Assembly: GCA_018650465.1 (NCBI GenBank)
Contig: JABIFY010000132.1
Span: forward strand, 1-57,142
Direction of reading: 5' to 3'
Length of the DNA: 57,142 nt
DNA from: Alphaproteobacteria bacterium
GTDB taxonomy: Bacteria; Pseudomonadota; Alphaproteobacteria; UBA2966
In this document: positions 1-57,142 of the stretch, piece by piece
How positions within the stretch are numbered: position 1 is the first letter of the stretch
Layout of the letters: each line of letters opens with the position of its first letter
The notes under the pieces: generated by a model
The model's database searches: none
What the model was told of the DNA's origin: nothing
Seen by the model: only the letters and a program-made list of their open reading frames with translations
Made by a program: the position numbers and the translations under genes

Positions 1-81
1 CATTGACTCGCCACGTTGCCAGCGATCCCATATATCTGCCTTCTGTTTATTCGTAAAATAAATCCGACGCCTGTAGCTCAT
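1..81 (-). CDS. IS30-family transposase, N-terminal part only
   Basis: Reading leftwards from an ATG at 79-81, 27 codons run to the window edge without a stop. The peptide starts MSYRRRIYFTNKQKADIWDR and continues with WQRGES, the characteristic opening of a group of IS30-family transposases common in Alphaproteobacteria, whose N-terminus is a helix-turn-helix that binds the element's ends. The catalytic DDE part lies outside the window, so intactness cannot be judged. Family assignment rests on recognition of this N-terminal signature. Confidence 0.7.
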   Translation of the reverse strand, partial: MSYRRRIYFTNKQKADIWDRWQRGESM

Positions 82-133
82 AACAACACTCCATACCTTT
101 CTTAAAGATTATAGTGTTGCGTCGACCGGTTGA
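1..133 (-). mobile_element. End of an IS30-family insertion sequence
   Basis: The segment holds the N-terminal coding end of an IS30-type transposase plus about 50 bases of non-coding terminus ending near GTTGCGTCGACCGGTTGA. From about position 134 rightwards a reading frame of unrelated character resumes on the other strand, which is what an insertion boundary looks like. The exact terminal inverted repeat and target duplication cannot be fixed because the other end lies outside the window, so the right boundary is approximate. Confidence 0.65.
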
Positions 134-310
134 GGTCACCATCTGAAAGCAGACGAAGTTCTGACCCTGGTTTATCTGAATTCCTGCGTTCAGGAAGTCA
201 TTACCGGCGGCACAGTCACCATCGGGGCCAGCAATAGCGAAATCGTTGGCGGCAAGATCGTTACCAGTGCCATCCAGTGCGACACCGACGTCATGACGGC
301 CAGCGAATAA
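134..310 (+). pseudogene. C-terminal remnant of an unidentified gene cut by the IS30 element
   Basis: An open frame without a credible start runs from just inside the IS boundary to a TAA at 308-310. It encodes about 58 residues beginning HLKADEVLTLVYLNSC and ending in a segment rich in Thr, Gly and Val. In-frame codons to the left hit a stop (TGA 131-133) in the IS terminus, so the frame reads as the tail of a gene whose 5' part was separated by the insertion. I do not recognise the family; the repeated short beta-strand-like stretches suggest a small beta-rich domain. It converges on the PhnD-like gene 15 bases further on. Confidence 0.5.
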
Positions 311-324
311 TTTCTGAATACTGG

Positions 325-1131
325 CTATTTCAGTACGGGATAGCCTAAATCAACAGCTTCGCGTTCCATCTCCAGGATGACGCCGTAATCCGACAGTGTC
401 GTCTCTGAAAACCCGCAAACCCTGAGCGACCGACACGCTTCGGCCAGGCTCGGGTCTTCCACCGCGCGATGCACCGCCGCCTTTAATTTCGCACATGTTT
501 GATCATCTGTTGCCGCCGCCGTCACATAAGGCAGGCCAGGTGCCTTTGCCGTCTGGGTCAGAATGCGCACCCCGGCCAGTTCCTGCGGTGCAACCTGTTC
601 AATCAATGCCCAGGTCACGCAATCAATCGCCGCCACATCAGCCCGGCCTTGCGCCACCATCTGCACAGACTGCCTGTGTCCACCAGAAACTTTTACCTCT
701 GCAAAAAAAGCCCGACCATCAGCCAACGGTGCCAACGCATGGCGCAAGGCATTCATGCCGGAATGAGAGGTCCGGTTGTTCAGGGCACATATCCCGCCCC
801 GCAAATCCACCAACGCCTGCGCCGGATGATCGGCCCGCACAATAACCCAGCTCGAATACAACGCCCCCTCACATCCGGGCACGTTATAATGCGGTGTGCC
901 TATCAGTTTCAGGTGATCACGAAAGGCCGTCATCAGTGGATACCCACAGGTCTGCGACATCAGCAAATCATCGCGCCGCCAAAACGCCGCGTCATCGTCT
1001 GCACGGCTTAACTGGTTCGGTGGATTGGAAATGCCTTGGCTTTGCATTAGGCGCGCAAGTCCTTGCCACCAGGTGTCCGTCACCTGCTGAAGCTCTGGTG
1101 GATCATACATGGGGAGAGTGGAAAGGGTCAT
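325..1131 (-). CDS. PhnD/SsuA-like substrate-binding protein
   Basis: A 268-residue protein of the PhnD/transferrin-like periplasmic-binding fold. It shows the typical order of an N-terminal lobe, a WVIVRADHPAQ hinge strand, a DLRGGICALNN segment with a following serine cluster (ligand-pocket region), and a GRADVAAIDCVTW segment. Unlike transported binding proteins of this family it has no recognisable signal peptide: the N-terminus is MTLSTLPMYDPPELQQ. It may therefore act in the cytoplasm, or the start may be mis-set; no strong ribosome site precedes either ATG at 1131 or 1110. No ABC permease or ATPase gene lies beside it, so the ligand cannot be inferred. Confidence 0.7.
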   Translation of the reverse strand: MTLSTLPMYDPPELQQVTDTWWQGLARLMQSQGISNPPNQLSRADDDAAFWRRDDLLMSQTCGYPLMTAFRDHLKLIGTPHYNVPGCEGALYSSWVIVRADHPAQALVDLRGGICALNNRTSHSGMNALRHALAPLADGRAFFAEVKVSGGHRQSVQMVAQGRADVAAIDCVTWALIEQVAPQELAGVRILTQTAKAPGLPYVTAAATDDQTCAKLKAAVHRAVEDPSLAEACRSLRVCGFSETTLSDYGVILEMEREAVDLGYPVLK

Positions 1132-1461
1132 AGATACATTCGTTATTGCTGCACTACAGAATGATTAACAGTAACGTGGCGCCGCATTTCCCAATACGGA
1201 ATTTTGAACATTCACGCCATTAATTCGCAAAAAACAGCGGCAATGGATGAAAAACATTTTTTTACATTCCGCAGGCCCGCCGCGACTTTGGCCGGGTGCA
1301 AAATGCCTGGGTAAAGGGTGGCGACAAAACGATATTGTCCAAGACGGAATGATTTTCCAAATTTGAATTCCCATATGCGGGCTGGAAAGCAGCAGTGGCT
1401 TCTGTATGCTGCATTTGAAGTTAGCCAACTTGGGCTGACGTAATTCAAAACAGGTTGGATA
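1132..1461. other. Intergenic region, divergent promoters
   Basis: About 330 bases separate the leftward PhnD-like gene from the rightward acyl-CoA ligase, so it must hold both promoters. A short ORF antisense to the ligase start overlaps it but shows no family resemblance and is treated as spurious. No clear palindrome, repeat or RNA gene was found. A weak ribosome site (AGGTTGGATA) lies directly before the ligase ATG. Confidence 0.4.
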
Positions 1462-2985
1462 ATGTCTTTCAGTACACTTTTCGAATGTTTGCAATCGGTC
1501 GGCGACAAAAGCCGGGTGGCGATTTCTGCACCGGGCCGCCGTGATCTTGATCATGCGGCCCTTAGTGATTTATGTCAGAGGACTGTGGACAGCCTGAACG
1601 GTTTTGGCATTGGCCGTAATGAGCGCGTGGCTATTGTTTTGCCAAATGGCCCCGAAATGGCAACGGCCTTTGTTTCTGTTGCCTGTGGCGCGACAACGGC
1701 CCCCCTGAACCCGTCCTATCGTCAGGATGAATTCAGGTTCTATCTTGAAGACCTGAAGGCCAAAGCCTTGATCGTGGAAGCTGGCAGCGAAAGTCCGGCG
1801 GTGGCCGCGGCGAAAGAACTTGGTGTGCCTTTGATTGAACTGGAAGTGGCCGACGGTTCTGCGGCTGGTGATTTTACCTTGAAGGCCAGCGGTCTGAAGA
1901 GCGATGCCACCCACCCCGGTTTCGCCCAAGCCGACGACGTTGGCCTGATCCTGCATACATCGGGCACCACATCACGGCCCAAGATCGTACCGCTTAGTCA
2001 GAAAAACCTGGCGGCCTCCGCCCGGAATATTTCTGCGACCCTTGGCCTGACGGCGGAAGATCGTTGCCTGAATATCATGCCCCTGTTCCATATCCACGGC
2101 CTGATCGCGGCGGTCCTGACGTCCCTGTCGGCTGGTGCCAGCGTTTATTGCACACCAGGGTTTAACGCCCTGAAGGTTTTTTCCTCGCTGGAGGATTGTA
2201 AGCCGAGCTGGTACACGGCTGTGCCAACCATGCATCAGGCCATCCTCAGCCGGGCATCTCGCAACAAGGAAATTCTGGCCGCAACCAACCTGAAATTTGT
2301 ACGTTCGTCCTCGTCATCCTTGCCGCCCCAAGTGATGGCCGAGTTGGAAGAAACTTTTGGCTGCCCTGTGATCGAAGCCTATGGCATGACAGAAGCAACC
2401 CACCAGATGGCCTGCAACCCCCTACCCCCTGCCGCCCGCAAACCTGGTACCGTCGGCATCGCCGCCGGACCGGAAGTGGGCATTATGGACAATGACGGCA
2501 ACATCCTGGCTGCTGGCGGCACGGGCGAGATTGTTATTCGCGGTGACAATGTTACAGCTGGATATGAAAACAACGACACCGCCAATGCCGAGGCCTTCAC
2601 CCATGGCTGGTTCCGCACCGGTGACCAGGGCGTGATGGATGATGAAGGCTATGTCAGCATCACTGGCCGTTTGAAGGAAATTATCAACCGGGGGGGCGAG
2701 AAAATATCGCCGCGTGAGGTCGATGAAGTCCTGATGGACCATACGGCTGTAGCCCTGGTCGTGACTTTTGCCATACCCCACGACAAGTTGGGCGAAGAGG
2801 TTGCGGCCGTCGTTGTCCTGCGGGAAGGCGAAGCGGCAGAAGAACGCGACATCCGTGATTTTGCGGCAACCCGACTGGCCGACTTCAAAGTGCCCCGGAC
2901 CATCCTGTTCATGGACGAAATCCCCAAGGGCGCTACTGGCAAGCTGCAACGTATCGGCCTTGCTGAAAAGCTCGGCCTTGCCTGA
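1462..2985 (+). CDS. Acyl-CoA synthetase, oxalyl-CoA-synthetase-like
   Basis: A 507-residue adenylate-forming (ANL) enzyme that would activate a carboxylic acid to its CoA thioester through an acyl-AMP. Visible motifs are the P-loop LHTSGTTSRPKIVPLSQ near residue 165, the A5 motif EAYGMTEATHQM near 302, the hinge WFRTGDQG and GRLKEIINRGGEKISP near 400, and the C-terminal catalytic lysine in PKGATGKLQR. The TSGTTSRPK variant and the MTEATHxMxxNPLP stretch match my recollection of the plant/fungal oxalyl-CoA synthetases (AAE3/Pcs60) and their bacterial relatives. No oxalyl-CoA decarboxylase or formyl-CoA transferase is nearby, so oxalate as substrate is only an inference. It is followed after 12 bases by the PanE-like reductase, probably co-transcribed. 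Confidence 0.85.
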   Translation: MSFSTLFECLQSVGDKSRVAISAPGRRDLDHAALSDLCQRTVDSLNGFGIGRNERVAIVLPNGPEMATAFVSVACGATTAPLNPSYRQDEFRFYLEDLKAKALIVEAGSESPAVAAAKELGVPLIELEVADGSAAGDFTLKASGLKSDATHPGFAQADDVGLILHTSGTTSRPKIVPLSQKNLAASARNISATLGLTAEDRCLNIMPLFHIHGLIAAVLTSLSAGASVYCTPGFNALKVFSSLEDCKPSWYTAVPTMHQAILSRASRNKEILAATNLKFVRSSSSSLPPQVMAELEETFGCPVIEAYGMTEATHQMACNPLPPAARKPGTVGIAAGPEVGIMDNDGNILAAGGTGEIVIRGDNVTAGYENNDTANAEAFTHGWFRTGDQGVMDDEGYVSITGRLKEIINRGGEKISPREVDEVLMDHTAVALVVTFAIPHDKLGEEVAAVVVLREGEAAEERDIRDFAATRLADFKVPRTILFMDEIPKGATGKLQRIGLAEKLGLA

Positions 2986-2997
2986 GGCTATAAGCAT

Positions 2998-3972
2998 ATG
3001 AAGATTTGCATATATGGTGCGGGGGCTATTGGCGGCTATCTTGGTGCCAAACTTGCCGCGGCCGGTGAAGACGTATCCTTGATTGCCCGTGGACCGCATC
3101 TGGCTGCCATGCGCGAAAATGGTCTGCGCCTGAACATAAATGGCGAACAGATCATCACCCATCCGACCTGCACCGATAGTCCGGCTGAACTGGGACCACA
3201 GGACTATGTCATCGTGACCCTGAAGGCCCATTCCGTAACCGGTGTTGTGCCTGCTATGCAGCCTTTGCTGGGCCCGGATACAGCCGTGGTGACAGCGGTT
3301 AATGGCGTGCCCTGGTGGTATTTTCATCAGTTGCCGGGTGACTGGCAAGGCCAGCGTGTAGCATCAGTTGACCCTGGTAACGTGCAATGGGACGGCATCG
3401 GACCTGAAAGGGCGATTGGTTGCGTTGTTTATCCGGCCTGTGAAATTTCTGCCCCCGGTGTGATAGATCATATCGAAGGTAACCGCTTTACTCTGGGCGA
3501 GCCTTCCGGCGAAAAAACTGACCGGGCCCTGGCTCTGTCCCAGGCTATGATTGCCGCCGGGTTCAAGGCCCCTGTCCGGCCGCGCATCCGCGATGAAATC
3601 TGGGTCAAACTGTGGGGCAACCTGTGTTTTAACCCCATCAGCGCCTTGACCCATGCAACACTGGATGTGATTGCCACAGAGGATGGCAGTCGCCACATTG
3701 CCCGGACCATGATGCTGGAAGCGCAAGCCATCGGCGAAAAACTGGGTGTTCGATTTGCTGTTGATGTGGACAAACGTATTGCTGGTGCCGCAGCGGTGGG
3801 CGCGCACAAAACATCCATGTTGCAAGATCTGGAGCTTCAGCGGCCCATGGAAATTGACGCCTTGGTGACATCCGTTCAGGAACTGGGTCGTCTGGTTGAA
3901 GTGCCAACCCCGACAATTGATCTGATCCTGGCACTGGTCCAACAACGGGCCCGGGTTGCAGGTAGCTACTAG
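2998..3972 (+). CDS. 2-dehydropantoate 2-reductase family protein (PanE/ApbA-like)
   Basis: A 324-residue NADPH-dependent oxidoreductase. The N-terminus carries a Rossmann dinucleotide motif, GAGAIGGYLGAKLA (residues 7-20). The helical C-terminal domain contains the family's lysine/asparagine segment around DEIWVKLWGNLCFNPISALT (about 199-218). Family members reduce 2-oxo acids such as ketopantoate. The pairing with an acyl-CoA ligase rather than pantothenate genes suggests a non-pantothenate 2-keto or 2-hydroxy acid role, as in many paralogues. The gene starts 12 bases after the ligase stop, with GAGG upstream of the ATG, so the two form a small operon. Confidence 0.85.
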   Translation: MKICIYGAGAIGGYLGAKLAAAGEDVSLIARGPHLAAMRENGLRLNINGEQIITHPTCTDSPAELGPQDYVIVTLKAHSVTGVVPAMQPLLGPDTAVVTAVNGVPWWYFHQLPGDWQGQRVASVDPGNVQWDGIGPERAIGCVVYPACEISAPGVIDHIEGNRFTLGEPSGEKTDRALALSQAMIAAGFKAPVRPRIRDEIWVKLWGNLCFNPISALTHATLDVIATEDGSRHIARTMMLEAQAIGEKLGVRFAVDVDKRIAGAAAVGAHKTSMLQDLELQRPMEIDALVTSVQELGRLVEVPTPTIDLILALVQQRARVAGSY

Positions 3973-3984
3973 ACCGGAATCGTC

Positions 3985-5244
3985 CTAACTGACCTCTTCA
4001 GTAAGATCCCAAGGCAACATGGCGCCTGTCAATATCGCGGTTTTCAAACGGCCTTCGCCAACTTGTGCCGTTTTCAGATTTGCACCTGTCAAGTTTGCCC
4101 CGGTCAAAGCCGCACCAGTTAGCACCGCGGCGGTAAAGTCCGCCGCATGGAGTTGTCCGGTCTGGTGCCCAAGATGATCAAGAATATCAGAAGGCGAGAA
4201 ATTGCCGCCTTCCAGGCGAGCTTGTGACAGGTTCGCCTGTTGCATGAAGGTACCACGGGCATCGACGTCCCGAAGGTCCGCCCCGGTTAAATCCGCGCCA
4301 ACGAAGTTCGCCATAATTAGTTTTGTGTTACTCAAATTTGCACCCGCCAGTTTGCTTTCCTGAAAACTGGCGGCGCTTAGATCACGACCAGATAAATCCA
4401 TTTTGGCAAAATCCTGTTTATCGAGGATCGCCTGCGAGCCACTTTTGCCACCGGACTCAATCCAGATCTCGTGATTATCAAGCATTTCCTGTAAATCGAC
4501 TGACAGTTGATCGACGGTGTTCACGACATTGGCGTCCGTCATATCGACGCCAGTCAAATCCACCCCGGTCATCGATGTGCCTACAATTTCAGCACCGCGC
4601 AATGTGGCCCCTTTGACATTGGCACCACTGAGATCGGCCTTGGACAGATTGACACCGGACATGTCTGCGCCCGAAAGATTGGCCCCGGTCAGGTCACAAT
4701 CCATCAAACTGGATTTTGACAAATTTGCACCGGTCAAATTTACGTTGTGGAGATTGGCACCAGTTAAATCTGCCTGTGATACAGCCGCATTGACCATGGC
4801 AGCTTCGGACAGGTTCGACGCAACCATGCGCACCTGTCGCTCTCGAGTTTTTTCTTTTCTCTTGTCGTGCGCCTGATGGTCATCCGAAGTCACGGCTAAC
4901 ACTTCGCCATGGCGCAAATCAACTTTGTGTAAATTGGCTTCCGTCAGGTTGGCATTAAAAAACTGTGCCCCGCGTAAATCCGCTTCCGTGAAATTCGCTT
5001 TTGTTAAATCGGCGTAACTGAAGTCAGCGCCAAACAGATCGGCTTCTGTAAAGTTAGCGCCGACAAGATTACATTTGCTAAAATCCATGCCCGACATTTT
5101 GGCACGCGAAAAATTCAACCCTGCGAGTTTCAGGCCAGACACGGTTTCATAGGAAAGGTTTGCCCTTTTACCGCCTGGTTTATTGTTTAACCACAATTGA
5201 TGCGCCTTGACGGCCTCAACAAATATTTGGGTCGTTAAACTCAT
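3985..5244 (-). CDS. Pentapeptide-repeat protein
   Basis: A 419-residue protein made almost entirely of A(D/N)LxG-type pentapeptide repeats, such as ANLTGANL and ADLFGADF, which fold as a right-handed quadrilateral beta helix. Three repeat blocks are separated by two non-repeat linkers: a highly charged one around residues 128-142 (KRKEKTRERQ) and one around 240-275. There is no signal peptide or membrane segment, so it is probably cytosolic. Some family members mimic DNA and protect gyrase, while many have no known role; nothing here points to either. It is convergent with the reductase gene, 12 bases apart. Confidence 0.9.
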   Translation of the reverse strand: MSLTTQIFVEAVKAHQLWLNNKPGGKRANLSYETVSGLKLAGLNFSRAKMSGMDFSKCNLVGANFTEADLFGADFSYADLTKANFTEADLRGAQFFNANLTEANLHKVDLRHGEVLAVTSDDHQAHDKRKEKTRERQVRMVASNLSEAAMVNAAVSQADLTGANLHNVNLTGANLSKSSLMDCDLTGANLSGADMSGVNLSKADLSGANVKGATLRGAEIVGTSMTGVDLTGVDMTDANVVNTVDQLSVDLQEMLDNHEIWIESGGKSGSQAILDKQDFAKMDLSGRDLSAASFQESKLAGANLSNTKLIMANFVGADLTGADLRDVDARGTFMQQANLSQARLEGGNFSPSDILDHLGHQTGQLHAADFTAAVLTGAALTGANLTGANLKTAQVGEGRLKTAILTGAMLPWDLTEEVS

Positions 5245-5445
5245 ATTTTTTGCCTGTGCAACTGCGTAAATATCTGGCTAACTATCAATTAGAGCGATTG
5301 ACGGTTTTTCCAATCAACAAACTTGCTGTCACCAAATACCTATTTGACCAGTTCAAGGCAATATCAAAGTAACATCAACTTCAGTTATGATTAATTCAAA
5401 TTGCTGTTCAATTATTCTTCAACCTTGTTAATAACGGGAAGAAAA

Positions 5446-5862
5446 CTAGCCAATCAGGTGGCAGATTATTTTTCGGCTATGAGGCCGTGACCTGTGTTCA
5501 AACAGATATATTCCCTGCCAGGTTCCCAGGGCAAGACGGCCTCCCATCACCGGAACTTGAAGACTAGTCTGGGTCAAGGCACTGCGGATGTGGGACGGCA
5601 TATCGTCCGGTCCTTCAGATGTGTGGATGAACAAAGCATCACCATCCGGCACCAACCGGGAGAAAAAAGCATCCAGGTCTCGCAAAACATCGGGATCAGC
5701 ATTCTCCTGAATGGTCAAACTGGCCGAGGTATGGCGAATAAAGATAGTCAGTAAGCCCTGGGTGACTTCATACGCCGAAACTTTCCGCTCAACTTCCGGC
5801 GTTATCTCGATCAACCCACGTCCTTGCGTGCTGACCATCAATTCCCAGGTAAATTGCTCCAC
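5446..5862 (-). CDS. yjbQ: YjbQ family protein (UPF0047)
   Basis: A 138-residue protein of the YjbQ/UPF0047 family, single-domain and of normal length. Typical segments are GRGLIEITPEV, a TIFIRHTSASLTIQENADP stretch, HIRSALTQTSLQVPV and GTWQGIYLFEHR. Family members are reported to have weak thiamine-phosphate synthase activity, but the physiological role is unsettled. The start is a GTG at 5860-5862 with AAGGAT about 11 bases upstream; this gives the family's usual N-terminus, whereas the next ATG would remove the first strand. Confidence 0.88.
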   Translation of the reverse strand: MEQFTWELMVSTQGRGLIEITPEVERKVSAYEVTQGLLTIFIRHTSASLTIQENADPDVLRDLDAFFSRLVPDGDALFIHTSEGPDDMPSHIRSALTQTSLQVPVMGGRLALGTWQGIYLFEHRSRPHSRKIICHLIG

Positions 5863-5965
5863 GTGTTTTTGGTATCCTTAACATCTATCCTAAAGTGGTT
5901 GTCGGTACTGACATCCCTGACCAGGAACATGGCGCCCCACCTAAGTCGTCAGAACCATACTGTAT

Positions 5966-6190
5966 TTATGGCTCTTGCTTAAGCACGCAGAAATGTTGAG
6001 CAAAAATCCGCGCCAGGGCATGATAGGCCAGTTCCAGGCGGTTCATTACTGGTCGCGCTGTTTGATCCTGACGCAACGGCTGGATTTGATTTGCACGGGG
6101 ATTGACGTCCTTTGAGACGGCCAAAACCGGTCCCGTTACGATCAGAGGCAGGACAAAAACCAAACTCGATAATAAGGAACTGCGACGCAT
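5966..6190 (-). CDS. Small secreted hypothetical protein
   Basis: A 74-residue ORF starting with a clear signal peptide (MRRSSLLSSLVFVLPLIVTG, cleavage likely after PVLA). The mature part of about 50 residues has no recognisable domain and one cysteine near the C-terminus. An AAGGAG ribosome site lies about 8 bases before the ATG. It sits 56 bases downstream of the membrane peroxiredoxin-like gene on the same strand and may be co-transcribed with it. Function unknown. Confidence 0.55.
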   Translation of the reverse strand: MRRSSLLSSLVFVLPLIVTGPVLAVSKDVNPRANQIQPLRQDQTARPVMNRLELAYHALARIFAQHFCVLKQEP

Positions 6191-6246
6191 CGGATTTCTC
6201 CTTCTATCGCTAATCCCCCTTGCCGGACAGAACCCCCGCTGGAAAG

Positions 6247-7125
6247 TCAGTCCGTATGTTGGGCGTCCAACACATGAAAAAATGTCTCTGGCTCTGGTCG
6301 AACGCGATAGTTGTCTGTTTGATCTGCAAACAGGATTTCACCTTCAGTATTCACGATGACCACAGTTGGCATAACCGTATCCTGGTCATACCCAAATAGC
6401 TCCATACCCAGTGGAATACCACCAAGAGCAGCGATACCCAAAATTTCTGCCGCTTTGCTGCCGGGGTCAACCAAAAAATGAAAGGGCACATCGAATCGCT
6501 TGGCTAGTTTGGCTGTATGAGTATGTGGCTGTGGGCTGATCAAAACGATCTCGACGCCTCTCTCGGATAATTCCCTGTAACTGGCCGCGATTTCCTTGAT
6601 TTGAGCCATACACAGGGGGCACCAGTTGCCTCTGTAAAACATATACAACACTGTCTTGCCCATAAAATCCCGCGACGACGCACCGGTGCCATCCGCGTTC
6701 TCAAGCGGAATTTCAGGCATTGGGCGACCAACTTCGAGGACAGCACTGTCACGATCTGTAAAGACCGAATACCATTTGACATAGATCAGAAAGCCCGCAA
6801 GACCGACGCCAGTATAGATCAGCGGCTCCAGGGAGTTTGGTTGACCCAGTTGATATCCGACCGCAGCCAAACCCAAGCCACTGACAGCCAGCGCCATGAT
6901 CGGGGTTAAACCGGCGCTTGTTCGGGGTTGTCGACGGGCCAACATCCACCAGCCAAGGGTCAATACAATGGGCCCGTTTGCCAAAGCCGCGCCAAGCCAG
7001 CCGTAATGGACCCTGGCAACGTCACTGCCATTTGACAGATGCCACATGGCGACCACTGCAAACACGCCCGCCACCGTCAAATACAAACTGACAAATGCCG
7101 CCTTGAACCGATTGGTTACCCGCAT
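6247..7125 (-). CDS. Membrane-anchored peroxiredoxin/thioredoxin-like protein
   Basis: A 292-residue protein with four predicted membrane segments in its first 120 residues (about 9-29, 42-62, 72-92 and 102-122). An AhpC/TSA-type thioredoxin fold follows from about residue 130 to the end. The active site reads FYRGNWCPLCMAQ, with Cys169 and Cys172, in the place of the peroxidatic/CXXC motif. A cis-Pro equivalent is seen in DTVMPTVVIV. Topology suggests the redox domain is tethered to the membrane; a disulfide or peroxide reductase role is inferred. An AGAGGG ribosome site precedes the ATG. Confidence 0.75.
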   Translation of the reverse strand: MRVTNRFKAAFVSLYLTVAGVFAVVAMWHLSNGSDVARVHYGWLGAALANGPIVLTLGWWMLARRQPRTSAGLTPIMALAVSGLGLAAVGYQLGQPNSLEPLIYTGVGLAGFLIYVKWYSVFTDRDSAVLEVGRPMPEIPLENADGTGASSRDFMGKTVLYMFYRGNWCPLCMAQIKEIAASYRELSERGVEIVLISPQPHTHTAKLAKRFDVPFHFLVDPGSKAAEILGIAALGGIPLGMELFGYDQDTVMPTVVIVNTEGEILFADQTDNYRVRPEPETFFHVLDAQHTD

Positions 7126-7278
7126 TTTTTGCCCTCTGGTTGAAATACAATTTTTTCCACGTTAGCTATAATTGCTTGTGATTGCAGTCATAAGTTTGTG
7201 ATCAGGTCGGTTTCACCTGTCGGAAATATCCGTCATAGTATTGGGCAGAACCAGGTAACCGACCCACGGAGACAACCA

Positions 7279-8178
7279 ATGATCGATATCTTGCGCACAC
7301 CCGATGAACGCTTTGCCAATTTGCCAGGCTATGATTTCAAACCAAACTATACGGATGAACTGGCAGGCTATGAAGGTCTGCGTTGCCATTATCTTGATAT
7401 GGGGCCCAAAGATGCAGCAAATACCTTCTTCTGCCTGCATGGCCAGCCAACCTGGAGCTATCTCTATCGTAAGATGATCCCGACATTGCTGGCCTCAGGT
7501 GCCCGTGTTGTGGCACCTGATTTTTTTGGCTTTGGCCGTTCCGACAAACCAGTTGATGATGCAGTTTATACCTATGAATTTCACAGAAATATGCTGGTCG
7601 AACTGGTCGGCGATCTCGATCTTTCCAACATAACCCTGGTCTGCCAGGACTGGGGGGGATTGCTTGGCTTGACCTTGCCCATGGAAATGCCGAACCGGTT
7701 CAAAAGATTATTGGTGATGAATACAGCCTTTGGCACGGGCGATTTGCCTTTGGGTGATGGCTTTGTCGCCTGGCGTCAATGGTGTCGTGACAATCCCGAT
7801 ATGGCGGTTGGCAAGCTGATGGGGCGGTCCTGCCCACAACTAAGTGCCGAGGAAGTAGCCGCCTATGACGCGCCTTATCCAGATGTCACCTATAAGGCCG
7901 GCGTGCGGCGCTTTCCGGAACTGGTGCCCGACAACGTGGACGCCGGTGGTGCCAAGTTGTCTCGTGCAGCCCGCGACTGGTTCAACAACGAATGGCAGGG
8001 GCAGACATTCATGGCCGTCGGCATGCAGGACCCGGTACTGGGTCCTCCCGCCATGGCCTATCTTAAGAAACAAATTCGCAATTGCCCGGATTGGCTCGCT
8101 GTAGAAGAAGGCGGTCATTTTGTTCAGGAAAACGGTGTCGAAGTTGCGACTGCAGCCCTTGTGGCTTTCGGAGATTAA
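7279..8178 (+). CDS. dhmA: Haloalkane dehalogenase, subfamily I (DhlA-like)
   Basis: A 299-residue alpha/beta hydrolase with strong similarity to DhlA of Xanthobacter, which cleaves carbon-halogen bonds through an alkyl-enzyme ester. The nucleophile Asp124 (VCQDWGG) falls at the same number as in DhlA, with halide-binding Trp125 next to it. The acid is Asp251 (GMQDPVLG) and the base is His280 (GGHFVQE). The oxyanion-hole HGEP of DhlA reads HGQP here (Gln56). The second halide-stabilising Trp is probably Trp165. The cap is about ten residues shorter than DhlA because the duplicated segment is missing. The ATG at 7279 has a GGAG site and gives the DhlA-like N-terminus, so the in-frame upstream start at 7198 is rejected. 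A few related proteins hydrolyse other substrates. Confidence 0.85.
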   Translation: MIDILRTPDERFANLPGYDFKPNYTDELAGYEGLRCHYLDMGPKDAANTFFCLHGQPTWSYLYRKMIPTLLASGARVVAPDFFGFGRSDKPVDDAVYTYEFHRNMLVELVGDLDLSNITLVCQDWGGLLGLTLPMEMPNRFKRLLVMNTAFGTGDLPLGDGFVAWRQWCRDNPDMAVGKLMGRSCPQLSAEEVAAYDAPYPDVTYKAGVRRFPELVPDNVDAGGAKLSRAARDWFNNEWQGQTFMAVGMQDPVLGPPAMAYLKKQIRNCPDWLAVEEGGHFVQENGVEVATAALVAFGD

Positions 8179-8186
8179 TTAACATT

Positions 8187-8606
8187 ATGACGCTGCAACT
8201 ACCCGACGGTTATTCTGAAATCGTCATGGAGAACCCGTTTCTTGATCTTGTCGGTCCGATCTATGGCCGGGATAATGAGGGCAGAATTGAAATTGGTTTG
8301 TATGCCGATGATCGTCACAAAAACCCGGGCGGTGTTGTTCATGGCGGCTTGTTAATGACCCTGGTCGACAATTTGATGGGGGCGACAATTCACCACACTG
8401 TTGGCGCACGGTACGCCGCCACCGTCAGTTTGAATTGCGATTTTCTGTCAGCCACGAAGCCCGGCGAATGGATTAGCGGTATTGGTGAAGTTACCCGTCA
8501 CACCAGATCCATGGTGTTTATCCGGGGCGACATAAAGGCGGATGATCGCCTTGTTATGTCAGCAACCGGTATCTTCAAATTTCTCGACAAGCCCACCACA
8601 AGATAA
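8187..8606 (+). CDS. PaaI-family hotdog thioesterase
   Basis: A 139-residue single-domain hotdog-fold protein of the PaaI/YdiI type, expected to hydrolyse acyl-CoA or aryl-CoA thioesters in the cytoplasm. The hallmark is the HGG motif in GVVHGGLLMTLVDNLMG near residue 50, followed by the VSLNCDFL strand. The start chosen is the ATG at 8187, eight bases after the dehalogenase stop. A longer in-frame ORF reaches back into the dehalogenase gene and is not credible. Likely co-transcribed with the dehalogenase. Confidence 0.85.
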   Translation: MTLQLPDGYSEIVMENPFLDLVGPIYGRDNEGRIEIGLYADDRHKNPGGVVHGGLLMTLVDNLMGATIHHTVGARYAATVSLNCDFLSATKPGEWISGIGEVTRHTRSMVFIRGDIKADDRLVMSATGIFKFLDKPTTR

Positions 8607-8615
8607 CAGGTGATG

Positions 8616-9452
8616 TCAGGAAGCCTTTTGATCTGAATCCAGGTCCTTGAAAACGGGCGCGCGTTTTTCCTGAGCAGACCCCATGGCTTCACCCAGGTCT
8701 TCGCTGACCAACATGCCTGCATTCCATGTCGCAATATGGTTAAGACCGTCTTCGACGGTATGCTCACGCGCGTAGTTGATCATTTCCTTGGTGCCGGTAA
8801 TCGCCAGCGGTGACTTGGCCGCGATATCACGGGCAATTTCCATAACCGCAAAATTCAGACTGTTATGATCTGCGTGAACCGCATTGACCAGGCCACAACT
8901 GCGGGCTTCATCGGCGTGCAACTTGCGTCCCGTATAGGCCAGCTCGCGCATCAGGCCATCGGCAATCAGGTTGGGTAAGCGCTGTAATGTGCCGACATCT
9001 GCCGTCATGCCGATATCGATTTCCTTGATCACAAAATATGCGTCCGAGGCGCAGTAGCGCATGTCGCAGGCGGTGACCAGATCAACACCACCACCAATGC
9101 AGCCACCCTGAACAGCAGCCAGAACCGGAATACGACACTTGTTGATCGCAGTAAAACAGTCTTGCAAATCCATAATCGTGCGTCGCAGGGCATGACGGCG
9201 ACGGCCTTCATCACCGCTGCTGCCGGACGCCATGATGCTACCAAAAGACTTCAAATCCAGACCGGCGGAAAAATGAGGTCCGGTTGAGGTAATGACTGCC
9301 ACACGAACTTCTTCGTTACGGTCCAGGTCTTCAAAGACACTGCGTATTTCGCGCCAAAATGCCGGGTTCATGGCATTTCGCTGGTCGGGCCGGTTCAATT
9401 TAACTTCAGCCACACCGTCACAAATCTCAAGTTGCAGTGTCTCCAATTCCAT
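8616..9452 (-). CDS. Enoyl-CoA hydratase/isomerase, dienoyl-CoA-isomerase-like
   Basis: A 278-residue crotonase-fold protein. The oxyanion-hole segments are HFSAGLDLKSF (about 61-71) and GGCIGGGVDLVTACD (about 115-129). The stretch IKEIDIGMTADVGTLQRLP keeps the acidic residues of eukaryotic ECH1, the delta3,5-delta2,4-dienoyl-CoA isomerase, as do KSPLAITGTKEMINYAREH and LNHIATWNAGML. This makes isomerisation of odd-numbered unsaturated acyl-CoAs more likely than simple hydration. It is convergent with the thioesterase gene (9 bases apart). A TACGTTACGTA-like stretch lies just upstream, weakly resembling the LiuR operator. Confidence 0.82.
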   Translation of the reverse strand: MELETLQLEICDGVAEVKLNRPDQRNAMNPAFWREIRSVFEDLDRNEEVRVAVITSTGPHFSAGLDLKSFGSIMASGSSGDEGRRRHALRRTIMDLQDCFTAINKCRIPVLAAVQGGCIGGGVDLVTACDMRYCASDAYFVIKEIDIGMTADVGTLQRLPNLIADGLMRELAYTGRKLHADEARSCGLVNAVHADHNSLNFAVMEIARDIAAKSPLAITGTKEMINYAREHTVEDGLNHIATWNAGMLVSEDLGEAMGSAQEKRAPVFKDLDSDQKAS

Positions 9453-9523
9453 GGTGTCGTCTTCCCTGTTATACGTAACGTAATTCTGTTTCAGCCCATG
9501 ATATTACAGGAAATCCAGGCCCC

Positions 9524-10666
9524 ATGACACATCGTGTTGAACATATTTCCCTACCCGCCATGAGTCCTGGCAGCGAATTCACTTTGACTGTTCACAAGTT
9601 TGGGGAACCAGGTGCGCGACCCAAAGCCTATTTCCAGGCGGCCTTGCATGCCGATGAAACACCGCCCCTGCTGGTCGCCCATCATTTACTTGGCGACTTG
9701 ATCAAGGCGGACAAAGAAGGCCGCATCAAGGGCGAAGTGATTGTGGTGCCCATGGCCAATCCACTTGGCCTTTCCCAAAACCTGGACGGTTACCATGTGG
9801 GGCGACACAATCTGGATGGCGGTGGAAATTTCAATCGGGGTTTTCCCGATCTCGGTGCCTTGGTGCGTGATGATCTTGAAGGAAAACTTGGTGTGGATCC
9901 ACGAACAAACATCGCAACGATCCGCGAGGCGTTGATTTACACTGTGGATAATTTGCCAGCGACAACTGCCCACCAGGCTTTGCGCAAAACATTGCTGGCT
10001 ATGGCTGTTGATGCGGACATTGTGTTGGACTTGCACTGCGACCTGGACGCCCTGATGCATATTTATATTGGCGACGCCCTGTGGCCGGATGCATCCGATC
10101 TGGCAGCGGATATTGGCTTGCGGGCTGTACTTCTGGCCAGCGATTCAGGTGGCGGGCCCTTTGACGAAACCTGTGGCAATGTCTGGTGGACATTGGCTGA
10201 GGCTTTTCCAAATGCCAATATTCCCGCGGCCTGTCTGGCGGGTACCGTGGAACATAGAGGCCAGGCGGATGTCAGTGACGAATTATGCAAGGCGGATGCA
10301 GACGGCTTGTTCCGGTTTTTGCAAAGGCGCCGGGTTGTGGATGGTGATGCGGGAGATTTACCCGACTTGCTGTGTGAAGGCACACAACTTTCTGCAACAG
10401 AAATTGTCAAATCACCGGTTCCAGGTGTCGTTGCTTATGCCGTTCAGTTGGGCGACGTTGTGCGCAAAGGCGATCTGATCGCACACATTATTGACCCTGG
10501 AGCAGATGACCCGGCCAAGGCCCGAACGGCCACCCATGCCGGAACAGACGGTCTGATACTCAGCCGCCAAGCCGACAAACTGGCTCGGCCCGGACAAGGG
10601 ATCGCCAAGATCGTCGGCACCGAACCGCTGGCAGATCGCCAGATCGGTTCGTTAATGGAGGATTAG
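9524..10666 (+). CDS. Succinylglutamate desuccinylase/aspartoacylase family protein
   Basis: A 380-residue zinc carboxypeptidase-fold hydrolase of the AstE/AspA (M14-like) family. Zinc ligands are visible as His42 and Glu45 (ALHADE) and His171 (LDLHCD), with a GNFNRGFPD substrate-binding motif near 101-109. The last 90 residues contain a small barrel-like segment (SPVPGVVAYAVQLGDVVRKGD), as in other long members. It should cleave an N-acyl amino acid or a related amide in the cytoplasm; the substrate is unknown. The gene stands alone, divergent from the crotonase gene and convergent with the rhodanese. Confidence 0.82.
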   Translation: MTHRVEHISLPAMSPGSEFTLTVHKFGEPGARPKAYFQAALHADETPPLLVAHHLLGDLIKADKEGRIKGEVIVVPMANPLGLSQNLDGYHVGRHNLDGGGNFNRGFPDLGALVRDDLEGKLGVDPRTNIATIREALIYTVDNLPATTAHQALRKTLLAMAVDADIVLDLHCDLDALMHIYIGDALWPDASDLAADIGLRAVLLASDSGGGPFDETCGNVWWTLAEAFPNANIPAACLAGTVEHRGQADVSDELCKADADGLFRFLQRRRVVDGDAGDLPDLLCEGTQLSATEIVKSPVPGVVAYAVQLGDVVRKGDLIAHIIDPGADDPAKARTATHAGTDGLILSRQADKLARPGQGIAKIVGTEPLADRQIGSLMED

Positions 10667-10676
10667 AGGAAACAGT

Positions 10677-10988
10677 TCAGGCGACTGTTGCCAGCCCAGC
10701 CTTCTTCCAGCCCATGATGCCACCGACCATATTGTGCACATCCTTGTGCCCGCTGATTTGCAAAAAGCCGACCGCCTGAGCGGCTCGTTTTCCACCCGCA
10801 CAGTGCACAACCACTCGCTTGTCTTGTGGCACAGCATCGATGCGAAAGGCTGACAGGGGGATTAATTCAGCATTGGCGATACGCTCGGCAGCATGCTCGC
10901 CCGCTTCACGAACGTCGATCAAGATCGCGTCCCCGGCTTCGATCCAGTCAGCAGCAGTTTTTGGATCAACATTTTGAACGATGGTCAT
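10677..10988 (-). CDS. Single-domain rhodanese
   Basis: A 103-residue rhodanese domain: IDVREAGEHAAERI near the N-terminus and the active-site loop with Cys63 in VVHCAGGKRAAQA. It should carry a persulfide and pass sulfane sulfur between donors and acceptors in the cytosol. There is no signal peptide. AAGGAAG precedes the ATG. A perfect 20-bp palindrome of the ATATTAGA type lies 45-64 bases upstream, the same element found at the sulfur island 21 kb away, so this gene probably belongs to that regulon. Confidence 0.9.
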   Translation of the reverse strand: MTIVQNVDPKTAADWIEAGDAILIDVREAGEHAAERIANAELIPLSAFRIDAVPQDKRVVVHCAGGKRAAQAVGFLQISGHKDVHNMVGGIMGWKKAGLATVA

Positions 10989-11032
10989 TTGATCTTCCTT
11001 GAATATGATTATTCGCTGTTCTTCATGTCTAT

Positions 11033-11052
11033 ATATTAGATTATTCTAATAT
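11033..11052 (-). promoter_or_regulatory. Palindromic operator, ATATTAGA type (site A)
   Basis: ATATTAGA and its exact inverse TCTAATAT are separated by four bases, giving a perfect 20-bp dyad. It lies just upstream of the rhodanese gene. Four imperfect copies lie upstream of genes in the sulfur island. AT-rich dyads of this kind are what BigR/SqrR-type ArsR repressors bind; assignment to the ArsR protein at 32325 is an inference. Confidence 0.7.
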
Positions 11053-11161
11053 TACAAGGATTATTTTGAATTGCCCAGTTCCAGCCCCGTAGGTCGTTGA
11101 CCAAACCCAAGGGAAATCTTAATACTGCGGGCAAATAAATTGACTGCAGGGAAAAAATACC

Positions 11162-12847
11162 ATGGCGCATATCTGGGAGGCCTCCTATCCAGGAGAAATC
11201 AGCTGGTCCACCGAAGTAAAAACCGGTTCCATCCAAAGCATCCTGGATGATGGTGTGAAACAATGGCCAGATAAAATCTTGTGCGATTTCATGGACAAGA
11301 CCTGGACATTCAGTGACATCGACAAATTAGTCAACAAAGCCGCCAAGGGCCTGAAGGCCCTGGGCGTCGGTCCCGATGTCCATGTTGGCCTGTTTCTGCC
11401 CAATACGCCGCACTATGTCGTGATGTATTTTGCCATCCTTCGGGCTGGTGGCCGCGTGGTGAATTACAGTCCCATGTACGCACCTCGGGAAATTGCCCAC
11501 CAGATCGAAGACAGTGAAACCGACATCATGGTGACCCTGGATCTGGAAGCACTATATCCCCAGGTCGCGGCTCAACTGGATAATACCCGGCTGAAAAAGC
11601 TGATCGTTTGCAGCATGCCGGAAATCCTGCCGTTCCCCAAAAGCCTGCTTTTTCCGCTGGCCCGCAAAAAAGACATCTCCAAAGTACCCACCGATGCCAG
11701 GCACATACCTTTTAAGGATTTGTTGAAAAATGACGGTGTTTACGAACAGCATGTCGTTCAGGACCCGGCTGATGAAGTAGCTGTATTACAATATACAGGC
11801 GGAACAACCGGCGTGCCCAAAGGCGCCATGCTGACCCACGCCAATATTTGCGCTGCCGCCGACATGGCGGGTACCTGGACCAGAACATTCCTGAAAGAAG
11901 GCGAAGAAACAGTCCTCGCTGTCCTGCCTTTCTTCCACGTCTACGCCATGACCGTGGTCATGATCGGCGCTGTTGGCATGGGCAATCGCATGATCATCCA
12001 TCCGCGGTTCGAGCTGGATGACGTTATGCGGGATATCGGCAAGAAAAAAGTCACTGCTTTTTCTGCCGTACCAACAATCTTCACGGCAATGATCAACCAT
12101 CCTGAGATTGATAAATATGACCTTTCATCACTGAAGGTCTGTGGTTCAGGTGCAGCGCCCTTGCCTGTTGAAGTCATGAACAAATTTGAAAAACTAGCTG
12201 GTTGCCGCATCATTGAAGGCTATGGCCTGACGGAAACGGCGCCCACAGCCAGCACAAACCCTTTGTCAGACAATCGCAAGCCAGGCTCCGTTGGCCTGCC
12301 TTTGAATCAAACTGTCTTCGAAATCACGGACCTGGAAGATCCTGACAAGGTTCTTGGCATCGGTGAAAAAGGTGAAGTCTGCATCACCGGACCGCAGGTC
12401 ATGAAAGGCTATTGGAAAAACGCGCAAGCAACAGAAGAAGCCTTGCGCGGTGGGCGCTTTCATACAGGTGATGTGGGATACATCGATGAAGACGGTTTTG
12501 TATTCCTGGTTGACCGCCAGAAAGACATGATCATATCTGGTGGCTTCAACGTCTTCCCGCGCAATATCGAAGAGGCAATTTATGAAAACCCCGATATCGT
12601 TGAAGTCACAGTTATTGGCATACCGGATGAATATCGTGGACAGGCTGCAAAGGCCTTTGTTGTCCTGAAACCGGGGGCAAGCTGGGACATGGAAGCCATG
12701 AAGGCATTTCTGGCGGACAAACTGGGCCGCCACGAAATCCCGAGTGAGCTGGAGATAAGAGACGAGTTGCCCAAAACCGCGGTCGGCAAATTGTCCAAAA
12801 AAGAGCTCTATGAAGAAGAAGAGGCAAAACGGGCTGCCGCCGGTTAA
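11162..12847 (+). CDS. fadD: Long-chain fatty-acid--CoA ligase
   Basis: A 561-residue ANL-superfamily ligase of FadD type, forming long-chain acyl-CoA with ATP. The P-loop is LQYTGGTTGVPKGAMLTH (about residues 209-226), the A5 motif IIEGYGLTETAPT (about 350), the hinge GRFHTGDVGYID and DRQKDMIISGGFNVFPRNIE (about 435-465). The catalytic lysine lies in PKTAVGKLSKKEL near the C-terminus. Length and order are normal. It stands between the rhodanese (divergent) and the SCP2 gene (convergent) and supplies acyl-CoA for the neighbouring carboxylase operon and beta-oxidation block. It could also be an AtuH-type ligase. Confidence 0.9.
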   Translation: MAHIWEASYPGEISWSTEVKTGSIQSILDDGVKQWPDKILCDFMDKTWTFSDIDKLVNKAAKGLKALGVGPDVHVGLFLPNTPHYVVMYFAILRAGGRVVNYSPMYAPREIAHQIEDSETDIMVTLDLEALYPQVAAQLDNTRLKKLIVCSMPEILPFPKSLLFPLARKKDISKVPTDARHIPFKDLLKNDGVYEQHVVQDPADEVAVLQYTGGTTGVPKGAMLTHANICAAADMAGTWTRTFLKEGEETVLAVLPFFHVYAMTVVMIGAVGMGNRMIIHPRFELDDVMRDIGKKKVTAFSAVPTIFTAMINHPEIDKYDLSSLKVCGSGAAPLPVEVMNKFEKLAGCRIIEGYGLTETAPTASTNPLSDNRKPGSVGLPLNQTVFEITDLEDPDKVLGIGEKGEVCITGPQVMKGYWKNAQATEEALRGGRFHTGDVGYIDEDGFVFLVDRQKDMIISGGFNVFPRNIEEAIYENPDIVEVTVIGIPDEYRGQAAKAFVVLKPGASWDMEAMKAFLADKLGRHEIPSELEIRDELPKTAVGKLSKKELYEEEEAKRAAAG

Positions 12848-12872
12848 GTCTGACGGCATATCGCCAAACAAA

Positions 12873-12909
12873 ATAAGGGGTAGGCTGATGGATCAGCCTG
12901 CCCCCTTAT
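12873..12909. terminator. Bidirectional rho-independent terminator
   Basis: A strong hairpin (ATAAGGGG, TA, GGCTGAT, GG, ATCAGCC, TG, CCCCCTTAT) lies between the convergent fadD and SCP2 genes. On the minus strand it is followed by TTATTTTG, so it best serves the SCP2 transcript. Confidence 0.8.
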
Positions 12910-12922
12910 CGATATTGGAGAC

Positions 12923-13225
12923 TTATCCTGTAACGCTGGACAGCTTCATGGCGATAGACATATCGCCTTCCACCTTCAATTTACCCATCATGAAGGCCGT
13001 CGTTGGATCCAGATCGCCACCCAGCATTTTTTCAAAATTCGCGAGGCTCATTTTGATTGTGCAATCGGCATCACCGCCATCATCGTTGCTAACCGAATTT
13101 GGGACGGATTTTCCATCAAGGAATACCATTCCATCATCGCCAAAATCAAACTTGACGGTTGCGCCCAGACCAGAGTCTTCACCCACATTCGAGCGAATTG
13201 TTTCAGTTGAGGATTCGAGAGTCAT
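12923..13225 (-). CDS. SCP2 sterol-carrier domain protein
   Basis: A 100-residue stand-alone SCP2 domain, a small lipid-binding fold that holds fatty acyl or sterol-like chains. Diagnostic strands are DADCTIKMSLANFEKMLGGDLDPTTAFMMGKLKVEGDMSIAMKL. The start chosen is the ATG at 13223-13225, which has CCGGAG upstream; the longer in-frame start at 13270 would run through the palindromic operator. Such proteins often accompany acyl-CoA metabolism and may present hydrophobic substrates to the divergently encoded SDR/carboxylase enzymes. Confidence 0.88.
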   Translation of the reverse strand: MTLESSTETIRSNVGEDSGLGATVKFDFGDDGMVFLDGKSVPNSVSNDDGGDADCTIKMSLANFEKMLGGDLDPTTAFMMGKLKVEGDMSIAMKLSSVTG

Positions 13226-13248
13226 TCTTCTAGTCTCCGGTTTCTGGA

Positions 13249-13270
13249 TTGACGTTAACGTTAACGTCAA
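13249..13270. promoter_or_regulatory. LiuR-type operator, 22-bp perfect palindrome
   Basis: The two halves TTGACGTTAAC and GTTAACGTCAA form a perfect 22-bp palindrome 24-45 bases upstream of the SCP2 start and about 104 bases before the divergent SDR operon. A second copy lies beside the LiuR-like regulator at 31573. In comparative work on Proteobacteria, LiuR (MerR family) sites for branched-chain and fatty acid catabolism have this form. Confidence 0.8.
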
Positions 13271-13373
13271 ACTAAAATACTTTCACAGCTATTCAAGTCA
13301 AACCAACAATATTTTCAAAAAAATCATTTGGTTTGTTCGACGCAAAATGCGTCGACAGGGAGCATATTCGTCA

Positions 13374-14249
13374 ATGACTTATCGGTCAGTATTCAGACCC
13401 GACCTGTTTGCCGGGCAAACCATCATTGTCACCGGTGGCGGCAGTGGCTTGGGCCGTTGTATGGCGCACGAACTGGCCAGTCTGGGTGCTCATACGATCA
13501 TCATTGGCCGCACCCTTGATAAACTGGAAGCCGTAGCAACGGAAATCACAGAAGACGGCGGTAGTTGCGGCTTTTACAGTCAGGATATCCGGGATGAACC
13601 CGGTGTTATCAAAACCATAGAAGCCATCGTCTCGGATCGGGGCCGCATTCATGGTCTGGTCAATAATGCAGGTGGGCAATATCCGGCCCCGCTGGCCAGC
13701 ATTACCAAAAATGGCTTCGAGGCTGTTGTATCTTCCAATCTGACAGGCGGTTTCATCATGGCGCGTGAAGTTTTCACGCAAAGCATGGCAGATCATGGCG
13801 GTGCCATCGTCAACATGCTGGCCGACATGTGGCGCGGCATGCCCATGATGGGGCATTCGGGTGCTGCCCGTTCCGGCATGGAAAATCTGACCCGCACTGC
13901 GGCCATGGAATGGGCTGTTGCCGGTGTCCGGGTCAATGCGGTCGCCCCTGGATATGTCGCCTCGTCGGGCATGGATACCTATAAAGGGGCAATCAATGAT
14001 GTCTTTCGTAAATTACGCCACCAAATCCCCCTGAAGCGCCTGGGCCGGGAAGCAGAAGTCAGTTCAGCAGTGGCCTGGCTCCTCAGCGAAGGGGCCAGTT
14101 ATGTTACCGGCACAACGATCCGCATTGATGGCGCAGCCATGATGATGTCACCACTGCTGCCGATCCCCGATCATAATGCATCGCAGCCTTACGAGGGATT
14201 TCACCGCGCTGAAATGCCGAATATTCTCAAAGATACAGATAATAAATAG
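13374..14249 (+). CDS. Short-chain dehydrogenase/reductase (AtuB or 2,4-dienoyl-CoA-reductase-like)
   Basis: A 291-residue SDR with the cofactor motif TGGGSGLGRCMA (about residues 20-31) and NNAGG (about 100). The region of the usual Tyr-x-x-x-Lys is altered: it reads MMGHSGAARSGMENLTRT, in which the Tyr and Lys are not obvious. This resembles peroxisomal 2,4-dienoyl-CoA and trans-2-enoyl-CoA reductases, which lack the canonical Tyr. The open frame extends 188 codons further upstream into the end of fadD, but that part is antisense to SCP2 and not protein-like. The start at 13374 has AGGGAG about 12 bases upstream. First gene of the carboxylase operon. Confidence 0.85.
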   Translation: MTYRSVFRPDLFAGQTIIVTGGGSGLGRCMAHELASLGAHTIIIGRTLDKLEAVATEITEDGGSCGFYSQDIRDEPGVIKTIEAIVSDRGRIHGLVNNAGGQYPAPLASITKNGFEAVVSSNLTGGFIMAREVFTQSMADHGGAIVNMLADMWRGMPMMGHSGAARSGMENLTRTAAMEWAVAGVRVNAVAPGYVASSGMDTYKGAINDVFRKLRHQIPLKRLGREAEVSSAVAWLLSEGASYVTGTTIRIDGAAMMMSPLLPIPDHNASQPYEGFHRAEMPNILKDTDNK

Positions 14250-14263
14250 TCGAAGGAAAGACA

Positions 14264-15883
14264 GTGCCAGTTCTGCCAACCAGTCTTGATACCTCCAGCG
14301 ATGCCTACACGGATAATCGCGAATCCATGCTTGGTCTTGTTGATCAGTTTCGTAGCCTTGAACAGGCTGTGCGGGATAATTCGGCCCGGCGACGCGAACG
14401 CTTTCACGAGCGCGGCCAGTTACTGCCACGCGAGCGTGTCGCGTTGCTACTGGATCGGGGCACACCTTTTGTCGAACTATCGACACTGGCCGGATATAAA
14501 ATGCACGATGACGATGGCGGCAAAAACATTGCGGGTGGCTGCAATATTGTTGGCATTGGCTATGTTTCTGGCACCCGTTGCATGATCTCGGCCAGTGATT
14601 CAGGCATCACAGGTGGTGCTATTACCCCCATGGGCCTGGTCAAGAACCTGCGGGCATACAAGATCGCGCTGGAAAACAAGCTGCCGTTGATCAACCTGAT
14701 CGAGAGTGCTGGCGCAAACTTGCTGTATCAGGCAGAAATCTTTGTTGATGGCGGCAAAATATTCGCCAGTCTTGCCCGGCTTTCTGCTGCCGGTATTCCG
14801 GTTATCACAGTTGTACATGGGTCCAGCACGGCCGGTGGTGCCTATATGCCGGGCATGTCCGACTATGTGATCGCCGTACGCAACCGGGCCCGAATTTTTC
14901 TGGGTGGCCCACCACTGGTGAAAGCGGCAACCGGCGAGGTTGCCACTGATGAAGAACTTGGCGGTGCCGACATGCACGCCACGGTCACTGGCGTTGTCGA
15001 ATATGTAGCCCAGGATGATGCCGATGCGGTGGCCCAGGCCCGCGACGTTATAGGGCGGATTAATTTCGAAGGCCAATCCCTGGTTCAGAGCACTGAAGAC
15101 TACGACGCCCCTGTTTATGACACTGAAGAGATTTGCGGGCTGGTACCGGTTGATTACAGCAAGCCCTATGAAGTCAGGGAACTCATCGCTCGCCTGATCG
15201 ACGGCTCTGACTTCACGGATTTCAAGCCAGCCTTCGGTCCGAACACTGTTTGTGGCCACGCCCGCATTGAAGGCCATGCCTGCGGTATCATCGGCAACAA
15301 TGGCCCGATCATGACCGATGACGCCGTCAAGGCCGCACAGTTCATTCAGTTGTGCAGCCAGTCCGGCACGCCGCTGGTCTTTTTGCAAAACACCACGGGC
15401 TTTATGGTTGGTCTGGATTCTGAAAACCGGGGCATGGTCAAACATGGCTCGAAGATGATCCAGGCCGTCACCAACGCACCTGTTCCCAAAATAACCATGA
15501 TGACCGGTGGCTCCTTCGGGGCCGGGAACTATGGCATGTGTGGCCGTGGCTTTGACCCACGTTTTATTTTTTCGTGGCCCAATTCGAAGATCGCCGTCAT
15601 GGGCGGTGAACAGGCCGCGACCGTCATGGAAATTGTTACCCGTGCGAAAAGCGAACGTGCAGGTGTCGACGTCGATGAAGACAAACTGGGCAAGATGACC
15701 AAATCCATCATCGATCGCACAGAAGAAGAATCAAACGCCTTATATGCCACCGCCCGCAATTGGGACGATGGCCTGATTGATCCGCGTGACAGCCGCCGTG
15801 TGCTGGGCTTTGCCCTGGCCACCTGCCGCGAAGGCGATCAGCGTACCACAAACCCCAATACCTTCGGCATCGCCCGCGGTTAA
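14264..15883 (+). CDS. Acyl-CoA carboxylase, carboxyltransferase (beta) subunit, LiuB/AtuC-like
   Basis: A 539-residue biotin-dependent carboxyltransferase. It moves CO2 from carboxybiotin to an acyl-CoA. Both halves of the crotonase-type fold are visible: [24 protein letters not shown] and [18 protein letters not shown] in the N-half, and [24 protein letters not shown] and [39 protein letters not shown] in the C-half. The length fits methylcrotonyl-CoA or geranyl-CoA carboxylase (about 535) better than propionyl-CoA carboxylase (about 510). The start is a GTG with GAAGGAAAG upstream. It lies 14 bases after the SDR. Confidence 0.9.
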
Positions 15884-15899
15884 GAGACAGGAAGACATC

Positions 15900-17054
15900 A
15901 TGAAATTTACTCAAGAACATAATGAACTTCGACGCACTGCCGCGCGTTTTGTCGAAACAGAAATAAATCCCTTTGTGGATCAGTGGGAAGAAGATGAAAT
16001 TTTTCCGGCCCACGAGTTGTTCAAAAAGATGGGTGAAGCCGGGTTGCTCGGCATTACCAAGCCCGTCGAATTCGGTGGCAGTGGCCTGGATTATTCCTAC
16101 AGCATGGTCATGACCGAAGAATTGGGGGCCGTCCGATGTGGGGGTGTGCCCATGGCTATCGGCGTGCAAACAGACATGTGCACCCCGGCCCTGGCACGCT
16201 TTGGCTCCGACGCCTTGCGTGAGGAATTCCTGCGCCCGGCCATTTCCGGCGATGCTGTCGGTGCTATTGGCGTCACCGAACCTGGTGCCGGATCAGACGT
16301 GGCCGGCATCAAGACCACCGCCCGCAAAGACGGCGGCGATTACATCATCAATGGCAGCAAATTATTCATCACCAATGGACATCAAGCCGACTGGGTCTGT
16401 TTGCTGGCCAATACCGGCGATGGGCCCATGCACAAAAACAAATCGCTGATCATGGTGCCCATGGACACACCCGGCGTTGTGCGCGGGCGAAAGCTGAAAA
16501 AACTGGGCATGGCTTCTTCGGATACGGCAGAACTGTTTTTTGAAGATGTCCGCGTGCCACAAACAAATGTCATCGGTGAAGAGAATATGGGCTTCACCTA
16601 TCAAATGCAGCAGTTTCAGGAAGAACGCCTTTGGGCTGCAGCTTCCAGCCTGAAGGCCATGGATGGCATCATTGCTGAGACAGCAGAATATACACGTAAC
16701 CGCCATGCTTTTGGCCAACCGCTGTTGAACAATCAAGTCATCCACTATCGCCTGGCAGAATTATCAACCGAGGTTGAAGCCCTGCGTGCCCTGGTTTATC
16801 AGTCGGTTGAAGCTTATATCGATGGCACAGATGTCACCCGCCAGGCCAGCATGGCCAAACTGAAATGTGGTCGCCTCAGCCGAGAGATTGCCGATGCTGG
16901 CTTGCAGTTCCATGGTGGCCAGGGGTACATGTGGGAAAGCCGGGTTTCTCGATATATGCGTGACGCCCGCCTTGGTTCCATCGGCGGCGGTGCAGATGAA
17001 GTCATGCTGGGCATCATTGCCAAAATCGACGGCACTTCACCGGGCCGCAAATAA
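15900..17054 (+). CDS. Acyl-CoA dehydrogenase, citronellyl-CoA-dehydrogenase-like
   Basis: A 384-residue FAD-dependent acyl-CoA dehydrogenase that introduces an alpha-beta double bond. Family stretches include IGVTEPGAGSDVAGIKTTA (about 120-138), NGSKLFITNGHQADW and the C-terminal HGGQGYMWESRVSRYMRDARLGSIGGGADEVMLGI. The GGGADEVM end replaces the usual YEGTxxI, so the base is not the MCAD-type Glu. The sequence recalls AtuD-type citronellyl-CoA dehydrogenases, which I state from memory. The ATG at 15900 has AGGAAG upstream; a longer frame reading back into the carboxyltransferase gene is rejected. The stop overlaps the next start by one base. Confidence 0.88.
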   Translation: MKFTQEHNELRRTAARFVETEINPFVDQWEEDEIFPAHELFKKMGEAGLLGITKPVEFGGSGLDYSYSMVMTEELGAVRCGGVPMAIGVQTDMCTPALARFGSDALREEFLRPAISGDAVGAIGVTEPGAGSDVAGIKTTARKDGGDYIINGSKLFITNGHQADWVCLLANTGDGPMHKNKSLIMVPMDTPGVVRGRKLKKLGMASSDTAELFFEDVRVPQTNVIGEENMGFTYQMQQFQEERLWAAASSLKAMDGIIAETAEYTRNRHAFGQPLLNNQVIHYRLAELSTEVEALRALVYQSVEAYIDGTDVTRQASMAKLKCGRLSREIADAGLQFHGGQGYMWESRVSRYMRDARLGSIGGGADEVMLGIIAKIDGTSPGRK

Positions 17055-18994
17055 TGACAAAATCCATTAATCGACTACTGGTCGCCAATCGGGGCGAAAT
17101 TGCCCTGCGCGTCATGCGCAGCGCCAATGCCTTGGGGATTGAAACGGTTGCTGTTTTCAGTGAGGCGGACCGAGGCACACCACATGTTCTGTTTGCCGAC
17201 CGCGCCATCTGCATTGGACCGTCTCAGGCTGCCTTATCCTATCTCAACATTGAAGCCATAATTGAAGCCGCTGTCAAAACCGGTGCGGATGCGATTCATC
17301 CTGGCTATGGCTTTCTGGCAGAAAATGCTGCTTTTGCGGCAGCATGTGCCACAGCCGGTTTAAATTTCGTCGGTCCTTCGGTTGAAGCCATTGAATTAAT
17401 GGGTAGCAAGCGGGAATCCAAAATACGCATGTTGGCCGCCGGTGTGCCCTGTGTGCCGGGTTATTCTGGTAAAGACCAAAGCGATGAAATTCTCATCACA
17501 GAGGCCGCGACCATTGGTTTCCCCCTGATGGTCAAGGCCTCAGCTGGTGGCGGTGGACGAGGCATGCGTCTGGTCGCATCACCAGAAGAATTGCCTGGCG
17601 CTTTAGCTTCCGCCCGATCAGAAGCCTTGTCTGCCTTTGGGTCTGATGAGCTGATCCTGGAACGCGCCATCATCCGACCTCGCCATGTGGAAATCCAGGT
17701 GTTTGGCGACAGCCATGGTAACACCATCCACCTGGGCGAGCGCGATTGCTCGGTGCAACGTCGTCACCAAAAAGTAATCGAGGAAGCGCCCTCCCCCGCC
17801 GTTAACGAGGCCTTGCGCGCCCGTATGGGCGAAGCCGCAGTGCTTGCTGCCGGTAATATTGACTATACCGGGGCCGGGACAGTCGAATTTCTGCTGGATG
17901 CCGATGGTTCGTTTTATTTCATGGAGATGAACACCCGTTTGCAAGTCGAACACCCGGTGACGGAAATGATTACCGGCCTGGATTTGGTTGATTGGCAACT
18001 GCGTGTCGCCCGCGGTGAAGAACTGCCGCTGACCCAGGACGAAATTGAATTCGAAGGCCATGCCATTGAAGTCCGTCTTTATGCGGAAGATCCGACCCGC
18101 GACTTCATGCCACAAACCGGTGAAGTTCTGGTCTGGCAACCCGAAAACAATGAAGACTTGCGCGTTGATCATGCCCTGGCGGAGGGGCAAGAGATTTCTG
18201 CTTTTTATGACCCCATGATTGCCAAGGTCGCAGCCTGGGGACCTGATCGGGAAGACGCGCGTCGTTGTCTGATCACAGGGCTGAACGAGACACCCCTGCT
18301 AGGCATTCGCAACAACAAAAGCTGGTTGGTTAACTGCCTGCAACATACCACTTTTGCCGATGGTGAGGCCACCACAGCCTTTATCGGCGATCATGCCGAT
18401 GAATTGCAGCATGCAGATATTCGACCAGCACAGGCCTTGGCTGTTGTGCTTCTTGCCCTGCGTCACGCGCCCGATGCCGGCCCTTGGGCCAGCACAGGCG
18501 TGATGTCATGGCCCTTCCGTATCGATTTTGGCGATGCTGAAGTTGTCGGCATCAGCGTCGACATGCGTGATAATCGGCACTTCACCGTGACATTTGCAGA
18601 TCAACATTTTGAAGAGTTGGCGCTGGATGAAGACGGGCAACTTACGATTGACGGTCAACTCATTGTTGCCACAACCGTTATCGCTGGCAACGCCGTTCAT
18701 CTGGAGTATGACGGTGTCAGCGTTTGTGCAACTGAAATAATGCAACAAGACAGCGCGGCAGGTGCCGGGGCGTCTGATGGTCGACTGGTCGCGCCGATGC
18801 CGGGTCGCATCGTGCGGCATGCCAATGAAGGTGATGCCGTCAAGGAAGGCGATATTGTTGTCGTCCTTGAAGCCATGAAAATGGAGCATGAAATTGCAGC
18901 TCCCTTCGATGGTCTGTTAACTGACGTATCTGTTGAGGTTGATCAGCAAGTTACCGGGCGTCAGTTACTGGCGATGATCGAGGCCGAAGACTGA
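17054..18994 (+). CDS. Acyl-CoA carboxylase, biotin carboxylase/BCCP (alpha) subunit
   Basis: A 646-residue fusion of biotin carboxylase and biotin carrier domains, partner of the beta subunit two genes upstream. The N-terminus INRLLVANRGEIALRVMRSA, the ATP-grasp glycine loop SAGGGGRGMRLV (about 161) and MEMNTRLQVEHPVTEM (about 290) mark the carboxylase. The C-terminal lipoyl-like domain carries the biotinylation lysine Lys609 in VLEAMKMEHEI. The residues between resemble MccA/AtuF-type linker domains. ATG overlaps the preceding stop (TAATG). The substrate (methylcrotonyl-, geranyl- or another branched acyl-CoA) is not settled by the sequence. Confidence 0.92.
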   Translation: MTKSINRLLVANRGEIALRVMRSANALGIETVAVFSEADRGTPHVLFADRAICIGPSQAALSYLNIEAIIEAAVKTGADAIHPGYGFLAENAAFAAACATAGLNFVGPSVEAIELMGSKRESKIRMLAAGVPCVPGYSGKDQSDEILITEAATIGFPLMVKASAGGGGRGMRLVASPEELPGALASARSEALSAFGSDELILERAIIRPRHVEIQVFGDSHGNTIHLGERDCSVQRRHQKVIEEAPSPAVNEALRARMGEAAVLAAGNIDYTGAGTVEFLLDADGSFYFMEMNTRLQVEHPVTEMITGLDLVDWQLRVARGEELPLTQDEIEFEGHAIEVRLYAEDPTRDFMPQTGEVLVWQPENNEDLRVDHALAEGQEISAFYDPMIAKVAAWGPDREDARRCLITGLNETPLLGIRNNKSWLVNCLQHTTFADGEATTAFIGDHADELQHADIRPAQALAVVLLALRHAPDAGPWASTGVMSWPFRIDFGDAEVVGISVDMRDNRHFTVTFADQHFEELALDEDGQLTIDGQLIVATTVIAGNAVHLEYDGVSVCATEIMQQDSAAGAGASDGRLVAPMPGRIVRHANEGDAVKEGDIVVVLEAMKMEHEIAAPFDGLLTDVSVEVDQQVTGRQLLAMIEAED

Positions 18995-19004
18995 CAAAAG
19001 CAAA

Positions 19005-19031
19005 AAGGGCCGGTGCATTACACCGGCCCTT
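19005..19031. terminator. Bidirectional terminator between convergent operons
   Basis: An 11-bp perfect stem AAGGGCCGGTG / CACCGGCCCTT with a 5-base loop lies between the end of the carboxylase operon and the end of the beta-oxidation operon. It has A residues on the left and TTAATT on the right, so it can act in both directions. Confidence 0.85.
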
Positions 19032-19053
19032 AATTGTTCGTTCGTTCAATAGC

Positions 19054-21180
19054 TCAGGCTGCCTGGTAAAATCCCCGACCTTCCGACGCCATATCCCGCA
19101 ATAACTTGTTCGGTGTAAAGCGTTCGCCGTGAGCTTGTGCAAGGCGGTCACATTCGGCAACAAAATCTTCAATCCCGATACTATCGACCATGGAACAAAC
19201 CCCGCCATGAAAGGGCGCGAAGCCCCAGCCCAGGATTGAGCCAACGTCAGCGTCCTCTGGTGTGGTTACAACATTTTCTTCGATGCAACGTGCTGTCTCA
19301 ACCGATTGCACATACATCATGCGCTTTTTGATATCTTCTACATCGGGTTGTTTATCTGCCAAAGGGTAGGCATCTGCCAGGCCTGGCCATAAATGTTTTT
19401 CACCATCTTCCGGGTAATCATAAAAACCTCGGCCAGCCTTTTTACCTTCCCGGCCCAAATCGTCGACCATTTTTTGCACGACAGGATCAGCAGGCGTGCC
19501 TTGGTATTTGTCACCGAGATCTGCTTTGGTTTGTGTGGCCACATGTTGCATCAGCGTCAGTGAAACTTCATCGGCCAAAGCCAGGGGTCCAACCGGCATA
19601 CCAGCCATACGCCCGGCATTTTCAATCAAGGCCGGTTTGACACCTTCACCCAGCAAAGCCAGACCTTCGGCCACATAGGTCGCAAACACTCGGCTGGTAT
19701 AGAAACCACGTGAATCATTTACGACAACTGGTGTCTTGCGGATACGTTTGACAAAATCCATGGCTCGGGCCAGGGCAACATCGCCGGTTTTTTCACCCAT
19801 GATGATTTCTACCAAAGGCATTTTATCGACCGGTGAGAAAAAGTGCAGGCCAATAAAATTGGCAGGGCGGCCACTTGCTTCGGCCAGACCGGTGATCGGC
19901 AAGGTCGACGTGTTTGAGGCAAAGATCGCATCCTCTGCAATCACGGCCTCCGTCTTTGCGGTGACATCGGCCTTGATGACCCGGTCTTCGAACACAGCCT
20001 CGATGACCATGTCACAACCGGCAAGGTCTGCATAATCCGTGGTTGGATTGATCAGCCCCAGGATACCGTCACGCTTCTCTTCCGTCATACGCTTGCGACT
20101 GATGGCTTTGTTCAGCAGGCCTTCGCTGTAACTTTTGCCCTTGTCGGCGGCGTCTTGCGTCGAATCAAGCAACACAACTTCCAACCCGGCCATGGCCGTG
20201 ACATGGGCAATACCAGCACCCATCATCCCGGCACCAAGAATGCCGATTTTATTGAAATCTGATTTTTCAACATCCTTCGGCCGATTTTTCAGCTTGTTGG
20301 CGTCGCCCATGCTGAAAAACAATGTGCGCACCATATTGTGAGCAACGTTGTCCGAAGCCAATGCGGCAAAATGACGGCTCTCCAGTTTCAGGCCTGCGTC
20401 AAAAGCACAGTTCAAGCCTTCATAAACGCAGCTCATGATGGCGACGGGGGCGGGATAATTGCCCCAGGTTTTCTGCCGTAGCATGGCACCACCAGCTGAG
20501 AATGTCTCATAGCCTGCAGGGGACTGTGATCCACCGCCCGGCACCTTGAAGCCTTTTTGGTCCCAGGGCTGCATAGCATCACCGCCGTCCAGGATCCATT
20601 GTTTGGCCGCTGATAACAATTCTTCCGCCGGAACGATTGCATGGATCAGACCCTGCTTCAGGGCTTTTTCTGGCGATAGATGCGTGCCTTCCAGCAGCAA
20701 TGGCAAAGCATTGCGAATGCCGATCAGGCGCGGCAGACGTTGTGTCCCACCGGCCCCTGGCAACAGGCCCAGTTTGACTTCCGGCAGACCAATCAGGGTT
20801 TTGGGGTTATCAGCCGCGACACGATAATTACAGCCGAGACAGATTTCGAACCCACCACCCAGTGCCGTGCCATTGATGGCGGCAGCAACCGGTTTTGGTG
20901 ACAGCTCCAGCGCCCGCAAGGTATTCTTGAAATTATCGCCAAAATTCATGATTTCCTGCGGCACACGGCTGGACAGCAATTGCGTCAGGTCAGCCCCGGC
21001 AACAAAATCATTTTTCTTTGAGGCAATAACAATGCCTTTGACGGCATCGTCGGCCAGGGCCTTATCGACATTTTCCCGAAAGGCATTAATCGAGGCAATA
21101 TTCAGCACATTCATAGACCGGTCGGCCATGTGCCATGAGATCACGGCAATGCCGTCACCATCAACTTCATATTCAATCAT
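19054..21180 (-). CDS. fadJ: Fatty-acid oxidation complex alpha subunit (hydratase then dehydrogenase)
   Basis: A 708-residue multifunctional enzyme. The N-terminal crotonase domain (NDFVAGADLTQLL and GTALGGGFEICLGCNYRVA, about residues 56-130) hydrates enoyl-CoA. The central Rossmann motif GILGAGMMGAGIA (about 313-325) and GLHFFSPVDKMPLVEI belong to the 3-hydroxyacyl-CoA dehydrogenase, followed by two C-terminal helical domains. Domain order is that of FadB/FadJ. The start is the ATG at 21178-21180 with AGGAA, 14 bases after the thiolase stop; a longer frame of 21 extra codons overlaps the thiolase end and is unlikely. Last gene of the minus-strand block. Confidence 0.92.
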   Translation of the reverse strand: MIEYEVDGDGIAVISWHMADRSMNVLNIASINAFRENVDKALADDAVKGIVIASKKNDFVAGADLTQLLSSRVPQEIMNFGDNFKNTLRALELSPKPVAAAINGTALGGGFEICLGCNYRVAADNPKTLIGLPEVKLGLLPGAGGTQRLPRLIGIRNALPLLLEGTHLSPEKALKQGLIHAIVPAEELLSAAKQWILDGGDAMQPWDQKGFKVPGGGSQSPAGYETFSAGGAMLRQKTWGNYPAPVAIMSCVYEGLNCAFDAGLKLESRHFAALASDNVAHNMVRTLFFSMGDANKLKNRPKDVEKSDFNKIGILGAGMMGAGIAHVTAMAGLEVVLLDSTQDAADKGKSYSEGLLNKAISRKRMTEEKRDGILGLINPTTDYADLAGCDMVIEAVFEDRVIKADVTAKTEAVIAEDAIFASNTSTLPITGLAEASGRPANFIGLHFFSPVDKMPLVEIIMGEKTGDVALARAMDFVKRIRKTPVVVNDSRGFYTSRVFATYVAEGLALLGEGVKPALIENAGRMAGMPVGPLALADEVSLTLMQHVATQTKADLGDKYQGTPADPVVQKMVDDLGREGKKAGRGFYDYPEDGEKHLWPGLADAYPLADKQPDVEDIKKRMMYVQSVETARCIEENVVTTPEDADVGSILGWGFAPFHGGVCSMVDSIGIEDFVAECDRLAQAHGERFTPNKLLRDMASEGRGFYQAA

Positions 21181-21194
21181 GTGATGTTCCTGTC

Positions 21195-22403
21195 TTAAAC
21201 GCGTTCGATGATCGTGGCGGTACCTTGACCACCACCGATGCACAAGGTCGCCAGGCCTGTCTCCAGATCACGGCGCTCCATTTCATCCAGAAGGGTGCCA
21301 AAAATCATGGCCCCTGTTGCACCCAATGGGTGACCCATGGCGATGGCACCACCATTAACATTCATTTTGTCGTGCGGTACATTCAGCACATTCATGAAGC
21401 GCATAACCACGGACGCAAAAGCTTCGTTTAGTTCATAAAGATCAATGTCCGTGGTCTTCATGCCCTGACGTGCCAACGCCTTTTCTGTGACTATGGCAGG
21501 TCCCGTCAACATGATGCTGGGTTCTGATCCGATGGACGAATAACCCTTGATGCGCGCGCGAGGCTTCAAGCCCATGCGCTCGCCAGCTTCCTTTGTGCCA
21601 ATCAAAACAGCAGCGGCACCATCGACAATGCCACTGGAATTTCCACCGTGGTGGACATGGTTGATTTTTTCGACTTCCGGGTAGCGCTGCATGGCCACCG
21701 AATCAAATCCAAGTTTCTCACCTTGCATGGTGAAAGCCGGATTGAGGGCCGCCAGCGACTGCATGTTCGTGCCGGGCCGCATGTGCTCGTCATGATCCAA
21801 AATTGTCAGGCCATTTTGATCCTTGACCGGCACGATGGATTTGGCAAAACGCTTTTCGTCCCAGGCTTCCTTGGCCCGACGCTGGCTTTCAACCGCATAA
21901 GCATCCACATCATCACGACTGAAGCCATCCAGCGTGGCAATCAGATCGGCAGAAATGCCTTGAGGCGTAAAGTAGATTTTTTCCGTAACCGATGGATCGG
22001 AATAGTAAGATCCGCCAGATGACCCCATGGGCACGCGGCTCATACTTTCGACGCCACCACCGATTGTCATGTCAGCCTGACCAGACATCACCTGGGCGGA
22101 GGCCACATTGACCGCTTCCAGACCCGAGGCGCAAAAGCGCTGAACCTGCATACCCGACACACTTTGATTATAATCGGCCATCAAAACAGCAGTGCGGGCA
22201 ATATCAGCCCCCTGCTCCATGGCAGGTTCAACACAACCCAATACAACATCATCAACGATGGCCGTATCCAGATCGTTCCGATCGCGTAGTTCCTTCAGAA
22301 CATGCGCGGCCAACGCCGTCGCCGTCACTTCATGCAAGCTGCCGTCTTTGCGGCCCTTACCACGTGGTGTACGAACGGCATCATAGATATATGCATCGGT
22401 CAT
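21195..22403 (-). CDS. fadI: Acetyl-CoA C-acyltransferase (thiolase), partner of FadJ
   Basis: A 402-residue thiolase that splits 3-ketoacyl-CoA. The nucleophilic cysteine sits in [13 protein letters not shown] (about residue 90). The catalytic histidine is in [18 protein letters not shown] (about 350) and the second cysteine in [13 protein letters not shown] near the C-terminus. The start at 22403 has AAGGAT; an 18-codon extension upstream falls in a hairpin region and is rejected. Adjacent to FadJ by 14 bases, so the two likely form the alpha/beta trifunctional complex. Confidence 0.92.
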
Positions 22404-22430
22404 TTTGAAATAATCCTTTTGACTTTTTGT

Positions 22431-22508
22431 TGGTTGCCTGGCCACCCGACCACCCATGCGATTATACTAGTGGCTGGTCGAGAGGGGGAGCGGGCGGCCA
22501 GGCAATCA
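22431..22508. repeat. Long imperfect hairpin between thiolase and acyl-CoA dehydrogenase genes
   Basis: TTGCCTGGCC near 22434-22443 pairs exactly with GGCCAGGCAA near 22496-22505. A second inner pair, GACCA / TGGTC, extends the dyad. It fills most of the 115-base gap in an otherwise tightly packed operon. There is no T-run, so an RNA-processing or stability element, or a partial terminator, is more likely than a strong terminator. Confidence 0.55.
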
Positions 22509-22518
22509 AAACTTAAAA

Positions 22519-23667
22519 CTAATTAACCCACAGCTTGCGGCTGATGATTTCTTTCATGATCTCGTTCGTGCCTGCGTAAATGCGCTGAACACGCGCATCG
22601 GCATAAGCCCGCGAAATTGGGTATTCCCACATGAAGCCATAGCCACCATGCAGTTGCAGACATTCATCCATGACTTTGCCTTGCAGATCGGTCGTCCACA
22701 ATTTGGCCATAGCGGCAGTTTCTACATCCAGGTCACCGTTCACATGCAATTCAAGACAACGATCCACAAAAACACGGGCGATTGTGATTTCTGTTTTCAA
22801 TTCTGCCAGTTTGAATTTTGTGTTCTGAAATTCAGAAATTGATTTGCCAAAAGCCTTGCGTTCGGCTGTATAATCCAGAGTCCACTGCAGTGCACCTTCA
22901 CAGGCCGCAACAGCAGCAACAGCGACAGACAAACGTTCCTGTGGCAAATCCTGCATCAGATAGATAAAGCCTTTGTTTTCTTCACCAAGGCAGTTTGATG
23001 TCGGGACGCGAACTTCGTCAAAAAACAGCTCGGAAGTATCCGCTGCTTTCATGCCAAGCTTTTCCAGATTACGGCCTCGCTTGAAACCTTCACGATGGCT
23101 TTCCACGAGGATCAATGACGTGCCTTTGGCACCGGCATCTGGATCAGTTTTGGCAACCACAATGATCAGGTTTGCATTCTGACCATTGGTGATGAAGGTT
23201 TTTGACCCATTGATGACATATTCATTGCCATCCAGCTTTGCAGTTGTTTTGACACCTTGCAGGTCAGACCCGGTACCTGGTTCGGTCATGGCAATGGCCA
23301 TGATGCATTCGCCGGATACACATTTGGGCAGATATTCCTGCTTCTGTTCTTCCGATCCATAATTTACCAGATAAGGCACGGCGATATCCGAATGCAGGCT
23401 AAAGCCCGGACCTGTATAACCACAACGGGCCAGTTCTTCGCTGACAATACCGTTATATCGAAAATCACAGCCGGGTCCGCCATACTCTTCCGGCACTGTT
23501 GGTGACAGCAACCCGGCCTCGCCAGCTTTTAGCCAAAGCGACTTTGGCACGATGGAATCTTTTTCCCATTGCTCGTGATAAGGGGCAACTTCCTTTTCAA
23601 CAAATTTTCGCACAGAATCGCGGAAAATTGCGTGATCTTCTTCATAGATATGTTGTGGTACAGTCAA
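22519..23667 (-). CDS. Acyl-CoA dehydrogenase, long-chain (ACADL-like)
   Basis: A 382-residue acyl-CoA dehydrogenase. Typical stretches are MTEPGTGSDLQGVKTTA (about 128-144), NGSKTFITNGQNANLI and LQLHGGYGFMWEYPISRAYADARVQRIYAGTNEIMKEI. The YEGT glutamate of short/medium-chain enzymes is Ala here. Glu in the helix ACEGALQW probably acts as the base, as in long-chain and isovaleryl-type enzymes. The C-terminal part closely follows mammalian long-chain acyl-CoA dehydrogenase as I recall it. It lies 32 bases after the 596-residue dehydrogenase in the same operon. Confidence 0.9.
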   Translation of the reverse strand: MTVPQHIYEEDHAIFRDSVRKFVEKEVAPYHEQWEKDSIVPKSLWLKAGEAGLLSPTVPEEYGGPGCDFRYNGIVSEELARCGYTGPGFSLHSDIAVPYLVNYGSEEQKQEYLPKCVSGECIMAIAMTEPGTGSDLQGVKTTAKLDGNEYVINGSKTFITNGQNANLIIVVAKTDPDAGAKGTSLILVESHREGFKRGRNLEKLGMKAADTSELFFDEVRVPTSNCLGEENKGFIYLMQDLPQERLSVAVAAVAACEGALQWTLDYTAERKAFGKSISEFQNTKFKLAELKTEITIARVFVDRCLELHVNGDLDVETAAMAKLWTTDLQGKVMDECLQLHGGYGFMWEYPISRAYADARVQRIYAGTNEIMKEIISRKLWVN

Positions 23668-23699
23668 CGTATTTACTCCCTGGGGGTCAGTATATTTAT

Positions 23700-25490
23700 C
23701 TAGAATGCAGCGGCATCCAGTGCCATCAATGTATCTTTGCCGGATGTGACTTTCGCCAGCAAGGACGATGTATCCGGCATTGTGCGGGCCATGTAAAACC
23801 GCCCGGTTTTCAGCTTATTTTCGTAAAATTCAGCTTCGTCAGTTCCGGCCGCCAGTTTAGCCTGGGCGACTTTCGCCATGCGTGCCCACATAAAGCCCAG
23901 GGCGACAGTGCCGAACATGCGTTGAAAATCAGTGGCACCGGCGGCGGCCTGTTCGACATCCTTCATGCCCTGCTCACCCAGCCAGGCAACGGCCTGTTGC
24001 AAACGGGCAAAGCCTTTGGCCAGGGGCATGATGAAGTCGTCCAGATCATCATTGTCTGAATTTTCCTGAATGAAAGCGTCCACGGGGTGGAAGAAAGCCC
24101 GCAACAAACGCCCCATATGAGCAGGCATTTTACGACCCACCAGATCAAGTGCCTGAATGCCGTTGGTGCCTTCATATAGCTGGGCAATGCGAGCGTCACG
24201 CACATATTGTTCCATGCCATGTTCGCGAATATAGCCGTGACCACCAAAACATTGCTGGCCAATATTGGCACATTCAAAACCCACATCCGTAATATGCGCC
24301 TTGACCACAGGTGTGATCAGAGTCACCAGGTCTTCAGCCACCTGGCGTGCTTCTTCGTCTTGTTCCGCTCGCGCCAGATCAAGGTTCATGGCAACCCAGG
24401 AAGTAAAGGCCCGGGCACCTTCATTGAAGGAACGCATGGTCATCAACATGCGACGCACATCAGGGTGCACGATAATTGGATCAGCCGCCTTTTCCGGCTC
24501 CTTGATGCCAGACAGAGAGCGACCCTGCAAACGGTCATTGGCATAAAGCACAGCGTTCTGATAGCTGACTTCAGACAGGGACAAACCCTGCATACCAACA
24601 CCCAGACGGGCCGCGTTCATCATCACGAACATGGCTTCCATGCCTTTATGTTCGCGACCCAGCAACCAACCCTGGGCCTTGTCATAATTCAATACACAGG
24701 TGGCATTACCGTTGATGCCCATCTTGTGTTCGATGGACCCCGTCGAGACGCCATTGCGCTCACCCAGATTACCATCCGCGTCAGAATGAACTTTTGGTAC
24801 GATGAATAGACTGACGCCCTTGATGCCTTTTGGGCCACCCGGAATCTTCGCCAACACCAGGTGAATGATGTTGTCGGCCATGTCGTGGTCACCGGCAGAG
24901 ATAAAAATCTTGGTGCCCGAAATCAGGTAACTGCCGTCGTCTTGTGGCTCCGCCTTGGTCCGCATCTGACCAAGGTCCGTTCCACAATGAGGCTCGGTCA
25001 GGTTCATTGTCCCGGTCCACTCGCCGGAATACATGCGCGGCAGGTAATAAGACTTTTGCTCTTCCGTACCGTGTGCATCAATGGCGGCACAAGCGCCCGA
25101 AGTCAGGCCACTGTACATCTCGAACGCCAGGTTCGTGGCACAGGTCATTTCGCCGATGGCTGTTCCCAGGAAAGCAGGCAGACCCTGGCCCCCATAGTTG
25201 GCATTGCCTGCCAAACCGACCCAGCCACCTTCACGGTACTGGGCAAAAGCTTCCTTGAAGCCTGTCGGCGTAGTGACTTCACCGTCTTTGAAAGTACAGC
25301 CTTCTTCGTGACCGACCTGGTTCAACGGAAACAGGATTTCTTCCGCGACCTTGGCACCCTCTTCCAGCACGGCGTCAATGATGTCGACCGGCGCTTCGGA
25401 AAAAATTGGCAGGTTCTGATGTTTTTCGACTTCCAGCAATTCGTGAAGTACAAACCGCATGTCGCGCAGGGGAGCCTTATATTCAGGCAT
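23700..25490 (-). CDS. Large acyl-CoA dehydrogenase (DmdC/FadE-related, 596 aa)
   Basis: A 596-residue acyl-CoA dehydrogenase of the long type with an extra N-terminal segment (MPEYKAPLRDMRFVLHELL) and a C-terminal helical extension. Core motifs are MNLTEPHCGTDLGQMRTKA, GTKIFISAGDHDMADNI and FGGHGYIREHGMEQYVRDARIAQLYEGTNGIQALDL, where Glu of YEGT is the expected base. This architecture is shared by bacterial fatty acyl-CoA dehydrogenases and the 3-methylmercaptopropionyl-CoA dehydrogenase DmdC. The beta-oxidation operon context favours a fatty acid substrate. No other DMSP genes are present. Confidence 0.88.
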   Translation of the reverse strand: MPEYKAPLRDMRFVLHELLEVEKHQNLPIFSEAPVDIIDAVLEEGAKVAEEILFPLNQVGHEEGCTFKDGEVTTPTGFKEAFAQYREGGWVGLAGNANYGGQGLPAFLGTAIGEMTCATNLAFEMYSGLTSGACAAIDAHGTEEQKSYYLPRMYSGEWTGTMNLTEPHCGTDLGQMRTKAEPQDDGSYLISGTKIFISAGDHDMADNIIHLVLAKIPGGPKGIKGVSLFIVPKVHSDADGNLGERNGVSTGSIEHKMGINGNATCVLNYDKAQGWLLGREHKGMEAMFVMMNAARLGVGMQGLSLSEVSYQNAVLYANDRLQGRSLSGIKEPEKAADPIIVHPDVRRMLMTMRSFNEGARAFTSWVAMNLDLARAEQDEEARQVAEDLVTLITPVVKAHITDVGFECANIGQQCFGGHGYIREHGMEQYVRDARIAQLYEGTNGIQALDLVGRKMPAHMGRLLRAFFHPVDAFIQENSDNDDLDDFIMPLAKGFARLQQAVAWLGEQGMKDVEQAAAGATDFQRMFGTVALGFMWARMAKVAQAKLAAGTDEAEFYENKLKTGRFYMARTMPDTSSLLAKVTSGKDTLMALDAAAF

Positions 25491-25524
25491 TGGTCTTTAT
25501 CCTTCTTTTATTCTGATGCAGCAA

Positions 25525-27864
25525 TCAATTGCGCAGCGGTTTGCCCGTTTCCAGCATATGGGTAATGCGGTTGAGCGTTTTGGGGTTGTGCAGGAGTTTG
25601 ACAATGGCCTTGCGTTCCAGGGCCATCAGGTCTTTTTCCGTCACTGTTTCGGTAACGTCCGTGTTGCCACCAGACAGGATCCCTGCCAGTTCACCACCAA
25701 CGACACCATCGTAGGCCGTCGCTTTGCCCATATCGACAAAACCTTGCACTGCCATCTCAAGGGCGAGGCTGGCGGTTTTACCGGGCAAGACGATTTCGAT
25801 ATCGCGTTCAGGTGCTTCATAGCCATCTACCAGAGCCAACGCCTGGGCCTTGGCATCAGCCAACACTCGGCGACGGTTCATGGTGATGCCATCCGATTTG
25901 CGCAGGAACATCAGGTTTTTGGCTTCGGCGGCAGAGGTTGCAACCTTGGCTGTTGAGATGGTTTCGAACGTTGCCGCAATGGCGGGCATGGGCCCACCGG
26001 GTCGTTTTTTGTTCAAGGTCTGACGCATCAGCAATTCCTTGCAGCCGCCCCAACCCGGGATCAAACCAACGCCAACTTCCACCAGCCCCATATAACTTTC
26101 AGCATGAGCCTGCACAGCGTCGCAATGCATAGTGACTTCACAGCCACCACCAAGTGCCATACCGGCGGGTGCGGCGACAATGGGGAACGGTGCATATTTA
26201 AGCGCCAGATAAGCATCCTGTCCGGCTTTGACGCCCTGTTCGATAATCGGCCACATGGCTGTGTTGGCCGCAAACAAGGACAAACCAATATTGGCGCCGA
26301 CCGAGAAGTTGTCGGCATCGTTGCCAATGATCAAGGCTTTGAAACCATCTTTGTTCAGGCGAACGGCCTTCATGATCATGGCCACGATGTCACCATCGAT
26401 GGAGTTCATCTTGCTGTGGAATTCAAGACAGGCAACGCCGTCACCAACATCCCACAAGGACGCTGAGCCATTTTTGGCAATGGGCTCGGCACCACGTTTT
26501 TTGTCTTCCAACATCCAGGCATTTTGATCGACAACCACATCGACATACTCACCAGACAAAGTCATTTGCTGACGAACATTGCCATTGTCCCGATACATGG
26601 GCTGGCCATTAGCGGCCTTGATGATGGCGGGAACCTCACGACCTTCGGCTTCGAGTTTTTCGGCGAACCAGGCGGTCCCCAATTGATCGATCTGTTCGAA
26701 GGGGCCATATTTCCAGGCATATCCGCCCTTCATGGCCCGATCCATATCATCAATATTGTCGGCAATTTCACCAACCAGAGACGCCGCATATGTCAGGGTT
26801 TTGGACAGCAAAACCCAGGAATATCTGCCACCTAAATCATCATATTCACACAAAGCTCGCAAGCCCTTACGGGCTGCACGAACCGACTTCAGGGCAGGCT
26901 TGACGGGCAAACGATATTCACCCGTTTTGATATCAAGTACTTCCTTGGTTTTCTTGGCCCCGTCTTTGGTGATGCGATAGAAGCCGCCCTTGCCTTTGCG
27001 GCCGGTATAACCATCGCGGATCATTTGTTCGAAGCGTTCAGCCAGAATGCCGGTAGCCTGAAAGTCCTGACAAAATGCGTCTGATTCGGGTAACAGGGTC
27101 AGCATGCTTTCATTGACATGCGGTGCCAGATCAATGCCGGTCAGATCGACCAGACCAAAGATTCCGGTGCTTGGTATACCCATGGGTTTACCAACCAAAG
27201 CGTCGGTTTCCTCAATCGTCAGGCCCATGTCAATGGACTGGCTGATGGCAGTATAGGACCAGTAAATGCCGATGCGATTGCCGATGAAACCGGGTGTGTC
27301 CTTGCAGCGAACGACTTCTTTGCCCAGCGCCACATCGCCAAATTCAACCAATGATTCAAGGGCATCGGGACGGGTTTTTTCACCGCCAACTACTTCCAGC
27401 AACCGCATGTAACGCGGCGGATTAAAGAAGTGGGTGATGGCAAAATCGGCGGCGAACGCATCCGACTGACCTTTAAGCAACACAGCCAGCGGAATGGTCG
27501 ACGTGTTGGACGACACGATGGAGCCAGGCTTGCGCACGGCATCAATCTTTTTGTAGACGTCGTGTTTAATGTCCGGGCGCTCAAGCACGGCTTCACAGAT
27601 CCAGTCGCAATCTGCCAGCAAACCGAGGCTGTCTTCCAGGTTGCCACAGGTGATCAGCTTTGCATTACGGGCATCCATGAAAGGTGCCGGTTTTTGCTTG
27701 ATCATGCGGGCGACGGCACCTTCAGCAATCGCGTTTCTGTTTTCCGCACCTTCGGGCACGATATCCAGCAACACCACCTGCAATCCGGCGTTCGCCACGT
27801 GGGCCGCGATGCCGCTGCCCATCAGTCCAGCGCCGAGGACGCCGACCTTTTTGATCTCAGTCAT
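25525..27864 (-). CDS. 3-hydroxyacyl-CoA dehydrogenase/enoyl-CoA hydratase fusion (FadN-like)
   Basis: A 779-residue bifunctional enzyme with the reverse order of FadJ. The Rossmann motif GVLGAGLMGSGIAAHVANA is at residues 8-26, FFNPPRYMRLLEVV near 150, and the crotonase domain lies in the C-terminal half (DNFSVGANIGLSL and GMALGGGCEVTMHCD). This matches the Bacillus FadN / proteobacterial FadB2-type multifunctional proteins of similar length. It lies 14 bases after the second thiolase, its probable partner, so the block carries two complete hydratase/dehydrogenase/thiolase sets. Confidence 0.9.
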   Translation of the reverse strand: MTEIKKVGVLGAGLMGSGIAAHVANAGLQVVLLDIVPEGAENRNAIAEGAVARMIKQKPAPFMDARNAKLITCGNLEDSLGLLADCDWICEAVLERPDIKHDVYKKIDAVRKPGSIVSSNTSTIPLAVLLKGQSDAFAADFAITHFFNPPRYMRLLEVVGGEKTRPDALESLVEFGDVALGKEVVRCKDTPGFIGNRIGIYWSYTAISQSIDMGLTIEETDALVGKPMGIPSTGIFGLVDLTGIDLAPHVNESMLTLLPESDAFCQDFQATGILAERFEQMIRDGYTGRKGKGGFYRITKDGAKKTKEVLDIKTGEYRLPVKPALKSVRAARKGLRALCEYDDLGGRYSWVLLSKTLTYAASLVGEIADNIDDMDRAMKGGYAWKYGPFEQIDQLGTAWFAEKLEAEGREVPAIIKAANGQPMYRDNGNVRQQMTLSGEYVDVVVDQNAWMLEDKKRGAEPIAKNGSASLWDVGDGVACLEFHSKMNSIDGDIVAMIMKAVRLNKDGFKALIIGNDADNFSVGANIGLSLFAANTAMWPIIEQGVKAGQDAYLALKYAPFPIVAAPAGMALGGGCEVTMHCDAVQAHAESYMGLVEVGVGLIPGWGGCKELLMRQTLNKKRPGGPMPAIAATFETISTAKVATSAAEAKNLMFLRKSDGITMNRRRVLADAKAQALALVDGYEAPERDIEIVLPGKTASLALEMAVQGFVDMGKATAYDGVVGGELAGILSGGNTDVTETVTEKDLMALERKAIVKLLHNPKTLNRITHMLETGKPLRN

Positions 27865-27878
27865 ATGCTCAACTCCGC

Positions 27879-29012
27879 TCAGCAGGCTTCAAGAATTGTT
27901 GCAATGCCTTGGCCGCCACCGATGCACTGGGTAGCCAAGGCCGTTTGTTTGCCCTCGCGTTTCAGAAGGGACGCAGCCTTGCCGGTAATGCGGGCACCGG
28001 TTGCGCCCAACGGATGACCCAGCGCAATAGCACCACCGTCCAGATTGATTTTGGCGACGTCCATTTTGCTTTCCTTGATCACAGCCAGGGACTGTGCTGA
28101 GAAGGCTTCGTTCAATTCGATAATGTCGATATCGCCGATCGCCATGCCTGCGCGCTTTAGCGCTTTTTCCGTAGCACCGACCGGGCCGATGCCCATGATC
28201 TCCGGGCCACAGCCTGAGACGGCAACAGATTTAATACGAGCCAGTTTAGTCAGGCCGTTGGCGTCAGCATATTCTTCGCTGCAAACCAAAGTGGCAGAGC
28301 AACCATCGGTCAAAGGCGATGATGTGCCCGCGGTAACCGTGCCTTTTTCGTCGAAGGCCGGATTCAGACCGGCTAGGTCTTCGGCGGTTGTTTGTGGGCG
28401 AATACAGCCGTCTTGTTCGACGCGCAGGTTGCCTTGGGTGATGGTAATGATCTCGTCGGAGAGCTTGCCGGCACTGCGCGCATCGTCAGCCTTTTTGTGG
28501 CTTTTCAGGGCGAAATCTTCCTGTTCCTGTCGTGAAATGGCATACTTGTTCGCCAAATTCTCGGCCGTTATGCCCATTGAGATATAAGCTTCTGTTTCGC
28601 TGGCCAAGGTTGGATTCGGCATGGGGTTGAAGCCACCCATGGGCACGCGGGTCATGCTTTCCATGCCGGCACAAATAAACGCGTCACCGGCATTCATCTG
28701 AATGGCACCGGCAGCGATGTGGACGGACTGCATGGACGAGCCGCAAAACTGGTTCACTGTGACCCCGGCAACGGAATGCGGCAAGCCAGCCAAAAGGCCG
28801 ACCATGCGGGCTGTGTTGAAACCTTGTTCGCCTTCGGGAAAGGCACAACCCATGATCAGGTTTTCGAGATCATCTGCATTCACGCCGCTTTGTGCGAGCA
28901 AACCCTTGATCACCTGGGCAGCTGTTTCATCGGGCCGCACTTTGGCCAATTCGCCTTTGCGGGCCAGGGTGAACGGAGACCGGGTGTATCCGGCAATAAC
29001 GACGTTTTTCAT
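27879..29012 (-). CDS. fadA: Acetyl-CoA C-acyltransferase (thiolase), partner of the FadN-like protein
   Basis: A 377-residue thiolase. The active Cys lies in VNQFCGSSMQSVH (about residue 88), the His in [17 protein letters not shown] and the second Cys in LATQCIGGGQGIA. The chosen start (MKNVVIAGYTRSPF) at 29012 has AAGGAT upstream and gives the family's usual N-terminus; an ATG seven codons further upstream lacks a ribosome site. It is distinct from the thiolase at 21195 and pairs with the inverted-order dehydrogenase/hydratase. Confidence 0.92.
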   Translation of the reverse strand: MKNVVIAGYTRSPFTLARKGELAKVRPDETAAQVIKGLLAQSGVNADDLENLIMGCAFPEGEQGFNTARMVGLLAGLPHSVAGVTVNQFCGSSMQSVHIAAGAIQMNAGDAFICAGMESMTRVPMGGFNPMPNPTLASETEAYISMGITAENLANKYAISRQEQEDFALKSHKKADDARSAGKLSDEIITITQGNLRVEQDGCIRPQTTAEDLAGLNPAFDEKGTVTAGTSSPLTDGCSATLVCSEEYADANGLTKLARIKSVAVSGCGPEIMGIGPVGATEKALKRAGMAIGDIDIIELNEAFSAQSLAVIKESKMDVAKINLDGGAIALGHPLGATGARITGKAASLLKREGKQTALATQCIGGGQGIATILEAC

Positions 29013-29084
29013 TTTCTTCAATCCTTGGTTCATAGTCTGTTAGTGCGCCAGGTTTGTGGTCGCACATTGTCTTGTTAAAATTCG

Positions 29085-31133
<2,049 letters not shown>

Positions 31134-31183
31134 CTAAAGCGTCAAATCCGAACAGACTTGACGGCGCAGATTGAAATCACGGA

Positions 31184-31573
31184 TCAGGCGTTGACGACGC
31201 CTTTTCCTTTTAGGTGAGACTTAATTTCGGCGCATATTTTTTCCAGTTCGTCGACGGTTTCGTCGATATCCCGGCGTTGTTGTTTCAATGCTTCCAGGCG
31301 TGCTTCACTTTTGTCCAAGGTAACGCGCGCCTGTTCGGTATGCTCACCGTCCCTGTTATAGAGCGCCATCATTTCTTCAATATCGGCGAGACTGAAGCCC
31401 AGGCGTTTGCCGCGCAAAATTAAATTAAGACGGACATAATCCCGACGACCGTAAACACGGTCCTGGCCATTTCTCGACGGCGATATCAGTCCTTTTTCTT
31501 CGTAAAACCTGATTGCACGCGCGGTAACACCAAATTCCCCCGCCAGATCACTTATGCTATAGCTTTCAGTCAC
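31184..31573 (-). CDS. MerR-family regulator, LiuR-like
   Basis: A 129-residue MerR-type transcription factor with an N-terminal winged helix (YSISDLAGEFGVTARAIRFYEEKGLISPSRNGQDRVYGRRD), the RLNLILRGKRLGFSLADIEEMM wing segment and a C-terminal dimerisation coiled coil (about 75-118). This sequence and size fit LiuR, the regulator of leucine/isovalerate and fatty acid catabolism in Proteobacteria. No metal-binding cysteine cluster is seen apart from one Cys near residue 113. It heads the beta-oxidation block, and two 22-bp LiuR-like palindromes lie in the window, one 114 bases upstream of its own start. Confidence 0.85.
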   Translation of the reverse strand: MTESYSISDLAGEFGVTARAIRFYEEKGLISPSRNGQDRVYGRRDYVRLNLILRGKRLGFSLADIEEMMALYNRDGEHTEQARVTLDKSEARLEALKQQRRDIDETVDELEKICAEIKSHLKGKGVVNA

Positions 31574-31686
31574 AGATGCTGCCTTGCTCTTACAGGTCGT
31601 TTCAAGTCTGGAATGGAATGTTTATCGGATTTTTGGCTATCGAATTATCGGTGCCGCGACTTATGCGACACGCCAAAGATATTAGC

Positions 31687-31708
31687 TTGACGTTTACGTT
31701 AACGTCAA
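31687..31708. promoter_or_regulatory. LiuR-type operator, 22-bp near-perfect palindrome
   Basis: The halves TTGACGTTTAC and GTTAACGTCAA differ from a perfect dyad at one position. It lies between the divergent LiuR-like regulator gene and the Mpo1-like gene (64 bases before the latter), suggesting autoregulation and control of both. An ATATTAGC heptamer match overlaps its left side but does not fit the sulfur-site consensus. Confidence 0.8.
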
Positions 31709-31771
31709 CCAAAAAGTTGAAGCGATCAGCGACTTTTATTTCAACTGAACCGCACGGAGCCGGAAACTGAA

Positions 31772-32128
31772 ATGAATACTGAATTAACCGGGCAACGGCT
31801 CACCACTTACGCCGAGTTCTGGCCATATTATTTGCAGGAACACAGTAAAAAAGCCTGCCGGAGCCTGCATTACATTGGCACCACATTAGCGCTGATCTGT
31901 CTGTTGGTGCTGATCATATCTGGCGACTGGAGAGCCTTGGCAGCCGCCTTGTTCAGCGGTTATGGCTTTGCCTGGGCCGCTCATTTTGGTATCGAAAAAA
32001 ACCGGCCAGCGACTTTCAAATACCCCTTTTGGTCCCTGTTCAGCGACTTCAAAATGTATTTTATGGCAATTTCAGGCCGTCTTTCCCCGGAACTGGAAAA
32101 AGCACAGGATAAAGCGGATGTTCAATAA
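31772..32128 (+). CDS. Mpo1-like (DUF962) membrane protein
   Basis: A 118-residue protein of the Mpo1/YGL010w-like family. Two conserved histidine segments are seen, LHYIGTT (about 30-36) and HFGIEKNRPATFKYPFWSL (about 67-85), around two hydrophobic stretches (about 34-52 and 53-70). Yeast Mpo1 is an Fe(II) dioxygenase that shortens 2-hydroxy fatty acids in alpha-oxidation. The bacterial role is untested. The LiuR-type operator upstream links it to the fatty acid regulon. Confidence 0.8.
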   Translation: MNTELTGQRLTTYAEFWPYYLQEHSKKACRSLHYIGTTLALICLLVLIISGDWRALAAALFSGYGFAWAAHFGIEKNRPATFKYPFWSLFSDFKMYFMAISGRLSPELEKAQDKADVQ

Positions 32129-32251
32129 TCGCAAAATGCGATCTTGATTCAGAGGGTTTCAGTCTTGATCTGAAACACCGGATTGCCGAAAGCCCTTGAA
32201 AGGAAATGCAAATATGAAACGAAGGGCTTCGGTTTACACAGAAACCGCGCT

Positions 32252-32271
32252 ATATTAGAATAACGTTATTT
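32252..32271 (+). promoter_or_regulatory. ATATTAGA-type operator upstream of the ArsR gene (site B)
   Basis: ATATTAGAATAACGTTATTT, 54 bases before the repressor's ATG. The left half is identical to site A; the right half keeps TTAT in the shared position. This suggests autoregulation by the ArsR protein. Confidence 0.6.
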
Positions 32272-32324
32272 GAGAACCACACGCAAAATTTGACACAACA
32301 GCCTGATTCAACGAGAATAAGTCC

Positions 32325-32681
32325 ATGGAAATAGAACAGATGCAAAATAGTGCCCGTCAAGCCAGCCGCCTGCTAAAGGCGCTGAGCAATGAGCATCGTC
32401 TACTGATTCTTTGCCGCCTTTCAGACGGTGAAAAATCCGTGGGTCAACTGGAAGCGATGATTGGCCTGAGGCAATCCGCTCTTTCACAACATCTGGCACG
32501 GCTCAGGCGCGACGAACTGGTCAAAACCCGTCGTGAAGCCCAAACGATTTATTATTCACTGATTGGCGACGAAGCCATTCAAATCATCGAAGTGCTTTAT
32601 GGTCTTTATTGTTCAACGGCCGAACAAACTGAAGATACCGTTGCCGGCTTGCGCCTGGCGGGTGGAACTGCTGCCGAATAG
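32325..32681 (+). CDS. ArsR-family repressor, SqrR/BigR (persulfide-sensing) type
   Basis: A 118-residue winged-helix repressor. The recognition region reads VGQLEAMIGLRQSALSQHLARLRRDELVKTRREAQTIYYSL. Two cysteines, Cys30 (LILCRL) and Cys96 (LYGLYC), are 66 residues apart, exactly the spacing of the reactive pair in SqrR (41/107) and BigR (42/108). In those proteins the pair forms a tetrasulfide link on exposure to persulfides and releases DNA. Metal-site residues of SmtB/ArsR are not evident. Located at the edge of the Sox island, it is the obvious candidate to bind the five ATATTAG sites. SoxR of the sox locus belongs to the same group. Confidence 0.9.
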   Translation: MEIEQMQNSARQASRLLKALSNEHRLLILCRLSDGEKSVGQLEAMIGLRQSALSQHLARLRRDELVKTRREAQTIYYSLIGDEAIQIIEVLYGLYCSTAEQTEDTVAGLRLAGGTAAE

Positions 32682-32723
32682 ATTTATATCGCAGACCTCG
32701 TGATATTGTCATATCATCTCATA

Positions 32724-32750
32724 GGAGGCCGGATTATTCCGGCCTTTTTT
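32724..32750 (+). terminator. Rho-independent terminator after the ArsR gene
   Basis: GGCCGGA and TCCGGCC form a stem with a short AT loop, followed by TTTTTT. It lies 45 bases after the repressor stop and before the convergent soxS gene. Confidence 0.85.
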
Positions 32751-32780
32751 GTGTTGATAATTAATTTGTGTTGATAATTA
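32751..32780. repeat. Direct repeat of GTGTTGATAATTA
   Basis: Two exact copies of the 13-mer, with a 17-base period, directly follow the ArsR terminator and precede the soxS stop. No function is evident. Confidence 0.6.
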
Positions 32781-32805
32781 GAGGGACACACAGATTGATC
32801 CGCGG

Positions 32806-33228
32806 TCACCCCTTGCTCGCGGCAGGCGAGATCAAGGCACTGCTATTATCCAGCTTTACTTTTTCGATCAATTCGCCAAGCAGGCCATAAAACGCAGCTT
32901 CGTTATTGTAGCCGAAAATCTCTCCGATCTTGCGCCCTTTGTCGATGACCACAAACTTCGGTGTGAAGCGGTTTCGACCGAGGAACTCAAGGTCTTTGGG
33001 CTGTTGCCCGTGGATATCGACCTGGCGAAGCGGCACGATTTTGGCTTCATCAGTCAGGTGATAGACTTTTCCTACTTCCTTTTTCCAAAGGTCGCAGGCA
33101 TAGCAGCCTTCTTGCTCGTACATGATGAGTTCGGCCGCCACAGCGCCTTGCGACATCAGGGAAACACCAACAAGCATCAGGACTGAAGCAGTCCAATTGT
33201 AAATTGATGCTGGCGATCTCAAAGTCAT
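32806..33228 (-). CDS. soxS: SoxS-like periplasmic thioredoxin
   Basis: A 140-residue exported thioredoxin-fold protein. A signal peptide (ASVLMLVGVSLMSQGAVAA) precedes the active site CYAC (about residues 42-45) in MYEQEGCYACDLW. The following LRQVDIHGQQPKDLEFLGRNRFTPKFVVIDKG resembles Paracoccus SoxS. There SoxS reduces the SoxY cysteine and keeps thiosulfate oxidation active, taking electrons from SoxV. Here it is a separate transcript, between the ArsR terminator and the terminator after the DsrE2 gene. Confidence 0.82.
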   Translation of the reverse strand: MTLRSPASIYNWTASVLMLVGVSLMSQGAVAAELIMYEQEGCYACDLWKKEVGKVYHLTDEAKIVPLRQVDIHGQQPKDLEFLGRNRFTPKFVVIDKGRKIGEIFGYNNEAAFYGLLGELIEKVKLDNSSALISPAASKG

Positions 33229-33261
33229 CTGATTCTTCCTGATAATCTGGTTTTTCCTGAC

Positions 33262-33297
33262 AAAAAGGCGGCCACACTGTCGCAGTGCACCCGCCCT
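33262..33297 (-). terminator. Rho-independent terminator after the DsrE2 gene
   Basis: On the minus strand a hairpin (outer GGCGG/CCGCC, inner CACTG/CAGTG) is followed by TTTTTG. It lies 36 bases after the DsrE2 stop and separates it from soxS. Confidence 0.8.
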
Positions 33298-33332
33298 GAT
33301 GTCAAATTCGTTTCCGTCGCCGAAACGACAGT

Positions 33333-33833
33333 TTAGATAAACAGATTGATATCTGCCTTGAGCGCATCTTCTATATAGGTAGCCGCCCCGCCCAGATCAG
33401 GGCCTTCGATCAAATCTTTTAAGTCATATTCGAACATGTCCATGGTCATTTGACAGGCCACCATATTAACGTCGGCCTCCACTGCCAGATCACGCAGTTC
33501 TTCAATCGAGGCAATGCCTTTTTTCTTGATCAGGTTCTTCATCATGCCCGTCGCCATGGCATCCATGCCGGGAATCATCGGCATGATATTTGGCATCTTC
33601 ATGTGGCCACCCATTATCGGCATCGCCATGCCGGGATTGCCCAGAGGTGTCACAGCCAGATCAAGTTTTTTCTTCAGCAAATTCAGGCCATAGAAGGTGA
33701 AGAACATGGAAACGTTCAACCCCATTGCGGCCGCTGTCGTCGCCAGGATGAAGGGCGGATAGGCCCAATCCAATGACCCTTTGGTCACAATCAATGACAT
33801 GCTCTTGGCATTTTCAAGACTTTGTTCGCTCAT
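33333..33833 (-). CDS. DsrE2-like sulfur-carrier protein
   Basis: A 166-residue DsrE/DsrF-fold protein of the DsrE2 type. Features are KGSLDWAYPPFILATTAAAMGLNVSMFFTFYGL, a Met/Pro/Gly-rich insertion (about 75-105) and the conserved cysteine in MVACQMTMDMFEYDL (about 132). DsrE2 proteins move sulfane sulfur together with TusA and rhodaneses in sulfur oxidisers and are usually membrane-associated. No tusA is visible here, but a rhodanese lies at 10677 under a matching operator. The start at 33833 has GGGG upstream; the ATG at 33857 does not. Confidence 0.85.
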   Translation of the reverse strand: MSEQSLENAKSMSLIVTKGSLDWAYPPFILATTAAAMGLNVSMFFTFYGLNLLKKKLDLAVTPLGNPGMAMPIMGGHMKMPNIMPMIPGMDAMATGMMKNLIKKKGIASIEELRDLAVEADVNMVACQMTMDMFEYDLKDLIEGPDLGGAATYIEDALKADINLFI

Positions 33834-34039
33834 TTCCCCATATCCCTTCAATTTCAATCAAACCAGCATAGAACCAACCAAATGGTGGCCCTGAAACCAA
33901 TATCTGCCATGGCGGTAATCATGGCTTTGCCCGCAAATTTTTAATTATTGTTGTTTCACACCAAACATTAGTAAATTTGCATATAAATAGAAAGCTCTAA
34001 TTTCACCCCTCACGCGAACGTTATGCTTAAAAAATAACG
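33834..34039. other. Intergenic region upstream of the DsrE2 gene
   Basis: About 200 AT-rich bases. ATTAG and CTAAT occur at about 33967 and 33995 but do not fit the spacing of the sulfur operators. It probably holds a promoter for the DsrE2 gene. No RNA or hairpin was recognised. Confidence 0.35.
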
Positions 34040-34558
34040 TCAGGGAACGGTCAACACGATGATTTGTGGGTTGGCGTGCCGCAAATTTATCACCATTCCG
34101 GGCCAGGTGCTGACCAACTTTACCCGCCCGGATTGTGGTGCCCGCAAGGTGGCATGATCGTACCGCCATTGCAAAATTGTTTGCCGTGCCTGCGCCTTGG
34201 CCAATCGGGCGAGGGCTTCATCCCTGGTAATCTGAGCCGTATCAAGCTCGACTTTGGACAAAGAGACGGCGTCAAACTGTTCCCGGGCATAGTCAAATCG
34301 GCGGGTCGCGAGGTTCACGATTTTCTGTGAGACCGCGACCTCAGCCAGGACTGCTGTCATTCTTGCCTTGATGCGGATGGTATCCAAAACAGCGATGGCT
34401 TGTCCCTTACTGACTTTATCACCAGCGGTTACCAAGACTTTCTCGACCACACCTGACAGGGCGAAACCCAAGGCCTGGTCCTGGGCATGTGCAGCCACAG
34501 TTGGCGCCATCATCAAGAACAGCGCACCGACAAAAGAGGTAAAATTATTGATCCGCAA
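34040..34558 (-). CDS. Short membrane-fusion (HlyD/RND adaptor-like) protein
   Basis: A 172-residue exported protein with a signal peptide (ALFLMMAPTVAAHA). Half of a lipoyl domain (ALSGVVEKVLVTAGDKVSKGQAIAVLD) is followed by a helical hairpin (about 58-135) and the second lipoyl half (ATLRAPQSGRVKLVSTWPGMVI). It ends just after, at IIVLTVP. The beta-barrel and membrane-proximal domains of normal adaptors (350-400 residues) are missing. The start overlaps the TolC stop by 14 bases. No inner-membrane transporter gene is adjacent. Confidence 0.75.
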   Translation of the reverse strand: MRINNFTSFVGALFLMMAPTVAAHAQDQALGFALSGVVEKVLVTAGDKVSKGQAIAVLDTIRIKARMTAVLAEVAVSQKIVNLATRRFDYAREQFDAVSLSKVELDTAQITRDEALARLAKAQARQTILQWRYDHATLRAPQSGRVKLVSTWPGMVINLRHANPQIIVLTVP

Positions 34559-35909
34559 TTTTCAGATCCTCCAGAAAATTAATCGCAAAACTTTGGTTCA
34601 GGGGGCGCCCAAGCAGAACAGCCAATTGCAGTCCGGCAATTCGATATGCTCCCAAAGCCCGAACAAGTTCCGTTTCAATATGGCCAATACGTGTGGTGGC
34701 ACCACCTACAGAAGCTTCCCGATCCTGGGATCTTTGCAATTGCTCCAGCAACAAACGCTGGCGTCCGGCTTTGTAGGCGAAACGCGCAGCAGTCAGACGC
34801 ATGCGGGCGTCCTGGCGCGCAAGATTGGCCAGATGGGTTTGCCGCACCAGGCTTCTATTGATCGCCGCGATGTCGGCGTCCAGCTGGCGTCTTTTTGCCA
34901 GCCACTGCGCTTCTTCAGAAGATTTAACGCCGCCATCATAAAAAGGCACGACCAGGCGCGCGCCCAACGCCCATTCATCCCGGCCACGCAAATTACGGGT
35001 ACTTTCATTTACCCGACCGTAAGCCTCTAGCTTTGGAAACAAACCAGAGGCATTTGCCCGGGCCTGCATGGCATCACGTTTAGCCCTCAGGGACTGTGCC
35101 AGAGGATGGGCTTTCTGAACAAGTTCGACCATTTTTTGCAGATCAACCTCAAAGACTTCGTCTTCTGGCACATCAGGGGTCAGCGTTGTTTCAGTAAAGG
35201 ACTTGCCCGTCAGCTCTTCGAGCCGCAAGCGAATGCCAAGATTACTGCTTTTGGCTTTTGAATAAACATATCGGGCTGTGCCACTTTCGGCGCGTGCTTC
35301 CATCAACTCGATGGGATTTGCATCCCCCACAACGTCTTTTTCTTCCAGTCGCACCGCCCGAAAAAAGGCAATTGTATTCTCTTCCTGCAAGGCCTGAACT
35401 TCCAGATCCGAGGCATGCAGTTCGTAATACAAAGCCATGCCTTCCAGCACCAGTCTACTGAGCGTGATTTGCTGATCGAATGCCTGCGCCATTATTTCTG
35501 CACGGGCGGCATCAATTCCACCGCGACTGCGGCCAAAGTCATAAACCGGCTGAACAATTTCCAAAGAACCAAGTATATCGCTGTTTCTTGTTTCCACGGC
35601 CCGCATGGAAGAAAAGCGCTTGCCGTCCAGACGACCGGTTAATCGCGGCTTCAGGGCCGCCAGGGCTTGATCCAGCCTGGCCGCGGCAATATCCCGCGAC
35701 GCCACATCGCGGGCAAGGAGCGGGCTGGAGGCCAGCATCTGAATCAGCTCTTGTGGTGTTGGCATCGACAACGCGGCAACGGGCGCTGACGGCAAGACCA
35801 TCAGCGAAACAGCAATTACCGAAAGGCAATTTCGCAATCCACGCAACCTATTGCTCCATCTGCCAACGGACGAGCGACTTGCCGGTCTTGAAGATTTTTT
35901 CATGGACAT
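34545..35909 (-). CDS. TolC-family outer-membrane protein
   Basis: An outer-membrane efflux protein of about 454 residues. It has a signal-like stretch (CLSVIAVSLMVLPSAPVAA) and then two TolC repeats of long helices, with ELIQMLASSPLLARDVASRDIAAARLDQALAALKPRLT and EVDLQKMVELVQKAHPLAQSLRAKRDAMQARANASGLFPKL as repeat starts. The open frame extends to 36029, but that lies inside the upstream soxW gene. The ATGs at 35909 and 35903 give a basic N-terminus before the signal, so the start is uncertain by some 40 codons. It overlaps soxW by about 60 bases, implying translational coupling. Confidence 0.8.
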   Translation of the reverse strand: MSMKKSSRPASRSSVGRWSNRLRGLRNCLSVIAVSLMVLPSAPVAALSMPTPQELIQMLASSPLLARDVASRDIAAARLDQALAALKPRLTGRLDGKRFSSMRAVETRNSDILGSLEIVQPVYDFGRSRGGIDAARAEIMAQAFDQQITLSRLVLEGMALYYELHASDLEVQALQEENTIAFFRAVRLEEKDVVGDANPIELMEARAESGTARYVYSKAKSSNLGIRLRLEELTGKSFTETTLTPDVPEDEVFEVDLQKMVELVQKAHPLAQSLRAKRDAMQARANASGLFPKLEAYGRVNESTRNLRGRDEWALGARLVVPFYDGGVKSSEEAQWLAKRRQLDADIAAINRSLVRQTHLANLARQDARMRLTAARFAYKAGRQRLLLEQLQRSQDREASVGGATTRIGHIETELVRALGAYRIAGLQLAVLLGRPLNQSFAINFLEDLKIADQ

Positions 35910-36387
35910 AGCGTCCGCTGGCGATAAACGTCGCAACATCCTGGTATCCCGGAATGCGTGCCGCAATCTTGCCGTCCGTATCGTAAAAGACAAAGGTCGG
36001 CGTGCCACGCACGCGCAGGCGTCGGGCAAAGGCCTTTTGGGTGATCAATTCGCCACCAGGTGTGGTTAACTCCAGATCCCCTTTGATGTCCTCTTCGATC
36101 ATGACAAATTTGTCAGAGAAATATTTGGCAATTTTTGGATGTGGGAAAATCCGCTCACGCATTTTATTGCACCAGGGGCAGCCTTCTTCATGAAACATGA
36201 CGATAAGGCGTTTACCGTCTGCGGCAGCATCTTCAATCTCGGTCGCCAGATCGTTGTCCAGGCTGATGGTCTGGAATTCCGCCCGCAACTCTCGGGTGCC
36301 CACAAGCAGAACGATCGCAACGACGATTAACATGCTGATCCAGGATCGGCCTGCTACAAACCCTGGATTTATCATCAAATTCATCAT
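35848..36387 (-). CDS. soxW: SoxW-like periplasmic thioredoxin (first copy)
   Basis: A 179-residue protein with an N-terminal membrane/signal segment (SWISMLIVVAIVLLVGT) and a thioredoxin fold with active site CPWC (about residues 70-73) in MFHEEGCPWCNKMRE. A cis-Pro occurs in VRGTPTFVFYDTDGK. It resembles SoxW, a periplasmic thioredoxin reduced by SoxV. First gene of a minus-strand set with TolC and the short adaptor, and divergent from the YeeE-type transporter, with the ATATTAGG site between them. Confidence 0.8.
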   Translation of the reverse strand: MMNLMINPGFVAGRSWISMLIVVAIVLLVGTRELRAEFQTISLDNDLATEIEDAAADGKRLIVMFHEEGCPWCNKMRERIFPHPKIAKYFSDKFVMIEEDIKGDLELTTPGGELITQKAFARRLRVRGTPTFVFYDTDGKIAARIPGYQDVATFIASGRYVHEKIFKTGKSLVRWQMEQ

Positions 36388-36491
36388 TCTATTTCCCGGA
36401 TCACATTAATGATCGCTTGTCGTCAGTCGGTGTTCGTCTATTTCTGGATTGGAGTGTGGCCTGCTTTTCAGGTTCTCACCAGATAGTTTTT

Positions 36492-36511
36492 ATATTAGGG
36501 TATCATTATGT
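36492..36511. promoter_or_regulatory. ATATTAGG-type operator in the soxW/soxT divergent region (site C)
   Basis: ATATTAGGGTATCATTATGT: the left half matches site A at seven of eight positions and TTAT occurs in the shared right-half position. It lies 105 bases from the soxW start and about 93 bases before the transporter start, so it can control both. Confidence 0.55.
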
Positions 36512-36592
36512 TCAAAAAATACATGACTTCAAGCATGTAATTCGGCCGCAAAATTCATTTGAATTTGAAAGGCCAGAGGGGGAGACCTGAAT

Positions 36593-37696
36593 ATGGAAGA
36601 CACGCCAATCACCACGATTGTTGGAATGTGGGGTTTTGCTGCCGGCATCATTTTTGGTATCACAGCGCAGCGGACAAATTTTTGCACCATGGGGGCCATA
36701 TCAGACGCCGTATTCATGGGAAGTTATAACCGCATGCGAGCTTGGGTCATGGCCATTGCCGTGGGCATCGGCGGTAGTCAGATATTACACATGACGGGCC
36801 AGGTCGATCTGAGCGGGGCAATTTTTCTGACGACAAATCTGGGTTGGGTCGGCGCAATCGTCGGCGGCTTGCTCTTCGGATTTGGCATGACCATGACAGG
36901 AGGATGCGGCAACAAAACACTGGTGCGATTGGGGGGCGGAAACCTGAAATCGCTGATTGTTGCAATGGTAATGGGTATTGCCGGTTACGCGACCTTGCGC
37001 GGCATTATTGGTTTGCTTCGTGTAGAATTCGAGGCCGTAACAGTCGTGGACCTCAGTGAACGGGGCCTGACAAGCCAGAGCATGGTGGAGATGGTGGCCT
37101 CCGTTATCGGCATGGAAACCGAGGCCTTGCGTCCGGTGATGGTCGCCCTTGTTGTGCTCGCCCTGTTGGCCTGGTGTTTCAAAAGTGGCGAGTTCAGATC
37201 CTCGGGACGTGACATGATAGCCGGGCTGGTCATCGGCCTGATGATCCCGCTGGGCTGGTACATTACGGGCAACATCGGCAACGACGAATTTGATCCCGTA
37301 CCTCTGTTTTCCTTCACCTTCGTCTCACCCACAGCCGACTCTGTGCAATATTTGATGACCTTCACTGGATCAACCATAAATTTCGGCGTTGCTGCAGTTG
37401 GCGGTGTCCTTGTCGGCTCCTTTCTGGCGGCCAAGCTGTCCGGTGAGTTCCATATTGAATCTTTTGCTGACGCGGCCGATCTGAAACGCCATCTTTTTGG
37501 CGCCTTCATAATGGGTGTCGGTGGCATCGTTGCCCTGGGCTGCACCATTGGCCAGGCCTTGACCGGCATGTCGACGCTGGCCCTGAGCTCGCTCATTGCG
37601 TGGATGTCATTGCTGGCGGGTGGCTATCTTGGCATGAAATATCTGGAAGAAGGCAGCCTTGGCGGTGCCCTGAGGGCAACATTCAGTCGAAGTTAG
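36593..37696 (+). CDS. YeeE/YedE-family transporter (SoxT-like)
   Basis: A 367-residue integral membrane protein with about nine or ten membrane segments. The signature cysteine motifs of the thiosulfate/sulfur transporter family YeeE are all present: TNFCTMGAISD near residue 25, MTGGCGNKTLVRLGGGN near 103 and LGCTIGQALTGMS near 322. In sox loci this protein is called SoxT and is thought to import a sulfur compound for signalling or metabolism. It faces soxW across the ATATTAGG site. Confidence 0.85.
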   Translation: MEDTPITTIVGMWGFAAGIIFGITAQRTNFCTMGAISDAVFMGSYNRMRAWVMAIAVGIGGSQILHMTGQVDLSGAIFLTTNLGWVGAIVGGLLFGFGMTMTGGCGNKTLVRLGGGNLKSLIVAMVMGIAGYATLRGIIGLLRVEFEAVTVVDLSERGLTSQSMVEMVASVIGMETEALRPVMVALVVLALLAWCFKSGEFRSSGRDMIAGLVIGLMIPLGWYITGNIGNDEFDPVPLFSFTFVSPTADSVQYLMTFTGSTINFGVAAVGGVLVGSFLAAKLSGEFHIESFADAADLKRHLFGAFIMGVGGIVALGCTIGQALTGMSTLALSSLIAWMSLLAGGYLGMKYLEEGSLGGALRATFSRS

Positions 37697-37779
37697 ATTA
37701 CGGGCAATGACTGGTCTGATGTTGCAGACATAGCGTACCATACGGGTGATTTCTAACGAACAATTCGCCGACAGGATTC

Positions 37780-38358
37780 ATGCAAAAAATTGCCGCCATA
37801 CTGCATCTGGAAGGACCCGTGTTTGACGTCGATACACAAGCCCGTCTGGCGTTTGCTGAAACAGTGCATCGCAATGCCGGACTTGTCGTCGGGGAAACAG
37901 ATCAGGGCCGGGTCATTCTTTTCATGCGGGCGAAGTCGGCGGCCATATGCGCTGTAGAGTTACGGCGCCTGGACGAAACCTCCGCAAACGATCTGAACAT
38001 AGCGGCCTTGCTGCGCAGCGCTATCAGTCTGGGGCCCGTCACAATTGGTCAGGAAACCGTTGATGGGGACGCCGTCGAAATCGCGGCGAACCTCGCTACA
38101 ATCCTCGAGCCCGGAGATATTTTTGTATCGGCAACCTGCCGCATGGCCCTGGCGGACAAGATACCCGTTGACTACACGCAGTTGAGAGAAAATCCATCTT
38201 CGGGTTATCGTCTGGTTGTCGATTCCAACGAAGTCCTCTCGGCGATCCGGCATCAAAACCCGGTGGCACCTGCCTGGAGCTGGAAAGTCACCATTCCTAT
38301 GTTCAGCATGATAATCTTAATCACGCTGGCATGGTTTTGGTTCAATACGCCGGATTAA
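37780..38358 (+). CDS. Degenerate class III cyclase-homology protein with C-terminal membrane anchor
   Basis: A 192-residue protein. Residues about 20-150 look like a class III nucleotide cyclase domain: LLRSAISLGPVTIGQ followed by GDAVEIAANLATILEPGDIFVSATC corresponds to the family's G-d-x-VN-x-AARL-x-x-x-x-x-PG stretch. The transition-state Asn and Arg are replaced (Glu and Asn), and the metal Asp pair is not clear, so catalysis is unlikely. The end has one hydrophobic segment (about 167-187), a tail anchor with almost the whole protein in the cytoplasm. It follows the transporter by 83 bases on the same strand. The cyclase assignment is by motif similarity. Confidence 0.6.
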   Translation: MQKIAAILHLEGPVFDVDTQARLAFAETVHRNAGLVVGETDQGRVILFMRAKSAAICAVELRRLDETSANDLNIAALLRSAISLGPVTIGQETVDGDAVEIAANLATILEPGDIFVSATCRMALADKIPVDYTQLRENPSSGYRLVVDSNEVLSAIRHQNPVAPAWSWKVTIPMFSMIILITLAWFWFNTPD

Positions 38359-39053
38359 TCCTCAACAATCCAGCCAGTTGCCGCGACGATGCCGTGCATC
38401 ATGGCATCCAGCGCGGCACTCATCTGATCGAAATGAGCATCAACAAAAGCGAATTCCTCTTTCAGGTCTTCTTCCGAGGCCTGGACTTCAGCCGCCAAAG
38501 CCCGCAGCATTTTGGGACCGGTTCCCGGATGGCAGGTCATGCAGATCACATCCGGCCCGACCGTAAAGACAACCGGATCGTCATTTTCATCAACAGCCAG
38601 TACGTCACCATCATGGGGCAGCACAATGCGGTCGCGCATGAATGAAACAAAGGGGAAATTTTCCGGCATCTGGCCGCCCAGCGCATCATCGCGCACCCGA
38701 CGTGCCATGCCGGTATGAACCCGCGTTGCTGTTTGTTCTGTACTGCCACCGGCTGCGATACTGACGATTTGTGCGCCCAGCCCCAAGCCGACGACCGGGC
38801 GATTGCGCTTCAGGTGATCATAGGAAAACCGCAATTCCTGATCCAGCGAAGGTAACGTCGTGCGTTCACCATGGGTGCCCCAGGCACCGCCCCCCAACAA
38901 AATCAGGCCGTCGGAATTTACAGCACTGGTCGGTATTTTGCCGGCGGTCAAGGGTTTTTGATACTGAAAGCCAACGCCGCGACGGCGGAATTGGTCTTCA
39001 AGGGTGCCAAGATTTTCACTGGCAGTATGTTGGACGACATGCAGGCTTTTCAT
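38355..39053 (-). CDS. Class I glutamine-amidotransferase-like protein lacking the catalytic Cys
   Basis: A 232-residue protein with the class I amidotransferase fold: DGLILLGGG, RPVVGLGLGAQIVS, LPHDGDVLAV and ICMTCHPGTGPKM. The usual nucleophile motif GxCxGxQ reads GLGLGAQ here, with Gly for Cys. The His-Pro-Glu motif reads HPG, so Cys and Glu of the triad are lost and His is kept. It therefore cannot hydrolyse glutamine in the standard way and may be a binding or regulatory protein. Stop overlaps the cyclase-like gene by 4 bases (convergent). An ATG at 39101 is an alternative start; neither has a good ribosome site. Confidence 0.75.
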   Translation of the reverse strand: MKSLHVVQHTASENLGTLEDQFRRRGVGFQYQKPLTAGKIPTSAVNSDGLILLGGGAWGTHGERTTLPSLDQELRFSYDHLKRNRPVVGLGLGAQIVSIAAGGSTEQTATRVHTGMARRVRDDALGGQMPENFPFVSFMRDRIVLPHDGDVLAVDENDDPVVFTVGPDVICMTCHPGTGPKMLRALAAEVQASEEDLKEEFAFVDAHFDQMSAALDAMMHGIVAATGWIVED

Positions 39054-39124
39054 GGCGCGGGAGTATGGTCGGTGTAGGTACAAGTGACAAGCATTCGCCA
39101 CAAATCGACCATGGTGCGATGCAG

Positions 39125-39188
39125 CAGTTTATGCTGCGCTGCGAAATAAACTGTAACAATTCATGCTGCACTGCGAAATAATATGTCA
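39125..39188. repeat. Two tandem imperfect 32-bp repeats upstream of soxX
   Basis: The 19-mers ATGCTGCGCTGCGAAATAA (39131-39149) and ATGCTGCACTGCGAAATAA (39163-39181) differ at one base. Their 32-base period includes similar flanks (CAGTTT and CAATTC). They end next to site D in the region that must hold the soxX promoter. Confidence 0.75.
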
Positions 39189-39207
39189 TATTAGAGGTTT
39201 CTTATGG
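39188..39207 (+). promoter_or_regulatory. ATATTAGA-type operator upstream of soxX (site D)
   Basis: ATATTAGAGGTTTCTTATGG: the left half is identical to site A and TTAT occurs in the shared right-half position. It lies 173 bases before the soxX ATG and 134 bases before the divergent amidotransferase-like gene. Confidence 0.6.
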
Positions 39208-39380
39208 AATTATCTTGCGGACGATCACTTTTCTGTGCACCCTGTAAATGTCCGGTTCGCGCTGATGATTTCAACCAGCGCGCAAACACAATATAAAGTG
39301 ATCCAAAACCTTATGGTCAGCCGGGCATCGGGAAGACTCAGGATAAACTGACAAACACTGAGCCAGGGAGGAAATAGTTT

Positions 39381-39833
39381 ATGAAAATGCACCGTTTAAT
39401 CGGGGCGGCTGCGATTGTTGCAGCGAGTATCAGTCTGACGCTCGTTGCAAATGCCGGAACCGTCTCATATCAGATTGTCGATGATGGCATTCCAAAATCA
39501 TTAACCGGCACCGCCGGTAACGCCCAGGCAGGCCGCAAGGTTGCCTACAATCGCAAGACCGGCAATTGCCTGGCTTGCCACAAGGCGCCCATTCCGGAGC
39601 AGCAGTTCCACGGCGAGATTGGCCCCGACCTTAAAGGTGTCGCCAGTCGTTATAGCGAGGCTGAACTGCGTTTGCGGATTGTCGATTCCAAAAAGACAAA
39701 TAGTGACACCATTATGCCGGCGTTCTATCGCGACACTGGTTTCACACGTTTGCAGAAAAAATGGGTTGGCAAATCAATTCTCAAGGCCCAGGAAGTTGAA
39801 GACCTGTTGGCCTATCTGATGACACTCAAGTAA
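39381..39833 (+). CDS. soxX: SoxX, monohaem cytochrome c of SoxAX
   Basis: A 150-residue periplasmic cytochrome c. A signal peptide (IGAAAIVAASISLTLVANA) is followed by the haem site CLACH (Cys63, Cys66, His67), with Met112 (TIMPAFY) as the likely sixth ligand. SoxX accepts electrons when SoxA links thiosulfate to the SoxY cysteine. First gene of soxXYZA, with AGGGAGG a short distance before the ATG. Confidence 0.95.
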   Translation: MKMHRLIGAAAIVAASISLTLVANAGTVSYQIVDDGIPKSLTGTAGNAQAGRKVAYNRKTGNCLACHKAPIPEQQFHGEIGPDLKGVASRYSEAELRLRIVDSKKTNSDTIMPAFYRDTGFTRLQKKWVGKSILKAQEVEDLLAYLMTLK

Positions 39834-39877
39834 CAGTTTGCAAACTGAACTTGATTGCAAACAAAGGAGTAAATGAA

Positions 39878-40354
39878 ATGAAGCGAGAACGTAACACAGG
39901 CCTCAGCCGCCGCGGATTTTTCCGCGCAGCCGGAGCCGGTGCCGTCGCAGCAGCCGGTGTCAGCCTGATACCGGTGACGGCCTTGGCAGATGCCGCCAAG
40001 ACAAATGCCGCCATCGACAAGCTCACCGGCGGGACCGCGACCAAATCCGGTCGTATCAAGATGAAAACGCCGATCATTGCTGAAAATGGTGCCGTTGTAC
40101 CGATCATCATCAGTGTCGACAGCCCAATGACTGACAGTGATTACGTCAAGTCGCTGAGCGTGTTCGTACAAAACAATCCGAGCCCGGAAGTCGCTGCTTT
40201 TAACTTCACGCCCGCCTGCGGTGCCGCTGAAGTCAAAGTGAACTGCCGTATGGCGAAGACATCCGCTGTCGTTGCCGTAGCAATAATGAGCGACGGTTCT
40301 GTTTATAAGGCGGAAAAAACCGTCAAGGTAACTATCGGCGGCTGCGGCGGCTGA
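39878..40354 (+). CDS. soxY: SoxY, sulfur carrier subunit
   Basis: A 158-residue exported protein with a Tat signal (SRRGFFRAAGAGAVAAAG, twin Arg at 11-12) and the C-terminal GGCGG motif whose Cys156 carries the thiosulfate-derived sulfur chain on a flexible arm. It pairs with SoxZ, encoded 24 bases later, in the periplasm. The start at 39878 has AAAGGAG upstream and gives a complete Tat signal; the earlier in-frame start at 39851 would put nine non-signal residues in front. Confidence 0.96.
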   Translation: MKRERNTGLSRRGFFRAAGAGAVAAAGVSLIPVTALADAAKTNAAIDKLTGGTATKSGRIKMKTPIIAENGAVVPIIISVDSPMTDSDYVKSLSVFVQNNPSPEVAAFNFTPACGAAEVKVNCRMAKTSAVVAVAIMSDGSVYKAEKTVKVTIGGCGG

Positions 40355-40378
40355 TCGAGTTTTAGGGAGAATAAATCA

Positions 40379-40699
40379 ATGGCATCCGCACGCTTGAAAG
40401 TCCCCAAAAAAGCGAAAAAAGGGGACATCATCACGGTCAAGAGCCTGATAAAACACAAGATGGAAACAGGTCAACGCAAGGGCAAGGACGGTAAACCGAT
40501 CCCACGCATGATCATCAAGAAAGTTTCCGCCACCTATAATGGCGTTGAAGTTTTTTCAGCTGACTGGGCTCCGGCAGTTTCTGCAAACCCTTTCCTTTCT
40601 TTCAAGGTTCGGGCCACGGAATCAGGCACGATTGAACTCAAGTGGACTGACGACAACGGCAAAGTCGTTTCCCAGTCTGCAAAAATCACCGTTCAATAA
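40379..40699 (+). CDS. soxZ: SoxZ, SoxY partner
   Basis: A 106-residue immunoglobulin-like protein without a signal peptide, normal for SoxZ, which is co-exported with SoxY through the Tat system. Typical segments are KAKKGDIITVKSLIKHKMETGQRK, IPRMIIKKVSATYNG and a final TDDNGKVVSQSAKITV. The ribosome site TAGGGAGA precedes the ATG. Confidence 0.96.
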   Translation: MASARLKVPKKAKKGDIITVKSLIKHKMETGQRKGKDGKPIPRMIIKKVSATYNGVEVFSADWAPAVSANPFLSFKVRATESGTIELKWTDDNGKVVSQSAKITVQ

Positions 40700-40739
40700 T
40701 AAGTTCAATAATAATTTGAGTATTAAGGGGGACTAAGCC

Positions 40740-41552
40740 ATGAAGATGAGGCAACTACTCCTGGCCCTGACATTTGCGACGACAGGCACACTTGCTGTCA
40801 CGGGCCTCGGTCTGGGCCTTGTTATCGGCCAGACTACTGCTGCGAAAGCCGAAGGCATTCGCTCCGGCTATAGTTACGCGACCAAGGAAACCCAAGGCCT
40901 TCAGGATGACGATATGTCAAACCCGGGCTATCTGTGGGTGGATACAGGCGAAGATTTGTGGAGCAAGGCAGAAGGCGATGCAGGCAAGTCCTGTAACGAC
41001 TGTCACGGCGATGCCGCTGAGTCCATGAAGAAAGCCGGCGTCAGTTATCCAAAATACAAGGATGACATCGGCAAGCTGCAAAATATCGAGCAACGCATCA
41101 ACCAGTGTCGCACGGATAACATGAAAGCCAAGGCCTGGAAGTGGGAATCGAGCCAGTTGCTGGGGATGACAACCTACGTCCGCAACCAATCAAGAGGACT
41201 GCCTGTTTCCGTCGCAGTTGACGGTCCGGCAGCACCATTTTTTGCCAAGGGCGAGGCGTTCTTCAATCAACGTCGCGGGCTTTTGGATATGGCTTGCAAA
41301 CACTGTCACGAAGACAATGCGGGCAACAAGATCCGGGCCAACGTGCTTTCTGAAGGACAGATCAACGGTTTTCCGGTCTATCGCCTGAAGTGGGGCAAGG
41401 TCGGGTCTACACACCGTCGTTTCCGTGGTTGCAACAAGCAGGTTCGGGCGAAACCTTTCAAAAATGGTTCCGATGAATACGTCAATCTGGAACTTTATGT
41501 TGCCTGGCGCGGTCGCGGTCTTGGGGTCGAAACCCCTGCCGTTCGTAACTGA
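40740..41552 (+). CDS. soxA: SoxA, dihaem cytochrome c of SoxAX
   Basis: A 270-residue periplasmic cytochrome. A signal peptide (about residues 1-38) is followed by two haem sites, CNDCH (85-89) and CKHCH (186-190), and by the active cysteine Cys231 in RFRGCNKQVRA, which becomes the persulfide-type haem ligand. This is the two-haem SoxA type. SoxAX forms the disulfide between thiosulfate and SoxY. The gene closes the soxXYZA unit and is followed by a terminator. Confidence 0.95.
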   Translation: MKMRQLLLALTFATTGTLAVTGLGLGLVIGQTTAAKAEGIRSGYSYATKETQGLQDDDMSNPGYLWVDTGEDLWSKAEGDAGKSCNDCHGDAAESMKKAGVSYPKYKDDIGKLQNIEQRINQCRTDNMKAKAWKWESSQLLGMTTYVRNQSRGLPVSVAVDGPAAPFFAKGEAFFNQRRGLLDMACKHCHEDNAGNKIRANVLSEGQINGFPVYRLKWGKVGSTHRRFRGCNKQVRAKPFKNGSDEYVNLELYVAWRGRGLGVETPAVRN

Positions 41553-41574
41553 CCGACTTCGCCATCGACAAATT

Positions 41575-41606
41575 GGGGGTGTGCTGAAGGCGCACCCCTT
41601 TTTTTT
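41575..41606 (+). terminator. Rho-independent terminator between soxA and soxB
   Basis: GGGGTGTGC, a 5-base loop, GCGCACCCC and then eight T residues. It lies 23 bases after the soxA stop, so soxB needs read-through or its own promoter in the 57 bases before its ATG. Confidence 0.9.
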
Positions 41607-41663
41607 CTGACATAATCTAATTTCAAGCCCTACCATCAAAACAGAACAACCGGAACCAGAGAC

Positions 41664-43346
41664 ATGTTAACCCGTCGAGATTTTATGCAGGTTGCTGCTG
41701 CAACCGCCGTCATGACAGCCAGACCCGGCAGCCTGGGCGCTGCCACCGCGAAGCTGACCCAGGAAGACCTGCTGTCTTTTGATAGTACAGGCCAGGTCAC
41801 TTTGCTGAATTTCACAGATTGTCATGCCCAGCTGGTGCCGCTTTATTTTCGCGAACCTTCCGTCAATCTGGGAGTCGGGGAGGCCAACGGTCTGCCACCG
41901 CATTTGACCGGTAAAGATTTTCTCAAACATTTTGAATTGAAAGGTGGCAGCAAGGCCGCCTACGCCTTGACGTCTGATGATTTTAACAACCTTGCCCGGC
42001 AGTGGGGCCGTATCGGCGGCATGGACCGCATGGCAACCCTGGTCAAGGCGATCAGGGCCGAACGGCCATCCAATACCCTGTTGCTGGATGGCGGCGATAC
42101 CTGGCAAGGCTCATATACATCTCTGAAAACCCGTGGCGCGGATATGGTCAAGGTCATGAATGCCCTGGGCGTCGAGGCCATGACCGGGCACTGGGAATTC
42201 ACCTATGGCGCTGAACGTGTCGAGGAACTGATCGCCACCCTGGACTTTCCTTTTCTGGCCGGTAACGTCACAGACAAAACCTGGGATGAGGACATTTTTG
42301 AACATACAAAAATGTTCGAACGTGGTGGCGTCAAGATCGCTGTCATTGGTCAGGCTTTCCCCTACACACCCATCGCCAACCCTCGTTACATGATGCCCGA
42401 TTGGTCCTTTGGCATTCAGGAGGAAAAGGTTCAGGAGCGCGTCGATGCGGCCCGTGCAGCCGGGGCTGAACTGATTGTCCTGAACAGCCACAACGGCTTT
42501 GACGTTGATCGCAAAATGGCAAGCCGGGTGACCGGCATCGATGTCATATTGACCGGCCACACCCACGATGCCATTCCCACCGCGATCAAGGTGAGTAATA
42601 CCTTGCTGATCGCTTCAGGCTCGCACGGCAAGTTCCTGGCCCGACTGGACCTGAAGGTGGAGAACAAAAAGGTCGTTGACTACCGCTTTAAACTGATCCC
42701 CGTTTTTTCTGATGTGATAACACCGGATCCGGAAATGGCCACCTTGATCAAGGAAATCCGTGCCCCTCATGCCGCTGAGATCGACCGGGTACTGGGCCGC
42801 ACAGACAGCCTTCTTTATCGCCGTGGCAATCTTAACGGCACCTTCGATGATCTGATTTGCGATGCCTTGTTGACGGAGCGGGATTCGCAAATAGCTCTGT
42901 CGCCCGGCTTTCGCTGGGGGGCAACTTTATTGCCAGGCGATGATATAACAGCGGACACGCTATATAGCCAAACCGCAATCACTTACCCCAACGTCTACCG
43001 AAATGAAATGACAGGTGCTTTCCTGAAGGAAATTCTCGAAGACGTCGCCGATAACCTTTTCAACCCGGACCCCTATCTGCAACAGGGCGGTGATATGGTG
43101 CGCGTGGGCGGCATGGGCTATGCCATCGATATTGGCCAGCCGATCGGCAAACGCATCAGCGACATGACTTTGTTGGCCAGCGGCGAAAAGATTGATCCGG
43201 CAAAAACCTATATTGTTTCTGGTTGGGCCTCGGTGAATGAAGGCACGGAAGGGCCGCCGGTCTATGATCTTGTCTCAAAATACATTACTGACAGGAAAGT
43301 GATCCGGCTTGAGCCGAACCGCAGTATCAAAGTCCGTGGAATTTAG
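41664..43346 (+). CDS. soxB: SoxB, thiosulfohydrolase
   Basis: A 560-residue dimanganese enzyme of the 5'-nucleotidase/metallophosphoesterase family that releases sulfate from SoxY-bound thiosulfate. The N-terminus has a Tat-like signal (TRRDFMQVAAATAVMTARPG). Metal-site motifs are NFTDCHAQLVP, LLDGGDTWQGS, GHWEF, NSHNGFDVD and LTGHTHDA. The C-terminal domain begins around 370 and ends with the 5'-nucleotidase-like TYIVSGWASVN. Length and order are normal for SoxB. Confidence 0.96.
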   Translation: MLTRRDFMQVAAATAVMTARPGSLGAATAKLTQEDLLSFDSTGQVTLLNFTDCHAQLVPLYFREPSVNLGVGEANGLPPHLTGKDFLKHFELKGGSKAAYALTSDDFNNLARQWGRIGGMDRMATLVKAIRAERPSNTLLLDGGDTWQGSYTSLKTRGADMVKVMNALGVEAMTGHWEFTYGAERVEELIATLDFPFLAGNVTDKTWDEDIFEHTKMFERGGVKIAVIGQAFPYTPIANPRYMMPDWSFGIQEEKVQERVDAARAAGAELIVLNSHNGFDVDRKMASRVTGIDVILTGHTHDAIPTAIKVSNTLLIASGSHGKFLARLDLKVENKKVVDYRFKLIPVFSDVITPDPEMATLIKEIRAPHAAEIDRVLGRTDSLLYRRGNLNGTFDDLICDALLTERDSQIALSPGFRWGATLLPGDDITADTLYSQTAITYPNVYRNEMTGAFLKEILEDVADNLFNPDPYLQQGGDMVRVGGMGYAIDIGQPIGKRISDMTLLASGEKIDPAKTYIVSGWASVNEGTEGPPVYDLVSKYITDRKVIRLEPNRSIKVRGI

Positions 43347-43473
43347 TATGTTTCGGGTTTTGTCAGGCACACTCAGTGACAAGAACCGGGTGTTGAAGAC
43401 TGAAATTAATGCAGAAGCGATTTCGCAAAAGCAAATTCGCCCTGTATGTTTCCGGCAGGAGTGAATTAAGACA

Positions 43474-44217
43474 ATGGGTGCGTTTGACGTTTCATATGGT
43501 GCCGCAGCACTGGCCGGGCTGATCAGCTTTTTGTCACCCTGCGTTTTACCGCTGGTACCGGCCTATATCTGTTTTGTTGCCGGGACATCCCTGGATAAAC
43601 TGATCGACCAGGACCAAATCGATCGTCAAATGTCTCGTCGCGTCTTTTGGTCAGCCTTGGCCTTTGTCATGGGCTTCACCACTGTATTTGTCGCCATGGG
43701 AGCAAGTGCCTCAGCCATCAACAAGCTGATCTTTGATCATATCGAAGTCATCAGCAAGGTTGCAGGCACCGTTATCATCCTGTTTGGCCTGCACTATATG
43801 GGCCTGTTCAAGTTTGCCTTCATGCAGCGGGAAATGCGATTTAATCCAGACAAAACACCAGCCGGAATAATCGGGGCCTATATTATTGGTTTGGCTTTCG
43901 CCTTTGGTTGGACACCTTGCGTCGGACCCATTCTGGCAACGATCCTCACCCTGGCAGCCAGCAGCGATTCGCTCAGCTATGGCATCTCATTACTGACGGT
44001 TTATTCGCTCGGACTGGGCATTCCCTTCATGCTGGCGGCCCTGGCCATCCAGCCCTTCATGAATTTTCTTAAACGCTTTCGCAGCCACATTCACAAAATC
44101 GAAATCGGGGCGGGCGTCCTGTTAGTCGCAACCGGCGTGCTGATCCTGACAGATTCACTGGCCACCATCAGTTATTTCATTCTGGAAGCCATTCCGGCCC
44201 TGGGTGAACTGGGCTAA
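43474..44217 (+). CDS. soxV: SoxV/CcdA-family membrane electron transporter
   Basis: A 247-residue protein with six membrane segments. The two CcdA cysteines lie in SFLSPCVLPLVPAY (about residues 18-31) and FGWTPCVGPILATIL (about 146-160). It passes electrons from cytoplasmic thioredoxin to periplasmic SoxW and SoxS. It could equally serve cytochrome c maturation; the sox context supports SoxV. The GGCAGGAG ribosome site is clear. The gene follows soxB by 127 bases and is followed by a shared terminator. Confidence 0.9.
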   Translation: MGAFDVSYGAAALAGLISFLSPCVLPLVPAYICFVAGTSLDKLIDQDQIDRQMSRRVFWSALAFVMGFTTVFVAMGASASAINKLIFDHIEVISKVAGTVIILFGLHYMGLFKFAFMQREMRFNPDKTPAGIIGAYIIGLAFAFGWTPCVGPILATILTLAASSDSLSYGISLLTVYSLGLGIPFMLAALAIQPFMNFLKRFRSHIHKIEIGAGVLLVATGVLILTDSLATISYFILEAIPALGELG

Positions 44218-44238
44218 GTCTTCTTCAATTTTGAAACA

Positions 44239-44270
44239 AAAAAAGGGATGCATAAACTGCATCCCTTTTC
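44239..44270. terminator. Bidirectional terminator between soxV and the DsrE gene
   Basis: AAAAGGGATGCA, loop TAAAC, TGCATCCCTTTT: a perfect stem between A and T runs, separating the convergent transcripts. Confidence 0.9.
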
Positions 44271-44285
44271 GTTGGTCTCAAAATA

Positions 44286-44729
44286 TTACGGACGAACGTA
44301 GGCATACCCATTAGCCTGAAGTTCCATAATCCGGGTAACACCTGCCGGTACAACTTTTACACCGTCAATCAGAGCAGGCATTTTGCCAGATTTTTTGGCC
44401 ACCTTCTTCATGGTATTGCCACAGGCACTGAAGCTGATGCCTTCGCTCAAAGCCATGCTCATGACACGATCTTTTTGCTTTGATTTACCCGTCAACATGC
44501 CAAGTCCAGGGCCATAGGCGACGATTTCAACAACAGCACCAGGAATCGCTTTTTGCACATTTACAGCGTTATTCAAGGCAATCATCTGGGTACGCGGATC
44601 ATCCGTGCTCACCTGAATAACAAGATGGGTTTTCATGCTGTTCGTATCTGCAACAGCCGTCCCTGCCGTCAAAACAAAAGCAGTTGCCGCCAACACCAAC
44701 ATAAACTTCGATAGAACTGACCTGATCAT
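44286..44729 (-). CDS. Periplasmic DsrE-family protein
   Basis: A 147-residue protein with a signal peptide (LVLAATAFVLTAGTAVA) and a DsrE-fold domain: HLVIQVSTDDPRTQMIALNNAVNVQKA, VEIVAYGPGLGMLTG and a conserved cysteine in SFSACGNTMKK (about residue 104). Such exported DsrE proteins are often encoded in sox loci and may hold or relay sulfane sulfur in the periplasm, complementing the DsrE2 protein. It shares its strand with the second soxW 43 bases upstream, probably as an operon. Confidence 0.85.
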   Translation of the reverse strand: MIRSVLSKFMLVLAATAFVLTAGTAVADTNSMKTHLVIQVSTDDPRTQMIALNNAVNVQKAIPGAVVEIVAYGPGLGMLTGKSKQKDRVMSMALSEGISFSACGNTMKKVAKKSGKMPALIDGVKVVPAGVTRIMELQANGYAYVRP

Positions 44730-44772
44730 TATTATCTCTCCCTTTGGTTAGAGCGGAGCAAGCCTGTTAAGG

Positions 44773-45381
44773 CTAATCCCACAAATTCACACTTTTCCCC
44801 TGTGCTCTCAGTTCCTCGGCTTTTGCACTTAACCAACGTTGAAAACTGGGTTCTTTCACGTAACCTTTTTCCGCTGCATAAACAAAAATGTGTTTGAAAT
44901 GGAACGGTTTGAAATAGCCCGGCATCCGGACCACTTCTTTTCCCTTTTCATCAATAAAAAGAATGGTGGGTGTAAACATGACTCTATATTTGCGGGCAAA
45001 GTCTTTTTCGCTGAGAACCTGACCGTCAAAATCTGTAACTTCCTGGTCGCCCCACAAGTTCAACTGCACGACATCAAAGGTTTTTTTGATGTATTCCCTG
45101 ATATCGGCATTTTCGAAATTGACCCGGTGCATTTCGCGGCAATAGGGACAGCCTTTTTGCTCGAACAAAATTGCCAGGTGTTTACCTTGTTCATGCGCTT
45201 CACCAAGGTCATCCGCCATATCAAGAAAAGACGTATGTTTGAACCAGGGCTGGGTGTACATCCCGTCATCCCCAACCTTGGGTTCTATCTCAGCGGCCGT
45301 AGTCTGCGTGATGAACAACATAACGACCGCAAGGGCCGCTTTTGCAACTAGGGCCTTGTACATCGTTCGATTGACAACCAT
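44773..45381 (-). CDS. SoxW-like periplasmic thioredoxin (second copy)
   Basis: A 202-residue exported thioredoxin-fold protein. A signal peptide (LVAKAALAVVMLFITQTTAA) precedes the CPYC active site (about residue 78) in LFEQKGCPYCREMHR. A cis-Pro occurs in FTPTILFIDEKGK. It is somewhat longer than the first SoxW and has a C-terminal LSAKAEELRAQGKSV extension. The ATG at 45381 has GGAGG; an in-frame upstream start at 45432 does not. Site E lies 77 bases upstream. Confidence 0.85.
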   Translation of the reverse strand: MVVNRTMYKALVAKAALAVVMLFITQTTAAEIEPKVGDDGMYTQPWFKHTSFLDMADDLGEAHEQGKHLAILFEQKGCPYCREMHRVNFENADIREYIKKTFDVVQLNLWGDQEVTDFDGQVLSEKDFARKYRVMFTPTILFIDEKGKEVVRMPGYFKPFHFKHIFVYAAEKGYVKEPSFQRWLSAKAEELRAQGKSVNLWD

Positions 45382-45445
45382 CTTATCCTCCAGATTACGG
45401 CAAACTATCGTCATACAGTCTGCCACAACCAACGCTCTGTTTGGA

Positions 45446-45465
45446 ACACAATAATTCTCTAATAT
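45446..45465 (-). promoter_or_regulatory. ATATTAGA-type operator upstream of the second soxW (site E)
   Basis: On the minus strand ATATTAGAGAATTATTGTGT: the left half is identical to site A and the right half has TTGT, a one-base variant of TTAT, with the same register and spacing. Confidence 0.55.
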
Positions 45466-45814
45466 ACTGAATGAATTAATTTGGTCGCCTCACAATCGCG
45501 TGTCCATGAGTTATATCTTCGCTGCCAAATTTAAGCGTTTCCGGTTTTGGCGTTGGCTGACATTGCGATAACCGCAAAGCAGGCACCAGAAATCACGTCA
45601 TAAACGATTACATCGAGATCGGATCCACCAGTTGCGGTAGAAGAAAAATTTGACTATCCGCATATAGAAACAAAAAAATACATATTCCTTTGAATATTTA
45701 CAAAAAGATACGCGCCTGAAACATTCCAGAAATGATGTTCTGTTATAAAATAGGGATTACCCACAGAAAACACTGGGTTTGCGTTGGATATTGCAGGAAA
45801 TTGGTTCAAAATTT
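45466..45814. other. Intergenic region before the response regulator
   Basis: About 350 bases between the sulfur island and the response regulator. The right half is AT-rich (from about 45655) and holds the likely promoter; an AACAT / ATGTT dyad occurs near 45720-45740. No ORF, RNA or repeat of note was seen. Confidence 0.35.
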
Positions 45815-46189
45815 ATGGCTGACATTCTACTTATTGACGATGATGACATGGTACGCGCCACCACCCGAGCTATGCTTGAAATAGGTGGTCATCAGGTGCG
45901 CGAAGCCAGCAGCGGTTTTTCGGGTATCGATCAATTCCGCGAAGCCCTGCCAGATATGGTCATTACTGACATTGTTATGCCGGATATGGATGGCTTGGAG
46001 ACTATTCAGGCTCTCTTTGAAATCAACGAGAATGTCCGTATTTTGGCAATCAGCGGCGGCGGTCGGATGCTGGATAGTACGACATATTTAAGTGTCGCAA
46101 CCCGGTTTGGCGCCAAGACCGTGCTCAAAAAACCATTTCTAAGCGCTGAATTATTGGAAACGGTTAGCGATATTTTACAGGTCGACTAA
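45815..46189 (+). CDS. Single-domain response regulator (CheY-like receiver)
   Basis: A 124-residue stand-alone receiver domain. Acidic pocket residues lie in LIDDDDMV, the phosphorylated Asp in MVITDIVMPDMDG (about residue 53), then LAISGGG and the conserved Lys in VLKKPF (about 105). It has no output domain, so it acts by protein contact or phosphotransfer; the partner kinase is not in the window. The ATG at 45815 gives the standard receiver N-terminus. It is convergent with the repressor gene, 3 bases apart. Confidence 0.9.
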   Translation: MADILLIDDDDMVRATTRAMLEIGGHQVREASSGFSGIDQFREALPDMVITDIVMPDMDGLETIQALFEINENVRILAISGGGRMLDSTTYLSVATRFGAKTVLKKPFLSAELLETVSDILQVD

Positions 46190-46192
46190 AAC

Positions 46193-46834
46193 CTAAATCC
46201 GGCTGCAAAGCCCGACTGCAATCCACAAAATTTTGAGCTTTTCAAGCGATACATTGTCGTAATCGGGATGGTTAGGGTTCTCAGTTATCACTGAAAAACA
46301 TTGTGAAACCGGATTTTTGGCCAAACGCCGAAATTCAGGTTGGTCACCTGATAAAATCAAATAGACACCGTTGCGGGAAAAATTAGAGACACTTCGGTCT
46401 AAAAGCACAAGATCATTTTCTTCCAGCAATGGCGACATGGCATCGCCACAATTCACCATATGTATGACAATAAGATCACTGTTTCCGGCGGCCTCAAGTT
46501 CAGTTATCAGGTCTTCAAAAGCTGGAATTTCTGGTGGCAATTCCTTGGAATTCTCTTCCTTCCCGTGAATATCCTGATATTGGTCCAACTTGTAATGTTT
46601 GAGCCACCTGACTCCAGATCTGCTTCCATGCAGGGTATTGTCCTCAATACCATCACCAATAATGTCTGTGATACTACAACTCAATACTGAAGATAGTCGA
46701 CGCAACAATGGCAACGTCAACTTTCGTTCATCTCTCTCGTATCGAGATATTGAGACGCCCGTGGTATTCATTGCCGATGCCAGATCACCTTGGGTCAAAC
46801 CCAGAGTCCGGCGAATATTTCGTAATTCGCTCAT
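46193..46834 (-). CDS. CI/LexA-like repressor with inactive S24 protease domain
   Basis: A 213-residue regulator. The N-terminal XRE helix-turn-helix (LGLTQGDLASAMNTTGVSISRYERDER, about residues 11-37) is followed by a linker and an S24-type domain (GDAMSPLLEENDLVLLDRSV, NGVYLILSGD). The catalytic Ser of the GDSM motif is Ala132, and the Lys of the KRL motif appears to be Arg169, so self-cleavage should not occur. It may instead be controlled by a ligand or partner. A TAACAGT / ACTGTTA dyad lies 36-72 bases upstream. Confidence 0.85.
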   Translation of the reverse strand: MSELRNIRRTLGLTQGDLASAMNTTGVSISRYERDERKLTLPLLRRLSSVLSCSITDIIGDGIEDNTLHGSRSGVRWLKHYKLDQYQDIHGKEENSKELPPEIPAFEDLITELEAAGNSDLIVIHMVNCGDAMSPLLEENDLVLLDRSVSNFSRNGVYLILSGDQPEFRRLAKNPVSQCFSVITENPNHPDYDNVSLEKLKILWIAVGLCSRI

Positions 46835-47296
46835 AGCTTTATGTAGTTGATTAACAAGGCTTTTGTCACTAACAGTGTTGGTTAAATCTATTTACAGGAA
46901 CTGTTAATTTCTATTTTTGGAAAATTTGATACGTTAATTGACTGATAGTTTGTGGTCCTCATATGCACCTGCATGGAACAACATTACATATAGAAATTAA
47001 ACTTATAGATTGATTTTTAAAATATCTTCTCCTCACTTACTTGCTCGACGTATCTCATACAACAACTATAGATAGTTTTTTCACAAAAGACCCTACTTGA
47101 AATAAGTTAAAATTCTGTATTGTACATTTCAAATGAATGTATTTGAGAATATGCCTGAGCATTTCCGATTTTGACGGAAAAGTAGCATTGCGCTTACGCC
47201 AGGAAAGACGACGAAAACCAAAGCCTATTTCGTCTAAATCGGAACAGCTCTGGATATTTTCGAGGCCTCAAATGTCATAAAAACGTCCAGGTGAAA
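46835..47296. other. AT-rich intergenic region with a candidate repressor site
   Basis: About 460 bases, markedly AT-rich from 46835 to about 47150. TAACAGT at 46870-46876 and ACTGTTA at 46900-46906 form an exact 7-bp inverted repeat in the promoter of the repressor gene. Nothing protein-coding or RNA-like was recognised in the rest, and no clear terminator follows livF. Confidence 0.4.
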
Positions 47297-48199
47297 TCAT
47301 CCACCAAGGAACAGGCGTCCGACTTCCGGGTTTTCGAGTAAAGCATCGCCTTCACCCGCCAAGGCCAGCGAGCCATTCACCAGGACATAGCCGATATCGG
47401 CAAATTCAAGTCCCTTTTTGGCATTTTGCTCGACCATAATGATGGTTTTGCCTTCGGCTTTTTGCAGGTCATCAAGGATTTCAAAGACCATGTCGATGAA
47501 GCGCGGCTCCAGACCAATGGATGGCTCATCCACCAGCAAAACCTCCGGCTCCATGATCAGGGCCCGACTGATTTCCAGCAAGCGCCTTTCACCACCAGAA
47601 AGCACACGGGCAGGTTTGTTGCGTCGCTCGGCCAGGCGCGCGTATTTACCAAAAACCTTTTCGGCTTTTTCCTTGGCCAGGTCCGGTGTATCTTGCAGAT
47701 ACCCCCCCATCAACAAGTTTTCTTCCACGGTCATATCCGGAAAAACGGAATTATCTTGCAGAATATAGGCGATGCCGGCCGTCTTGAGTTTCTGGCTGGA
47801 ACTGAGGGCCGTGACGTCACGCTGCTGTCCTTCAAGGCCAATGGCAACGGTTCCGGAAAAGATATTGGTGAAGCCAAATATGGAATGCAGGATGGTCGAT
47901 TTTCCCGCTCCGTTCGGCCCGATCAGACAGAGGGACTGTCCCTGTCCGACTTTCAAAGTCAGATCATGCAGGATTTCCATCCGGCCATAACCGGCGCACA
48001 AATTATCGATGGAAACAAAAGGCGTGTTATTTGCCAGGGCATTCAATTCAGCGATCGTCGGGCCTTCAGCGGCAATTTTTTCTGCTTCGCGCGAAACCGC
48101 ATCAACGGACATAACAGATGCAACACCGCCTGCGTGATATCCGCTGGCGCGTTTTGCGGCCTTATTATCCTGAGGTTCCTGATTGTCTTGATCTGGCAT
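47297..48199 (-). CDS. livF: ABC transporter ATP-binding protein, LivF-type
   Basis: A 300-residue ATPase of the branched-chain amino acid transporter family. Walker A is GPNGAGKSTILHS (about residues 93-105), the signature LSGGERRLLEISRAL (about 201-215), Walker B EVLLVDEPSIGL and the switch EQNAKKGL. The first 60 or so residues (MPDQDNQEPQDNKAAKRASG onward) are an unusual extension rich in Ala, Gln and Asp, absent from ordinary LivF. Its ATG begins two bases after the livG stop with GGGAG in place, so the extension looks real. Last gene of livHMGF. Confidence 0.92.
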   Translation of the reverse strand: MPDQDNQEPQDNKAAKRASGYHAGGVASVMSVDAVSREAEKIAAEGPTIAELNALANNTPFVSIDNLCAGYGRMEILHDLTLKVGQGQSLCLIGPNGAGKSTILHSIFGFTNIFSGTVAIGLEGQQRDVTALSSSQKLKTAGIAYILQDNSVFPDMTVEENLLMGGYLQDTPDLAKEKAEKVFGKYARLAERRNKPARVLSGGERRLLEISRALIMEPEVLLVDEPSIGLEPRFIDMVFEILDDLQKAEGKTIIMVEQNAKKGLEFADIGYVLVNGSLALAGEGDALLENPEVGRLFLGG

Positions 48200-48201
48200 G
48201 A

Positions 48202-48945
48202 TCAGTGCGCTCCCAGATAGGCATCAACAACGCGTTGATCATTTTGAATATCATCCGGTTTTCCTTCAGCCAGCAACTCGCCATGTGCCAGGCAATAAAT
48301 ATGATCGGCAAGGTTCATGATCACCCGCATATTATGTTCAATAACAAACAACGTCACACCAAATTGTTCGTTGGCAAGTTTCAGTCTGTCGATCAATCCA
48401 TTGATCAAGGTCGGATTAATCCCCGCCGTTGGTTCGTCCAGTAACAAAACCTTGGGCTCGTTCATCAAGGCCATAGCGAACTCCAGCAATTTTTGCTGAC
48501 CAAAAGACAGATCCCCGGCGATCAGATTGCGCTTGGAATAAAGACCAACGAACTCCAGCAACTCAAGAGCTCGGTCACTGGTTTCAGGTGAATGGCCCCG
48601 AAACATATCAAGCAGGCCCGAATTCCGATGCGGGATCGAAATCTGCATGTTTTGCACACAGTTCATTTTCGAATAGATGCGGGTTTGCTGGAAGGTACGC
48701 AGCAGACCCAAGCGGGCAATTTGCGGTACTTTAAGTTTTGAGATTTCCGCCCCTTCAAACTTGATCGAACCTTCGTCAATGGGGTGATGTCCGACAACGG
48801 AATTAAACAATGTTGTCTTACCCGACCCGTTGGGACCGATCAGCCCTGTAATGCCGCCTTCGGCGACATTGACACTGATTGACTGATTGGCAATGACACC
48901 GCCAAAGGCTTTGCTGACGTCCTTGATTTCAATGATCGAACTCAT
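48202..48945 (-). CDS. livG: ABC transporter ATP-binding protein, LivG-type
   Basis: A 247-residue ATPase. Walker A is GPNGSGKTTLFNSV (about residues 37-50), the LivG-specific RTFQQTRIY near 85, signature DLSFGQQKLLEFAMAL, Walker B KVLLLDEPTAGINP and EHNMRVIM. Start overlaps the livM stop by 4 bases (ATGA). Confidence 0.94.
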   Translation of the reverse strand: MSSIIEIKDVSKAFGGVIANQSISVNVAEGGITGLIGPNGSGKTTLFNSVVGHHPIDEGSIKFEGAEISKLKVPQIARLGLLRTFQQTRIYSKMNCVQNMQISIPHRNSGLLDMFRGHSPETSDRALELLEFVGLYSKRNLIAGDLSFGQQKLLEFAMALMNEPKVLLLDEPTAGINPTLINGLIDRLKLANEQFGVTLFVIEHNMRVIMNLADHIYCLAHGELLAEGKPDDIQNDQRVVDAYLGAH

Positions 48946-50000
48946 TTTGACGCCTCCTCTACGGCTTCTCGCGTATCGCTTTCGTCCACCGTCAGGCCAA
49001 AGAAGTCAGGCCATTTTTCTTGTGCCCAGCCCAAAATACCTTGCTGGAAATAGGCCACGTTAATAATAATCAGCATTCCAAGGGCAACCCATTGCCAGCC
49101 GAGGAAATGGGTCCAGGTGAATTCCTTGATGATATGAAACACAACGGCACCCAACACGGGGCCCCATAGGGTTCCTTTGCCGCCCAGCAACGCCATCAGC
49201 ACCATGAAAATGCCAAAAGTAATAGTCGGGAAAGCCACTTCCAGCGGTTCTATAAATCCGGCCATGTTGCCATAGACAGCACCTGCCATGCCCAGGAATG
49301 ATGCCGACATGGCCCAGGTGACTGTTTTGTAACGCAGCGTGTGAATGCCCATGGCCTCGGCCTTGTCTTCGTCGTCCCGAATAGCATTGACCGCCAGCAC
49401 ATAACGCCGCGAATACAACCATTTCAGAAAGGCAAAAGTGAGCAGCGCCAGGGCAAACAGGGCAAAGTAGAAGAACAGTGAGCGCTCGTCCCCCGTCCCC
49501 GGGAATGGCAGCGACGTGATGCCGCCGCCACCACCGATGTAATCCCAGGCACCAACAAGTTCACCGGCCGCAATGGCAGCACCCAAGGTTCCGATAGCAA
49601 AATAGGGGCCTCGTAGGCCGAACACGATCCGCCCCAGGATGACAGCAATGAAGATAGCCGCCAGTGCGCCAGCTATAATGCCGAACCCCATGCCAGACAG
49701 ATATTCAGTCCAGCCAAAATCAACTTTTGGCGCCCCGGAATGGGAAGTGTATTCAGCAACTTCATACAAGCGCGCGATCTGGACAACGGCGCTGGCATAC
49801 ATGCCTACACCAAAGAAGATGATGTTACCCAGGGAATTATAACCCATCTGGCCACCCATCATGTCCCAGGTCAGGGCAAACAGGATCATCAACCAAAGTG
49901 TTGCAAACTGGGCGATATAGTTCGGGAAAACAAAAGGAGCCAAAATTCCACCCAGAAGAATGAAGGCGTAAAGCAGGAAAGTTTTTTGTGAAACACTCAT
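48942..50000 (-). CDS. livM: ABC transporter permease, LivM-type
   Basis: A 352-residue membrane permease with about nine segments. The LivM signature is visible in YFAIGTLGAAIAAGELV and NAIRDDEDKAEAMGIHTLRYK, the cytoplasmic coupling loop. The C-terminal GKGTLWGPVLGAVVFHIIKE is typical. It lies between livH and livG with 4-base overlaps on both sides. Confidence 0.93.
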   Translation of the reverse strand: MSVSQKTFLLYAFILLGGILAPFVFPNYIAQFATLWLMILFALTWDMMGGQMGYNSLGNIIFFGVGMYASAVVQIARLYEVAEYTSHSGAPKVDFGWTEYLSGMGFGIIAGALAAIFIAVILGRIVFGLRGPYFAIGTLGAAIAAGELVGAWDYIGGGGGITSLPFPGTGDERSLFFYFALFALALLTFAFLKWLYSRRYVLAVNAIRDDEDKAEAMGIHTLRYKTVTWAMSASFLGMAGAVYGNMAGFIEPLEVAFPTITFGIFMVLMALLGGKGTLWGPVLGAVVFHIIKEFTWTHFLGWQWVALGMLIIINVAYFQQGILGWAQEKWPDFFGLTVDESDTREAVEEASK

Positions 50001-50896
50001 TTGACCACCTGCCGATGACGAGATTGCTGAATTTGTCTAATGACCAGAATGACGAGCAACAGTCCAACAACAATGGCCTGCTGGAATTCAGCACCAAGAA
50101 TGAAAGCGCCGAACTGTTCCAACGCCCCCAGCCCCAGCCCCGCCATGATCACACCAGGCAGATTGCCAAGACCAGCAGCAGTTACAATCACGAAGGCACG
50201 AATTGAATAACTGGTTCCAAAATAGGGCTGGATAACCCAGATCATGGAAATCAAAACGCCTGCTGCCCCGCAGATTGCAGCATTCAGCGCGAAGGTAAAG
50301 GCATATACCCGGTCTGTATCAATGCCCATGATGCGGGCCGCGCGGGCATTTTGGGATGTCGCCCGAATCGCCTGGCCCATGCGGCTTTGCTTCATGAACA
50401 GAACGACGATCAAGGCAAGGATCAAGGCCATGACAAAGGCAATAATCTTGACGTTCGAGACCGTCAGGCCGCCATCGAGATATTCACCTACTTCAAAGCC
50501 TGATTCGGCAATCATGACTTCCGGTCCGAAAATCAGGTTCAGAACCTGTTGTACGACGATGGCAATGCCGAAAGTTGCCAGCAACGACGTGAACAGGTCT
50601 TTATCGACAACCCGGTAAATCACAATTTTATACAGGGCCCAGCCGAAGCAGAACATAACAACCACGGCCACAGGCAAAGCCCACAGGGGATGTATTCCCA
50701 CAAGAGTCATGGAATAGGCGATATAACCACCCATCATGACAAAGTCACCTTGAGCCAGGTTTTTAACGTTGGTGACGCCCCACACAAGGGCCAGTCCATA
50801 AGCCACAAGTGCGAATATGGCACCGATAAGCAGACCGTCGACCAGAAGCTGTACATTCAGCACCGGTGCCAAAACCAAAAGGGAAATATTATCCAT
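49997..50896 (-). CDS. livH: ABC transporter permease, LivH-type
   Basis: A 299-residue permease with about eight membrane segments. The N-terminal QLLVDGLLIGAIFALVAYGLALVWGVTNVKNLAQGDFVMMGGY and the coupling loop RATSQNARAARIMGIDTDRVYAFTFALN mark LivH. First gene of the permease/ATPase operon, 175 bases after the binding-protein gene. Confidence 0.93.
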   Translation of the reverse strand: MDNISLLVLAPVLNVQLLVDGLLIGAIFALVAYGLALVWGVTNVKNLAQGDFVMMGGYIAYSMTLVGIHPLWALPVAVVVMFCFGWALYKIVIYRVVDKDLFTSLLATFGIAIVVQQVLNLIFGPEVMIAESGFEVGEYLDGGLTVSNVKIIAFVMALILALIVVLFMKQSRMGQAIRATSQNARAARIMGIDTDRVYAFTFALNAAICGAAGVLISMIWVIQPYFGTSYSIRAFVIVTAAGLGNLPGVIMAGLGLGALEQFGAFILGAEFQQAIVVGLLLVILVIRQIQQSRHRQVVK

Positions 50897-50988
50897 GAAA
50901 TCCTTACCGCGAGATCAGAGCACCTGAAAAAAGAGCACCTGGATACTTTGAAATTTCAATATCAAAGCGACAAACCGTTTGACGAACA

Positions 50989-51024
50989 AACCCGACTTCC
51001 TCCTGGATAAGAAGAAAGCCGGGC
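50989..51024 (-). terminator. Hairpin between the binding-protein gene and livH
   Basis: On the minus strand CCCGGCTT pairs with AAGTCGGG (one G-U pair) about 40 bases after the binding-protein stop. There is no good T-run, so it is probably an attenuating or mRNA-stabilising hairpin that lets the binding protein be made in excess. Confidence 0.5.
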
Positions 51025-51071
51025 TTAATCGTTACGCTTAAGCAAAAACAAAGTTTGTTATTTCCTGGCGC

Positions 51072-52322
51072 CTACTTGCGGGGCCATTCGACTTTGTGGG
51101 TTGCCCAACGAGCAGGAAACACAACATTCAATTTGCCATCTTGAATCTGGCGCAAGGCCATTGGCTTGGCAATATTGTTGCCTGCTGCGGAGAACTTGAT
51201 ATCGCCGTAGAAGGTTTTCATGTTTGTGTCGGCAAGAGCCTGACGAACAGCGCTAATTTTAAAGGTATTAGCGCGTTCCAAAGCATCTTTCCAAACCATG
51301 ACAGCTGCGGCGGCCTGTGCTGCCTGATACGGCACGTTCTTGTAACCTTCATAGGTTTTTTTGAACAAGGCATCAAATTCACCGGCAGTACCGAACAGGT
51401 CGTCTTTATAAGACATGGTTTCAGACCATTGGGTCGGGCACAAGAAACCGTTGGTCGAGGCACCAAATTTGGTAATCACCTTGGCTGATTCACAGTGGGT
51501 CATGGCCACCAAGGGAACCTTGATCTTCATTTCCTTGATCTGACGAGCAGCCGTCGCGGCACCTTTTGAGTGACCGGAAACAACCAGCAGATCAGGCTTC
51601 ACAGCACGAACCTTGGTCAGTGTTGCCGTCATGTCTGAAATGTCACGTGGCAATTTATCGTCGATAACAATCTTCATGCCATGCTTTTTAATATCGTCGA
51701 CCACACCGGCACGAACATCCAGCGAAAACGGGTCATTTTCAAAAGCCATGGCGACTTTGACGTCACCAGGTTTCTTGCCATTTTGTTTGGCGATGTCAGC
51801 CGCCAAGGCAATGGAGCTGGCCAGATATTGCTCCGACGTCGACAGCACTGCGAAGATATATTTGTAGCCCTGCGTGAACAGCGAGCGTGACGCACCTTCT
51901 GCTTCCACCATAGGGATCTTGAACTTTTCAGTGACGGGCGCAATCGCCTTGGTCAGACCAGAGCTGTATGGCCCGAGCATAAACTTGACGCCATCCTGCT
52001 TGATCAAACGTTCTGCCAACTGTGCACCACGGGCTGGCGTTGATTCGTCGTCATAGTATTTAACAGCGAGCTTATAACTTTTGCCGCCCACTTTTACACC
52101 GCCCGCAGCGTTGATCATCCGCACCGCGAGGTTATAGCCGTTCGAAGCATGAATGCCGTTTGTGGAATATTTACCTGTAAAAGAAATCGCCGAACCGAGG
52201 GTAATCGTATCGCCTTCGACTTTGGCCGATGCAGGCTGGGACGCCAACAGACCAATTGCAACGGCACCTGTAGCGACGCCGGCGACAAGGCCAGAGACCT
52301 TGCCAAATCTGGATTTTGTCAT
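51072..52322 (-). CDS. Branched-chain-amino-acid-type ABC substrate-binding protein (LivK family)
   Basis: A 416-residue periplasmic binding protein of the LivK/peripla-BP-6 family. A signal peptide (LVAGVATGAVAIGLLASQPASA) is followed by TITLGSAISFTGKYSTNGIHASNGYNLAVRMINAAGG, ARGAQLAERLIKQDGVKFMLGPYSSGLTKA and a second lobe. The ligand cannot be named: relatives bind branched amino acids, amides, urea or aromatic acids. It directly precedes livHMGF and is probably its receptor. Confidence 0.9.
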   Translation of the reverse strand: MTKSRFGKVSGLVAGVATGAVAIGLLASQPASAKVEGDTITLGSAISFTGKYSTNGIHASNGYNLAVRMINAAGGVKVGGKSYKLAVKYYDDESTPARGAQLAERLIKQDGVKFMLGPYSSGLTKAIAPVTEKFKIPMVEAEGASRSLFTQGYKYIFAVLSTSEQYLASSIALAADIAKQNGKKPGDVKVAMAFENDPFSLDVRAGVVDDIKKHGMKIVIDDKLPRDISDMTATLTKVRAVKPDLLVVSGHSKGAATAARQIKEMKIKVPLVAMTHCESAKVITKFGASTNGFLCPTQWSETMSYKDDLFGTAGEFDALFKKTYEGYKNVPYQAAQAAAAVMVWKDALERANTFKISAVRQALADTNMKTFYGDIKFSAAGNNIAKPMALRQIQDGKLNVVFPARWATHKVEWPRK

Positions 52323-52525
52323 GAAATTCCTCCCTTTATACCCAACAACCTGACACGTCGTCGGGCGATGTTGTTTCAGGGCGAGCTTTTACAGCATGTT
52401 TTTCGCGCTTTTGCGCTTCTTTTTCCCTGTTCACACAAGCATCCTAATCAGGTTCGAACCAGTTGCAACATTTTGTCGCACCCCGGCATCGCCAATTCGA
52501 CCAAATATGCTGTATTTTACTGAGG

Positions 52526-53734
52526 ATGGGGAAAATTGAGACCGGGAACCAGCACTTGGATGCAAACTCACTGAGATACCGCACTTTCGAATTTATCAAC
52601 GCGAACAAGCCGGATGCGCCGCTCAGTCGATTGGCGGGAAGGTTATTGATCGCCCTGATTGCGCTCAACGTTTTGGTCGTTGTGCTGGAGACAGTCGAGA
52701 CGATTGCACTTGAATACAGCACAGCACTCAATTACTTCGAAATATTTTCCGTCACGATTTTTTCCGTCGAGTATATCCTTCGCCTTTGGACCTGTGTGGA
52801 AAGCGAGGATGAGCGATATATACATCCGTTCTATGGACGCGTCCGATATATTTTTTCTCCCATGGCACTCATTGATCTGATTGCCATTCTGCCCTTCTTC
52901 CTGGTTTTTTTCGTGCACGCGGACCTGCGGTTTGTGCGGGTGATCCGACTGCTCAGATTATTGAAGCTGACACGCTATTCAGCCGCTTTGTCATTGGTCG
53001 GCTCTGTGCTTTATCTGGAACGACGCCCCCTGGGTGCCGCGGCCATCGTTATGCTTGTCCTGCTGATTTTTTCTTCCAGCTTTGTTTATCTGGCTGAACG
53101 CGAAGCCCAGCCAGAGGCCTTTTCTTCCATTCCCGCCGCCATGTGGTGGGGCATCGCGACGCTGACGACCGTTGGTTATGGCGATATATCGCCCATAACA
53201 CCGCTGGGTCGGTTTCTGGGCGCAATCGTCACGGTGCTGGGTGTTGGCATGTTTGCCATGCCCGCCGGCATTCTGGCATCAGGATTTGCCCAGGCTGTCA
53301 AACGGCAGGAGTTTGTTGTGTCGTGGAATATGGTCGCCAGTGTACCACTGTTCTCTCACCTGGAGGCCCAGCGCATTGCTGAAATAGTTGCCTTGCTTAA
53401 ACCCCGTGTCGCAGTACCTGGAGAAATTGTTGTGCATAAGGGTGCCCCGGGAAACTGCATGTACTTTATTTCATCCGGCCAGGTTCAAGTGGACCTGACC
53501 GGGCAACCGGTATTTCTGCAAGCCGGCGATTTTTTTGGCGAAATTGCCTTGATCGAGCACCAGACGCGATCAGCCTCAGTCACGACGGTGACAAGCTGCC
53601 AGTTGCTTATTCTGGACGAAGCTGATCTGACCGAGCTGATGGAGGCTGATGACAAGTTGGCTGCAGATATCAAACGAATATCGGAAGAACGGCGGGCCGA
53701 GCTGGATCAAACGATATCCCGCAATCCGGGCTAA
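52526..53734 (+). CDS. K+ channel with C-terminal cyclic-nucleotide-binding domain
   Basis: A 402-residue six-segment channel. Segments S1-S4 occupy about residues 30-165, with an S4-like RFVRVIRLLRLLKLTRYS. The pore helix and selectivity filter read TLTTVGYGDI (about 211), followed by S6. The C-terminal domain shows the phosphate-binding cassette FFGEIALIEHQTRSASVTTV. The plan is that of MloK1, a cAMP-gated K+ channel. The start is uncertain: the ATG at 52526 has only a poorly spaced GAGG, and an in-frame TTG farther on is possible. A cyclic-nucleotide source was not seen, apart from the inactive cyclase-like protein at 37780. Confidence 0.88.
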   Translation: MGKIETGNQHLDANSLRYRTFEFINANKPDAPLSRLAGRLLIALIALNVLVVVLETVETIALEYSTALNYFEIFSVTIFSVEYILRLWTCVESEDERYIHPFYGRVRYIFSPMALIDLIAILPFFLVFFVHADLRFVRVIRLLRLLKLTRYSAALSLVGSVLYLERRPLGAAAIVMLVLLIFSSSFVYLAEREAQPEAFSSIPAAMWWGIATLTTVGYGDISPITPLGRFLGAIVTVLGVGMFAMPAGILASGFAQAVKRQEFVVSWNMVASVPLFSHLEAQRIAEIVALLKPRVAVPGEIVVHKGAPGNCMYFISSGQVQVDLTGQPVFLQAGDFFGEIALIEHQTRSASVTTVTSCQLLILDEADLTELMEADDKLAADIKRISEERRAELDQTISRNPG

Positions 53735-53745
53735 GCGAAAACACT

Positions 53746-55386
53746 CTAGTTCAAATAATCTGCAGGGTCCCAGGTATCGATTTGATCCGGCAGCAAGTTG
53801 GCTTCCGCATAAATGCGGGGAATATCAGCCTGCAGGAACAAGCGGAACAAATCTGGATCGATATGTGCATCCTTGACCATGAAGCCCATAATTTTGAGGG
53901 ATTCAGAAATAGTCTTGGCTTTCTTGTAAGGTCGGTCAGAAGCTGTCAGGGCTTCGAAGATATCGGCGATCGCCATCATCCTGGCTGGAATGGACATTTG
54001 ATCGGCAGTTAAACCTTTGGGATACCCGGTGCCGTCCATCTTTTCGTGATGGCCGCCGGCGTATTCTGGTACTTTTTTCAGATGTTTGGGAAATGGCAAT
54101 TCTTCCAGCATTTCCACCGTCATGACAATGTGATTGTTAATCACCTCGCGTTCTTCCGCAGTCAATGTGCCGCGAGCAATACACAGATTATAAACTTCGT
54201 TCTCACTCAGGAAGTTTTCTGTCTCGCCGTTATTGCTCCAGGTCATTGCAGCGATCTCATGAATTCGGGCCTGATGATCGTCAGACATAAACTCGCCACC
54301 TATGTTTGCCACTTCAAGAAAAGACCAGTCATCGTTCAGCTTGGCTACCCGCGCCTCAAAAGTTTCCTTCAACCCGTCCGCATCGGTGTCATCCGCCTGC
54401 AAGGCTCGCAGATAGTCAATCTCGGCATCTCGCTTGGCCACTTCAAAGCGCGTCCGTACGGTTTCGACCCGGTCATAGATAGTTTCAAGTTTGGTGGACT
54501 TGTCGACCACATATTCCGGTGTTGTGACCTTGCCACAATCGTGCAGCCAGGCCGCGATCGACAGCTCATACAACTCCTCTTCGCTGAGGCTGAATGTTTC
54601 GTAGGGTCCATCCTCTGCTACACAAGCCGCCTGAGCCAACATTTCTGTGATGACCGGCACGCGCTGACAATGGCCACCCGTATAGGGGGATTTGGCATCA
54701 ATGGCACCAGCGATCAATTTAATAAAGCTTTCGAGTAATTCTCTCTGGGCGTCGATCAACATCTGATTGTCTGACGCGACAGCCGCCTGACTGGCCAATG
54801 CTTCAATCAAGGCCTGCCGACCGGTACCAAAGGGCACAACCTCACCGCCTTCACGTGCGTTGATCAGTTGCAAGACCCCCAGTACATCGCCTTCGTAATT
54901 TGTCATGGGAACAGTCAGAAAAGATTGAGACCGAAATCCGGTTGAGGCATCAAATTTCTTCGCACCTGAAAAATCGAACCGATCAACCTCATAAGCGTCA
55001 GCGATGTTAACGATTTCACCCGACAAGGCGACATGGGAGGCAACATTTTTGTGATTTGGGTTGCCGTCTTCATCATGCAAGGCCAGCGGCGGAAACGGAA
55101 TTTCAACACCTGTTGTGCCGCCCATGGCGATATTCATGGTGTCATTGAGCATGATTTCAAAATTCAGCGCACCATCTTTCATTAGATAAAGTGTGCCACC
55201 GTCCGCATCATACAAATCCTTGGCTTCAAGCAGAATTCGCTCGATCAGTCGATTGTGGTCACGTTCCGCCGACAGGGCAATACCGAGGTCAATCAGTCGC
55301 TTCAGACGCGCCTCATTGTCACCGCTATCGTTCTCACGATCTGCGACATCATCAGACTCCAGGGTGCTATGCTGCACATCTGTCAT
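53746..55386 (-). CDS. GAF-HD-GYP domain protein
   Basis: A 546-residue protein. An N-terminal GAF domain (about residues 28-205, e.g. YDADGGTLYLMKDG and SFLTVPMTNYEGDVLGVLQLIN) is followed by an HD-GYP domain with HCQRVP (239), HD at 282-283 (LHDCGKV) and HHEKMDGTGYP (446-456), the signature of c-di-GMP phosphodiesterases. Between the HD and the HHE motifs lies an insertion of about 110 residues (about 300-408), predicted helical and charged, absent from typical HD-GYP proteins. All visible metal ligands are kept, so activity is likely. It is convergent with the K+ channel gene. Confidence 0.88.
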   Translation of the reverse strand: MTDVQHSTLESDDVADRENDSGDNEARLKRLIDLGIALSAERDHNRLIERILLEAKDLYDADGGTLYLMKDGALNFEIMLNDTMNIAMGGTTGVEIPFPPLALHDEDGNPNHKNVASHVALSGEIVNIADAYEVDRFDFSGAKKFDASTGFRSQSFLTVPMTNYEGDVLGVLQLINAREGGEVVPFGTGRQALIEALASQAAVASDNQMLIDAQRELLESFIKLIAGAIDAKSPYTGGHCQRVPVITEMLAQAACVAEDGPYETFSLSEEELYELSIAAWLHDCGKVTTPEYVVDKSTKLETIYDRVETVRTRFEVAKRDAEIDYLRALQADDTDADGLKETFEARVAKLNDDWSFLEVANIGGEFMSDDHQARIHEIAAMTWSNNGETENFLSENEVYNLCIARGTLTAEEREVINNHIVMTVEMLEELPFPKHLKKVPEYAGGHHEKMDGTGYPKGLTADQMSIPARMMAIADIFEALTASDRPYKKAKTISESLKIMGFMVKDAHIDPDLFRLFLQADIPRIYAEANLLPDQIDTWDPADYLN

Positions 55387-55690
55387 CTATTGCCCCTTCA
55401 TCCCCTTACCTTGCGATTGTGGCCTGGTTGAAAAACAACCAGCCAGCAACAATCCAATATTGTCGCACCTGAACCAATCTGCAACACCTTTTGACTGGTT
55501 CGATGGCATACACACCAGAATTACAGAAAAAAACAAATAAACGTTTAATAAAATTATTCACAATATTCATTAAAACAAAAATGAATATATATTGCTATTT
55601 TTCTGATTATACTTGAATTACAAAAACAAATACACAAGTAAATATTAATAAAACTTTCCTTATTATTTCCCCCTGGAGATACATCCGAAC
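55387..55690. other. AT-rich divergent intergenic region
   Basis: About 300 bases between the HD-GYP gene and the small ORF, very AT-rich from 55525. An exact 9-bp inverted repeat, ATATTCATT (55563-55571) and AATGAATAT (55580-55588), is a candidate operator. No RNA gene was recognised. Confidence 0.4.
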
Positions 55691-55897
55691 ATGATTCCAC
55701 AGGAAATCGAAACCCAGATACACAATTTGGCATCCTACTATGCCCTGGAACTGCCCCGGTCTGCGCGAGACGAATTCCCTGAAACACCCGAATGGATCAG
55801 CCAGGATGCGCTGCAATGGGTCAGACGACATTATATTGAATTTTCGGATATGGTGGTCGCCGCTGTTCACAACATCAAACCGCCTTCAAATATCTGA
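55691..55897 (+). CDS. Small hypothetical protein
   Basis: A 68-residue soluble protein (MIPQEIETQIHNLASYYALE onward) with GGAG about 12 bases before the ATG. Its composition is balanced (Glu, Trp, Tyr, Ala) and not low-complexity, which supports a real gene. I do not recognise a family. It precedes the DksA-like gene by about 100 bases and may share its transcript. Confidence 0.5.
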   Translation: MIPQEIETQIHNLASYYALELPRSARDEFPETPEWISQDALQWVRRHYIEFSDMVVAAVHNIKPPSNI

Positions 55898-56000
55898 ATA
55901 CCCCGTCGACGTTGCCCGTAATGTTGCGCGTCATTTAGAAATCTGGACGAATTCAGATGACGAAGTCCACCAGATCAACTTATGCTTCCTCAAGAGGAAA

Positions 56001-56357
56001 ATGGAACCGGAACTGATGACTGACAAGAATTCCAAAACAAGGGATCGGCTGATCGCCCGCCAGGTGGAGCTACAAATACTGGCGCAAAACAGCGCTGACT
56101 CACGTCGACCAGTGGAACTTGATCAAACCAGTGTCGGCCGACTGTCGCGCATGGATGCCTTGCAAGGACAAGCCATGGCGCTGGAAACAGAGCAGCGGCG
56201 CAAGAACGAACTTGTCAAAATCGAATCTGCTTTGGTCCGGATGGAGGAAGACGAATATGGTTACTGCCTGGGATGCGGTGAGGAAATCGCACCCAAACGC
56301 CTGGAACTTGATCCAGCTATCGCCATGTGCATTGACTGCGCCGGTGGACGTTCATGA
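56001..56357 (+). CDS. DksA/TraR-family zinc-finger protein
   Basis: A 118-residue protein with an alpha-helical coiled-coil N-terminal part and a C-terminal zinc finger: Cys89, Cys92, Cys110 and Cys113 in CLGCGEEIAP and MCIDC. The segment DQTSVGRLSRMDALQGQAMALE resembles the acidic coiled-coil tip that enters the RNA-polymerase secondary channel. It is shorter than DksA (about 150) and belongs to the YbiI/TraR-like short group, so it may modulate stringent-type transcription. The chosen ATG at 56001 has AAGAGGAA close by; an ATG at 56016 is an alternative. Larger in-frame ORFs from 55740 overlap the small gene and are not credible. Confidence 0.85.
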   Translation: MEPELMTDKNSKTRDRLIARQVELQILAQNSADSRRPVELDQTSVGRLSRMDALQGQAMALETEQRRKNELVKIESALVRMEEDEYGYCLGCGEEIAPKRLELDPAIAMCIDCAGGRS

Positions 56358-56482
56358 TTATTGCCACTGTACCAGGGTCGCGATTTACTTGATATCCTTG
56401 CCCAAATAACTTCACGTCTGTTTTCTGGCAACTGACGTCGCAGATCACGAATAGAGCGGCCCGGGTGGGGTCTAAATGCCCG

Positions 56483-56550
56483 GAGCCAGGATACTCGAAG
56501 CCAGGATACTCAGAGCCATGACACTTGGAGCCCGGCGACCCGGCAATCGG
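56483..56550. repeat. Degenerate short tandem repeats
   Basis: GAGCCAGGATACTC, AAGCCAGGATACTC, GAGCCATGACACTT and GAGCCCGGCGACCC occur at about 15-base intervals between the DksA-like gene and hspQ. They look like a decayed tandem repeat; no function is evident. Confidence 0.6.
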
Positions 56551-56566
56551 CTTTTACAAAGCGGTA

Positions 56567-56896
56567 TTAATTCGCCTGGCCTGGTAACTGCTGATAACGC
56601 CCTTCAGACAATCCACTGAAGAACTCATTGACCTGTGGATGAACAACAGGCTTGCCAGATTCATCAGGTAACAAATTTTGCTCTGACACATAGGCCACAT
56701 ATGTGGTTTCCGCATTTTCAGCCAGCAGATGGTAGTAAGGCTGTTCCTTGCGCGGACGCACATCTTCCGGGATCGAATCCCACCATTCTTCCGTATTCGC
56801 GAATTCGGGATCAACATCAAAGATGACACCGCGAAACGGATAGATCCGGTGGCGAACGATATCGCCGATCTGAAAACGGGCTGTAAGAATTTCCAT
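56567..56896 (-). CDS. hspQ: Heat shock protein HspQ
   Basis: A 109-residue protein with the YccV-like hemimethylated-DNA-binding fold: FQIGDIVRHRIYPFRGVIFDVDPEFANTEEWWDSIP, then QPYYHLLAENAETTYVAYVSEQNLLPDESGKPVVHP. HspQ modulates Lon protease specificity in enterobacteria and affects DnaA stability. It is monocistronic here; no heat-shock promoter was identified with confidence. Confidence 0.9.
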   Translation of the reverse strand: MEILTARFQIGDIVRHRIYPFRGVIFDVDPEFANTEEWWDSIPEDVRPRKEQPYYHLLAENAETTYVAYVSEQNLLPDESGKPVVHPQVNEFFSGLSEGRYQQLPGQAN

Positions 56897-57070
56897 GGCT
56901 ATAATTCTACCACATTCCGGTTATCGGTCCATAGCTGCGCCGCAGAGAAGCATCGGAGACAAACAAAGTCCGGTCAAATTTCGGATAGTGCCTTGATCTG
57001 GCCTGGAGGGTGTTCAGAATTCCGTGTCACTGGCATAGTTTAAATATCCAACACGTCGTCTAATCTGCCT

Positions 57071-57142
57071 TCAAAATAGATTGAGAGTTGGGACAATGTC
57101 AAATTCCAGTTTTGCAGTGGCATCGTCCATTTTTGGGAAGCG
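57071..57142 (-). CDS. C-terminal end of an unidentified gene (partial)
   Basis: Reading leftwards from the window edge, 23 codons run to a TGA at 57071-57073; the peptide is RFPKMDDATAKLEFDIVPTL followed by NLF. The frame is open to the edge, but this is too short to prove coding. The sequence is protein-like. I do not recognise the family. Confidence 0.3.
   Translation of the reverse strand, partial: RFPKMDDATAKLEFDIVPTLNLF

Follow-up and report, generated by a model that had tools for sequence, protein, structure and literature searches.

We identified a three-gene unit on the minus strand of a 57,142-nucleotide alphaproteobacterial contig (the window, by which we mean this whole stretch). 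The genes encode, in order, a thioredoxin, an outer-membrane factor (OMF) and a periplasmic adaptor, and they lie between a soxT/yeeE-like gene and dsrE2. The thioredoxin (35848–36387) has a signal peptide and a Thioredoxin_2 fold with a CPWC motif (Pfam PF13098, 3.6e-22). The OMF (34545–35846) belongs to the TolC family and matches Pfam OEP with two repeats (2e-16). The third gene (34040–34558) begins with TTG and encodes a mini adaptor of 172 residues with a signal peptide, a barrel-sandwich (lipoyl) domain and a two-helix hairpin. An intergenic region (36388–36592) containing an inverted repeat at 36517–36542 (AAATACATGACTTCAAGCATGTAATT) separates the trio from the divergent gene for the SoxT/YeeE-like transporter (36593–37696, plus strand; Pfam PF04143, 7.5e-64), which is probably not part of the unit. 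Downstream of the trio is dsrE2 (33333–33857, minus strand), encoding a sulfur carrier that scores above the cut-off of NF047629. The 180-base gap before dsrE2 is kept in a congener (G011), the sole other member of the genus in our collection, which is syntenic across the region compared.

The trio is part of a sox island that also holds soxR, a soxS-like gene, soxXYZAB and a ccdA/soxV-like gene. The genes soxX, soxY, soxZ, soxA and soxB occupy 39381–43346 on the plus strand; the first four names are readings of the open reading frames, and soxB is named from its match to TIGR04486 (859 bits, cut-off 550). A canonical SoxW-type thioredoxin is encoded separately at 44773–45432 on the minus strand. 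A SoxR-like operator common to the trio and sox promoters was sought, and only weak, unconvincing matches were found.

The initial annotation of this DNA placed a 60-base overlap between the thioredoxin gene, which it called soxW, and the OMF gene. Such an overlap requires translation of the OMF to begin at an ATG at 35909 or 35903, inside the thioredoxin gene, and the OMF reading frame does run upstream to further start codons. We prefer a TTG that directly follows the thioredoxin stop codon and is preceded by a GGAG in both the window and the congener (in the window, TAG-G-TTG at 35846). Starting there gives the OMF a better signal peptide than the ATG choice, and the two genes are then about one base apart. 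Since the TTG, the GGAG and a good signal peptide are present in both species, the one-base gap appears likelier and the 60-base overlap is probably not real. The 14-base overlap between the OMF and adaptor genes, also annotated initially, is present in the window and is kept in the congener.

The adaptor is reduced to the parts first read from its sequence. It matches the RND adaptor family model TIGR01730 (RND_mfp) only at model positions 23–156 of 322, with 75.4 bits, below the cut-off of 94.9. The AlphaFold model, built on an alignment of 52 generic adaptor fragments and with a pLDDT above 90 over most of the fold, consists of strands at residues 27–58, helices at 61–96 and 102–134, and strands at 137–170. 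Over the barrel-sandwich and the hairpin it superposes on AcrA (2f1m_A; rmsd 1.5, TMq 0.79, Foldseek 5e-9). Both the coverage and the model show a lipoyl domain and a helical hairpin, and the chain stops after the second lipoyl half, so that the beta-barrel and membrane-proximal domains are missing, as had been claimed. We found no lipobox in the window adaptor.

A full-length adaptor in relatives would mark this copy as a truncation, and none was seen. The adaptor of the congener also has 172 residues and is 61% identical. It shares the TTG start and ends in the same column, where its stop codon is a different one. None of the adaptors in 43 trios, described below, has a membrane-proximal domain. 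At synonymous divergence that is saturated, the adaptor has an uncorrected pN/pS between window and congener of 0.34, which indicates purifying selection; the OMF has 0.33 and the thioredoxin 0.19. We rejected readthrough to a longer adaptor; the TIGR01730 match runs seven codons beyond the TGA, but the congener ends in the same column with TAA. Recent truncation or decay was rejected on the identical length in the congener and the adaptor pN/pS. The missing adaptor domains and the missing pump gene could also mean that the locus is what remains of a tripartite pump since lost, and that it now has no function of its own. This is very improbable, given that the pN/pS of the adaptor matches that of the OMF, that length and end agree in the congener, and that the absence of domains is common to 43 loci.

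Relatives of the unit were recovered only with profiles. Searches with single sequences returned generic RND adaptors for the adaptor and nothing but the congener for the OMF. A profile of the two adaptors retrieved, from three genomes of a different class, short adaptors encoded beside an OMF gene; this class is Magnetococcia-like and we call it Magnetococcia. In all three the order is thioredoxin, OMF, mini adaptor, beside genes for a cbb3 oxidase and ccoI, which encodes a copper ATPase. A wider profile revealed many genomes with a related unit in a third class, which we take to be Gammaproteobacteria. There, 37 of the 40 best loci and one further genome (G588) have the ordered trio on one strand, giving at least 38 genomes, and the order is also found in about ten of 20 lower-scoring loci. 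The dedicated unit of thioredoxin, OMF and short adaptor proposed at the outset, lacking a pump of its own, thus recurs in the same order in other classes. However, it was not found in a sox cluster outside the genus of the window. Given the synteny with the congener, the adaptor pN/pS and the recurrence in two other classes, the locus is more than a chance arrangement.

The OMF is nearly absent from the class of the window as sampled. In a search that scored the top few candidates per genome, it was detected at E <= 1e-12 in just two of 385 genomes, the window genome and its congener, and plasmids gave no OMF match. SoxW-like loci of the class, approached from the thioredoxin, have no OMF within 1.5 kb apart from the same two species.

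The trio thioredoxins form one clade (bootstrap 100, SH-aLRT 96) apart from 33 other SoxW-like proteins. The clade is not a circular result, because the loci were found through the adaptor. It excludes the canonical SoxW of the window, which groups with the other SoxW-like proteins, so the gene initially called soxW is instead a paralogue. Its product is 41–51% identical to the thioredoxins of the three Magnetococcia trios and 29% identical to the window's own SoxW. The trio OMFs likewise form one clade apart from generic OMFs (SH-aLRT 99, in a quick tree without bootstrap). The AlphaFold model of the window OMF shows an ordinary TolC fold (pLDDT 79; Foldseek 2e-19 to TolC). Both trees separate the window genus and the Magnetococcia trios from the gammaproteobacterial ones. 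This grouping, together with the near-absence from the sampled class, suggests that the window genus gained the trio by horizontal transfer.

Adaptors of the 43 trios are of two kinds. Nine are of the mini type, with 0–15 residues past the profile and no barrel, and 34 have 70–91 residues, which leaves room for a beta-barrel alone. In 80 control loci, most generic adaptors extend about 145–200 residues past the match. A barrel-bearing relative (locus L254) clears the TIGR01730 cut-off with 130 bits, and one of the 43 carries a lipobox-like motif. The mini adaptor of locus L262 falls inside the barrel-bearing gammaproteobacterial group in both the thioredoxin and the OMF tree, and loss of the barrel therefore probably occurred repeatedly. 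A barrel is a possible transporter contact, and its retention in most gammaproteobacterial trio adaptors counts against a channel that works without a pump. The OMF-docking motif of the hairpin tip, R-x3-L-x6-S, occurs in its strict form in 28 of the 43, which speaks for docking. The motif was not found in the adaptors of the window and the congener, an absence that counts against docking there, and docking in this genus would therefore have to differ. The trio OMFs and adaptors have few cysteines, none of them evidently conserved.

No pump gene was seen on reading the open reading frames of the 57 kb window, in agreement with the first reading, and the same is generally true of the other trios. 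RND genes lie near three of 43 trios, in separate operons, versus 68 of the 80 generic adaptor control loci. For 80 same-strand neighbours of the trios, the 25 commonest of 63 families include no recurrent ABC, MFS or RND family. In having no such transporter gene in or beside its operon, the unit differs from tripartite efflux pumps and type I secretion systems, whose TolC-family OMF it shares.

Alternatively, the OMF and mini adaptor might work for an RND, MFS or ABC pump encoded elsewhere, in which case the mini adaptor would be an additional adaptor that faces the OMF, next to the full-length adaptor of that pump. Four complete RND transporters are encoded elsewhere in the window genome, on contigs that gave no OMF match. 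Most trio adaptors keep the beta-barrel, and two-adaptor pumps of the TriABC type exist (mentioned in PMC4446572). However, each of the four transporters already adjoins a full RND-type adaptor of its own. OMFs are encoded on four other contigs, and a stand-alone TolC-like OMF is encoded outside the window contig. The trio OMFs branch together, apart from generic ones, and neither an accompanying pump nor a membrane-proximal domain appears across 43 trios. We therefore regard a pump supplied in trans as unlikely, although it deserves some weight.

The association with sulfur oxidation that was initially drawn from the sox island holds at the level of genomes; at the level of loci it was not seen beyond the window genus. 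SoxB (TIGR04486, above cut-off) was found in all 39 module-positive gammaproteobacterial genomes and in 13 of 39 module-negative ones (Fisher p = 5e-11), where the adaptor profile was built from Sox-bearing organisms, the positives are its top-scoring matches and the negatives were picked by hand before their SoxB status was known. The positives, from 28 families, are the 38 genomes with the full trio and one (G977) with the OMF and adaptor in which no thioredoxin was detected. Counted by family, which alone lowers phylogenetic dependence, the numbers are 28 of 28 and 11 of 36 (p = 2e-9). The class Magnetococcia has SoxB in three of three positive and four of 45 negative genomes (p = 0.002), and the window's family in two of two and one of five. 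The sampling of lineages by similarity to Sox-bearing queries counts against the association. Beyond the window genus the trio lies outside sox clusters, and in the Magnetococcia genomes it lies on ccoI; both observations count against a role in sulfur chemistry. In Gammaproteobacteria the distance between trio and soxB, when they share a contig, ranges from 34 kb to 2 Mb.

In 37 of 44 module-positive genomes we found no SoxC; the window genome, the congener and the three Magnetococcia genomes are among them. Sulfane sulfur would be expected to accumulate in most of these organisms, because SoxC is absent from them. We considered loss of SoxC as the trait that decides the presence of the trio and rejected it, as SoxC is also absent from 11 of 13 module-negative genomes with SoxB.

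The tie to SoxB would also fit transport in the opposite direction, in which an open OMF lets thiosulfate, tetrathionate or polysulfide reach the Sox enzymes or allows chemistry at the surface, with no export. The Sox enzymes are periplasmic, and the sequence fixes no direction. However, OMFs are known as exit ducts, general porins already pass thiosulfate, and the thioredoxin would be left without a clear role. Uptake thus seems improbable to us.

The neighbours of the trio point to thiol redox chemistry in part. A TlpA-type thioredoxin gene precedes the trio in most Gammaproteobacteria, and in a few DsbD follows it: cutA and dsbD at loci L242 and L247, and a dsbD-like gene at L267. Among the 80 same-strand neighbours, counting the 25 most frequent families, there are 22 TlpA-type thioredoxins, four response regulators, three DsbD and two CutA. 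Some of this context would suit a system for disposing of copper or other soft metals, where the OMF and mini adaptor release periplasmic Cu(I)-thiol complexes and the thioredoxin keeps the thiols reduced, thereby aiding cbb3 assembly and metal tolerance rather than sulfur traffic. The genes cutA and dsbD after the trio fit this, as does its position in three Magnetococcia genomes, where it lies next to ccoI and the cco genes or immediately upstream of them. However, most gammaproteobacterial loci have no metal gene nearby, the window copy lies in a sox island, and copper alone does not predict the association with SoxB. We consider this explanation quite unlikely.

We tentatively favour the reading that the trio is a pump-independent, thiol-redox-linked channel between the periplasm and the outside that serves Sox sulfur chemistry; we hold this to be plausible, if somewhat short of probable. 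In this view the trio would serve Sox-type sulfur oxidizers as a dedicated accessory module, in which the OMF forms a trimeric channel in the outer membrane. We infer that the mini adaptor is soluble in the periplasm, that its hairpin docks on the periplasmic mouth of the OMF, and that it keeps the channel open with no inner-membrane pump. It would make no contact with a pump, as it lacks the transporter-facing membrane-proximal domain and, in the window species, the barrel as well. To our knowledge, the OMF-adaptor pairs described so far need an energised transporter, and an OMF that is always open would leak; both points count against a channel of this kind. Isolated adaptor hairpins have been found to bind MtrE, an OMF, with about fivefold higher affinity than the complete adaptor MtrC does (PMC4446572), which speaks for docking through the hairpin.

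The thioredoxin would keep a sulfur or thiol cargo in the periplasm in a reduced or persulfide form able to pass. It probably acts on the cargo or on a Sox protein rather than on the OMF or adaptor, in view of their few, not evidently conserved cysteines. Its helpers may be TlpA in Gammaproteobacteria, DsbD in a few of them, and presumably CcdA/SoxV in the window species. The likeliest cargo would be a Sox intermediate, such as sulfane sulfur, polysulfide or a small thiol carrier, exchanged between the outside and the periplasm, the compartment in which SoxYZ and SoxB work. Taken together, the data give real support, though not proof, to the idea of a dedicated channel unit that has no pump and is related to sulfur.

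Current understanding treats OMFs and adaptors as components of energised tripartite pumps, a rule that would be broken by a conserved pair with neither a pump gene nor a pump-facing adaptor domain. If the proposal is true, an OMF-adaptor machine would work without an inner-membrane transporter and would offer a protein route for extracellular zero-valent sulfur. How zero-valent sulfur, polysulfide and their carriers cross the outer membrane is an open question, and as the trio travels with the Sox pathway across classes it provides a gene set with which to address it. Because the unit is small, has clear boundaries and occurs in many sulfur oxidizers, deleting its genes is feasible in genetically tractable hosts. 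Only a demonstration of pump-independence would make this a categorically new transport principle.

A search of full-text literature, its scope being journals outside subscription, found no description of such a unit. It is doubtful, though a serious possibility, that the trio represents a widespread and previously undescribed pump-less OMF conduit whose dedicated thioredoxin helps to move Sox-derived sulfane sulfur, polysulfide or a thiol carrier over the outer membrane. Known adaptors with fewer domains work with pumps: BesA has a pump and no hairpin (PMC4446572), and the EmrA of Aquifex aeolicus, an MFS adaptor, has no membrane-proximal domain (PMC4158417). The barrel-keeping trio adaptors resemble this EmrA in their missing domain. 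However, EmrA has a long coiled coil and an MFS pump, and the mini adaptors lack the barrel as well. In Francisella, the OMF gene silC adjoins the adaptor gene emrA1 as in the trio; we considered SilC and EmrA1 as a known pair without a pump and rejected them, since a dedicated MFS pump gene, emrB, is present and there is no thioredoxin (PMC8149597).

The RND tripartite pumps AcrAB-TolC and MexAB-OprM share with the trio an OMF of TolC fold and, in AcrA, the barrel-sandwich and hairpin of the adaptor. The trio differs from them in having no transporter gene and no membrane-proximal domain, in lacking the barrel in nine of 43 adaptors, in having a lipobox candidate in only one, and in its fixed thioredoxin partner. 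The thiol reductants SoxW, SoxS and SoxV resemble the trio thioredoxin in their periplasmic thioredoxin fold and CxxC motif, here in a sox island, whereas the trio thioredoxins form a clade apart and are linked through gene order to an OMF and an adaptor. A further likeness is seen in a sulfur oxidizer with CusCBA and a thioredoxin-like gene near thiocyanate dehydrogenase (PMC6504805), where an OMF, HlyD-type adaptors and a thioredoxin-like gene occur together. However, that locus encodes the CusA pump and two adaptors, and its sulfur enzyme is a different one.

The trio of thioredoxin, TolC-family outer-membrane factor and short adaptor is accompanied by recurrent genes in other genomes. At two gammaproteobacterial loci (L242 and L247) it is followed in the same direction by cutA and dsbD, and a dsbD-like gene also follows it at a third (L267). 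This downstream arrangement of cutA and dsbD is a direct gene-order tie to periplasmic thiol reduction and metal tolerance. At the trio loci of three Magnetococcia-class genomes (L178, L179 and L180), ccoI adjoins the trio or lies directly downstream, with cbb3 oxidase genes nearby; at L180 a DsbD_2/SafE-like gene sits between the adaptor and ccoI. The outer-membrane factor and adaptor of L274 (gammaproteobacterial genome G977) belong to the trio clades, with TlpA upstream, and the trio thioredoxin was not detected at this locus, which is perhaps a variant lacking it.

Non-coding stretches flank the trio in the window. The region between the trio and soxT (36388-36592) contains an inverted repeat, AAATACATGACTTCAAGCATGTAATT, at 36517-36542, a possible operator. 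The stretch upstream of dsrE2 (33858-34039) is strongly conserved in the congener G011 (AGCATAACGTTCGCGTGA...AAATTAG.GCTTTCTATTTATATGCAA) and is likely a promoter or operator.

The gene at 37780-38358, between soxT and a glutamine-amidotransferase-like gene, has weak adenylate-cyclase-like matches and no match in a Pfam search. Its product carries a C-terminal hydrophobic segment, and the gene is kept in the congener. Also kept there are a second thioredoxin, of canonical SoxW type (44773-45432), and the adjoining gene for a periplasmic DsrE-like protein (44289-44747; no match in a Pfam search).

SoxB was found in the window genome (98.9% complete) and SoxC was not; its Sox system is truncated. 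SoxB without SoxC also occurs in the congener and in the three Magnetococcia-class genomes.
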